This document shows positions 1-40,303 of a DNA stretch of 40,303 nucleotides, one piece after another. A program made the position numbers and the translations under genes. A model generated the notes under the pieces. The model did no database searches and was not told the origin of the DNA. It saw nothing but the letters and a program-made list of their open reading frames with translations. The stretch comes from Chloroflexota bacterium (lineage in GTDB: Bacteria > Chloroflexota > Anaerolineae > Anaerolineales > UBA11579). The DNA lies in assembly GCA_023485685.1 (NCBI GenBank), contig JAMCZK010000042.1:1-40303 (forward strand). Reading direction: 5' to 3'. Numbering within the stretch: position 1 is the stretch's first letter; every line of letters starts with the position of its first letter.

Positions 1-2
1 TC

Positions 3-191
3 ATGAACTGGAATTTCATGATGGCTGGGTCTGCCAGCACCAACCCCTGGCTGTTCGTGCTCGCCCTGGGCATCCTGGCGGCCTGGAAGATCGCCGGCTA
101 CATTGGCTTTGATTACTTCCTCTTCCCTATGCTCAGCCAGCTTTTCAGCAAGGGTAAGGAAAAGGCCAGGGCAGCTGCACCTGCTAAGTGA
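3..191 (+). CDS. DoxX-family membrane protein, C-terminal fragment (5' end outside window)
   Basis: The 62 residues begin with NWNFMMAGSASTNP followed by one hydrophobic helix and a short Lys/Ala-rich cytosolic tail. This pattern is typical of the last transmembrane segment of DoxX/DoxD-type quinol oxidase or thiosulfate:quinone oxidoreductase small subunits. The reading frame is open to the left edge, so the first methionine is probably internal and the gene starts outside the window. A strong hairpin terminator follows about 35 nt after the stop. The family role, membrane electron transfer or an unknown redox role, is known only for relatives; which substrate applies here cannot be told. 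I am fairly confident of the family and unsure of the function. Confidence 0.65.
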   Translation: MNWNFMMAGSASTNPWLFVLALGILAAWKIAGYIGFDYFLFPMLSQLFSKGKEKARAAAPAK

Positions 192-225
192 CCAGGCATC
201 AAAAAAAAGCCATCGAAACGCCTGC

Positions 226-253
226 AAAAGCCCGCTAAAGAAAGCGGGCTTTT
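226..253 (+). terminator. Rho-independent terminator after the DoxX-like gene
   Basis: An 11-bp perfect stem (AAAAGCCCGCT / AGCGGGCTTTT) encloses a 6-nt loop and ends in TTTT. It lies between the DoxX-like stop and the histidine kinase start, separating the two transcription units. Confidence 0.85.
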
Positions 254-326
254 GACATTGTCGTCTCATGGCATAGGGCATATATTATTGGACATAATTC
301 AGACAAGTACGTAGAGTTGGAATACG

Positions 327-1733
327 ATGTTGGATTTCCTAGGCGAATTCCTTGAGGTCAACTCGGTCCTGGTTTGGTTTGTATATGGGCTGATGTTCTT
401 TGTATTAGGGCTGGCCATTACCCTGCGCTCCCGCGCCCATAGCCGCCTGGAACTCGCCCGCCACCTGGTCTGGCTGGCAGCCTTCGGCTTCCTCCATGGC
501 CTCAACGAATGGGGCGATCTTTTCATCCCCATCCAGGCTACCTATCTTCCTACGGCTACCATCAACTTTCTTTATACCCTGCAAACGTTTTTGTTGGCCG
601 CTTCCTTTGCGGTGTTGTTTCAGTTCGGCGCCGAACTTTTACACGACCGCTGGCCTGCTCTTCGCGTCTTGCCTGTTCTGATCTCCCTGGGCTGGCTGGT
701 ATGGTTCCTTATCGCTCACATCAACCTGTACGGCGACATGTTTGCGCACCAAGAATTGTCCTCGGCCTGGGCGAGCTATTTGATCGGTTTTCCGGGCGCA
801 TTATTGAGTGCAATTGGTTTGCATTATCAGGTCCAAAAACAAATCAAGCCTCTTCACCTGAAAAAAATTGAACGGCCATTTTTGATCGCCAGTTATGCTC
901 TGGTGGCTTATGCATTGGCGGACGGCTTGATCGTCCCCGCCTCATGGCTCAACAACGATACTATTGTTGCTGCCCTAGGAGTCACTCCTCCGGTCCTTCG
1001 GTCGATCATTGGGCTGACCCTGACTATCTCTGGATTGACGCTGGCTATCTCTGTCTTCCGCGCCTTGGATGTATTCCAAATTGAAGTTGAACGCCTAATT
1101 GAACGGTTGCAAGTGGAGCGCGAGCTGATATACGAACGCGACCGCATCGGCCGCGAATTGCACGATGGCGCCATTCAGACCATATACACCGCCGGCCTGC
1201 TGGTTGAAACCGCCACCCGCAAGCTGGACCCTGAAAGCGAGCTGGCTCAACCTCTGGAACGGGCCGGCAAGGCGATCAACGAAGCCATTGCCGACCTGCG
1301 CGCCTTCATCGGCGGTTTACGGCCACTGGAGGTGCCCCAATCGCTGCGCCAGGCACTGGCCGAACGGGCTGCCGACAGTCAACTGGCCCCACTGGTGGAT
1401 ATCGACTGGGACCTTGACCTTCCTGAGGATATAAATTTCCAAGCCACACGTATACCCCACGTGCTCGGCATTCTGAACGAGGCGTTGTCGAACGCCATTC
1501 GCCATGCTGGCGCCCGGCATGTGCGTGTGCAGGCCAGCCGCCCCGACAATCGGCTCGAGTTGGTGATCGAAGATGACGGCCGCGGTTTCGATAAGCAGAA
1601 CGATGCCCGCGGGTTTGGTCTGCGCAATATACAAGATCGAGCTCGCTTATTGGACGGGACACTCCACATCCAATCCCAACCTGGCACCGGCACAAAAATA
1701 GTATTATCAGCTCCCTGGGAACTCAAACTGTGA
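327..1733 (+). CDS. Sensor histidine kinase, NarL/LuxR-partner type (HisKA_3)
   Basis: Membrane-bound two-component sensor kinase, 468 aa. Residues 1-260 hold about seven hydrophobic helices forming a membrane sensor domain without an obvious extracellular loop domain. A short coiled coil follows, then the HisKA_3 dimerisation box with the phospho-acceptor His in RIGRELHDGAIQTIY (around residue 278). The HATPase_c domain shows an N-box (NEALSNAIRHAG), a G1 box (EDDGRGFD) and a G2 region (GFGLRNIQDRA). Kinases of this class normally phosphorylate NarL/FixJ-type regulators, usually encoded immediately downstream with overlapping stop and start. Here the stop (CTGTGA) overlaps a GTG that would start such a regulator, but only a broken stub remains, so this kinase appears to have lost its local partner. 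The signal is unknown. Confidence 0.9.
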   Translation: MLDFLGEFLEVNSVLVWFVYGLMFFVLGLAITLRSRAHSRLELARHLVWLAAFGFLHGLNEWGDLFIPIQATYLPTATINFLYTLQTFLLAASFAVLFQFGAELLHDRWPALRVLPVLISLGWLVWFLIAHINLYGDMFAHQELSSAWASYLIGFPGALLSAIGLHYQVQKQIKPLHLKKIERPFLIASYALVAYALADGLIVPASWLNNDTIVAALGVTPPVLRSIIGLTLTISGLTLAISVFRALDVFQIEVERLIERLQVERELIYERDRIGRELHDGAIQTIYTAGLLVETATRKLDPESELAQPLERAGKAINEAIADLRAFIGGLRPLEVPQSLRQALAERAADSQLAPLVDIDWDLDLPEDINFQATRIPHVLGILNEALSNAIRHAGARHVRVQASRPDNRLELVIEDDGRGFDKQNDARGFGLRNIQDRARLLDGTLHIQSQPGTGTKIVLSAPWELKL

Positions 1734-1842
1734 AAGTATCCGAGTCTTCCTGGTAAGCGACCACGAAGTGGTGCGCCTGGGTCTGGTGACTCTGCTGCAC
1801 GACGTGCCCTGCGTGAGCGCGGTGGGCGAAGCTGATGACTAG
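1730..1842 (+). pseudogene. Truncated, frameshifted NarL-type response regulator (receiver N-terminus only)
   Basis: Directly after the kinase, frame 1 reads IRVFLVSDHEVVRLGLVTLL and continues HDVPCVSAVGEADD before a stop. This is the first beta-alpha unit of a NarL/FixJ receiver domain, with the acidic pocket SDHE and the usual VVRLGL helix. The expected GTG start at 1730 overlaps the kinase stop but is in another frame (GTG AAA GT|ATC CGA), so one base is missing. The upstream in-frame stretch has no start codon before a stop at 1699. The phospho-acceptor Asp, the rest of the receiver and the whole HTH output domain are absent. Sequence after 1842 belongs to a different, oppositely oriented remnant. 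I see this as a gene destroyed by insertion or deletion. Confidence 0.8.
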
Positions 1843-2282
1843 ATTGTTCCGATTAATTTTCCATAATGCACCGGGTGTGGAACCTACTCGCCCTGTTTGA
1901 TTAACGACGCATATCTTATCGAACACCCTGTTGCCTGTTCAATCGCTGAAAGGGGAACATTCCTCAGCTTTGGTTGAATCTCCTTGACGAACGTCCTTCG
2001 CTCCTCCTCGCCACCCCCGTGAACGGCTTCCCAGTCTGCCCCTTCTCGTGCCCTTCCTGCACTTGATCGTCCCCTCTTCTTAGCAGCGTCGCCGCCGTGC
2101 GCGGGGTCTTGTCCTTTTTGTCGTAATTTCTTCAGTTTAGCCACACCGGCTTTTTCAAAGTTTGGTTGAAGCAGTTTTTCCTTATATGTGGCCAAACACT
2201 CCTGCGAGCAAAATTGCCCTCTTCCATGCTCGATGCGTTTTCCGCATTCCTTGGGATAAAAGCGTCTTGATGTATAAAAAAT
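1839..2282 (-). pseudogene. Degraded zinc-finger/HTH small protein
   Basis: The ORF track gives 103 aa from a TTG at 2195, but the same frame extends upstream to 2282 without a stop and contains CGKRIEHGRGQFCSQEC, a C...CxxxC zinc-finger-like segment lacking one expected Cys and any ATG start. The C-terminal part, VPLSAIEQATGCSIRYASLI, resembles an HTH found at the end of small proteins in Actinobacteria and Chloroflexota, which usually ends in a PHPRHW-like motif. Here a TAG interrupts just before that tail, which is still readable as VPHPVHYGK in the same frame. Start loss, Cys loss and a premature stop together indicate a pseudogene. It butts directly against the truncated response regulator. 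Family assignment is from memory and its function is unknown. Confidence 0.6.
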
Positions 2283-2406
2283 CTATAATTTCTAAACTGG
2301 TTGCACCACGTTGCACCAAATCTCTTGGTAGGGAAGGCGGTCTACGTTACAAGACTATAGGGCATTCTGACAAGAAGATTTTTTGCATTTGATTTTTTGT
2401 TATCTT

Positions 2407-4356
2407 CTAATTGATACGTTTCAAAAACATATCTACTATTTCGGGATCAAAAAACTTCCCGGATTGTTCTTTCATGTACTTTAAAGCCTTGGTTTTGCTC
2501 CATGCTTTTCGATATGGTCTATCTGATCTCAGAGCATCCCACACATCAACAACTGTAAAGAGACGTGCTGCTAAAGGGATCTCTTTTCCTTTCAACCCAC
2601 GCGGATAACCCGTACCATCCCACTTCTCATGATGACAGTAAGGAATTTCCAAAGCGGGTTCTAAGAATGCTATCTGAGACAGCATATGATAAGCATAGAT
2701 AGGGTGGTTGCGCATTATCTCCCATTCATCATCAGTGAGTTTTCCAGGCTTGAGGAGTATGGCATCCGGAACACGCAATTTACCGATATCATGCAATAAG
2801 GCTCCCCGGCCAAGATGAATTAATTTTTCCTGAGTTAATCCGAAGCTATTCGCGAGGTCTAAAATCATTTCAGTAACGCGTTTGGAATGGCCCTCTATTT
2901 CATGGTCACGCATGTCGATGGCGCGTACCCAGCCTTCGAGAGTAGCTTCGTAAGCTGTCTCCAGGTCTATTTTTGCTTGGCGAAGTCCGTCAAAGAGTTG
3001 GGCACTATTAATTGCAATCGCTGCTTGCTGAGCTATTGTTTCGAAGAACTCCCTCCAATCTTCATCGGGAGAACATAGCGATCGGCTGTACACCTCCAAT
3101 ACGCCCACTGTTTGACCTTTTGCGGATAAAGGAACAGCAAAATATGAGGAAAAGTTTTCGGATGACATTAAGTCCGTAAATTCAGACTCTAGATGAGCGT
3201 CATTGAGGTCACCAAGTTTGACGAGGTGTCCTTCGAGGGCTGCAAGTCCCGCGTAGCTTGTTCCAAGTCGGATTCTGATGTTCCTTGCCTTATTGTCTGA
3301 TTTGAATCCGATTTGATTTGCGTATCTCAGGTATCGATCTGGTCCCAGCAGTAAAACTGCAGCGGCATCAACAGTTAATAGGGAAACAGTCCGATTGAGC
3401 ACCACGGTAAGAACGGATCCCAAATCAAGATTGGCGACGATAGCAGTGTCAATTTCTCTCAATGCGGTAATACGTTTAATTTGACGCTTGGTTAGTTCTA
3501 CTTGCTCTCCGAGTCTAATTATGGGCTCCCTAACGCCGCTAACAAAGAAAGCTCCAAAAATCGAAGACATTGCTCCGAGTTTATACACATGCCCGAGCAA
3601 ATTGTAGATGTCGTATGCACTTGCATAAAGTGTGAAAAACAGCTCACTAAAAACTAGAAAAGTCGTTCCAACTAATAATATTCTTGACTCATGACTACGT
3701 GTTTGCCGGTAGATATTGGCAAATTTACCAAACGCGATCAGGGCAATAAACACAACCGTGTATTCCAACCAGATTTTAGTTGGAGTTAACCCCGTGCCCT
3801 GCACATACATGCTTGGAAGTGAATGGGGTAAATAGATGATCACGTAAAATGTCACCCCAATTGCTGTAAACGCTCCAATTCCAAGAAGGGCTTGAAAGAA
3901 AGAGTCATTCTTGGGTCTAGCCAATTTAAAATCACTGAAGACAAGCGCAAAAGCTTGTGTCAATCGAGCAACAATCCAAAAATCTATTGCTTTCCCAGTG
4001 CTATTTTCACTGAAAAAAGCTGGCATCCCGGGGAAAGAGAATGTATGCATGTAGTCAAACGTACCGATGATAAAAAAGGCCACTCCCAAGAAAAGGACTC
4101 GTCGGTCCCCGGTCTTACGGAAAGAGTACCAGTTAAGGAAGAATATCGAGAAGCTGACTAATACACTGCTTAACTCACTGAAGTTATGCCATACCAAATA
4201 GGAATCAACGTTGAATACGAAATATATTTGCCCTTTGAATAGCCACGCTAAGGCGAATATTGTGGCTATTGCGATGAGCGGGAGGACAACGTAGTAATTA
4301 AGGCCTTTGTCATCCCAGCTTCTTGGATGAGGAGATACATTTAAGGTAGCCGTCAA
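2407..4356 (-). CDS. MASE3-GAF-HD-GYP c-di-GMP phosphodiesterase
   Basis: Membrane-bound sensor, 649 aa. Residues about 20-280 form seven or eight helices with the MASE3 signature (FDYMHTFSFPGMPAFF). Residues about 290-455 are a GAF domain. Residues about 465-649 are an HD-GYP domain with an intact metal site: LLHDIGKL (HD near 522), a further His in MRNHP, HHEKWDGTGYPRGL (GYP near 583) and a downstream D in VVDVWDALRSDRPYR. HD-GYP enzymes hydrolyse c-di-GMP to GMP, and all catalytic residues I can check are present. The track start is a TTG at 4356 preceded by a GGGGTGG-like Shine-Dalgarno; no better ATG exists before the first helix. The gene is AT-richer than the flanks and stands alone between two HTH remnants, suggesting transfer. 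Confidence 0.88.
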   Translation of the reverse strand: MTATLNVSPHPRSWDDKGLNYYVVLPLIAIATIFALAWLFKGQIYFVFNVDSYLVWHNFSELSSVLVSFSIFFLNWYSFRKTGDRRVLFLGVAFFIIGTFDYMHTFSFPGMPAFFSENSTGKAIDFWIVARLTQAFALVFSDFKLARPKNDSFFQALLGIGAFTAIGVTFYVIIYLPHSLPSMYVQGTGLTPTKIWLEYTVVFIALIAFGKFANIYRQTRSHESRILLVGTTFLVFSELFFTLYASAYDIYNLLGHVYKLGAMSSIFGAFFVSGVREPIIRLGEQVELTKRQIKRITALREIDTAIVANLDLGSVLTVVLNRTVSLLTVDAAAVLLLGPDRYLRYANQIGFKSDNKARNIRIRLGTSYAGLAALEGHLVKLGDLNDAHLESEFTDLMSSENFSSYFAVPLSAKGQTVGVLEVYSRSLCSPDEDWREFFETIAQQAAIAINSAQLFDGLRQAKIDLETAYEATLEGWVRAIDMRDHEIEGHSKRVTEMILDLANSFGLTQEKLIHLGRGALLHDIGKLRVPDAILLKPGKLTDDEWEIMRNHPIYAYHMLSQIAFLEPALEIPYCHHEKWDGTGYPRGLKGKEIPLAARLFTVVDVWDALRSDRPYRKAWSKTKALKYMKEQSGKFFDPEIVDMFLKRIN

Positions 4357-4602
4357 CCACCCCTATTTCGCCATTGAATGGCCCTGTAACCCTTTCCGCA
4401 TGCTCTTTATTGTTGGATCCACCACAACAAAGAGCCAATTGAATATTTATGTATTTTATACGAACGGGACTGCTACCGTGTTTGGAAAAGTGAGGCAATA
4501 TTAGGGAGGAAAAATTGTGGGGGGTTTTTCGAACTAAAACCAGTTAGCCGTTCCCGATATCCTGTCAAGCAGCCCTGGGAAACCGGCAGGACCAAGGGCC
4601 TG
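4357..4602. other. Intergenic region upstream of the HD-GYP gene
   Basis: This should hold the HD-GYP promoter (minus strand) and perhaps the start of the small plus-strand ORF, whose frame is open leftwards into this region. I see no convincing promoter pair, palindrome or RNA element. The short ORF at 4310-4498 overlaps the HD-GYP start and lacks any recognisable feature. Confidence 0.3.
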
Positions 4603-4917
4603 TTGAGCAGGCAACCTGTCCAGACGACTAGAATTCTACATATGGGGAAAGAGGCGAAGGAATTCGATCTTGTCCAAGCGGGCCTAATTGATGATGAGGA
4701 GGAAATGCTAACGGTTTATAGACGGGATCCTAAAGAACTGAAGCCGAGAATGACGAAGATGCCGGTAGAGGAGATTATGCGGATTACCGGACGTAGCAGG
4801 AGGATGGCGTATGCGATTAAGGCTGGGAAGAGGAGACCGCAAGAAGGATCATGGATAAAATCGCAACCGACTTTGTCCACTAACAAAGTTAAGCCAAAAT
4901 CTCTAAAAGCCAGATAA
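4603..4917 (+). CDS. Small protein with HTH-like motif, possible remnant
   Basis: A 104-aa ORF from a TTG start with no good ribosome binding site; the frame stays open upstream, so the true 5' end is uncertain or lost. Residues about 45-80 (MPVEEIMRITGRSRRMAYAI followed by KAGKRRP) look like an HTH with the pattern 'V-x-x-I-x-x-x-TG-x-S-x-x-x-A-x-x-I-x-x-G'. The same pattern occurs in the degraded minus-strand remnant on the other side of the HD-GYP gene. The basic C-terminal tail would suit DNA binding. I do not recognise a named family. It may be the C-terminal end of a larger lost gene. Confidence 0.4.
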   Translation: MSRQPVQTTRILHMGKEAKEFDLVQAGLIDDEEEMLTVYRRDPKELKPRMTKMPVEEIMRITGRSRRMAYAIKAGKRRPQEGSWIKSQPTLSTNKVKPKSLKAR

Positions 4918-4965
4918 GGACGCCGTCTTAATCTCCTACGTGTGGTTTTGGTAGTAACATAAATT

Positions 4966-5029
4966 GGGCTCAGCCGCAGGTCCTCACCCCATGCCTAAGA
5001 AATGGGCCTTGGCGGCAGAGCCCGCTTTT
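4966..5029. terminator. Large hairpin between convergent genes, probable terminator
   Basis: GGGCTC-A-GCCGC (4966-4977) pairs with GCGGC-A-GAGCCC (5012-5023), with an inner stem CCCAT/ATGGG. The plus-strand copy is followed by GCTTTTA, and the minus-strand copy by AATTTATG. It lies 14 nt past the stop of the TIM-barrel gene, so it can end the minus-strand operon and possibly the small plus-strand ORF as well. Confidence 0.65.
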
Positions 5030-5036
5030 ACATTAG

Positions 5037-5876
5037 TCACTGGTTCAGGAATGTCTTTACTGCTTTGCGCACTGCTTCCTTAGCCATATCATCAATCGCA
5101 GTTCCCACGACGATGATATTCACGCCCGTGCCGATGAACGCTTTGAAATTATCGGCGTTGATCCCGCCTTCCGCGATCGTAGGCACCGTTACGGCTTTTA
5201 GCATGGCTTCCAATCGTTCTTTTACTGGTGGCGCGATCTCGCCTGCTTTAGCCCCTTCGTAACTCATGCCCGTCATCAGCCCGACGAAATCAACACCGAT
5301 GTCCTGCATTTTTTTGGCGGTTTCGGCAACATCAGCCGGTTTGTCCGCAGGAATCCCGAAGAGATGCCTGTCGCTTGGGCTGGCAATGTAGGCGTCAATC
5401 AACAGGCCGTTCTTGTGGCCCAGATCAACTACTGCCTTCAGGTCCTCAATCGTTGACTTGTGTGTATGCAATCCATCAGCTCCGGACCGTGAAAGTAGCG
5501 CCATATCTTCATCGATTAATGGGGTAGGGACGACTTCAGCAAAGGTCCCTGGAACACCCGCGGTGATATAGATGTCTGGCCCAACTACATTGCGAACCCC
5601 ACTGATTACCTCAGCCATCTGTAGAAGTGTTATTTCGTGACGGACATTTTCTGCATCATGCATATTTGTCACGCCCTTATGACCGCGGGCTAACGCCGTT
5701 GCAGGATGGTTGGGTTCAATGAGTTTCGCTCCGGCTTGGACAGCGGCTAACGCCATTCGGGCGTCATCGCCGCTGATGCCTGTCGAGAGCAAAGTTGTTC
5801 CGCCATGCAGTTTGATTGCTTCCAAAACCTTTTTTCTGCCGGCCTCTCTTTTTTGATACATATCTCCAATTATCAT
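5037..5876 (-). CDS. TIM-barrel protein, probable phosphosugar aldolase/decarboxylase-like enzyme
   Basis: Predicted cytosolic (beta/alpha)8 enzyme. I place the start at the ATG at 5876 (MIIGDMYQKREAGRKK) because it has a GAGG ribosome site 6 nt upstream; the longer ORF in the track would overlap the upstream gene and has no such site. This gives 279 aa. The C-terminal third carries the standard phosphate-binding pattern of TIM barrels, TIAEGGINADNF then IIVVGTAIDDM, as in HisA/HisF, ThiE and 3-keto-gulonate-6-phosphate decarboxylase relatives. Middle strands contain acidic and His residues (DGLHTHKS, DAYIASPSDRH) that could form an active site. It lies 34 nt after the permease gene, so it probably acts on the imported compound or its phosphate. 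I cannot name the reaction. Confidence 0.6.
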   Translation of the reverse strand: MIIGDMYQKREAGRKKVLEAIKLHGGTTLLSTGISGDDARMALAAVQAGAKLIEPNHPATALARGHKGVTNMHDAENVRHEITLLQMAEVISGVRNVVGPDIYITAGVPGTFAEVVPTPLIDEDMALLSRSGADGLHTHKSTIEDLKAVVDLGHKNGLLIDAYIASPSDRHLFGIPADKPADVAETAKKMQDIGVDFVGLMTGMSYEGAKAGEIAPPVKERLEAMLKAVTVPTIAEGGINADNFKAFIGTGVNIIVVGTAIDDMAKEAVRKAVKTFLNQ

Positions 5877-5910
5877 TAAGTACCTCGGTTCTTTGTGTAT
5901 TCCTGTTTTT

Positions 5911-7464
5911 TTATGACGCCATTTTCCGTTTTGCAATTTGGTTGGCAATAAGGGTTAGCACACATGCGACAATGGCAGCGATTGCCATTGAAGCGGCAAA
6001 CCCAAACGGATTATTTGAAACAGTGGGAGCCACAAAAGTGGGCAGGTATCCAGATCCACGTGCGTTAAAGAACCCGGTGAAAGCACCGCCAATCGTGGCT
6101 GAGATCAACGCGATGGCAAAGACTAATTTATCCGCAAACATGAATGGATAAGCTGCCTCAACAAAGGTGCCGAATGCCATGTTCACAAAGAAGCCAGGCG
6201 CGGCAACAGAGGCTTCACTTTTTTGTCTTGGGCCAATAATATTGGCAAGCGTGATGCCTGCCGATACCATTACTAAACCAACCATGTCAACGGCGCCCAG
6301 AAAACTGTTCCCCTGCAATTCCATCTCCAGAAGAATGATGGGGAGAATTGCCGCGTGATATACGCCACCGATAATTGCCGGCCAAATCAGCAAGCCGGCA
6401 ACCGCGCCAGCGAGTATTGCGTTGTAATCTAGGGCAATTTGGATCAGTTCACGCATACCGTTGCCGAGCCAGAGGGTAATCGGCGCCAGCCCAAAGTAAA
6501 TGGTCAAGCCGCCAATCATGCCGCCTAAAGCACCAGCGATCAGGCTGGATGTAGTTGCGGGAAAACGCATTCGGAATGACCACTGCAGCAGGTAGCTGGC
6601 CAAAATGCCGGCGAGAATGCCGCCAACGATGCCGCCCAGGATTCCCCCACTGACTGACAAGGTTCCGGCCACAACGCCGGCCACTATGCCTACCTCATCC
6701 AATCCTGATACCTGCTTGGCGGCAACCACCGCTACTACGACTGGTAGAGCAGCAATCAGGACATCAAAGATCGGCCCAACAGATTCGTTGAGGAAAGGGA
6801 TTTTGCCAATGGCCAGTACTAGGGCCATGGCGATAAACGCGGGGAGCGATGCCATCATAATGCTGCGCAAATTGATGCGCTTGAAGATATTGCCGGTATC
6901 CACCTCCGCCGCTTTGCCAATCACTGGGCTGTACTTAGTCTTCCATTCGGATGCAAATGCAGATATATACCCCACTGCTCTAGTACGGTTGGTTGATCCG
7001 GTTGTGCCCGAAGAAGAAATTACGTTTGCCCCTAAAGAGCGAGCATTGGACATGGAACTTCCGCCGGTCCCAGCGACAGGGATTTTCTTATCCGCTGCCG
7101 CCTTAACGACTTCTGAGTTGATTCCTTTTGGATCAGCTGAGACCAGAATAAGCCCGTCGACTTCTCCATTCCTGATCGACGCTGCCAGAGCTTTGTTTTC
7201 AGATTCTGCTTGTTTATTTACCTCAGCCAGTTTTCCCTCATTAGCCGGAACAGGCCCACTTGATGACTGCTTCCAGAGGATGGCTTTGGTTTGCTCAGTT
7301 ACATGATCGAGGCTTGAATTGGCTGCCACAAAAACAACGTGGCTGATTTCCAGATTTGCTGCTTTGGCCTGACTGGCTATTTCTTCGAGCAGCACTTGGG
7401 GGTTATTGCCTCCAAGCACATACAAATGCCCCCCACTGCTACCTACGACAGCGATCTTTTTCAT
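5911..7464 (-). CDS. Fructose-type PTS IIC-like permease with N-terminal Rossmann-like domain
   Basis: A 517-aa protein. Residues 1-185 are soluble: MKKIAVVGSSGGH, then VDGLILVSADPKG and IPVAGTGGSSMSNARSLG, an alternating beta/alpha pattern reminiscent of a nucleotide or sugar-phosphate binding fold. It has no IIB cysteine-phosphorylation motif. Residues about 190-515 hold about nine or ten helices. GGVYHAAILPIILLEMEL and FGTFVEAAYPFMFADK recall the conserved regions of fructose-family IIC proteins. The start has an AAGGAG 6 nt upstream of the ATG. The TIM-barrel gene follows 34 nt later, so they form an operon. No EI, HPr, IIA or IIB is encoded nearby, so transport may be uncoupled from phosphorylation, or the soluble domain may replace IIB. 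The substrate is unknown. Confidence 0.65.
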   Translation of the reverse strand: MKKIAVVGSSGGHLYVLGGNNPQVLLEEIASQAKAANLEISHVVFVAANSSLDHVTEQTKAILWKQSSSGPVPANEGKLAEVNKQAESENKALAASIRNGEVDGLILVSADPKGINSEVVKAAADKKIPVAGTGGSSMSNARSLGANVISSSGTTGSTNRTRAVGYISAFASEWKTKYSPVIGKAAEVDTGNIFKRINLRSIMMASLPAFIAMALVLAIGKIPFLNESVGPIFDVLIAALPVVVAVVAAKQVSGLDEVGIVAGVVAGTLSVSGGILGGIVGGILAGILASYLLQWSFRMRFPATTSSLIAGALGGMIGGLTIYFGLAPITLWLGNGMRELIQIALDYNAILAGAVAGLLIWPAIIGGVYHAAILPIILLEMELQGNSFLGAVDMVGLVMVSAGITLANIIGPRQKSEASVAAPGFFVNMAFGTFVEAAYPFMFADKLVFAIALISATIGGAFTGFFNARGSGYLPTFVAPTVSNNPFGFAASMAIAAIVACVLTLIANQIAKRKMAS

Positions 7465-7470
7465 CTCTAG

Positions 7471-7476
7471 CTCCTT
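7471..7476 (-). promoter_or_regulatory. Shine-Dalgarno AAGGAG of the permease gene
   Basis: AAGGAG on the minus strand lies 6 nt upstream of the ATG at 7464 and fixes that start. Confidence 0.8.
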
Positions 7477-7570
7477 CAGATATATGTCCTACTTTTTATA
7501 AATTCCAAAAATAGGTATTTTCTCGTCGCACCTCCTGGCAAATTAGCCAATTCAAGCATATAATTGATGG

Positions 7571-7587
7571 TGGAATTTCTATTTCCA
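7571..7587. promoter_or_regulatory. Candidate operator palindrome in the divergent promoter region
   Basis: TGGAA-N7-TTCCA lies in the 199-nt region between the permease operon (minus) and the regulator-like gene (plus), flanked by the partly symmetric GATGG/CATCG. A second near-palindrome, TGAACCGGTCA, lies close to 7613-7623. Their placement fits an operator for a divergently encoded regulator, but nothing in the sequence shows which protein binds. Confidence 0.35.
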
Positions 7588-7663
7588 TCGATGCAATTAT
7601 GTGTGTTTGGGTGTGAACCGGTCAATCAGAATGGCAGCTATTGCGATTTAGGGAAAATAGAAT

Positions 7664-8737
7664 ATGCCAATGGATAACAAAGGAATTTCGCAGTTCAGGG
7701 ACACGGCGGTAGACAGCGGGAATATTTTAAACCGCTGGCTTACCCTTAGTGGTGTTTCGAGAGGAATGATTTTGAAGGAAATGAATCAATCTGGGGTCTT
7801 GAACACCAAAATTGGATTTAAGACATTTCAACAATGGACCTCGTCCGGGGAATCCGCCAAAAAAATTAGCGGCAGGAATAACGAAGAAGCTGGGTCAAGA
7901 TTGGTGGAAATTGTTAAATGGTTCTTTAACGAGCATCTTCACCGAAAATCCGGGATCATGTTGACTAATGAGCTTGAGGACCTTATTCGTCTTTATGAAG
8001 ACATTCCGGTTCTGAATCGCTTGCAGTTGCACCGAATACTGCATGACCTGGAAGTGGCCAATCATGAACGCACAATCACCCTGCCAATAAACCCGGATTG
8101 GAAGAAACAATTGCGCGAGCAACCTTTATGCGCCTTCGTGATGGACCCGTATTGGTGCATAAGAGCCACTACGCACTACGAACTGGCCTTTGCAGGGTTT
8201 TCCGAAGAGGACCTTCGGAACTGGGGCTGTTGGCACCGATTGACTGCAAGTATCAATAATATTCCCAAGCACGTGCCTGGCAGTCCGATGAGTTCTTCCC
8301 GCGGGCCTTATGCCCGAGAGTATTATGTGAACCAATTATCCAGATTCCGTCATTTGACCAAACCTCTAATAAGAAGCAAAGATTCAAGAATGGTTCTAAT
8401 TTTGGAATTACTAAACGAATCGCCCTATTTTAAAGAAGTGTGGGAGCTTTCTTTGAATAATGACAAGTCGTTGAATTCCTATTCTATTGGTTTTCCCGTG
8501 CCATTTTTTAAGAAAGATGATACTTTGCTTTGGATGATGGAATTGAGCGTGGAAATCTCAAATTCTGATGGATTGCATCTAATACATTGGACCCCTATTA
8601 ATCGGGATTCAAATTTCTATATTGCTGACTTTTGTAAAAAGGTGGATCGATCTGGCAATTTTACTAAGTCCTGCTATTTTATTGAGGACTACGCTCATTA
8701 TTTCACTGAGAATCAGCGAAAAGCTTTGAATGTTTAA
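7664..8737 (+). CDS. Probable transcriptional regulator with N-terminal DNA-binding and C-terminal sensor-like region
   Basis: A 357-aa soluble protein with no signal or membrane segment. Residues about 18-75 (WLTLSGVSRGMILKEMN ... FKTFQQWTSSG) are predicted helical and HTH-like in layout, ending in the 'W-T-S-S-G' seen where recognition helices end. Residues about 130-350 begin with LCAFVMDPYWCIRATTHYEL, which resembles the start of the MmyB-type ligand-binding/PAS-like domain of some XRE regulators. The gene is divergent from the permease/TIM-barrel operon with a candidate operator between, a common arrangement for a local regulator. It is AT-richer than the chromosome around it. The regulator call is inferred from layout and weak motif similarity. 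It could equally be an unrelated sensor. Confidence 0.45.
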   Translation: MPMDNKGISQFRDTAVDSGNILNRWLTLSGVSRGMILKEMNQSGVLNTKIGFKTFQQWTSSGESAKKISGRNNEEAGSRLVEIVKWFFNEHLHRKSGIMLTNELEDLIRLYEDIPVLNRLQLHRILHDLEVANHERTITLPINPDWKKQLREQPLCAFVMDPYWCIRATTHYELAFAGFSEEDLRNWGCWHRLTASINNIPKHVPGSPMSSSRGPYAREYYVNQLSRFRHLTKPLIRSKDSRMVLILELLNESPYFKEVWELSLNNDKSLNSYSIGFPVPFFKKDDTLLWMMELSVEISNSDGLHLIHWTPINRDSNFYIADFCKKVDRSGNFTKSCYFIEDYAHYFTENQRKALNV

Positions 8738-9246
8738 ATACCTGCATATGTTCATACAATCAAGGAGCTTGTGCAAATAAGCGGGAACCTAAAAAAGGGG
8801 TTAGATACTTAATCTCTATCTGTGAAGCTTAGTCGGAAAAAGCTAAATGAAATAAAGGAGCTTGTGCAACAGCTCCTATAATCTGGCCGTACGAACAGTT
8901 TAACTGTGGGTATCTATAACCACCTGCGAGTCATTGAGCCGGGTTAACCTAGCGATTCCACTTCATTTGTTGAACAATGGGTGAGTAGGATGACAAAGCC
9001 CAGCAGAAAATTCACCCCACAAATGCAGCAGATTTATAGCAGGTAAAAAGATGGGAAAGGTTGTCTTGGCCGAGTTCTGTTGGGCCGGAGGTTTTGCTCG
9101 CTAAACCCTAATTCCAAGGGATAAATAATCAAATTTAGTGCACAAAATTCACGCCCCATAATCTGTCCCGCCAAGCCCCTGAGTCTCGTGAAAAATGCAA
9201 CATTCAGGGTAGGTTAATGCGTTAAACTAAATGAAAGGAAACGCCT
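8738..9246. other. 509-nt intergenic region upstream of ku
   Basis: No convincing gene. It holds a 15-bp direct repeat, AAGGAGCTTGTGCAA, at 8762-8776 and 8855-8869. The second copy lies in a 7-bp hairpin (AGGAGCT / AGCTCCT, 8856-8877) without a U-tract. An 18-codon ORF from 8990 (MTKPSRKFTPQMQQ) faintly recalls an IS orfA start but stops at once. The ku promoter is presumably near 9120-9230, but no clean -35/-10 pair stands out. Confidence 0.5.
8762..8869 (+). repeat. Pair of 15-bp direct repeats, 93 nt apart
   Basis: AAGGAGCTTGTGCAA is present exactly at 8762-8776 and 8855-8869. Both are preceded by an A-rich run. They may be relics of a duplicated small element or attachment-like sites, and no gene lies between them. 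Confidence 0.6.
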
Positions 9247-10083
9247 ATGCCAAAAGAAAAGACAAAATCCAGCGAGGATAAAGGGGAAAAAGGACAAAAA
9301 CGGGCTACAGGCGGCGCCCGGGCCATCTGGTCTGGGGCAATCGCCTTTGGCCTGATTAATATCCCGGTCAAGCTGTTCTCGGCCACTCAGGAACATGAGT
9401 TGGCCTTCCATCAACTGCGTAAAAGCGATATGTCGCGCATCAAATACCTGCGCGTGGCAGCCAATGACGGTCAGGAGGTTCCTTACGAGGATATCGTCAA
9501 AGGATATGAGATCGAGGAGGGTGTGCACGTTGTAATCGATGAGGAGGATCTCCAGAAGGCCGCACCCAAAAAGACGCAAACCATCGAGATCGTTTCCTTT
9601 GCCGACGAAGATGAAATTGACAGCATCTATTTTGAAAAACCCTACTTCACCGCCCCCGACAAGAATGCAGTCCGGGCTTACGTCCTTTTGCGGGAGGCAT
9701 TGAAGGAGACCAAGAAAGTCGCCATCGCCAAGTTCGTCTTGCGCACCAAAGAGAATCTTGCCATCCTCAAGCCTGAAGGCGATGCCCTCATTCTGAATCA
9801 GATCCGCTTCCAATCTGAATTGCGCGAGCGCGAACACCTTAATCTGCCCGGCGCAGAGGATATGAAGAAGCAGGAACTCGATCTCGCCGTAAGCCTGGTA
9901 AATCAGCTTACCGACAAGTTCAAACCGGAAGAGTTCACGGACACATTTACCGATGAGTTAAAGCAGATCATCGAGCAAAAGGCCAAGGGCATTGACATTA
10001 CTGCGGAATTGGCTAAGCTTGAAGCGCCGGCTGACACCGATTTGTTAGAGACCTTGCGAGCCAGCCTGGAAAAGGCAAAATAG
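9247..10083 (+). CDS. ku: Ku protein (NHEJ DNA end-binding)
   Basis: Prokaryotic Ku, 278 aa, the usual length. It forms a homodimeric ring that threads onto double-strand break ends and recruits LigD. ARAIWSGAIAFGLINIPVKL is the classic Ku-core start, followed by the beta-barrel region (FHQLRKSDMSRIKY, EVPYEDIVKGYEI) and the PYFTAPDK and ALKETKKVAIAKFVLRTKE segments. The C-terminal arm is helical and Lys-rich. The first ~20 residues are a basic, low-complexity extension. AAAGGAA lies 6 nt upstream of the ATG. The gene is followed 122 nt later by ligD on the same strand, the typical bacterial NHEJ pair, with a palindromic repeat between them. Confidence 0.96.
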   Translation: MPKEKTKSSEDKGEKGQKRATGGARAIWSGAIAFGLINIPVKLFSATQEHELAFHQLRKSDMSRIKYLRVAANDGQEVPYEDIVKGYEIEEGVHVVIDEEDLQKAAPKKTQTIEIVSFADEDEIDSIYFEKPYFTAPDKNAVRAYVLLREALKETKKVAIAKFVLRTKENLAILKPEGDALILNQIRFQSELREREHLNLPGAEDMKKQELDLAVSLVNQLTDKFKPEEFTDTFTDELKQIIEQKAKGIDITAELAKLEAPADTDLLETLRASLEKAK

Positions 10084-10111
10084 CAAATCCGCTGAGCAAT
10101 TTCGCTTGCAG

Positions 10112-10202
10112 CCGTAGGGGCGGAGCCTGTCCCGAGTGAGCCGCTAAGCGGCGACGAGGGATCTAAGACCCGCCCGTCATTGCGAGCGAAGCGAGCAATG
10201 AC
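10112..10202. repeat. REP-like palindromic element between ku and ligD
   Basis: It contains the cassette CCTGTCCCGAGTGAGCC...GGCGACGAGGG and ends with GTCATTGC...GCAATGAC, an 8-bp inverted pair (10176-10202). The same modules recur in the larger elements at 12.9, 14.5, 15.5 and 38.1 kb. It ends only 3 nt before the ligD ATG. Confidence 0.8.
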
Positions 10203-10205
10203 TAA

Positions 10206-12803
10206 ATGCCAGATCAAGCGGATAGCTTAAAGGAATATCGCCAGAAACGCGATTTCCGCAAAACCAGTGAACCCGCGGGCGACCTCAAACAGGCGGGCGC
10301 CCAAGCAAAGCGCGCCGAACAGGCGCGCTTTGTCGTGCAAATGCACGCCGCCACCCGCTTGCATTACGACTTCCGTCTCGAAGTCAATGGCCTGCTCAAA
10401 TCCTGGGCGGTGCCGCAGGGGCCATCCACCGACCCACAGGTTAAGCGTTTGGCGGTCGAGACCGAAGACCACCCGATGGAGTATCTGGACTACGAAGGCG
10501 TGATCCCTAAAGGCGAATACGGCGCCGGCCCCGTGATCGTTTGGGACACCGGGACTTACGAAAATATACGCGCCGAGAAGCGCAAACCGTACACCATGGA
10601 ACAAGCCTACCAGGAGGGATTGATCGAAATCAGGCTCGACGGCGAAAAACTGCACGGTGAATACGCACTGGTGCGCACCAAATTCCAAGGCGACCAAAAG
10701 AATTGGTTGCTGGTGAAAATGAAGGATAGCTATGCCGACCCGGAACTCGACATCGTTGCCGAGTTCCCTAATTCGGTGAAGAGCGGCAAGACCATCGAGC
10801 AGGTCAGCGACGAGGCCAGCCATAACGCCATGCACCCGGCCCTGAAAATGATTCCCGAAGAGTACCTCGATCGCCTGGAAGAATCCGCTTACCCCGGCTG
10901 GCAGGAGCCCATGCTGGCGACGCCTGCTGACAAGCCGTTCTCGCGCGCCGATTGGATCTACGAACAAAAACTGGACGGCCAGCGCTGCATCATCTTCCGC
11001 AAAGCTGATCAGGTGCAGATGGTATCGCGCAACAAGATCATCGTCACACAGCAGTATCCCGAATTGGCTGCTGCACTCAAAGCGCAGGGCAAAGGCGATT
11101 TTGTGGTGGATGGCGAGATCGTGGCCTTCGAAAATGGGCGCACCAGTTTCGAACAAATGCAGAAGCGCATGCATGTGACCAAACCCAGTAAAGAACTCAT
11201 TGCCGAGACCAAAGTTTATTTGTACTTATTCGACATCCTTTATCTGGATGGTCATTCCACAACCAAGCTGCCGCTGACCGAGCGCAAAGAAGTACTGAAA
11301 GAAGTCGTCGAATACAAGGATCCGCTGCGCTACATGGAACATCGCGAAGGCGACGGCGAGAAATTCCTGAAAGAAGCCTGCGCCCAGGGGTTGGAAGGGT
11401 TGATCGCCAAGGACGGCAATTCGCAGTACCAGCACTGCCGCTCCAGCAGTTGGCTGAAATTCAAGTGCGTGCGCAGCCAGGAAGCCGTCATCGGCGGCTG
11501 GACCGAAGGAACCTCTGGAATGCGCGGCTTCGGCTCGCTGCTGGTGGGCACCTACCAGGATGGCAAGCTGCTTTTCGCCGGCGGTGTAGGCACCGGCTTT
11601 AACGACAAGGCCATTCGCGATATCCGTTTGAAACTCGATGAGCTGGCTGCCGATAAGAATCCGTTTGAGCCTGACCCCTGGCTGCCTGACACCGATGTGC
11701 ATTGGGTGAAGCCGGAACTGGTAGCCCAGGTCGGCCATAGCGATTGGACCAAACAGGGCAAGATGCGCCATCCGCGCTTCCTGGGGCTGCGCACCGACAA
11801 GGACCCGCGCGAAGTGGTGCGCGAGACCCCGAATGCGGTTGCCCCGCCGCCAATGGACGGCGGCGCGCCGGGGCGGGGCAGGGCGATCTCCAAGGATGTT
11901 TGGCGCGTCGTGGAGGGGCAGCGTATCAAACTGAGCAACCTGGACAAGGTCTTGTTCCCCGGCGGCATCACCAAAGGGCAGGTGATCGACTATTACGAAC
12001 AGATCGCTTCAACCATGCTGCCGCATATCAAGGACCGTCCGCTCAACATGGAACGCTTCCCGGATGGCATCCAAAAGAAGGGTTTCTATCACAAAGAGGC
12101 GCCAGAATATTTCCCCAGGTACATTGATTTAGTCGAGGTGGAGGTCAGCGAAACCGAAACCCAAATGCAGCCGATGGCCAATAAGGCTGCCAGCCTTGTT
12201 TACTTGGTGCAGATGGCCGCGCTGACTCTGCACCACTGGATGAGCCGCAAACAGGACCTGCACAAGCCCGATAAGATCGTATTCGACCTCGACCCTTCGA
12301 CCGAAGAAGGCTGGGAGGTGGTCATCGAAGGCGCCTACGATCTGCGCGCCATGCTCACCGAGATGGGCTTGCCCTCCTTCGTCATGGTCACCGGCTCGCG
12401 CGGGCTGCATATCGGCCTGCCGATAAAGCCCGAGCACGATTACGCCACTGTGCAGCTATTCACCAAGGCGGTGTGCACCACGCTCGAGCGCCGCGACCCG
12501 AAGTTCACTACCAAGTTCCGTAAGGAAAAACGCAAGGACCGCGTTTTTCTGGATTATCTGCGCAACCGTTACGGGCATACCAGCGTGGCGCCTTACACCA
12601 TTCGGGCGCGCAACGGGGCGCCGGTAGCCGCGCCCATCGATTGGGAGGAGCTGAAGGATCCCAAGCTGCGCTCGAACCAATTCACCATTGCCAATGTAAT
12701 CGAGCGGGTGACAAAGATCGGTGACCCGTGGAGGGATTTCGACAGCTTCCAGACCTCGCTGCCGAGCTTCGAGAAGATCGAAAAAGTGCTGGCGGGAAAA
12801 TAG
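10206..12803 (+). CDS. ligD: LigD: multifunctional NHEJ DNA ligase (phosphoesterase-ligase-polymerase)
   Basis: An 865-aa single-chain end-joining enzyme with domains in the order PE-LIG-POL, as in Pseudomonas LigD. PE domain, about 20-165: FVVQMHAATRLHYDFRLE carries the His/Asp metal residues and GVIPKGEYGAG follows. ATP-dependent ligase, about 235-545: the nucleotidyl-acceptor Lys is in EQKLDGQR near 255, with further motifs VVDGEIVAFE, EGLIAKDG and SSWLKFK. Polymerase, about 565-850: a primase-like fold with the catalytic pair in FDLDPS near 695 and SRGLHIGLP. It acts with Ku at break ends, trimming 3' phosphates or ribonucleotides, filling and sealing. There is no clear Shine-Dalgarno, because a palindromic repeat occupies the region just upstream of the ATG. 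Confidence 0.96.
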   Translation: MPDQADSLKEYRQKRDFRKTSEPAGDLKQAGAQAKRAEQARFVVQMHAATRLHYDFRLEVNGLLKSWAVPQGPSTDPQVKRLAVETEDHPMEYLDYEGVIPKGEYGAGPVIVWDTGTYENIRAEKRKPYTMEQAYQEGLIEIRLDGEKLHGEYALVRTKFQGDQKNWLLVKMKDSYADPELDIVAEFPNSVKSGKTIEQVSDEASHNAMHPALKMIPEEYLDRLEESAYPGWQEPMLATPADKPFSRADWIYEQKLDGQRCIIFRKADQVQMVSRNKIIVTQQYPELAAALKAQGKGDFVVDGEIVAFENGRTSFEQMQKRMHVTKPSKELIAETKVYLYLFDILYLDGHSTTKLPLTERKEVLKEVVEYKDPLRYMEHREGDGEKFLKEACAQGLEGLIAKDGNSQYQHCRSSSWLKFKCVRSQEAVIGGWTEGTSGMRGFGSLLVGTYQDGKLLFAGGVGTGFNDKAIRDIRLKLDELAADKNPFEPDPWLPDTDVHWVKPELVAQVGHSDWTKQGKMRHPRFLGLRTDKDPREVVRETPNAVAPPPMDGGAPGRGRAISKDVWRVVEGQRIKLSNLDKVLFPGGITKGQVIDYYEQIASTMLPHIKDRPLNMERFPDGIQKKGFYHKEAPEYFPRYIDLVEVEVSETETQMQPMANKAASLVYLVQMAALTLHHWMSRKQDLHKPDKIVFDLDPSTEEGWEVVIEGAYDLRAMLTEMGLPSFVMVTGSRGLHIGLPIKPEHDYATVQLFTKAVCTTLERRDPKFTTKFRKEKRKDRVFLDYLRNRYGHTSVAPYTIRARNGAPVAAPIDWEELKDPKLRSNQFTIANVIERVTKIGDPWRDFDSFQTSLPSFEKIEKVLAGK

Positions 12804-12816
12804 ACCTCACCCCCGA

Positions 12817-12844
12817 CCCCTCTCCATCTTTTGATGGAGAGGGG
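12817..12844. terminator. Hairpin downstream of ligD
   Basis: A 12-bp perfect stem, CCCCTCTCCATC / GATGGAGAGGGG, with a TTTT loop starts 13 nt after the ligD stop. It lacks a following U-tract, so it may be a repeat of the 'CCCCGACCCCTCTCC' class that stabilises the 3' end rather than a classical terminator. Confidence 0.55.
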
Positions 12845-12882
12845 AGAACGTCATGATGGTCAGTCTTCAAATAACGATAAGT

Positions 12883-13106
12883 CGTCATTGCGAGGAGCAC
12901 GCTCATGCTTTGCATGAGCAGCGGACGAAGCAAACTCGAATCACGAACATGTTATCAATTCAATGTTTGACGTAAGTTCGTTTACGGCTTGCATTTATCG
13001 CAACCAGTCTGGTTCCTCCTTAGGGGAATAAAAATGGATTCTCTTCGAGATTGCCACGTCGGCTTTCGCCGCGCAGCGGCTCAAAAACGCCTCCTCGCAA
13101 TGACGG
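12883..13106. repeat. Long modular palindromic element 1 (REPIN/MITE-like)
   Basis: It begins GTCATTGCGAGGAGCACGCT and ends CTCCTCGCAATGAC, so the termini are inverted copies. Inside, an inner pair reads GAAGCAAACTCGAA and CTTCGAGATTGCCACGT. A nested hairpin GCTCATGCTTTGCATGAGC lies in the left arm, CGCCGCGCAGCGGC in the right arm, and a ~90-nt AT-rich core sits in the middle. No ORF is present. It occupies most of the gap between ligD and the MFS gene. Confidence 0.85.
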
Positions 13107-13181
13107 AGTAGCCTCAACCTCTACGCCGCCGCTCGCCGAAGATCCGCCAGGCGGCCTGGCGATGCTGCCAATCGAGTAAAG

Positions 13182-14444
13182 TCAACTGGGATTGGCTTCA
13201 GCAGTTATCGGAACAATCTCCATCCGTTTCAAAGCTAATCCAGCCACAAAAGCTACACCGATGACAACGGCCGCCAGGTCAAACACGGACCGTGGGCTGA
13301 TATTCTGGTAGACATAGCCGGCCAGGATCGGTCCAACGATAAGCGCCAGGCTGCGCGCGGATTGATAGAGTCCCAATAGGTAACCGCGTGCCTGGCGCTG
13401 CCCAAAGCGAGTCACCAGCGATTGCATACTGGGTTCGCTGACCCCAAAACCGAAAGCGTACGGCGCGAAAAGGAAAGTTGCGATGATGGCGTTACTGCTG
13501 CTCGCCAGCCCGAGGAAAGCCAGTGCAATTGCCGCCTGGCCGATGAGCAAAAGGGTGCGTTCGCCGAACCTGCCAACCAGAGGACGGATGAGGACCAGTT
13601 GAGTCAATACTTGCATGCTGCCATTGAATGCAAACATCAAACCGATATAGAACTTGACCCTTTCTGGAAATTGAGGATTGGTGAAGATCACATGATCTGC
13701 AAACAGGGAAAAGGTGGAAGGCATGCTGGAAAATGCCAGCGAGCCAATAAAACCGATCACTAAAACCAGCAGGAGGGCTAGGATATTCTTCCAAGGGATG
13801 CGCTGCACTCCGTTGCCATGTCGATTGTCGCTGCGTTCTTCTTCTGTGAGTGATTCTTTCAATGTGAACAAGGTGAGCAGTAATGTGATCGCCGTGATAA
13901 CGGTAGCCCCAATGAACGGCATCACCTGCCCGTAGTTGCTCAGGATTCCGCCAAAAGCGGGACCAAAAATAAAGCCTGCGCCAATTGCGCCTTGCAATAA
14001 ACCTAAGCCGTGAGCGCGGTGATCCTCGGGGGTGATATCGCTGATGTAAGCCTGGGCAATGGTGATGTTGCCGCCGGTGATCCCATCCAGGATGCGGCCG
14101 GCGAACAAAATAAGCATACCTCCGCTCACCGGAAGGGCGAAATTGAGAGCGTCGATCTTTTGACCCAGAGGAATGGCAAAGATAAACAGCATGAACGCCA
14201 CCACGGTTCCCAGCTGGCTGATGATCAGGAGCGGACGCCTGCCATAGCGATCAGACAGCCGGCCGAGGACTGGCGCCGCCAGGAATTGGGCGCCAAAGAA
14301 GGCGCTGGAGAGCAGGGTGATCTGGATGACGCTACCCTGGAAGGTCCCCTGGGCATAGAGTGGCAGGATAGGGATGATGACACCCGCGCCAAGGATGTTG
14401 GTGAAGATGATGAGCAGGATAGGGAAGAGGCGCTTTAGATCCAT
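13182..14444 (-). CDS. Major facilitator superfamily transporter (drug exporter-like)
   Basis: A 420-aa integral membrane protein with twelve predicted helices. The loop 2-3 signature is GRLSDRYGRRPLL, and helix 5 carries the antiporter-type motif GLLQGAIGAGFIFGPAFGG. This combination is typical of proton-driven drug exporters of the TetA/Bcr group (DHA1), so export of a small molecule in exchange for protons is likely. The substrate cannot be read from sequence. The gene stands alone between two long palindromic elements. The start at 14444 has no strong Shine-Dalgarno. The Asp in helix 1 typical of cation-drug MFS members is not evident. Confidence 0.85.
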   Translation of the reverse strand: MDLKRLFPILLIIFTNILGAGVIIPILPLYAQGTFQGSVIQITLLSSAFFGAQFLAAPVLGRLSDRYGRRPLLIISQLGTVVAFMLFIFAIPLGQKIDALNFALPVSGGMLILFAGRILDGITGGNITIAQAYISDITPEDHRAHGLGLLQGAIGAGFIFGPAFGGILSNYGQVMPFIGATVITAITLLLTLFTLKESLTEEERSDNRHGNGVQRIPWKNILALLLVLVIGFIGSLAFSSMPSTFSLFADHVIFTNPQFPERVKFYIGLMFAFNGSMQVLTQLVLIRPLVGRFGERTLLLIGQAAIALAFLGLASSSNAIIATFLFAPYAFGFGVSEPSMQSLVTRFGQRQARGYLLGLYQSARSLALIVGPILAGYVYQNISPRSVFDLAAVVIGVAFVAGLALKRMEIVPITAEANPS

Positions 14445-14515
14445 GTGGGTATTAGGCGAACGCTATCTAGACGGATTGACCTAAGGATACCTTACGCTGA
14501 TCGCGCTCTTTTATT

Positions 14516-14815
14516 CGTCATTGCGAGAGCCTGTCCCGAGTTAGGTTCAGGCAAGCCTGAACCGTATTGCGAGCGAGCTTCATTTGCGAGCGTGGCAACC
14601 TTCAGCCGCCCGCGGCGGCGACGAGGGAAGCACGCTCATGCAGAGCATGAGCAGCGGACGAAGCAACCTCGAATCTTAGTAACTTTTTCGAACTCAAGCG
14701 TGACGTAAAACCTATACGGCTCTACTAATATTCCAAACTAACGAATCTCTTCGAGATTGCCACGTTGGGCTTTCGCCGCTGCGGCGGCTCAAAAACGCCC
14801 TCCTCGCAATGACGG
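14516..14815. repeat. Long modular palindromic element 2 (REPIN/MITE-like)
   Basis: It has the same ends as element 1: CGTCATTGCGAGAGCCTGTC at left, CCTCCTCGCAATGACGG at right. The inner pair is GAAGCAACCTCGAAT and CTCTTCGAGATTGCCACGTT. The left arm carries extra nested hairpins (GGTTCAGG/CCTGAACC; GCTCATG/CATGAGC), so this copy is about 75 bp longer than element 1. The AT-rich core differs in sequence but shares a 'GACGTAA...ACGGC' patch. It lies between the divergent MFS and winged-helix genes. Confidence 0.85.
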
Positions 14816-14939
14816 ATGTAGGCAAGGCGCACCGCCGTGCGCGTTCAGCGCTGTCTCTTTACGGCGATTTCCTTGTCTAACTGTTTGACAAATCACCGTA
14901 TTTTCACGCAAAAACCTAATTCCGATTAATAATACGCGC

Positions 14940-15488
14940 ATGATCTCAAGAGAAATGCTCTACGCTCTTCTCCTCGGCCTGCCCGAAAAATACTTCGAGC
15001 ATCTCGATTGGCCGTGGCCGTGGGTTGCAAAATCCATCCGCATCGGGCTCAACCAAGGTCTCGATCCTTTGTCCGCGCTGAAATCGGGGTTCGCACGCTT
15101 GGGAGACCAACCGCTTGCGAAGGTCAAAGAAACACTTCTCAGCATCCTCCTGGTAATGGAAATACCGGGGCTTTCCTATCGCCAGCGCGAGGCACTCGTC
15201 GCTTTGCGCTCGGTGAAGGCTGCTTCATTGGCTCAGATGTGCCGTATCCTGGCCCAAGACCGCCGCAACACCTATCGCCGCATGAACGCACTTGTAAGCA
15301 AAGGCCTTGCCTTTCGGTTCTATCAACCCGGAGGCGTGCACTATTTCGCCATCTCTACTCCGATGGATAGATCGCTCAAACACGAGATTAATCACTTCAT
15401 CGATGACCTGATCAAGGAATTTTCGGCTGAAGCCGCGACACAATCGACACAACCTACACAATCGACACGACAGACACTTTCGCCATGA
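14940..15488 (+). CDS. Uncharacterised protein with winged-helix domain
   Basis: 182 aa and soluble. Residues about 75-140 (LSYRQREALVALRSVKAASL, then MCRILAQDRRNTYRRMNALV) look like a winged HTH of the MarR/TrmB type, with the RRNTYRRMNALV helix as recognition helix. FRFYQPGGVHYFAIS would be the wing. The N-terminal 70 residues are helical and unrecognised. The C-terminal tail is Thr/Gln/Ser repetitive (TQSTQPTQST), encoded by degenerate CACAATCGACACAACCTA-like repeats that continue past the stop. There is no Shine-Dalgarno, and an AT-rich TTAATAAT lies about 7 nt upstream, so the transcript could be leaderless. It is divergent from the MFS gene, and regulation of that exporter is possible but unproven. 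Confidence 0.6.
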   Translation: MISREMLYALLLGLPEKYFEHLDWPWPWVAKSIRIGLNQGLDPLSALKSGFARLGDQPLAKVKETLLSILLVMEIPGLSYRQREALVALRSVKAASLAQMCRILAQDRRNTYRRMNALVSKGLAFRFYQPGGVHYFAISTPMDRSLKHEINHFIDDLIKEFSAEAATQSTQPTQSTRQTLSP

Positions 15489-15535
15489 TCGACGACACAA
15501 GCCCAACCTACACAGCGACTTGACGCATCTTAATT

Positions 15536-15819
15536 CGTCTTTGCGAGAGCTTGTCCCGAGCGAGCCGCCGTTGGCGGCGACGAGGGAAGCACGCTCCTGC
15601 GAAGCATGCCCCGCCCGACTCGTCATTGCGAGGAAGCCGAATGAAAATGAGGCTGCACGAAGCAACCTCGAATCAGAATCATGTAAATTTTTCCAAGCTC
15701 GTCGTAAATCAGCTTCTCTTACGGCATTTCTTCTACCTGATCGATCAACCATCTTCGAGATTGCCACGTCGGGCAGCGCCGATTAAAAACGGCGCTAAGC
15801 GCCCTCCTCGCAATGACGG
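15536..15819. repeat. Long modular palindromic element 3 (REPIN/MITE-like)
   Basis: Left end CGTCTTTGCGAGAGCTTGTC, right end CCCTCCTCGCAATGACGG. The inner pair is GAAGCAACCTCGAAT and CTTCGAGATTGCCACGTC. The left arm includes the GAGCCGCCGTTGGCGGCGAC cassette seen before ligD and an internal second CGTCATTGCGAG, suggesting one element nested in another. It ends 1 nt before the dinG stop codon, so it may form the dinG 3' end. The short region 15489-15535 before it holds only the tail of the Thr/Gln-encoding repeats. Confidence 0.85.
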
Positions 15820-15820
15820 A

Positions 15821-18622
15821 TTAGAAACCCAGCCACTGGCTTGCCGCCCGCGGCAGATCCGCCAGGCGGCCGCGCTTGATCGTGCATGGCGGCAGGGATT
15901 CGATGAACAGCTTGCCATACTCCTTGCTCACGATGCGCTTGTCGAAGACGGCCACCACGCCGCGGTCAGACTGCGTGCGGATCAGGCGGCCGAAGCCCTG
16001 CCGGAAGCGCAGGATGGCTTCAGGCACCTGGTACTCGTAAAAGGGCGATTCGAAGGTCTCGGAGCGGGCGGCCACGATGGGGTCGCTGGGCACGTCGAAG
16101 GGCAGGCGGATGATGGCCAGCACCGACAGCGCCGGCCCGGGGATATCCACGCCTTCCCAGAAGGCGCGGGTGCCCAGCAGCACGGCGCCTTCGCTGGATT
16201 TGAAGCTTTCCAGCAAGGTGTGCGGCGAAGCGCCTTCGCCCTGCTCGTAGATCTGGATGCCGGCTGCGGCCAACGGCCCGGCGATGGCCTGCGAGGTGCG
16301 GCGCAATTGCTCGTATGAAGTGAACAGCGCCAGCGTGCGGCCGCCGACGGCCTTGGCCAGCTGGATCAAGCCACGCTCCACGGCGGCCTGGTAGGGCCCG
16401 CGCTCGGCGGGCTCGGGGATGTCTTCAATGAGGTAGAGCAGCGCGGTGGTCTCGTAGTCGAAAGGCGAGCCGAGCGATAGCTCTTCGGCGTGTTCGGCGT
16501 GCAGGCGGCGCTTGAGGTAATCGAATTCGCCCGCCGCCGTCAGCGTTGCCGAGGTGAGCACCACGCCGGTCTTCTTGTGCCAGATGTGTTCCTCCATTAA
16601 TTCACCGACCTGCAATGGAGCCGCCTGCAGCGTTAACTGATGCTGGCGCTGGGGATTGATCTCTACCCAATAGATCATGCCTTCCTCCGGCTTGAAGACG
16701 AAACCTTCCATTTGTTTCTTCAAATCCTGCAGGGCGCGGTAGCTGTTGCCGATGTTGCCGCGGATGTCTTCGATCTCTTCTTCGGCGTTAGCCATTATGT
16801 CTTTGAGCCCACGCCCGATCTGTTCGACGCAGTCGAGCAGATTGTCCAGGATCTTGCGCGAATTATCCCAGGCTGCTTCGATCATTACCCAGTTTGGTTG
16901 CCTGCGCGTGCTTTCCAAAATGCGTTCCTGGTGAGCGTAATCGCCGAGCGGCCTGCCTTCGCGCTGTTCTTCCAGGAAAATTTTCAGCTCCGTGAATACT
17001 TTCGTGAACTGGTTCTGGAACTGGAAGGCGTCATCCGTGGCGCGCTCGACCAGGGCGATCAGCGCGCCGTATTGGCTGGGCTGCAATAGATGCTGGGCGA
17101 TCGCCAGCAAGCGCCCGAGCTGCCCCGATTTGCTGCCGCCCAGTTCGCGCAGCAAGCGCTCGGGCTCTATCTGGGTGATGCGCACGCTGAGCGCGCTGGT
17201 GGTAGCCGCTTCGAGGTGGTGCGCCTCGTCAACGATCAGGTATTGATAATCCGGAAGCACACGGCTGCCAGTGGCCAGGTCGGCGAGCAGCAACGCGTGG
17301 TTTACGACCAGGAGGTGCGCGTTTTGCGCGGCTTCGTGGGCGCGGTGGAATGGACAGATGCCGCTCATGCGCCGCACACAAGTCTCTTCCGTGCAGTTCT
17401 CATCGGCGGCCGAGATGCGGCCCCATACGGCGCGTTCACCGTTACCATTCAAGTTGATCTCGCCGCGGTCGCCGCTTTCCGTATCTTGCAGCCAAACCAG
17501 TACTTTGCCCAAGACGCGCAGCTCGTCGGCAGTCTCCGGGCCGCGGCGGCGCAGCGCCACCAGGCGCCGAGGGCACACATAATTATTGCGGCCCTTGAGG
17601 ACTGTGGCATTCAGCGGCATGCCGAGCGCGGCCCGCAGGTCAGGGATGTCTTTGTAGATCAGTTGGTCTTGCAAGTTGATCGTGTTGGTGGAGATGACCA
17701 CGCGGCTGTCGTTCTTCAGCGCCCACAGTGCAGCGGGGATCAAATAAGCCATGGTTTTACCGGTGCCGGTGCCGGCTTCCACCAGAAGATGTTTCCCCTG
17801 GCTTAATGTATCAGTGACGGCGCGCAACATCTCCACCTGTTGGCTGCGCTGCTCGAATTCGGCGAAGCTCTTCGAAAAAGCGCCGCCATGTTGCAGCCAG
17901 GCGGCGGTCTCTTCCAGGTCCAGGGATTTGGGCTCGGGCACCTCACCTTGCCGCGACCGCAGGCCCTGCGGATCCGGGCGCGTAAAGATGGGGCCGCGCC
18001 AGCCCTCCCGCGTCGACAGTGCTAACATCTCGGCCCCGCGTGCCTTCAGCGCCTGACGGAACGGCCAGTCGCCGCTCCAGCTTTGTTCCTCGCCCAGGCT
18101 GGCGATCTCGTTCAGCAAGTCGATAGGTAGTTCGAGGATCTTCTCATAAAGCTGCTGGTACACGGCCTGGGTGACGCGGGCATCGTCCAGGGCGCGGTGG
18201 GTAGCCGGCAGCAGGATATTGAGTTGCTGGCCCAGCGCACCCAGGTTGTAGCGCATGGCACGCGGCATCAGCACCGCGGCCATATCGTAGGTATCGATCA
18301 CTTCGTTATCGCGGAACAGGCCGTAGCGTCGGAGAAAGGATAGGTCGAAGGCGATCCGTTGGCCCAGGATGGGGGCCTGGCCGGCGAATTTGGCCAGATC
18401 AGCCACCACGTCGCGGATACCGGGCGCTTCACGTACCATGGCGTCGGTAATGCCGGTTAGCTGGGTGATGAAAGGGGGGATGCGCCGATCGGGATTGACC
18501 AGGCTATGCCACTCACCTTCGATGCGCTTTCCATCGAAGCGGACGGCGCCGATCTCCAGGATGGCGTCCTTTTCGGAGTCGAGGCCAGTACTTTCGATGT
18601 CAAGAGCCACGATGGTGGGCAT
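15821..18622 (-). CDS. dinG: DinG-family helicase with N-terminal DEDDh 3'-5' exonuclease
   Basis: 933 aa. Residues 1-165 are a DnaQ-like exonuclease with ALDIESTGLD (ExoI), AFDLSFL (ExoII) and HRALDDARV (ExoIII, DEDDh), all catalytic acids present. The rest is an XPD/DinG-type superfamily 2 helicase: Walker A EAGTGTGKT near 284-290, DEAHHLE (DEAH box), FTSYEQL, GTRAFWEGVDIPG and the motif VI region QGFGRLIRTQ. Four cysteines (CPRR, CTEE, CVRR, CPFH) sit where the iron-sulfur cluster of XPD/DinG helicases lies. This exonuclease-helicase fusion is the arrangement usual in Gram-positive DinG. Expected role: unwinding R-loops, D-loops or forked DNA during repair and replication. It stands alone on the minus strand with a palindromic element at its 3' end. 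Confidence 0.93.
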   Translation of the reverse strand: MPTIVALDIESTGLDSEKDAILEIGAVRFDGKRIEGEWHSLVNPDRRIPPFITQLTGITDAMVREAPGIRDVVADLAKFAGQAPILGQRIAFDLSFLRRYGLFRDNEVIDTYDMAAVLMPRAMRYNLGALGQQLNILLPATHRALDDARVTQAVYQQLYEKILELPIDLLNEIASLGEEQSWSGDWPFRQALKARGAEMLALSTREGWRGPIFTRPDPQGLRSRQGEVPEPKSLDLEETAAWLQHGGAFSKSFAEFEQRSQQVEMLRAVTDTLSQGKHLLVEAGTGTGKTMAYLIPAALWALKNDSRVVISTNTINLQDQLIYKDIPDLRAALGMPLNATVLKGRNNYVCPRRLVALRRRGPETADELRVLGKVLVWLQDTESGDRGEINLNGNGERAVWGRISAADENCTEETCVRRMSGICPFHRAHEAAQNAHLLVVNHALLLADLATGSRVLPDYQYLIVDEAHHLEAATTSALSVRITQIEPERLLRELGGSKSGQLGRLLAIAQHLLQPSQYGALIALVERATDDAFQFQNQFTKVFTELKIFLEEQREGRPLGDYAHQERILESTRRQPNWVMIEAAWDNSRKILDNLLDCVEQIGRGLKDIMANAEEEIEDIRGNIGNSYRALQDLKKQMEGFVFKPEEGMIYWVEINPQRQHQLTLQAAPLQVGELMEEHIWHKKTGVVLTSATLTAAGEFDYLKRRLHAEHAEELSLGSPFDYETTALLYLIEDIPEPAERGPYQAAVERGLIQLAKAVGGRTLALFTSYEQLRRTSQAIAGPLAAAGIQIYEQGEGASPHTLLESFKSSEGAVLLGTRAFWEGVDIPGPALSVLAIIRLPFDVPSDPIVAARSETFESPFYEYQVPEAILRFRQGFGRLIRTQSDRGVVAVFDKRIVSKEYGKLFIESLPPCTIKRGRLADLPRAASQWLGF

Positions 18623-18772
18623 GGCCGGGATTATAACATCTGTTCTATTTTAGTCTGTTAGTCCAGTAGTTTGGCAGTTTGTAGTTTTGGAAAAACCAAA
18701 ACGTAATTGCTTCAACAAAAGTAATCGACTACCAAACTACGTGACTATCTAACTAAGGAACTAAGTGTGACC

Positions 18773-18801
18773 CTTCACAAGCCAGCCGCCAGGACTATAA
18801 T
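18773..18801 (+). promoter_or_regulatory. Candidate sigma-70-type promoter of the permease
   Basis: TTCACA (18774-18779) and TATAAT (18796-18801) are separated by 16 nt. They lie about 50 nt upstream of the TTG start in an otherwise gene-free region. Confidence 0.55.
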
Positions 18802-18812
18802 TAAGGTTTGTG

Positions 18813-18835
18813 TTTGCCGCCGAATTGACGGCAAA
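18813..18835 (+). promoter_or_regulatory. Leader hairpin just upstream of the permease start
   Basis: TTTGCCG / CGGCAAA with a 9-nt loop lies 15 nt before the start codon. It may mask or position the ribosome site. It does not match the c-di-AMP (ydaO) riboswitch consensus. Confidence 0.4.
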
Positions 18836-18850
18836 GAATGAGAGAAAGCG

Positions 18851-20839
18851 TTGCGCGACCCGAAAGAAAAGAAATTAGCTGAAATCGCCAAAAAAGACGA
18901 GCACATTTCTTATAAACAAGTAACTACTCAACCGAAGAAGGGGGTCATGAACTGGCTGGTTGGCCGCCCCCTTCCATCTGCCGATGCTCCCCACCAAACC
19001 ATCGGCAAAGCGGTGGGTTTGGCAGTGTTCGCTTCGGACGCGTTGTCCTCCACTGCTTATGCCACGCAAGAGATCCTCGTGATCTTGGCGTTGGCCGGGG
19101 CAGGCGCGTTTGGGCTGTCGATCCCGCTTTCGATTGCTATTGTCGTCTTGCTGGTTATCGTCACGATCTCATATGAACAGACTATCCATGCATATCCAGG
19201 CGGCGGCGGTGCCTATATCGTTGCCCGCGAAAACCTGGGCGAATTGCCTGCGCAGACTGCAGGCGCTTCATTGCTGACAGATTACATCCTTACCGTGGCC
19301 GTTTCAGTGTCATCCGGTATAGCCCAACTGGTGTCGGCTTTTCCGCAACTCTTGGATTTCCAGGTGGAACTCGCTGTTGCAGCAGTCTTCTTTATCATGG
19401 CTATTAATCTGCGTGGCGTGAAAGAATCCGGCATGGCCTTTTCCATCCCCACCTATTTTTTCATCATCATGTTATTCCTTACCGTGGGAATCGGTTTTTT
19501 CCGTTTCGTTACAGGCTCACTGGGTCAATTGACCGATCCCCCAGAGTTACACCTGATCGGGCCTGTTACTGGATTAACTGCATTCTTGGTCCTGCGTGCG
19601 TTCGCAAGTGGAACCGCCGCTTTGACTGGAATTGAGGCGATTTCCAATGGAATTACTGCTTTCAAAGAACCCCGCAGCCGGAATGCCGGAATTACTCTGT
19701 TGTGGATGTCGGCAATTTTGAGCGTTTTATTCCTAAGCGTCACGTTTCTGAGTAATCAGATCGGGGCGGTGCCATCTGAAACAGAGACGGTGATTTCACA
19801 AATAGCGCGGACTGTGTACAACGGTCGAAACCTTCTTTATCTGGGAACGGTTGCGGCTACTACGATCATCCTGATCATGGCTGCTAACACTGCCTTTGCG
19901 GATTTCCCACGGTTAAGCGCAATACAGGCGGGAGATGGATTTTTGCCGCGCCAATTGACCTATCGCGGTAGTCGGCTCGTTTACTCACGTGGTATTGCCC
20001 TCCTTGCTGTTGTTGCTTCCCTCATAATCATCTTATTCAAGGCGAGTGTAACGGCGTTAATCCCTCTCTATGCCATCGGTGTATTTCTTTCGTTTACTCT
20101 TTCCCAAGTAGGAATGGCGCGCCGTTGGTGGAAGGTGGGGAAACTGGCAAACGGCAAATCGCGAAAGAAGAAAGCGACGAATGGGGATGGTTTTCATGCC
20201 GAAGAATTGACTTACGATCCACGTTGGCGACTAAAGATGATTATCAATAGTTTTGGGGGTCTATGCACTGGGATCGTGATGGTTGTGTTTGCAGTGACGA
20301 AATTTAGCCAGGGTGCCTGGGTGATTATCATTTTATTACCCGTCCTCGTCATGATATTTTTCACTATCAAACATCATTACAAAGATTTGGCAAAACGCCT
20401 TTCTTTGCAGCACTACAAAAAACCTGTTGCCATCCGTAAACAGAAGGTGATCGTGCCCGTTTCTGGTGTGCACCGCGGCACGCTGGAAGCGGTGCGCTTC
20501 GCTAAATCGATAAGCAATGACATCACTGCAGTCCATGTTGCCGTCGACGCGGCTGAAGGTGAAAAAACTTTGATCAAGTGGCAGGAATGGGCCAAGGATG
20601 TGAACCTGGTGATCCTGGGATCGCCATATCGTCTTCTTTACGAACCACTGTTGAAATATATCAAGACGGTGGCCGCGGACACCAAGGCCAATGAAATCGT
20701 GACCGTCGTCGTCCCTGAGTTCGTGCCGCGCGTAGGCTGGCACAGCATCCTGCACACCCGTGCCGCCCAATTGCTGCGCTGGCGGTTGTTGTTTACGCCG
20801 AAAGTCGTGATCGTCGAAGTGCCGTATGTAGTGGATTAG
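18851..20839 (+). CDS. APC-family permease, KimA/YdaO-like potassium transporter
   Basis: 662 aa. Residues about 40-510 form about twelve helices with FASDALSSTAYATQEIL and YPGGGGAYIVARENLGELP, the conserved helix 1 and helix 3 regions of the YdaO/KimA group in the APC superfamily. A cytosolic C-terminal domain (about 525-662), starting IRKQKVIVPVSGVHRGTLEA, resembles a universal-stress-like fold, as in KimA. KimA imports potassium with protons in Bacillus subtilis; other group members are annotated as amino acid permeases, so the substrate here is inferred. The start is a TTG after GAGAGAAAG; no in-frame ATG is available before MNWLVG at residue 33. The gene is monocistronic, with a terminator-like hairpin after it. 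Confidence 0.82.
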   Translation: MRDPKEKKLAEIAKKDEHISYKQVTTQPKKGVMNWLVGRPLPSADAPHQTIGKAVGLAVFASDALSSTAYATQEILVILALAGAGAFGLSIPLSIAIVVLLVIVTISYEQTIHAYPGGGGAYIVARENLGELPAQTAGASLLTDYILTVAVSVSSGIAQLVSAFPQLLDFQVELAVAAVFFIMAINLRGVKESGMAFSIPTYFFIIMLFLTVGIGFFRFVTGSLGQLTDPPELHLIGPVTGLTAFLVLRAFASGTAALTGIEAISNGITAFKEPRSRNAGITLLWMSAILSVLFLSVTFLSNQIGAVPSETETVISQIARTVYNGRNLLYLGTVAATTIILIMAANTAFADFPRLSAIQAGDGFLPRQLTYRGSRLVYSRGIALLAVVASLIIILFKASVTALIPLYAIGVFLSFTLSQVGMARRWWKVGKLANGKSRKKKATNGDGFHAEELTYDPRWRLKMIINSFGGLCTGIVMVVFAVTKFSQGAWVIIILLPVLVMIFFTIKHHYKDLAKRLSLQHYKKPVAIRKQKVIVPVSGVHRGTLEAVRFAKSISNDITAVHVAVDAAEGEKTLIKWQEWAKDVNLVILGSPYRLLYEPLLKYIKTVAADTKANEIVTVVVPEFVPRVGWHSILHTRAAQLLRWRLLFTPKVVIVEVPYVVD

Positions 20840-20914
20840 CGGGGCGTTTGAGGTCTTCCAGCTCCCAACGAGCTGTTGACCTGTAGAGTCTCATGGTCCG
20901 GTGAGACCGCAAAT

Positions 20915-20938
20915 AATTAGCCGTTAGCCGCTAATTTT
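20915..20938 (+). terminator. Probable terminator of the KimA-like permease gene
   Basis: AATTAGC / GCTAATT (7 bp, 8-nt loop) followed by TTC, about 75 nt after the stop. A second stem GTCTCA/TGAGAC (20888-20907) precedes it. The hairpin also covers the stop codon of the small minus-strand ORF, so it could serve both strands. Confidence 0.5.
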
Positions 20939-21115
20939 CATATATTCTCGGTATGCCTCTAATGCTTGTTCCACCAGGGTGGTGAGGTCCTGTCGTGAGC
21001 TGGCTGCAGGTCCGCCGGGCGGCTTACTGGCCAGCCGTACGATGGCAGTTTGCAGGTTTTGTAGAGCGGCTTCCTGCGAGCTGTTTATTAGGGCGGGGGA
21101 ATGAGTGGTCTGCAT
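20924..21115 (-). CDS. Small uncharacterised protein (63 aa)
   Basis: I choose the ATG at 21115 because GGAGGT lies 5 nt upstream (21121-21126), the best Shine-Dalgarno in the neighbourhood; the track's TTG two codons earlier is less likely. The protein (MQTTHSPALINSSQEAALQN...) is mostly helical with a C-terminal LTTLVEQALEAYREYMKISG and no recognised domain. It overlaps the 3' part of the next upstream minus-strand ORF by about 92 nt in another frame. Function unknown. Confidence 0.5.
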   Translation of the reverse strand: MQTTHSPALINSSQEAALQNLQTAIVRLASKPPGGPAASSRQDLTTLVEQALEAYREYMKISG

Positions 21116-21317
21116 GTTCAACCTCCAGGGTGATTAATCTTTCGATCTCGACTTTCAGTTCGGCCAGCAACTCTTTTTTGATGCGCCTAGCCAGCCCGTC
21201 TACTTCGCGGCGCAGTTCGGTGATCCTATCGGCGTCTTTTGGGGGTGGCGTTCCGAAGCGCTGGATTTGGTGCTCCTCTAACTCCCGCTGGTATTCTGCC
21301 CAATCCTCGTGTCTCAT
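21024..21317 (-). CDS. Small coiled-coil protein (97 aa), overlapping the next gene
   Basis: The N-terminal 65 residues are strongly charged and helical (EYQRELEEHQIQRFG, ITELRREVDGLARRIKKELL), a likely coiled coil. The last ~30 residues, in the zone overlapping the next ORF, are compositionally different (SFPRPNKQLAGSRSTKPANC). That change suggests either real overlapping, coupled genes or a frameshift that lengthened this ORF past its original stop. The ribosome site (TAAGGGC) is weak. No family recognised. Confidence 0.45.
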   Translation of the reverse strand: MRHEDWAEYQRELEEHQIQRFGTPPPKDADRITELRREVDGLARRIKKELLAELKVEIERLITLEVEHADHSFPRPNKQLAGSRSTKPANCHRTAGQ

Positions 21318-21394
21318 GCCCTTAGGATAATAGAACAGGTGAGCTATGTCAAGGGGGAGCCAGGCTTGCCAAGGCGTTCGCAGGCGCCTTCTGC

Positions 21395-21400
21395 TATAAT
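21395..21400 (+). promoter_or_regulatory. Candidate -10 box of the serS leader
   Basis: TATAAT lies about 20 nt upstream of the first paired bases of the T-box leader. No well-spaced -35 hexamer is evident. Confidence 0.5.
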
Positions 21401-21405
21401 CTTTT

Positions 21406-21633
21406 CAACCTTATACGGAACTACGCCGTTATTCCCTTCCAGAAAGTTGCCGGACGCTGCGAGGCAACAGGGTGTCCGGCTTTCCATTCCGCCGCTTATC
21501 CAAGCCAAGGACTGCTGAAAGGCAGCGGGTTCGCCCGATAAAGCGAGATCAAGGATTGAGAACTTCCTGTTTTCAATCGAATGCAGGTGGCACCACGGGC
21601 GCCCCTCGTCCTGCAAGGCGATGGGGCGTTTTT
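21406..21633 (+). promoter_or_regulatory. T-box riboswitch leader (serine) of serS
   Basis: Immediately before serS lies the T-box core GCAGGTGGCACCACGG (21583-21598). It is followed by a terminator stem CGCCCCTCG / CGATGGGGCG (21600-21608 / 21619-21628, one bulge) and TTTTT. Upstream, GATTGAGAAC / GTTTTCAATC forms a 10-bp stem III. A Stem I candidate closes with CGGAA / TTCCG (21416-21420 / 21487-21491) and has a distal stem GCCGGAC / GTCCGGC. A UCC followed by A (21483-21486) on the 3' side of Stem I is a plausible serine specifier. Uncharged tRNA-Ser should stabilise the antiterminator and permit serS transcription. The specifier assignment is inference. Confidence 0.88.
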
Positions 21634-21646
21634 CATTGGAGGAATC

Positions 21647-22921
21647 ATGATCGACATTGAACTCATTCGCCAGCAACCCGAGCTGGTCAAGGCGGGGATG
21701 ATCAAACGCAACATGCAACCCGCACTGATCGACAAAGCCCGCAGCCTGGATTCCCGGCGCCGCGAACTGCTGGTGGACGTCGAAACTCTGAAGGCAGAGC
21801 GCAACAAGGCATCCAAGGAAATTGGCGCCAGTAAAGACAAAACCGCCCGCGAGGAAAAAATCGCCGCCATGCGCGCCGTGGGGGACAGGATCGATGCCCT
21901 GGACTCTGAACTGGCCGCCGTGGACGCGCAACTCGATGAGCTGATGGCGACCTTGCCTAATGTCGTCGAAGACCGCGTGCCGGCCGGCGGCGAGGAAGCC
22001 AACGTGGTGGTGAAAGAATGGGGCGACAAACCCAAATTCGATTTCGTACCCAAGGCGCACTGGGACCTGGGGCCGCAACTCGGCATCATCAACTTCGACC
22101 AGGGTGTGGCGCTCACCGGTTCGCGCTTCTATGTGCTCAGCGGCGCGGGCGCCCGTTTGCAGCGCGCCATCATCTCCTGGATGCTGGACCTGCACATCCG
22201 CCAGGGCTACACGGAAAAATATACGCCCTTCCTGGTGCGGTCGGAGACGCTGTTCGGCGCGGGGCAACTGCCGCGTTTCGCCGAGAACCTCTACAAAGAC
22301 CATGAAGAAGATCTGTACATGATCCCCACTGCTGAGGTGCCGCTCACCGGGTTGCACATGGGCGAGATACTTGATGAAGCAGACTTGCCGCGGCGCTACA
22401 CGGCGTATTCGCCATGCTTCCGCCGCGAAAAGATGAGCGCCGGCCGCGACGTGCGCGGCATCAAGCGCGGTCATCAATTCGATAAGGTGGAGATGTACAA
22501 GTTCTGCACTCCGGAGGATTCCGTTGCCGAGTTCGAGCAAATGATGGCAGACGCGGAAGCGACAGCGCAAGGACTGGGTCTTCCTTACCGCGTGATACTC
22601 AAAGGCGCCGGCGACACCAGCGAAGCGGCGCACATCAGTTTCGATATTGAGGCCTGGGCCGCGGGCTGCGGTGAATGGCTGGAGGTGTCCTCCATCTCGC
22701 GCGTAGGCGATTACCAGGCGCGACGCGCCGCTATCCGCTACCGTCCCAAGGGCGGGAAAGGCACGCGATTCGTGCATACCATCAATGGGTCCGGGTTGGC
22801 GCTGCCGCGGGTCATGATTGCCATCCTGGAGAACAATCAGCAAGCTGATGGTTCGGTCCGCGTTCCCAAAGTATTAGCGCCCTGGATGGGCGGGGTGGAT
22901 GTAATTCGAGCCGAAAAATGA
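21647..22921 (+). CDS. serS: Seryl-tRNA synthetase
   Basis: Class II aminoacyl-tRNA synthetase charging tRNA-Ser, 424 aa, normal length. The track's longer ORF runs into the T-box terminator. The ATG at 21647 (MIDIELIRQQPELVKAG) has GGAGGA 3 nt upstream and matches the usual SerRS start. Residues about 27-110 are the long antiparallel coiled-coil tRNA-binding arm (SLDSRRRELLVDVETLKAER). The catalytic core shows motif 2 (CFRREKMSAGRDVRGIKRGH, then QFDKVE) and motif 3 (NGSGLALPRVMIAILENNQ). The motif 2 loop reads REKMSAGRD rather than the commoner REAGSAGRD, a mild variation. The gene is controlled by the T-box leader just upstream. Confidence 0.97.
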   Translation: MIDIELIRQQPELVKAGMIKRNMQPALIDKARSLDSRRRELLVDVETLKAERNKASKEIGASKDKTAREEKIAAMRAVGDRIDALDSELAAVDAQLDELMATLPNVVEDRVPAGGEEANVVVKEWGDKPKFDFVPKAHWDLGPQLGIINFDQGVALTGSRFYVLSGAGARLQRAIISWMLDLHIRQGYTEKYTPFLVRSETLFGAGQLPRFAENLYKDHEEDLYMIPTAEVPLTGLHMGEILDEADLPRRYTAYSPCFRREKMSAGRDVRGIKRGHQFDKVEMYKFCTPEDSVAEFEQMMADAEATAQGLGLPYRVILKGAGDTSEAAHISFDIEAWAAGCGEWLEVSSISRVGDYQARRAAIRYRPKGGKGTRFVHTINGSGLALPRVMIAILENNQQADGSVRVPKVLAPWMGGVDVIRAEK

Positions 22922-22952
22922 TTCTGAACGAACTTTGCCCATAGCATTTTGC

Positions 22953-23080
22953 CATTCTGAGCAAGCTAAGGTTGCCAAAGGCAAACCGTCCGCCGCGAAG
23001 AATCCACCCGAGTCAACACTGACCCAAGCTTCTTGATTTAATAGTGATTCGGATGGACTCTTCGCTTCGCTCAGAGTGAC
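22953..23080. repeat. Palindromic repeat, second family (CATTCTGAG...CTCAGAGTG)
   Basis: CATTCTGAGCAAGC at left and GCTTCGCTCAGAGTGAC at right form imperfect inverted ends with GCGAAGAATCC inside. This differs from the GTCATTGCGAG family. A related arm, CTCCTCGCTTCGCTCGGAG, occurs near 40036. It fills nearly all of the serS to DUF456 gap and ends 12 nt before the next start. Confidence 0.65.
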
Positions 23081-23091
23081 AAAACAAAGAA

Positions 23092-23610
23092 ATGACCGAC
23101 TGGCTCTCATCACTCTTTACCGGATTAGCCAACGCGTTTCTGTTGGTGGCCATGCTAATTGGCCTATTCGGTATGGTCATCCCCATATTCCCCGGCGGTG
23201 TGGTCATCTGGTTGGCAGCATTAGTCTACGGAATCGTTTTCGGCATCTCCGGCTGGGGCTGGGTGTTCTTCCTCTTGATCACCGGCCTCATGATCGCCGG
23301 CATTATTGTCGACGATCTGCTGATGGCAACCAGCGCTCGCAAACAGGGCGCTTCCTGGGGAAGCTTGGCCTTTGCGTACCTTGGCGGCATCGCCGGCACC
23401 ATTCTGCTTCCACCATTCGGCGGATTGTTAGGTGCGCCGCTGGTCCTGTACCTTTCCGAATACGGGCGCAAGCGCAGCCGCGACCAGGCCTGGCAGGTCA
23501 CCCGCGGCCTGCTGGTTGGCTGGGGTTGGTCCTTTGCGGCGCGCTTTGGTATCGGTCTGGTCATGATCGCCTTATGGCTCCTTTGGGTGCTGACAAAATC
23601 CGGCGCGTAG
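23092..23610 (+). CDS. DUF456 family membrane protein
   Basis: A 172-aa inner-membrane protein with four or five helices and Gly-rich turns. LFGMVIPIFPGGVVIWLAAL, IIVDDLLMATSARKQGAS and GTILLPPFGGLLGAPLVLYL are the layout of DUF456, whose members have a 'PG' in the first helix pair and Gly-rich re-entrant-like segments. Function of the family is unknown to me. The ATG follows a palindromic repeat with only a weak purine-rich AAACAAAGAA. The last 37 nt overlap the start of the following lipoprotein gene in a different frame, which suggests translational coupling. Confidence 0.85.
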   Translation: MTDWLSSLFTGLANAFLLVAMLIGLFGMVIPIFPGGVVIWLAALVYGIVFGISGWGWVFFLLITGLMIAGIIVDDLLMATSARKQGASWGSLAFAYLGGIAGTILLPPFGGLLGAPLVLYLSEYGRKRSRDQAWQVTRGLLVGWGWSFAARFGIGLVMIALWLLWVLTKSGA

Positions 23611-24626
23611 AAATCTGGTCGGGGTGTCTAATCCTCTTGCTGGCAGCCGCCTGCGGGCCTGCACAGCCGCCAGTCAATCCCGTGCAGACTGCCATGGCTG
23701 CCACGCTGGCTGCGCGGCCCGCGGTTAGCCCAACCCCGGAAACCACGCCCACGATCGACCCCGAGGCCCCGCCCAGCGGCAAAATCGTTTATGTTTGCCA
23801 ATTCAGCAAACGGGTGAGCCGCAATCAGATCTGCCTGATCAACGCCGATGGTACCGGGCAGCGCGTACTGACTCCAGGTGGCAGCTACGACGACTTCTTT
23901 CCCTCGATAGCCCCGGACGGCAACGCGGTGCTTTTTGTTTCGACTCGAACCGGGCGATACCAGATTTACGAATACGACCTGATCACCAGTTTCGTCACCC
24001 AACTTACGAATTTAGTTAATGACAGCGCATATGCCCCGGAGGCTTCTCCGGATAATTCGCATATCGTCTTTTACGCTATTCGCGATGGTGGGGAATTTCC
24101 GGGAGACCATAACCTGTGGATCGCGGAACGCGACGGCAGCAACCCGGTGCAGATCACCAATCGCCCCGGTGGCGCTTGGGATCCGGTTTGGTCGCCGGAC
24201 GGCACCCAGATCCTATTTGCATCCGAAGTAGAGGGCGTCCCGCAATTGTTCATCATCGATGCAGACGGCACCGACGCGCGCCAGGTGACTCACCTCGCCG
24301 GTATACGCGGCCGAAACGACTGGTCGCCAGACGGCGTGACTCTCTCAACTTACATCGGCAGCGCTTGGGACCGCGACATCTACCTCTTCGACACCAATGG
24401 CGAAAACCTGCGCCAACTCACCGATGGACTCGGCAACCTGGCGCCCAGCTTTTCCCCTGATGGCCGCTGGATTACATTCATGTCCTATCGCGATCACCCC
24501 CGCCAAGCGCTCGGCTGCGAAATCTATATCATGCGCGTGGATGGCAGCGATGTGCGGCGCCTGACGGACAACGAAATCTGCGATTGGCAGCCGCGTTGGG
24601 GGCCGTTAGGGAGCCAATGGCAATGA
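23574..24626 (+). CDS. TolB-like beta-propeller lipoprotein
   Basis: Secreted protein of about 350 aa. The ATG at 23574 (MAPLGADKIRRVEIW) puts a Lys/Arg n-region before a hydrophobic stretch and a lipobox-like LLAAACGPAQ. The longer ORF in the track reads out of frame through the DUF456 gene and is artefactual. A Pro/Thr-rich linker (SPTPETTPTIDPEAPPSG) precedes six or so WD40-like TolB repeats, each with an NADGTGQRVLT / DPVWSPDGTQILF pattern (SPDG at four places). Such propellers bind proteins or ligands at the outer face of the membrane; the partner is unknown. It overlaps the DUF456 gene by 37 nt and is likely co-translated with it. Confidence 0.82.
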   Translation: MAPLGADKIRRVEIWSGCLILLLAAACGPAQPPVNPVQTAMAATLAARPAVSPTPETTPTIDPEAPPSGKIVYVCQFSKRVSRNQICLINADGTGQRVLTPGGSYDDFFPSIAPDGNAVLFVSTRTGRYQIYEYDLITSFVTQLTNLVNDSAYAPEASPDNSHIVFYAIRDGGEFPGDHNLWIAERDGSNPVQITNRPGGAWDPVWSPDGTQILFASEVEGVPQLFIIDADGTDARQVTHLAGIRGRNDWSPDGVTLSTYIGSAWDRDIYLFDTNGENLRQLTDGLGNLAPSFSPDGRWITFMSYRDHPRQALGCEIYIMRVDGSDVRRLTDNEICDWQPRWGPLGSQWQ

Positions 24627-24658
24627 TTTGTTTCATTGGTTTCAGCGGGAGATCAGGC

Positions 24659-25480
24659 TTAGATTAAAGATTTTTCAAGTTGATATGCCGCTTGTAAAAA
24701 GTCAAGCACTCTTTTTTCACCGTCTTCTTTTTCGGCAACCTCGGGGTAAGGCAGCAGCGCGCCCTGCCAGATGGCCGTATGCCATACGGCGCCATCCGGC
24801 AATTTCTTATGCGTCACGTCCTCCTCGAATGGGAAGGGAGTAGCGTAAATGTAGGGGGTTGGCTGACCCGGGTCATCCGGGGAAAAGCCGAACGTGATCT
24901 GGCTAGGAGATTCGCCTTCCATGGTTTTCACTTGTTTGCTGCCCAGGAGCACAAAGGCCAAGTCAAAGCCATGCGGCCAGAATTGGACCGGGTCTTTCTC
25001 TCCCGGCAGCCCGCCGCGGAATTGTTCGAGTAAACGCCCCATATGGCTAAGGGCAGTGAAATATCTCTCCGCCGCATCCAGTGCGTAGCGGCGGGGTTCG
25101 TCGCTCTCGTATTTCCCTTTCTCCACCTTTCCATGCACCCCCAGTTTGGCCAGCTTGCCCAACAATTCCTCACCGAGCTGGCTGGCGCTCCAGCCTTCGC
25201 TCATGCGGAACTGCTGCACGGAACCGTCGCTGCTGCTAAGCAGGACATAATGGTTGAGGAGGTCCAGGCTGATCGAGAAGGTCACCTGTGGATGGTCAGG
25301 ATGCGGGACGGGCGTGGTGGTAAGGCCGGCGGTATACAGGCGCAAGCTGACGTGTTGCCCACGCGGCTGCTCCGGGGCGAAAGCCGCCCGGACGGCGCCT
25401 AACACTTTGCTGTAGGCATGCAACGTCTCGCGCGTTTCACGCCAATTGACTAGTTTAGGAAAGGGGAATTTATGGGTCAC
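24659..25480 (-). CDS. DUF5996 family protein
   Basis: A 273-aa soluble protein. NWRETRETLHAYSKVLGAVR, SLRLYTAGLTTTPVPHP and a central FWPHGFDLAFVLLG followed by PYIYATPFPF are the landmarks I associate with DUF5996, a family of unknown function found mostly in Actinobacteria and Chloroflexota. There is no signal peptide, membrane helix or known catalytic motif. The conserved His and Trp residues (RETLHAYS, FWPHGFD) could bind a ligand. It stands alone on the minus strand between the lipoprotein and tkt, convergent with the former. Confidence 0.7.
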   Translation of the reverse strand: MTHKFPFPKLVNWRETRETLHAYSKVLGAVRAAFAPEQPRGQHVSLRLYTAGLTTTPVPHPDHPQVTFSISLDLLNHYVLLSSSDGSVQQFRMSEGWSASQLGEELLGKLAKLGVHGKVEKGKYESDEPRRYALDAAERYFTALSHMGRLLEQFRGGLPGEKDPVQFWPHGFDLAFVLLGSKQVKTMEGESPSQITFGFSPDDPGQPTPYIYATPFPFEEDVTHKKLPDGAVWHTAIWQGALLPYPEVAEKEDGEKRVLDFLQAAYQLEKSLI

Positions 25481-25593
25481 GCTCTAAGTATACAAGTAAA
25501 ACAGGGAACAAGTAATCGCGATCCAAAGATGCTATCCAACCTTACAGTACAATAACCAAGTCTTAATCATTATAAGCCCGAGGAGCGTCAACA

Positions 25594-27612
25594 ATGTTGC
25601 CATCGAAGGAACTGGAACAACGCGCCATCAATACCCTGCGTTTTCTTTCCGCGGACGCGGTGCAGAACGCCGATTCGGGCCACCCCGGCCTGCCGATGGG
25701 CGCCGCACCGGTGGGCTATACCCTATGGACGCGGCACCTGCGCCACAATCCGCGTAACCCGAAATGGGCCGACCGCGATCGGTTCGTGCTTTCCGGCGGC
25801 CATGGCTCGATGCTGCTTTACTCGCTGCTGCACCTCACCGGCTACGATCTTTCCCTCGATGAAATCAAACGCTTCCGCCAATGGGGCAGCAAGACCCCCG
25901 GCCACCCGGAATATTGGGTGGCGCCTGGCGTAGAGACCAGCACCGGGCCGCTCGGCCAGGGTTTCGCCAATGCGGTTGGCATGGCCATAGCTGAAGCGCA
26001 CTTAGCCAGCCGCTTCAACCGACCGGGCCATGAAATTTTCAACTACTTTATCTATGCCATCGTCACGGACGGGGATTTGATGGAAGGCATCAGTTCCGAG
26101 GCGGCCTCAATTGCCGGTCACTTGAAGCTGGGCAAGATTATTTTTCTTTACGATGACAACAACATTTCCATCGACGGCAGCACCAATTTGACTTTCACAG
26201 AAAACGTGGGCGCTCGCTTCGAAGCATACGGCTGGCACGTGCAGCATGTGGCCGATGGCAACGACGTCGAAGGCATCGATGCTGCTATCCGGGCTGCCAA
26301 GGAGGATCCGCGGCCTTCGCTGATCCGCGTGCGTTCCATCATCGGTTACGGCCTGCCCAAGCGGGCCGGCACCGAAAAGGCGCATGGCGAGCCGCCCGGC
26401 ATCCAGGAACTGAATGGCGCCAAGCAGAAACTCGGCTGGCCGCTGGAGCCTTGGTTCTTGATCCCGGGCGATGTGCTGGAATTTTTCCGTGGGGCTATCG
26501 ATGAAGGGGAGCGTCACGAAAAGGAATGGCAATCCAGGCTGGCTGCGTATCGCCAGGCGCATCCCCAGCTCGCCGACGAATTGCAGCGTGTGTTGGATGG
26601 AGCGCTGCCGCGAGGCTGGGATGCGGATTTACCAGTTTTCCCCGCCGATGCCAAAGGGATGGCCACCCGCGTTTCTGCCGGCAAGGTACTGAACGCCATC
26701 GCCGAAAAGTTGCCTGATCTCATCGGCGGCTCGGCAGATTTGCATCCATCCACGAAAACGTTCATTGATTCGGCGCCCGATTTCCAGGCTGCCACCCCCG
26801 AAGGGCGCAGCATTCATTTTGGCGTACGCGAGCACGCCATGGGCGGCATCGTCAACGGGATGAATCTAACCCCCGGCACCATCGCCTTCGGCGCCACTTT
26901 TCTGATCTTTTCGGATTACATGCGCCCTGCGGTCCGTTTGTCTGCGCTGTCTCCATACCCCAGCATCTGGGTCTACACCCACGACAGCATTGGCCTTGGC
27001 GAGGACGGACCCACGCATCAGCCCGTGGAGCACCTGGCCTCGTTGCGCGCTATGCCCAACCTGGTGGTCATCCGACCGTCGGATGCCAACGAAGCCCGCG
27101 AAGCCTGGATCGCCGCCATTCGCCGCCGCGAAGGCCCGACCTGTCTCGTTCTCACGCGCCAGAATTTGCCCACCCTGGACCGCAAGGAGTTCGCGCCCGC
27201 TAAGGAGTTGCACAAGGGTGCCTACGTTTTGGCAGATCTCGGCAAGAAAGCGCCCGAAATCATTTTGATGGCTTCCGGCTCCGAAGTACAGTTGATTATT
27301 GAAACTGGCAAGAGATTGGCGAAAGCCGGCCACGGCGTGCGCCTGGTCGCCTTCCCGTCGTGGGAATTATTCGAAGCGCAAACAAAACGCTACAAGGAAC
27401 AAGTTCTGCCTCCGCGTATCAAACTGCGCCTGGCTGTGGAAGCCGGCGTTGCGCAGGGATGGGAACGCTGGGTGGGTGAGCGCGGTGCGATCATCTCGCT
27501 GGAGCGCTACGGCGTCTCTGCGCCCGGAGATATCGCCATGGAGAAGCTCGGCTTTAGCGTGAACAATGTGCTCAGGCATGCGCGGTCGCTGTTGCGCACG
27601 AAGAAGAGATAA
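25594..27612 (+). CDS. tkt: Transketolase
   Basis: A 672-aa thiamine-diphosphate enzyme moving two-carbon units between ketose and aldose phosphates in the non-oxidative pentose phosphate pathway. N-terminal domain: [35 protein letters not shown] and the ThDP/Mg motif [19 protein letters not shown] (GDG near 157, with the later N in YDDNNIS). Middle domain: [16 protein letters not shown] carries the catalytic Glu, and [20 protein letters not shown] is a transketolase signature. A C-terminal regulatory domain follows. GAGGAG lies 9 nt before the ATG. It is the first gene of a same-strand run with the methyltransferase and transaldolase. Confidence 0.97.
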
Positions 27613-27633
27613 CCTTGCCAAACAAACGATCTC

Positions 27634-27687
27634 CGTCATTGCGAGCGAGCCGCCGCCCTGAGCGGAGCGAACGGGGAAGCAATCTCC
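27634..27687. repeat. REP-like element between tkt and the methyltransferase
   Basis: CGTCATTGCGAGCGAGCC ... GGGGAAGCAATCTCC: a short single-unit member of the GTCATTGCGAG family. It lies within the open frame upstream of the methyltransferase, where it would encode a spurious Arg/Ser-rich N-terminus. Confidence 0.8.
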
Positions 27688-27701
27688 CGGCTGGAACGCG
27701 A

Positions 27702-28571
27702 ATGGATATGGGTTTCAAAGCGCGTGTTGTCCTTGGGGACAATCTGCCCATATTACGTTCCATCCCCGATTCATCCGTCAATCTCATTTACATCGATCCG
27801 CCATTCAACACCGGGAAGAAACAGGCGCGCACGCGCCTGCGCACAGTGCGCAGCAAAAATGGTGACCGCAAGGGATTCCAGGGACAGCGGTACGCCACGA
27901 CCGTTTTGGGTAGCCGGGCTTTCAGCGATCAATTTGATGACTACCTGGCGTTTTTGGAGCCTCGGTTGCGGGAAGCCCATCGTGTGTTAGCCGCCGACGG
28001 CAGCTTGTACTTCCACGTAGATTATCGCGAAGTGCATTATTGTAAAATCTTGCTGGACGAAATTTTCGGGCGCGAAAATTTTCTGAATGAGATCATCTGG
28101 GCTTACGATTACGGCGGCCGCGCCAAGGACCGCTGGCCTGCCAAACACGATAACATCTTGCTCTATGTGAAGGATAACAAGCGTTACACCTTCAACGTTG
28201 GTGACATCGAGCGCATCCCTTACATGGCGCCCGGCTTGGTGGGCGAGGAGAAGGCCGCCCGCGGCAAGCTGCCCACGGATACCTGGTGGCATACCATCGT
28301 CAGCCCTACGGGCAAGGAAAAGACCGGATATCCCACTCAAAAACCGCTTGGCATCCTTCGCCGCATCGTCGCGGCCTCTTCGAATCAGGGCGATCTGGTG
28401 CTCGATTTCTTTGCCGGATCCGGCACGACTGGTGCGGCAGCTTTGGAGTTGGGGCGCCGCTTTTTACTTGTTGACAATAATGAAGAAGCAGTCAATGTGA
28501 TGAAAGAGCGCTTTCAAGGCCAAGGAGTTGAGTTTCTTGCTTCGCCTGAAATCGCCAAGGAGTCCTCATGA
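27702..28571 (+). CDS. Orphan DNA methyltransferase, beta class (N4-C or N6-A)
   Basis: S-adenosylmethionine-dependent DNA methyltransferase of 289 aa from the ATG at 27702 (MDMGFKARVVLGDN). The track start at 27615 lies before a palindromic repeat and would add 29 repeat-coded residues. The catalytic motif IV (YIDPPFNTGKK, DPPF type) comes before motif I (LDFFAGSGTTGAAALELGR), the order of the beta class, which includes CcrM-like and many N4-cytosine/N6-adenine enzymes. PTQKPLGILRRIV is motif X-like. The target-recognition region lies between (about 90-215). No restriction endonuclease is adjacent, so it is probably a solitary epigenetic methylase. It overlaps the tal start by 4 nt (ATGA), so it is co-translated with pentose phosphate genes. 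Confidence 0.85.
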   Translation: MDMGFKARVVLGDNLPILRSIPDSSVNLIYIDPPFNTGKKQARTRLRTVRSKNGDRKGFQGQRYATTVLGSRAFSDQFDDYLAFLEPRLREAHRVLAADGSLYFHVDYREVHYCKILLDEIFGRENFLNEIIWAYDYGGRAKDRWPAKHDNILLYVKDNKRYTFNVGDIERIPYMAPGLVGEEKAARGKLPTDTWWHTIVSPTGKEKTGYPTQKPLGILRRIVAASSNQGDLVLDFFAGSGTTGAAALELGRRFLLVDNNEEAVNVMKERFQGQGVEFLASPEIAKESS

Positions 28572-29692
28572 CCACCAATCCAAAAAAACTCTACGAACTG
28601 GGGCAGTCGCTTTGGTATGACAATATCGAGCGCCGCTTGTTGAACAATGGCGAGCTCCACGAAATGATCCAACGCGGCGATGTTTATGGCGTTACCTCCA
28701 ACCCCAGCATCTTTAACAACGCCATCGCCAAATCCAAGGATTACGACGCGCGGCTCACTGAGCTAGCTCACGCCGGCCGCAGCACAGCCGAGATCTACGA
28801 TGAGCTGACCATCAGCGATATCCAGGCGGCCTGCGATCTGTTCCGCCCGCTGTACGATTCCACCCGCGGCGGGGATGGTTACGTCAGCATCGAAGTGCAC
28901 CCCGATTTAGCCAACGATACCGAGGAAACCAATAAAGAGGTACAACGCCTCTGGGGCCTGGTGGATAGGCCCAATCTGATGGTGAAGATCCCGGCTACCG
29001 CCGCCGGCGTCCCGGCCATCCGGCATTCGGTTTCGACAGGCGCCAACATCAATATCACACTGATATTTGCCCGCTCGCGCTACGCCGAAGTCATCGAAGC
29101 CTACCTTGCCGGCCTTGAGCGTCGCGTCGAAAATAACCTGCCCATCGGCCATCAGGCTTCAGTTGCTTCTTTCTTTGTGTCCCGCATCGACACCAAGGTT
29201 GATGGCTGGCTGGATGAGATCATCAAGAAGGGCGGGGCGGAGGCCAAGAAAGCTGAGTCGCTTAAAGGCAAAGTCGCTGTGGCCAATGCCAAATTGGCCT
29301 ATCAGTTGTTCAAAGAACAGTTCGCCACGCCGCGCTTCGAAGCTCTAAAAAAGAAAGGTGCTCGCTTGCAGCGTCCCCTGTGGGCTTCCACCAGCACCAA
29401 GAACCCCGCCTACAACGATTTGCTTTACGTGGAACCCTTGATTGGAGCCAATACGGTGAACACCGTTCCCCAACAGACCCTGGACGCGGTGAAGGACCAC
29501 GCTAAGACCGAACTGACCATCGAAAACGATCTGGAGGGCGCCCGACAGGTGCTGTCCGATTTGGAATCCCTGGGTCTTTCACTCGACCAGGCAACCGCCG
29601 AAATAGAGGTGGAAGGTGTCGACGCCTTTAGCAAAGCCATCCACGCGGTGTTCGACACCATTGAGAAACGTTCCCAGAGTCTGGTGGCTTAG
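28568..29692 (+). CDS. tal: Transaldolase
   Basis: A 374-aa TIM-barrel enzyme transferring dihydroxyacetone units between sugar phosphates. GDVYGVTSNPSIFNNAIAKS, VSIEVHPDLANDTEETNKEV and PNLMVKIPATAAGVPAI contain the Schiff-base Lys (in MVKIPAT, near 141). ASVASFFVSRIDTKVDGWLD and PLWASTSTKNPAYNDLLYVE follow. The length fits the longer transaldolase subfamily found in Actinobacteria, Cyanobacteria and Chloroflexota. AAGGAG lies 5 nt upstream, and the start overlaps the methyltransferase stop. A strong terminator follows 16 nt after the stop, closing the tkt-methyltransferase-tal unit. Confidence 0.96.
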   Translation: MTTNPKKLYELGQSLWYDNIERRLLNNGELHEMIQRGDVYGVTSNPSIFNNAIAKSKDYDARLTELAHAGRSTAEIYDELTISDIQAACDLFRPLYDSTRGGDGYVSIEVHPDLANDTEETNKEVQRLWGLVDRPNLMVKIPATAAGVPAIRHSVSTGANINITLIFARSRYAEVIEAYLAGLERRVENNLPIGHQASVASFFVSRIDTKVDGWLDEIIKKGGAEAKKAESLKGKVAVANAKLAYQLFKEQFATPRFEALKKKGARLQRPLWASTSTKNPAYNDLLYVEPLIGANTVNTVPQQTLDAVKDHAKTELTIENDLEGARQVLSDLESLGLSLDQATAEIEVEGVDAFSKAIHAVFDTIEKRSQSLVA

Positions 29693-29708
29693 CTAGTAAT
29701 CCATTTTT

Positions 29709-29743
29709 CAACGAGGCGCAACCCCTTGCGCCTCGTTGTGTTT
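29709..29743 (+). terminator. Rho-independent terminator after tal
   Basis: A 12-bp perfect stem, CAACGAGGCGCA / TGCGCCTCGTTG, with a 6-nt loop followed by TGTTT. It separates tal from the crotonase-family gene. Confidence 0.85.
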
Positions 29744-29753
29744 AAGCGCCTAG

Positions 29754-30545
29754 ATGCCTATGGAAACCAGTTTCGCCAATTCGCAGGGAATTGAATACAG
29801 CATCAGCGGCGGCGGGGTTGCCACTCTAACCGTGAACCGCCCTGAAGTCCGCAACGCGCTGGACTGGGAGGCTATGGGCGCCTTCGCCGAAGCTGTCGAA
29901 CGCGCCGCACATTCGCTTAATTTGCGTACCCTTATCGTCACCGGCGGCGGTGATACCTTCGTTTCGGGCGGCGACCTCAAGGCGCTTTCCAAATATCCAA
30001 AGGAGCATCACGGGCTAAGGCTGGCTGTCATCATGGGCAAGGCATTGGAGCGCCTGCGCGCTTTGCCGTGCCCAACCATCGCCGCCATCAACGGGCCCGC
30101 TCGCGGCGGCGGCGCTGAGATCGCCGCAGCCTGCGACCAGCGTGTCATGGCCGAAGGCGCCGACATCGGTTTTGTTCACGCTCGCTTGGGCATCACTACT
30201 GCTTGGGGCGGGGCGCGCTACCTGCTGCAGCTGGTCGGCTACCCAATGGCGCTGGAGCTACTCACCACCGGCCGCGTACTGAATGCGCAGGAGGCCAAAG
30301 AGATTGGCCTCGTGGATCACGTCACCGCGCCAGGAGAGGCATTGACCACCGCGCTCGATTTAGCGCGCATCATGGCGCAGCACCCTATCGAAGCGGTGCG
30401 CGCCGCCAAGCGCCTGTTGCGCTTTGCGGTGGCCAACCCGCTAGTGGCCAAGCACGCCGAGCGCCGGCTCTTTGCCGGGCTCTGGGACTCCGAATTCCGG
30501 AGACAGGCCGTGGCAAGATTCCTAAATCGACATAAACATGATTGA
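29754..30545 (+). CDS. Enoyl-CoA hydratase/isomerase (crotonase) family protein
   Basis: A 263-aa crotonase-fold protein acting on an acyl-CoA thioester. VNRPEVRNALDWEAM, VSGGDLKALSKYP and the oxyanion-hole segment INGPARGGGAEIAAACDQRV are conserved. The region that in hydratases reads 'PEIKLGIIPGAGG' reads FVHARLGITTAWGGARYL here, two residues shorter and without the usual catalytic Glu. A similar 'FVH...GI/L...WGG' segment occurs in ECHDC1-type (ethyl/methylmalonyl-CoA decarboxylase) proteins, so a decarboxylase or proofreading role is possible. The start is weakly marked; ATG 29754 or 29760 may be used. Its link to the pentose phosphate neighbours is not evident. Confidence 0.82.
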   Translation: MPMETSFANSQGIEYSISGGGVATLTVNRPEVRNALDWEAMGAFAEAVERAAHSLNLRTLIVTGGGDTFVSGGDLKALSKYPKEHHGLRLAVIMGKALERLRALPCPTIAAINGPARGGGAEIAAACDQRVMAEGADIGFVHARLGITTAWGGARYLLQLVGYPMALELLTTGRVLNAQEAKEIGLVDHVTAPGEALTTALDLARIMAQHPIEAVRAAKRLLRFAVANPLVAKHAERRLFAGLWDSEFRRQAVARFLNRHKHD

Positions 30546-30570
30546 AGCCGCAAGGCTTTCTACAAATCCA

Positions 30571-30600
30571 GCACCGGTAGGGGCAGGTTACCCCGCCCTT
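30571..30600. repeat. Short palindromic repeat (GTAGGGGC...GCCCTTAC family)
   Basis: GGTAGGGGCAGG-TTA-CCCCGCCCTTAC forms an imperfect hairpin of a third repeat family also present near 40215-40300 and, in part, near 10115. It lies just upstream of the gnd promoter region. Confidence 0.6.
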
Positions 30601-30677
30601 ACTGAGCCACCAAAATTCTCATAGCATAAGCACAAACTAAGAAGGCTATACTTGCTGTGCGAACTAAGGAGCCATCT

Positions 30678-31589
30678 ATGCAATTAGCAATCCTGGGTCT
30701 TGGACGCATGGGCGGCAATATGGCGCGTCGTCTGCTTAAAGCCGGCCATGAAGTCATCGGCTATAACCGCACTCGCCAGGTCACCGAAGCTCTTCAAAAA
30801 GAAGCGGGTCTTATCGCCGCATTTTCTTTCCAAGAAATCGTTCAGAAGCTCAAAGCTCCTCGCGTCGTCTGGCTCATGCTTCCCGCTGGCGATGCCACCG
30901 AAAATACACTGCAGGAGCTAACCGGCCTGGTATCAAAAGGCGACATTATTGTCGATGGTGGCAACTCTAATTTCCGTGACACCATGCGGCGTGCCGAAAT
31001 GCTGGCCGCGAAAGGAATCCGCATGCTGGATGCCGGCGTCAGTGGCGGCATCTGGGGTCTGGACGAAGGCTATTCGTTGATGATCGGCGGGGACCAAAAA
31101 ATCGCTGAACATCTGCGCCCCATCTTCGAAAGCCTGGCGCCGGCGCCCGACAAGGGCTGGGGGCGCGTAGGCCCCAGCGGGGCAGGTCACTTCGTCAAGA
31201 TGGTGCACAACGGGATCGAGTACGGCATGATGCAATCGCTGGCCGAGGGTTTTGAAATCATGCAAGCCCGCGAGGACTTTGGCCTCGATTTACACCGAGT
31301 GGCCGAAATTTGGCAGCACGGCTCCGTGGTCCGCTCCTGGCTGCTCGACCTGGCTGAACGCGCCTTGAAGGACGATCCCAAATTGAACAACATTGCCGAT
31401 TGGGTGGAGGATTCCGGCGAAGGCCGCTGGACGGTGTTCGAGGCCATCAACGAAGACGTGCCCGCGCCCGTGATCACCCTGGCGTTATTGCAAAGACTGG
31501 CTAGCCGCCAGGAAACCAGCTTTGCCGGCAAGATGCTGGCCGCTTTGCGCAATCAGTTCGGGGGCCATGCAATCAAGAAATCTCGCTAA
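30678..31589 (+). CDS. gnd: 6-phosphogluconate dehydrogenase (decarboxylating), short form
   Basis: Oxidises and decarboxylates 6-phosphogluconate to ribulose 5-phosphate. I choose the ATG at 30678 (MQLAILGLGRMGGNMARRLL) with AAGGAG 8 nt upstream; the GTG in the track has no ribosome site. 303 aa, the short GntZ/YqeC type lacking the long C-terminal tail of the E. coli enzyme. A Rossmann GLGRMGG is followed by GYNRTR; the Asn-Arg after strand 2 usually favours NADP. IIVDGGNSNFRDTMRR, DAGVSGGIWGLDEGYSLMIG and the catalytic Lys/Asn in GHFVKMVHNGIEYGMMQ are present. It lies about 220 nt ahead of zwf, the preceding pathway step. Confidence 0.95.
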   Translation: MQLAILGLGRMGGNMARRLLKAGHEVIGYNRTRQVTEALQKEAGLIAAFSFQEIVQKLKAPRVVWLMLPAGDATENTLQELTGLVSKGDIIVDGGNSNFRDTMRRAEMLAAKGIRMLDAGVSGGIWGLDEGYSLMIGGDQKIAEHLRPIFESLAPAPDKGWGRVGPSGAGHFVKMVHNGIEYGMMQSLAEGFEIMQAREDFGLDLHRVAEIWQHGSVVRSWLLDLAERALKDDPKLNNIADWVEDSGEGRWTVFEAINEDVPAPVITLALLQRLASRQETSFAGKMLAALRNQFGGHAIKKSR

Positions 31590-31591
31590 TT

Positions 31592-31625
31592 CCCATTGCG
31601 AGCGAGCGGAGCGAGCGTGGCAATC
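31592..31625. repeat. REP-like unit upstream of the zwf duplication
   Basis: CCATTGCGAGCGAGCGG ... GTGGCAATCCCC, a single unit of the GTCATTGCGAG family between gnd and zwf. A diverged sister unit (GTTGCGAGGAGTGGC ... GAAGCAATCCCC) lies at 31751-31794, just before the real zwf start. Confidence 0.7.
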
Positions 31626-31892
31626 CCCGAGCTGAGGCAGCATGGCACTTCCCAATAATCGAGTGGATTCCGCCGCTATGGGTCTCGTGATTTTCGGCGT
31701 CACGGGCGACTTGGCTCATCGCAAATCCAGGAAAGCTTTGCTTTCCGCAGTTGCGAGGAGTGGCTTGCGGAGCCAGCCCAACGAAGCAATCCCCGAGCTG
31801 AGGCAGCATGGCACTTCCCAATAATCAAGAGGATTCCGCCGCAACAGGTCTCGTGATTTTCGGCGTCACGGGCGACCTGGCTCATCGCAAAT
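31620..31892 (+). repeat. 107-bp tandem duplication of the zwf 5' end (offset 166 bp)
   Basis: 31620-31726 and 31786-31892 are the same sequence with about six mismatches. Each copy includes the leader CCCCGAGCTGAGGCAGC, the ATG and the first ~28 codons of zwf. Copy 1 reads MALPNNRVDSAAMGLVIFGV and runs out of the zwf frame after HRK, ending at 31824. Copy 2 is the true gene start ([20 protein letters not shown]). A REP-like unit lies between the copies. The first copy therefore looks like a truncated decoy ORF (31642-31824) that overlaps the true start. Confidence 0.9.
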
Positions 31893-33301
31893 TAGTCCCC
31901 GCCCTTTACCAACTAGAACTAGACAATCACCTCCCCGAAAATTTTCACATTATTGGCTTCGCCCGTCGTGAATGGAACGATGACAAGCTTCGTTCCGAGA
32001 TGGAAGCCGCGGTGCGCGAGTTTGCGCGCAGCCAACCCGTCGACGAGAAGGCGCTGCAACGCGTGCTCAATCGCATGCACTACCTCGTAAGTAATTTCAC
32101 CGAGGTATCTGGCTACCGCGAACTTGCAAAGCAGCTGGACAAGCTGGAAGCGAAAAATCGTCTTTACTATCTTGCCACCCCACCCGACGCATACACCGCG
32201 ATCATCGGGAATTTGGGCAAAGCCGATCTGGGGAAAAACTCAGAGGGCTGGACGCGCATCGTAGTGGAAAAACCCTACGGCCGCGACCTGGAATCGGCGA
32301 AACAATTAGAAGCGGAAATCCATCTGGTCTTCAACGAAGACCAGATCTACCGCATCGACCATTATTTGGGTAAGGAAACCGTCCAGAACATCCTTGTCTT
32401 CCGCTTTGCCAACGGCATTTTTGAGCCGCTCTGGAACCGGCGTTACGTGGAATGTGTCCAGATCACCGTTGCCGAAACCATCGGCGTGAATGGCCGCACA
32501 GAATATTTCGACAGCGCCGGCGTGATCCGCGACATGCTGCAGAATCACATTCTGCAACTACTTACGCTTACCGCCATGGAAGCCCCGGTGGCCTTCAGCG
32601 CCGACGCGGTGCGCGACGAAAAGGTGAAAGTGCTGCGCTCGCTGCACCCGCTGCGCGGCGAGCACGCCATCCGCAACACACTGCGCGCCCAATATTCCGC
32701 AGGCAGCCAGAATGGGGACAGCATTCGCGCTTATTTGGATCACGAAGGTGTGGCGAAAAAATCCACCACAGAGACCCTACTGGCCATGCGCATTGGCATC
32801 GACAACTGGCGCTGGGCTGGTGTTCCATTTTTCATTCGCTCCGGCAAGCACATGCCCAAACGGATGACAGAAATTGCCGTGCAATACAAACAGACTCCTT
32901 TGGCCCTGTTTGGCGCTCGCAACATGGCTGGCGATGCCCCCAACCGTTTGCTGCTGAACATCCAACCGGAAGAAGGCATCACGCTCACCTTCGGCGCCAA
33001 GGCGCCCGGCCCCGAGAACACGATCCAATCGGTGCAGATGGATTTCTCCTACGCGGAAACCTTCGGCGCCAGCTCCCCGGAGGCTTACGAGCGCCTGCTG
33101 ATGGATTGCATGAATGGCGACGCCACGCTGTTCACCCGCAGCGATGAAGTGCTGGCTGCCTGGTCCTTTGTGGACGACATCCTCAAGGCTTGGGCGCAGC
33201 ACCCGGTCAAGAAATTACCCCAATACAAGCCCGGCACCTGGGGGCCGCCTGAAATCGATGAATTCATGCATGGCCACGGCAGTATCTGGCACACGCACTA
33301 A
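31808..33301 (+). CDS. zwf: Glucose-6-phosphate 1-dehydrogenase
   Basis: A 497-aa enzyme oxidising glucose 6-phosphate to 6-phosphogluconolactone with NAD(P). The N-terminal Rossmann motif is [20 protein letters not shown]. The active-site signature [20 protein letters not shown] lies near 181, with the substrate Lys and catalytic His. [20 protein letters not shown] and the C-terminal [16 protein letters not shown] are also conserved. No 6-phosphogluconolactonase gene is in the window. The start is in the second copy of a 107-bp duplication, and no clear Shine-Dalgarno beyond GAGCTGAGGC precedes it. The gene is convergent with the PEBP-like gene, with only 32 nt between stops and no obvious terminator. 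Confidence 0.97.
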
Positions 33302-33333
33302 ATTTTATTAAATTGGAGAGCACCCCTCGCGTC

Positions 33334-33957
33334 TTACCTTCCGAAACTTGCGCTCAGCTTGGCTTCCGCCAAGACGTGCCCGTCCATGGCTGCTAAAAGA
33401 TCCTCTTTCATTGCCTCTGGGCTCAAGTCCAGCACCGCGTCCAGCGCATACAAAATAAAAACGTAACGGTGCGTGCTGCCCTCGGGAGGGCAGGGCCCGC
33501 CGTAGCCCAGCCGCCCCCAGCTATTCGTCCCTTGGATCGTTCCATCTTCGAAGGTCGCACTCGGCGAAATCCCCGCGGCCAGACCGCGACTTTCAGCAGG
33601 GACGTTGAACATCACCCAGTGCACCCACGAGCCGCTCGCCGCATCCGGATCGTCGAAAACTAAGGCAAAGCTTTGCGCCCCAGTTGGCGGGTCATTCCAA
33701 TTCAACTCGGGCGATTGGTTAGTGCCTGTACAAGCGAAATAGCGCGGTATAAGGCCATCTTCTTCGAACGAGGGACTGGTCAGTTCAAAGGGCATAGCCG
33801 CCTCCGTGGGGTCCGGCATGGCTGCCGTGGCTTTGGGCGTGTTTTCGGTATCCGGTACCTGCGTGCTGGTTGCTATAGTAACTGGCGCCTGGACGCAGGC
33901 TGTCAGCACGACAACAAGCATCACTGCGCATAGCCACTTGGTTAATTTCCTTTTCAT
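33334..33957 (-). CDS. PEBP-like (YbhB/YbcL) lipoprotein
   Basis: Secreted phosphatidylethanolamine-binding-like protein of 207 aa from the ATG at 33957 (MKRKLTKWLCAVMLVVVLTA). That start gives a good lipoprotein signal with lipobox VLTAC at Cys21; the longer ORF reads through the upstream gene in another frame. After a TP-rich linker, the PEBP domain (about 60-207) shows FDDPDAASGSWVHWVMFNVP, GTNSWGRLGYGGPCPP and HRYVFILYALD, the DPDxP, HxxH-adjacent and GxYxGPCPP-type landmarks. YbhB relatives have no settled role in bacteria; ligand binding is presumed. The start overlaps the stop of the zinc-ribbon gene by 4 nt (ATGA), so the two are coupled. Confidence 0.9.
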   Translation of the reverse strand: MKRKLTKWLCAVMLVVVLTACVQAPVTIATSTQVPDTENTPKATAAMPDPTEAAMPFELTSPSFEEDGLIPRYFACTGTNQSPELNWNDPPTGAQSFALVFDDPDAASGSWVHWVMFNVPAESRGLAAGISPSATFEDGTIQGTNSWGRLGYGGPCPPEGSTHRYVFILYALDAVLDLSPEAMKEDLLAAMDGHVLAEAKLSASFGR

Positions 33958-34544
33958 CCTTGCATCTTGTAACCGCATTTTGGACACTTCGGTTCGTCCC
34001 TGAATACCAAGTATCCACATCTCGGGCAGGCACGCGGCTGCACTTCCCCCAGGGGCGCTCCGCAGGCCTGGCAACTCCCTGACCCAACCTGATTGGCTAC
34101 CCCGCAATACGCGCAGGTTAGCCTCTGCAAGCGCTCGGAGAATTGTTGGCTGGCGCCAGCTTCGGCCGCAAGCTTGTCTATCACCGCCCATACCTGATCT
34201 TCCAGAGTGAGGTGCTCAATGTCTTGTGCAATGTCGTCAATGCGGCCCAGCAGGTTCCATGGGTTGAGTAGACCCAGCAGCGCGCTAGCGCCCAGGCTGC
34301 CTGCCAGGCCGAAGATGCCCTGGTCGCCCACAGTCACCTCCAAGCGGTCACCGCCTTGACGCATACTGACCCCCAGATGTGTTTGCCCGCCAGAGGCGCG
34401 GACCTCCCGCGTGCTGATCAGCACCACGGCTTGGTCGCCGTCCACGGTTACGTTGCTGCTCAGTGCGCCGCGGTCGAAGAAGGCGCCCAGCGCGGCGGCC
34501 ATCTGGTCCAGCTTCAAATCGCCGTGATAGATTTTGCTTTTCAT
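33954..34544 (-). CDS. Zinc-ribbon domain protein of unknown function
   Basis: 196 aa and soluble. Residues 1-~125 form an unrecognised alpha/beta domain (MKSKIYHGDLKLDQMAAALG ... VAVIDKLAAEAG-like end) with a Gly/Ala/Leu-rich hydrophobic patch (GIFGLAGSLGASALLGLLNP) that could touch a membrane. The C-terminus carries two zinc ribbons: CAYCGVANQVGSGSCQACGA and CPRCGYLVFRDEPKCPKCG, each with two CxxC pairs. These bind zinc structurally and often mediate protein contact. The gene overlaps the following PEBP-like lipoprotein gene by 4 nt. The link between the two products is unclear. Confidence 0.75.
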   Translation of the reverse strand: MKSKIYHGDLKLDQMAAALGAFFDRGALSSNVTVDGDQAVVLISTREVRASGGQTHLGVSMRQGGDRLEVTVGDQGIFGLAGSLGASALLGLLNPWNLLGRIDDIAQDIEHLTLEDQVWAVIDKLAAEAGASQQFSERLQRLTCAYCGVANQVGSGSCQACGAPLGEVQPRACPRCGYLVFRDEPKCPKCGYKMQG

Positions 34545-34620
34545 TGTGGCTTAATAACGCGATGATTATAATCAAGGAAGGCCGACAAAGAGATGAGGTC
34601 GGTTTAGCGACATCAGCTTC

Positions 34621-34660
34621 TTGTCGTTGCGAGCCAGCTTGCAGGTGTGGCAATCTCCGG
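34621..34660. repeat. REP-like unit upstream of the SH3-domain gene
   Basis: TTGTCGTTGCGAGCCAGC ... GTGTGGCAATCTCCGG: a degenerate single unit of the GTCATTGCGAG family, in the divergent promoter region between the zinc-ribbon and SH3-domain genes. Confidence 0.65.
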
Positions 34661-34706
34661 CATCAAGCAATCCACAATTACAAAGGATAAAATTAGTTGT
34701 GCACGC

Positions 34707-35327
34707 ATGCGACAATTAATTTTCCGTTCAGCCCTTTTTTTATTCATCGCAATCCTTGGCTTAGCCTTGCTTGCCGGCGGCCAGGCAGTTGGAACCGCAC
34801 ATGCACAACAACCCACGGTGGCTATCCCCACCGTCACCGGCACGCCCATCGGACCCTATATCGTGGTCAATGCCGATCAGGAGCAGATCAACGTACGTAG
34901 CGGTCCCGGCGCTGAATATCCCATTGTCGGGGTGCTGGTCACCAGCGAACAGGCGCCCGCCAAAGGAAAATCGGCGGCCGGACTCTATATCCAGGTAGTC
35001 TATGCCGGCGTTGAGGGCGGTCTGGGCTGGGTTTATGCGCCGCTGGTCACCCTCTTCGACTCCGGCAGCTTACCCATCGTAGAACCTCCTCCAACGCCCA
35101 CGCCGCGCGTGACTCCCACTATCGACCCGACCCTGGCAGCGCAATTCGTGCTGGAGATCCCTGCCACACGCTTGCCCACCTTCACCGCCGTCGAACCGCT
35201 GGAGATTCCGGAATTCGAACAGTCGGGTACTGGCCGCGTAGGCGGCATCCCAGCGGGGATGTACATCACGGCTATCGGGTTAATGGGGCTGCTTGGGGCC
35301 GCGGTTAGCTATTTGCGTGAGCGATAA
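34707..35327 (+). CDS. Secreted SH3-domain (SH3b) protein with C-terminal membrane anchor
   Basis: About 206 aa from the ATG at 34707 (MRQLIFRSALFLFIAILGLA), which begins a signal peptide ending near AHAQQP; the track start 20 codons earlier lies in the repeat. Residues about 45-120 (IVVNADQEQINVRSGPGAEY) are a bacterial SH3 domain, which commonly binds cell-wall peptides. A TP-rich linker (VEPPPTPTPRVTPTIDP) follows. A single C-terminal helix (AGMYITAIGLMGLLGAAVSY) with an Arg-rich end would anchor it in the membrane facing outward. The Shine-Dalgarno is poor (AAAGGA about 20 nt upstream). A terminator follows. Likely a surface or envelope protein. Confidence 0.75.
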   Translation: MRQLIFRSALFLFIAILGLALLAGGQAVGTAHAQQPTVAIPTVTGTPIGPYIVVNADQEQINVRSGPGAEYPIVGVLVTSEQAPAKGKSAAGLYIQVVYAGVEGGLGWVYAPLVTLFDSGSLPIVEPPPTPTPRVTPTIDPTLAAQFVLEIPATRLPTFTAVEPLEIPEFEQSGTGRVGGIPAGMYITAIGLMGLLGAAVSYLRER

Positions 35328-35357
35328 TCGCTCTTCGCGCGCGGTGACGAAGAATGA

Positions 35358-35384
35358 AGAAAGGACCACTTGGTGGTCCTTTCT
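35358..35384. terminator. Bidirectional terminator between convergent genes
   Basis: A 12-bp perfect stem, AGAAAGGACCAC / GTGGTCCTTTCT, with a 3-nt loop. T-rich sequence follows on the plus strand and an AT-containing tail on the minus. It serves the SH3-domain gene and the Fe-S carrier gene. Confidence 0.88.
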
Positions 35385-35417
35385 TTGTGTACTTCTTTCT
35401 TGTCCCTGCCTGTATTC

Positions 35418-35840
35418 TTAGCAATTACATCCATCCCCATGTTCGTGCTGCGGAGCATCCTGCCCATCGGTGCGGAAGGAGTGTCCACAGCCGCAGGAAG
35501 AAGTGGCGTTGGGATTTTCGATCTTGAAGCCGCTGGCCATCACATCGTTGACGTAATCGATGTTGGCGCCGCGCAGATAGCCCATGGAAACCTCGTCCAC
35601 CACCAGGCGCACGCCGTGCTGCTCGAAGCTGAAATCAGTTTCCCTGGGAGAGCCTTCCAGCGCCATGCCGTATTGAAACCCGGAGCACCCGCCACCGCTC
35701 ACGAACACGCGCAGGGCGTGCCCTTCCAGTTGGCGGTCTTTGAACAATCCGCGCACGGCGTCCGCGGCAGCAGGGGTGAGAGTGATCTCGTCAGCAATAA
35801 CCTGGGGCTGTGGTTTAGTCTGGACTTCTACTAGGGCCAT
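35418..35840 (-). CDS. A-type Fe-S cluster carrier (ErpA/IscA family)
   Basis: 140 aa. The HesB/IscA core (EITLTPAAADAVRGLFKDRQ ... RVFVSGGGCSGFQYGMALEG) carries the first conserved Cys, and SSCGCGHSF the last two: the three ligands of this family, which passes Fe-S clusters to apoproteins. A family member usually ends 3-5 residues after CGCG; here about 20 residues follow, rich in His, Asp and Cys (APQHEHGDGCNC), a possible extra metal site. No isc or suf operon genes adjoin it. The ATG at 35840 has a purine-rich GAAAGGAATTATTA upstream. Confidence 0.92.
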   Translation of the reverse strand: MALVEVQTKPQPQVIADEITLTPAAADAVRGLFKDRQLEGHALRVFVSGGGCSGFQYGMALEGSPRETDFSFEQHGVRLVVDEVSMGYLRGANIDYVNDVMASGFKIENPNATSSCGCGHSFRTDGQDAPQHEHGDGCNC

Positions 35841-35950
35841 TAATAATTCCTTTCTTTAAAGTAAAAATCACTCTAGCGAATACTTCTCAATTTTATCAAA
35901 GAAATTCGTTGTGTCAAATCAAAAGCCTGTGAAGCCCAATGGCCGCGGTC

Positions 35951-37471
35951 CTAATCCAGCGGGCCAACGACCTTCTCCACTTCATCGAGGATCTCTCCTG
36001 ATTTAACCAAGTCGTTCATCCGGTTGTGGTCGGGATATAACGGCCGGTCGACGGCTAGGTGCTCGACATACTTGCGGATCACTTCGCGTGCCTTCTGTGT
36101 GCCATGGCCGGGCGTGAACTCGCGGAAGTCGAGCGCCTGCGCCGCAGCCATGAACTCGATGCCCAGCACGCCGTGTGCGTTGTCCAGGATCTGGCCGTTT
36201 TTGAGGGCGGTGTTCATACCCATCGAGACGAAGTCCTCCTGGTCTGCAGCCGCCGGAATGGACTGGATGCTGGCGGGCGCGGAGAGGATGCGCTGCTCGA
36301 CGATGAGGTGATCGGCCGTATATTGGCTGAGCATCAGGCCGGAATAGAAACCAGGTTCATGGGCCAGGAAATCGGGCAACCCTTGTGATAGTGCCCGGTT
36401 AGTGAGTCGGTTGAGGCGGCGCTCGGAAAGCACGCAAACCATGGTAATGGCTGCCCCGGCCATATCCATAGGCAGCGAGACTGGCGAGCCCTGGAAGTTG
36501 GCGCCTGTCAGGGTCAGCTTAAGTTCAGGGACGAAGATCGGGTTGTCGCCCACGCCATTGAGCTCGATTTCGACTTGCGAGCGGGCGTAATCCAGGGCGT
36601 CCCGGGCCGCCCCGATCACTTGAGGCGTGGAGCGCATCGAATAGGCGTCCTGGACCTTCGTCTTCATTTTCCCGGTCGCCAGGTCTGAACCCTCGATGAT
36701 TTTCAGGATATTGCGCGCAGAGGAGATTGCGCCTTTAAAACCGCGCAGTTCATGTAGACGCGAATTGTAGGGTTTTAGGTTTGCCAGCAAAGCCTCAAGC
36801 GACATGGCAGCAGCCACCTCTGCCTGATGTAGCCATCGCAGCATGTCGTGGAGGTGGAGGGCGCTCATTGCAGTGAGCACGTTGGAGCCGTTGATCGCCG
36901 CCAGGCCGTCGCGAGCCTGTAAACCCGGGACGGGTATGCCGGCGCGTTCCATTGCAACATGACCTGGTAGCCGTTCACCTTCAAAGAAGGCTTCCCCTTC
37001 ACCCATAAGCAGCAGCGCCGCTTGTGCCATTGGCGCCAGGTCGCCCGATGCGCCCACCGAGCCTTTGGTGCATACGACTGGCGTCACGCCGCGGTTTAGC
37101 ATCTCTACCAGCGTGAGTGTGATCTCTGGCCTGCAGCCAGAGTTGCCGTGTGCGTGGACATTAATACGTCCGGCCAGTGCGGCGCGGACGTATTCGAGCG
37201 GCAGCGGTTCACCAATCCCGGCTGAATGGTTGTAAATCAGATACTTCTGGAACTCCTTGACCTGCTCGTCGCTGAGCAGGACTTCGGAAAACTCGCCGAT
37301 GCCGGTGTTGGTCCCGTACATGATCTCCTTGGCGGCGAGTTTTTCTTCGACCATGGCGCGGCAGGCACGTATGCGCTCGAGGGATTCAGGGGCTAACTCA
37401 ACTTTTTCTCCACGGGCGATGGCGACGAGCTTTTCGATGGTGAGAGAGGACCCATCGAGACGGATTGTCAT
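35951..37471 (-). CDS. hutH: Aromatic amino acid ammonia-lyase, probably histidine ammonia-lyase
   Basis: 506 aa from the ATG at 37471 (MTIRLDGSSLTIEKLVAIAR), with GGAG 8-9 nt upstream; the longer track ORF adds 32 unlikely residues. KGSVGASGDLAPMAQAAL contains the Ala142-Ser143-Gly144 triad that cyclises to the MIO electrophile, at exactly the HutH numbering. YGTNTGIGEFSEVLL supplies the catalytic Tyr. The enzyme removes ammonia from His to give urocanate, or from Tyr/Phe in related members. The selectivity position reads NHSAG, with the His found in HAL and TAL rather than the Phe-Leu of PAL. No hutU or hutI is adjacent, so the histidine assignment is tentative and tyrosine is an alternative. 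Confidence 0.85.
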   Translation of the reverse strand: MTIRLDGSSLTIEKLVAIARGEKVELAPESLERIRACRAMVEEKLAAKEIMYGTNTGIGEFSEVLLSDEQVKEFQKYLIYNHSAGIGEPLPLEYVRAALAGRINVHAHGNSGCRPEITLTLVEMLNRGVTPVVCTKGSVGASGDLAPMAQAALLLMGEGEAFFEGERLPGHVAMERAGIPVPGLQARDGLAAINGSNVLTAMSALHLHDMLRWLHQAEVAAAMSLEALLANLKPYNSRLHELRGFKGAISSARNILKIIEGSDLATGKMKTKVQDAYSMRSTPQVIGAARDALDYARSQVEIELNGVGDNPIFVPELKLTLTGANFQGSPVSLPMDMAGAAITMVCVLSERRLNRLTNRALSQGLPDFLAHEPGFYSGLMLSQYTADHLIVEQRILSAPASIQSIPAAADQEDFVSMGMNTALKNGQILDNAHGVLGIEFMAAAQALDFREFTPGHGTQKAREVIRKYVEHLAVDRPLYPDHNRMNDLVKSGEILDEVEKVVGPLD

Positions 37472-37610
37472 GTGTGCACTCCTGGGGGAATTGTCCGATA
37501 GAAGGATTATACGCCCATCATCCTTCACGAGGGCTGCAGGCCATGTCAGACCCGCGTTGCACCACATGGATTTAGATCATCGTAGTGCGTATGTCCCGTT
37601 GTCGACTGAT

Positions 37611-38081
37611 CTATCCTCTTTGCTTCATCGCCCGCGCCATCTCGCGCTCGGCATCACGCTTGGCGATGTCTTCGCGTTTGTCCCATTTCTTCTTCCCCTT
37701 CGCTACGGCAATCTCGATCTTGGCCCGGCCTTCCTTCAAATAGATCTGCAATGGCACGATCGTGTTGCCTTTTCGCTGGGTTTCATCCCAAAGCTCATCG
37801 ATCTCTTTCTTGTGGAGCAGTAACTTACGTTCGCGAATTGGGTTGTGTCCTTCGCGGCTGGCGGGATCATAGGGCGCGATGTGCGCGTTCATCAGCCAGG
37901 CTTCGCGCCCGTCGGTGCGCACGTAGGCTTCCTTGAGGCTCACCTGCCCGGCGCGGATCGATTTGATCTCGGATCCCTTCAACACCAGGCCAGCTTCGTA
38001 TTTCTCCAGGAGGAAGAAATCGTGGCTGGCTTTGCGATTGCGGGCAACCGCTTTTTCGCTCGGCTGCTTTTTGGCGCTCAT
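37611..38081 (-). CDS. smpB: SsrA-binding protein SmpB
   Basis: A 156-aa RNA-binding protein that delivers tmRNA to stalled ribosomes for trans-translation. The oligonucleotide-binding barrel shows ARNRKASHDFFLLEKYEAGL, GSEIKSIRAGQVSLKEAYV and NAHIAPYDPASREGHNPIRE, continuing RERKLLLHKKEI. The basic C-terminal tail KGKKKWDKREDIAKRDAERE is the part that mimics a codon in the decoding centre. Length and motifs are standard. The ssrA (tmRNA) gene is not visible in this window. Upstream lies a palindromic element in reverse orientation. Confidence 0.97.
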   Translation of the reverse strand: MSAKKQPSEKAVARNRKASHDFFLLEKYEAGLVLKGSEIKSIRAGQVSLKEAYVRTDGREAWLMNAHIAPYDPASREGHNPIRERKLLLHKKEIDELWDETQRKGNTIVPLQIYLKEGRAKIEIAVAKGKKKWDKREDIAKRDAEREMARAMKQRG

Positions 38082-38101
38082 GGGGCAGCGATTCTAGCAC
38101 G

Positions 38102-38201
38102 ACCTCATTCGCCATAGCGAGGAGGCGTTTTGTGCCGTTACAGCGGCGAAAGCCAGAGCCTGTACGAAGCGGCTCGCTCGGGACAGGCTCTCGCACTGAC
38201 G
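38102..38201. repeat. Palindromic element, reverse orientation copy
   Basis: Read on the minus strand it starts CGTCAGTGCGAGAGCCTGTC, continues CCGAGCGAGCC and ends AACGCCTCCTCGCTATGGCG, i.e. a compact copy of the long elements at 12.9-15.8 kb with the AT-rich core missing. It lies between smpB and the clan CD protein gene. Confidence 0.75.
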
Positions 38202-38212
38202 TTGAAAAAGGA

Positions 38213-39961
38213 CTATCTCGACACTGCCAGCTTCACCACTTTGCCCTTGGAGTCCATCGTAATCCGGGCGTATTGCGGATGGGTGAAGTCGCCGCTGGGC
38301 ACCTTCTTGCTGAGCGTTACCAGGCTGCGGGTGGGCGCCAAGCCCATTGCCTTGCGATGCATGTGGGGCAGGGTGCAGTTGTGTCCATGGCATTGGGTAT
38401 GCTCATGGCTGTAGGTGGCTTTGCATTCTTGCATGCCGGGCAGGTACTCCGCCACCACGGATTTCACTGTGGCCAGCGTTTCTGCGGGCAGGTCTTGCAT
38501 TGGCATATCATGGCCTTCGGCGCGGTCGCATATGGCGTTCACCAGTGGGCTTGCGGCCTCCGGGCGCAGGATGCGCTTGGGCATCTGTCCATCGGAAACG
38601 GCTTGCGCCAACGGGTCGCCGTAGAGCACAAACGAGATCAGAGTCTTCTGGTCTTCGCCGTCCAGGTAACCCTGGCGGCGGTGCATGGTTTGCGCCATGG
38701 CGATCTTCGCCCTGCGTAAGGCTTCACCGGCTGGATAGCCTTCGTTCAGCAGCTTCCAGAAGGTCTGGCCCAACAAGTCGGCGGCGATCAGCGGGGTGGT
38801 CACGGAGCCATAGGAGGTCACAGTGGAACCAACAACGGCTTTGCTACCCGAGTCAAGAAACTTCAGGGCCAACGCGTTCTCGAAGGTCTTGCCGAAGATG
38901 TGGGCTCCGAAGCAGGCTTCGGTGTAGACAATCTGGGGGGCACGGCCGCTGTTCACAATGTCGGTGGGGCGCAAGGCGACGGGGTAATCAGGCCCGGCAG
39001 CCGTTTGTTGTGGGTCACGCTGTCCGTACCATTCGGCCGTCTCGGCCAGGCCGTGCAGGTTAAAATATGCCACTTGCAAGGATTTGCTGGCTTCTTTGGG
39101 CAGCTGGCCTGTGCCCGTCGGTGGGGAAATGCTGAGGCGGCGCGGCTCGCCAATGGTTCGATACACCGAATGGGAGGCGCGGCGCCAGATTTCGGCGCTA
39201 TAGCCGAAGCTGCTGCGCTTGGGTTTCCACAGCCCGAAGAAGGCCAGGATGCGGGCGATGGCACTTTCCATTGCGTCAACCGGGTTGGTCTTCTTCCCGC
39301 GGCTGGCGGCGATCTTATTCAGCGCTTTGATCAGCGAGGCTGGATCAGAGCCCTCGCCGTTGGGCAGGCGGCCCAGTGGCCAGGTAGGGACGAAATAGTT
39401 TTCATCGATGCTGGCATAGGGATTATCGGAGGGCACATCTTTGTCCTCGTCATCGACCGGGTTCGGCAAGTGGTGGAAGGGGATGATCTGCGGTCCGCCC
39501 ACAATGAGTACCGCGCCGATCATTTCGCCTTTCTTGCGCAGCGCCTCGTCGAGGTCGGCCAGGAGATGTTTGATGGCCCAGGGATCGTCGGCTTTCACCG
39601 GCTGCAAATCGAATTTGCTGAGCGATGCTTTATCATCTATGTAAATCAAGCAACTATCCCAATGAGCATTGGCCGCGGTCGCATCCATTACGGCGCGTAA
39701 TGCAGTATCTACTTGAGTGAATCCGTCGACCTCATATTGTTTTTCGAGTGCCGTGCGAGAACTCAGGATCACATAGGCAGGGAAGCGGCCATCGGCGCGC
39801 AGGCGCAAATCTTCCGTATCTGTGCCTACGTCTTCTAATTCCAATGGGGTTTCTGGCTCAACCGCCTGGTAAGGATCGACTTTTTCTTTCGCCGAATATT
39901 CGACACTCAATTCATCCACATAGGTATCCGGATTTAATTTCTTCAGCGGGACGCGCTGCAT
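38213..39961 (-). CDS. Gingipain/caspase-like (clan CD, C25-type) cysteine peptidase-like protein
   Basis: The ORF is open to 40210 (665 aa), but its first ~83 residues are read from palindromic repeats. The ATG at 39961 (MQRVPLKKLNPDTYVDEL) gives 582 aa and is my preferred start. GAVLIVGGPQIIPFHHLPNP, DNPYASIDENYFVPTWPLGR and LP follow the gingipain-like layout 'GG...P...D.PY......P....GR'. The catalytic dyad candidates are His in AYFNLHGLAET (ORF residue 386) and Cys in IVYTEACFGAHIFG (433), followed by AVVGSTVTSYGSV, as in C25/CHAT caspase-like folds. A C-terminal Cys/His cluster, CKATYSHEHTQCHGHNC then PHMHR, could bind metal. No signal peptide is seen with this start. The role is unknown; the domain call is by motif. 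Confidence 0.65.
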   Translation of the reverse strand: MQRVPLKKLNPDTYVDELSVEYSAKEKVDPYQAVEPETPLELEDVGTDTEDLRLRADGRFPAYVILSSRTALEKQYEVDGFTQVDTALRAVMDATAANAHWDSCLIYIDDKASLSKFDLQPVKADDPWAIKHLLADLDEALRKKGEMIGAVLIVGGPQIIPFHHLPNPVDDEDKDVPSDNPYASIDENYFVPTWPLGRLPNGEGSDPASLIKALNKIAASRGKKTNPVDAMESAIARILAFFGLWKPKRSSFGYSAEIWRRASHSVYRTIGEPRRLSISPPTGTGQLPKEASKSLQVAYFNLHGLAETAEWYGQRDPQQTAAGPDYPVALRPTDIVNSGRAPQIVYTEACFGAHIFGKTFENALALKFLDSGSKAVVGSTVTSYGSVTTPLIAADLLGQTFWKLLNEGYPAGEALRRAKIAMAQTMHRRQGYLDGEDQKTLISFVLYGDPLAQAVSDGQMPKRILRPEAASPLVNAICDRAEGHDMPMQDLPAETLATVKSVVAEYLPGMQECKATYSHEHTQCHGHNCTLPHMHRKAMGLAPTRSLVTLSKKVPSGDFTHPQYARITMDSKGKVVKLAVSR

Positions 39962-40033
39962 CCTGGGTCGTTTGAGCTTAGGTAGTTCAGCCTGTACTCC
40001 GTTGGACGAATCACCTGTCTTGTTTTGACCCAA

Positions 40034-40065
40034 GGGACTCCTCGCTTCGCTCGGAGTGACAGAGA
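40034..40065. repeat. Repeat arm of the second palindromic family
   Basis: GGGACTCCTCGCTTCGCTCGGAGTGACAG-like sequence resembling the arm before the DUF456 gene at 23058-23080 (ACTCTTCGCTTCGCTCAGAG). It lies in frame within the upstream extension of the clan CD ORF. Confidence 0.6.
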
Positions 40066-40149
40066 AGGAGGCCGCTTTCGCTTCCGGTTCTGCGTCATTA
40101 TTATTTGATTCCAAGTCGCCCCTCAACCCGCCAGCCTTGTGGCTGGCGA

Positions 40150-40303
40150 CTCTCTCCCGCATTCGCGGGAAAGGGTTGGGCGCACGGCCGTGCGCCCCTA
40201 CCTTCCCCAAGGTCGCCTGGCGTAGGGGCGAGGTCTCCTCGCCCTTTGCAGTTGAGGGCGGGGTTACCCCGCCCCTACCGATGGCAGCGGTCTCGCCCGA
40301 GGT
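40150..40303. repeat. Cluster of GC-rich inverted repeats at the right edge
   Basis: Several short hairpins follow each other: CTCCCGCATTCGCGGGA; GGCGCACGGCCGTGCGCC; GTAGGGGCGAGGTCTCCTCGC; and GGGCGGGGTTACCCCGCCCC. The last two belong to the GTAGGGGC family seen near 30571. I see no gene here. Confidence 0.7.

Follow-up and report, generated by a model that had tools for sequence, protein, structure and literature searches.

Permeases of the PTS are usually regarded as inseparable from the phosphoenolpyruvate (PEP) phosphorylation chain, and the locus described here raises the question of whether an EIIC-type carrier can instead be kept as a stand-alone transporter together with a dedicated enzyme. 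The window, i.e., the whole stretch of 40,303 nucleotides of a Chloroflexota bacterium that was analyzed, contains a gene encoding a fused permease followed by a gene encoding a TIM-barrel protein, both on the minus strand, and a probable regulator gene that diverges from them (Table 1). We favor the reading, at a probability of roughly 0.6, that this cassette is a transport-plus-enzyme module, in which an EIIC-derived carrier would act without PEP phosphorylation, a soluble domain would stand at the place of EIIB, and the TIM barrel would convert the solute.

The three ORFs, located in an earlier note on this DNA, are real genes, since their homologues keep 41-83% identity across the compared loci. 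Permease homologues are full-length and share 56-82% identity in Anaerolineaceae-order loci and approximately 50% in Salmonella, while the identity to homologues is 58-83% for the TIM barrel and 41-61% for the regulator. One coordinate is amended here. The TTG at 5948, listed as the start of the TIM-barrel gene, lies within the permease gene; the probable start is instead the ATG at 5876, as a GAGG lies upstream of this ATG and the homologues' starts coincide with it. Between the divergent genes, TTGAC is found at the equivalent intergenic position in all eight carriers with the window-type arrangement, followed by a -10-like sequence; these intergenic regions share only such promoter-like sequences and no common operator palindrome.

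Table 1. Coordinates of the cassette genes, protein domains and promoter in the window, with the basis for each call.
Feature	Positions	Strand	Basis
Fused permease, 517 aa	5911..7464	-	Full-length homologues
Permease N-terminal soluble alpha/beta domain, residues ~1-185	6910..7464	-	AlphaFold2 and alignments
EIIC-like membrane domain, residues 191-517	5914..6894	-	PF02378 and TIGR01995/TIGR01996/NF007787 (sub-cut-off); alignment with same-order PTS IIC
TIM-barrel protein, 4ML9 orthologue	5037..5876	-	4ml9_A, E=4e-141, and homologue alignment; ORF open to 5948
Probable transcription regulator, divergent	7664..8737	+	Conserved and divergent in 8/11 carriers
Likely sigma70-type promoter of permease, TTGACC-18 bp-CATAAT	7596..7625	-	TTGAC conservation

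Judged by its alignments, the membrane domain of the permease is EIIC-derived and a divergent member of the glucose/fructose/lactose superfamily. PF02378 matches it in four of six family members (best E=3e-6, sub-cut-off, covering the whole domain), and sub-cut-off NCBIfam matches were obtained with the sucrose (TIGR01996), beta-glucoside (TIGR01995; E=2.6e-15 in one member), fructose-like (NF007787) and glucose EIIC models. The domain had previously been called a fructose-type IIC; its derivation from EIIC stands, and the assignment to the fructose type does not, as the matches are split among fructose, sucrose, beta-glucoside and glucose models and fall far below the cut-offs. A PTS IIC encoded in a genome of the same order (G200) can be aligned to it as well (303 positions, 26% identity); the neighborhood of this PTS IIC includes EI, an apparent IIA and DhaK/DhaL-like genes (all but EI named by eye). 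An invariant FGTFVE-[AS]-AYPFMF segment, whose glutamate (E436) is unchanged in all nine homologues compared, and an invariant H370 are present in the domain, and the EIIC glutamate segments can be aligned (FVEAAYPFMF in the permease, ITEFAIPYAA in the G200 protein). PDB profile searches with each of the two permease domains returned nothing significant, and a fold prediction of the membrane domain, with a pLDDT of 39, was left unused.

When the two parts of the permease were searched separately with HMMs, EIIC matches came from the membrane part, and no IIA or IIB family of Pfam matched the soluble N-terminal part, residues 1-185. Across the nine homologues, this soluble domain has no invariant Cys or His, and it therefore lacks the phosphate-carrying Cys or His of IIB and the phosphate-carrying His of IIA; on these comparisons the domain is neither IIA nor IIB, which bears out the earlier observation that a IIB phosphorylation Cys is lacking. 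Of the parts expected in a functional PTS enzyme II, the permease has an EIIC-type domain but no IIB domain offering a Cys or His for phosphorylation, and no IIA domain with a phosphorylatable His is fused to it or directly beside the cassette in the loci inspected. The AlphaFold2 model of the soluble domain has an alpha/beta fold (pLDDT 76.7). A fold search with this model gave generic alpha/beta matches, none of which counted at E<0.001; among them were response regulators, type II dehydroquinase, RpiB, PurE, SIS domains and one UPF0261 protein, and no assignment was made. It is conceivable, although in our view quite improbable, that the domain has replaced EIIB and has a novel function in coupling or phosphoryl transfer, through which the EIIC-type carrier would use a donor other than PEP for group translocation or active transport. 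Over approximately 50 residues the domain also resembles, below cut-off, the lobes of periplasmic binding proteins (Peripla_BP_4, E=2e-4 to 4e-5), as might be expected if it had a sensory function in a protein that acts chiefly as a membrane-bound regulator and not as a transporter. However, the whole membrane domain is strongly conserved, including the EIIC glutamate segment, and a separate regulator is usually encoded alongside the permease, so that such a role appears highly improbable.

The operon partner is a TIM barrel, as had been proposed, and has a solved homologue. It matches the 4ml9_A profile with E=4.3e-141 over profile positions 1-277, and by this match is an orthologue of PDB 4ML9, which was deposited under the name "Uncharacterized protein" and which we take to come from Sebaldella termitidis. 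A NanE-type model matches only the C-terminal half (E=2.8e-9; score of 36 bits, cut-off of 189), and Pfam TMP-TENI scores 27 bits, exactly at its cut-off, over residues 209-285 only. Identification of the barrel as a NanE, HxlA or ThiE enzyme was rejected on the basis of cut-offs and full-length coverage; phosphate binding by the protein is plausible.

We surveyed the distribution of the cassette in 400 genomes of the order, 301 genomes of the phylum and 5,426 complete E. coli genomes. The permease is present in 11 of the 400 genomes of the order, with the TIM barrel adjacent in all 11 and the window-type regulator placed divergently, as in the window, in eight, which agrees with the arrangement described earlier. 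In the phylum sample, only two full-length TIM barrels were found, and these are in the two genomes that have a full-length permease. In Ornatilinea apprima (L015, G305), the permease is present, but the search for a TIM barrel in the genome was negative. The cassette also occurs in enteric bacteria, where a Salmonella Infantis contig and three of the 5,426 E. coli genomes carry a four-gene operon annotated as "PTS sugar transporter", "histidine biosynthesis protein", Cof-type HAD-IIB hydrolase and DeoR regulator, in this order in the Salmonella contig. The Salmonella contig stands among phage records. A scan of genome contigs with two short patterns recovered five close relatives, and taxa outside the Chloroflexota and enterics are under-sampled.

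This cassette is patchily distributed and has probably moved horizontally. In the window's genome, the G+C content around the cassette is 43-52%, compared with about 57% for most of the remaining genome, and the cassette was found in no other sampled member of the window's genus. The contig itself appears native, since a transketolase encoded elsewhere in the window shares 73-78% identity with transketolases of its genus. A plasmid search found no permease, and one TIM barrel without permease on a Nostoc plasmid; no viral relatives of the cassette were found in a viral search.

Whether the permease depends on the PTS can be addressed by the gene content of its hosts, for which the families searched were EI (PF05524), HPr and, among the IIA and IIB families, PTS_IIB (PF02302). 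EI is encoded in 184 of the 400 genomes of the order. The absences of EI and of HPr coincide: both are missing in G505 (94% complete), G539 (89%), G612 (97%) and G672 (80%), i.e., in four of the 11 carriers, and PTS_IIB is missing in these four as well as in G176 (99% complete) and G436, which have EI and HPr. As a positive control, every genome with PTS_IIB also has EI or HPr. In G505 (also designated G303 and L013), PEP-utilizers_C gave a single match, within a frame of 953 aa that has the length of PPDK. A calculation in which EI and HPr count as a single event and completeness stands for the probability of finding a gene puts the chance that at least four of 11 carriers would lack them from MAG incompleteness alone at about 0.01. 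Mis-binning is unlikely in G612, the one of the four for which it was checked, as its two contigs and the operon region match in composition (tetranucleotide similarity of 0.94, vs. 0.75-0.87 to other genomes). No statistical association was seen between the permease and EI (7/11 vs. 177/389, p=0.36), a comparison with little power at 11 carriers and in which the EI fragment of the window's genome is counted. The permease is thus apparently retained in genomes without a PTS, and the four carriers without detectable EI, HPr and PTS_IIB favor PEP independence.

For the window's own genome, the earlier note had pointed to the absence of EI, HPr, IIA and IIB nearby. No HPr, EI or PTS_IIB is indeed encoded within the window, but this is weak evidence, as a search of the genome for ptsI and ptsH revealed another contig (C37) with HPr, PTS_IIB and, by eye, an ascorbate-type IIC and an apparent IIA. 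The EI on C37 comprises only the first ~103 residues and then gives way to other sequence before a PPDK gene, and a search for an EI C-terminal domain in the rest of this assembly, which is 76% complete, was negative. The window's genome is therefore a poor test of the need for a PTS in either direction. It may be argued that the protein is still a phosphorylating PTS permease and borrows EI, HPr, IIA and IIB from other systems of the cell, as some orphan EIICs may, given the EIIC homology of the membrane domain, the seven of 11 carriers with EI and HPr, and the PTS components on C37. Regulators of the GntR and DeoR types, which partner some of the cassettes, point the same way, as they often respond to phosphosugars. 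Against this stand the four carriers in which no EI, HPr or PTS_IIB was detected, the two (G176 and G436) that have EI and HPr without PTS_IIB, and the truncation of EI in the window's genome, and we consider such borrowing rather unlikely. In PTS-positive hosts, retention of the EIIC glutamate segment means that the permease may be coupled to an unlinked IIB.

The regulators differ among the cassettes. The window-type protein has no family match above cut-off (a weak similarity to PAS_3, E=0.065, was confined to a single one of five members), a GntR-like gene (named by eye) adjoins the cassette in G176 and G539, and no regulator is adjacent to it in G612; together with the DeoR type in enterics, this leads us to propose that the regulator is interchangeable. 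The enteric operon, whose hosts have a full PTS, makes an efflux role possible through its phosphatase: the TIM barrel, joined by the Cof-type enzyme, would free an unwanted phosphorylated metabolite, and the EIIC-like permease would let the compound out. Such a module would not require a PTS, and the Salmonella and E. coli operons contain the Cof-type HAD-IIB hydrolase and no kinase gene. However, in the Chloroflexota loci inspected no such phosphatase immediately adjoins the cassette, and EIICs act as importers in the known cases, making this role improbable.

We therefore return to the transport-plus-enzyme module, which probably works without PEP. We infer that the EIIC-derived domain, of the elevator type, would move a small, probably carbohydrate-like solute by facilitated diffusion or in an ion-coupled manner, with no PEP-driven phosphorylation involved. 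The cytosolic alpha/beta domain fused at the usual position of EIIB would gate, bind or hand over the solute, and the TIM barrel would then convert the solute or its phosphorylated derivative, whether imported or to be exported, with expression under an interchangeable regulator of the window, GntR or DeoR type. PTS EIICs have been described as elevator-type transporters (PMC7329351; PMC6048161), and facilitated diffusion by an EIIC without phosphorylation has precedent in TreB with maltose (PMC3938415). Of the initial proposal of a PTS-derived, PEP-independent transporter, the derivation from a PTS EIIC is upheld, and PEP independence is supported, short of proof, by the four of 11 carriers without a detectable PTS.

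If this reading is correct, the EIIC carrier fold is reusable as a stand-alone transporter, retained alongside an enzyme dedicated to it where no PTS is detectable in the host, and the automatic label "PTS sugar transporter", carried by the E. coli homologue, misleads metabolic reconstruction. The components are already in databases, where the family bears this label and is uncharacterized, and no paper on the cassette operon or on 4ML9 was found in the literature searched. As some E. coli strains carry the operon and the partner enzyme already has a solved structure, the question is open to experiment in laboratory strains.

Compared with known systems, the TIM barrel resembles the phosphate-binding barrels NanE, HxlA and ThiE weakly and only in its C-terminal half, in a glycine-rich AEGGIN...VGTA segment, whereas it falls far below most of the family cut-offs and its N-terminal half has no match. 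Its similarity to 4ML9 is at the level of orthologues along the whole barrel, and the uncharacterized deposit provides no function to transfer. The permease shares with the PTS EIIC superfamily (PF02378) an alignment of approximately 300 membrane-domain residues and the conserved glutamate segment, but differs from it in lacking a IIA or IIB domain, in having another soluble N-terminal domain, and in occurring in genomes without detectable EI and HPr. The operon in Salmonella Infantis and E. coli differs from the window in its additional HAD phosphatase and in the DeoR gene that replaces the window regulator, and is similar to it in the fused permease (50% identity), the TIM barrel (60%) and the order of their genes.

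On contig C37 of the window's own genome, the EI gene ends abruptly after ~103 residues, and the sequence beyond the break, located upstream of PPDK, is unrelated to EI; the break may reflect either a genuine deletion or a mis-assembly. Adjoining HPr and this EI fragment is a gene group that, with gene names assigned by eye, probably constitutes an amino-sugar PTS locus.

Within the window itself, four ORFs named by eye, transketolase and three others, are arranged in one row with further ORFs interspersed; the homology search covered the transketolase. Elsewhere in the window, a Ku-like protein adjoins an ATP-dependent DNA ligase D-like protein, and these two ORFs, as read by eye, form a bacterial end-joining pair.

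Coordinates of the features discussed (L007, locus on C37; L010, Nostoc plasmid locus; G593, permease-carrying genome from the order sample)
Feature	Location	Reading
NagA; two SIS-domain proteins; ascorbate-type IIC; IIA; DeoR regulator; KbaZ-like aldolase subunit	L007:2644-9970	by eye
EI fragment and break	L007:9980-10706	
Ku-like and ligase D-like ORFs	window 9247-12803	by eye
Transketolase; transaldolase-like; 6-phosphogluconate-dehydrogenase-like; glucose-6-phosphate dehydrogenase	window 25594-33301	by eye
Solitary TIM-barrel orthologue	L010:8001-8834	
Split permease	G593:C1:989858-991401	

Among relatives of the permease/TIM-barrel cassette, the G593 permease is in two pieces, interrupted by a stop codon (TGA), and is possibly a pseudogene or the product of a sequencing error. 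The cassette-bearing Salmonella Infantis record (AFYI01000007.1), stored under phage records, is a 501-kb whole-genome-shotgun contig. On plasmid pn1 of Nostoc sp. UHCC 0926, with no permease within ~8 kb on either side, the TIM barrel occurs as a solitary orthologue sharing 69% identity.
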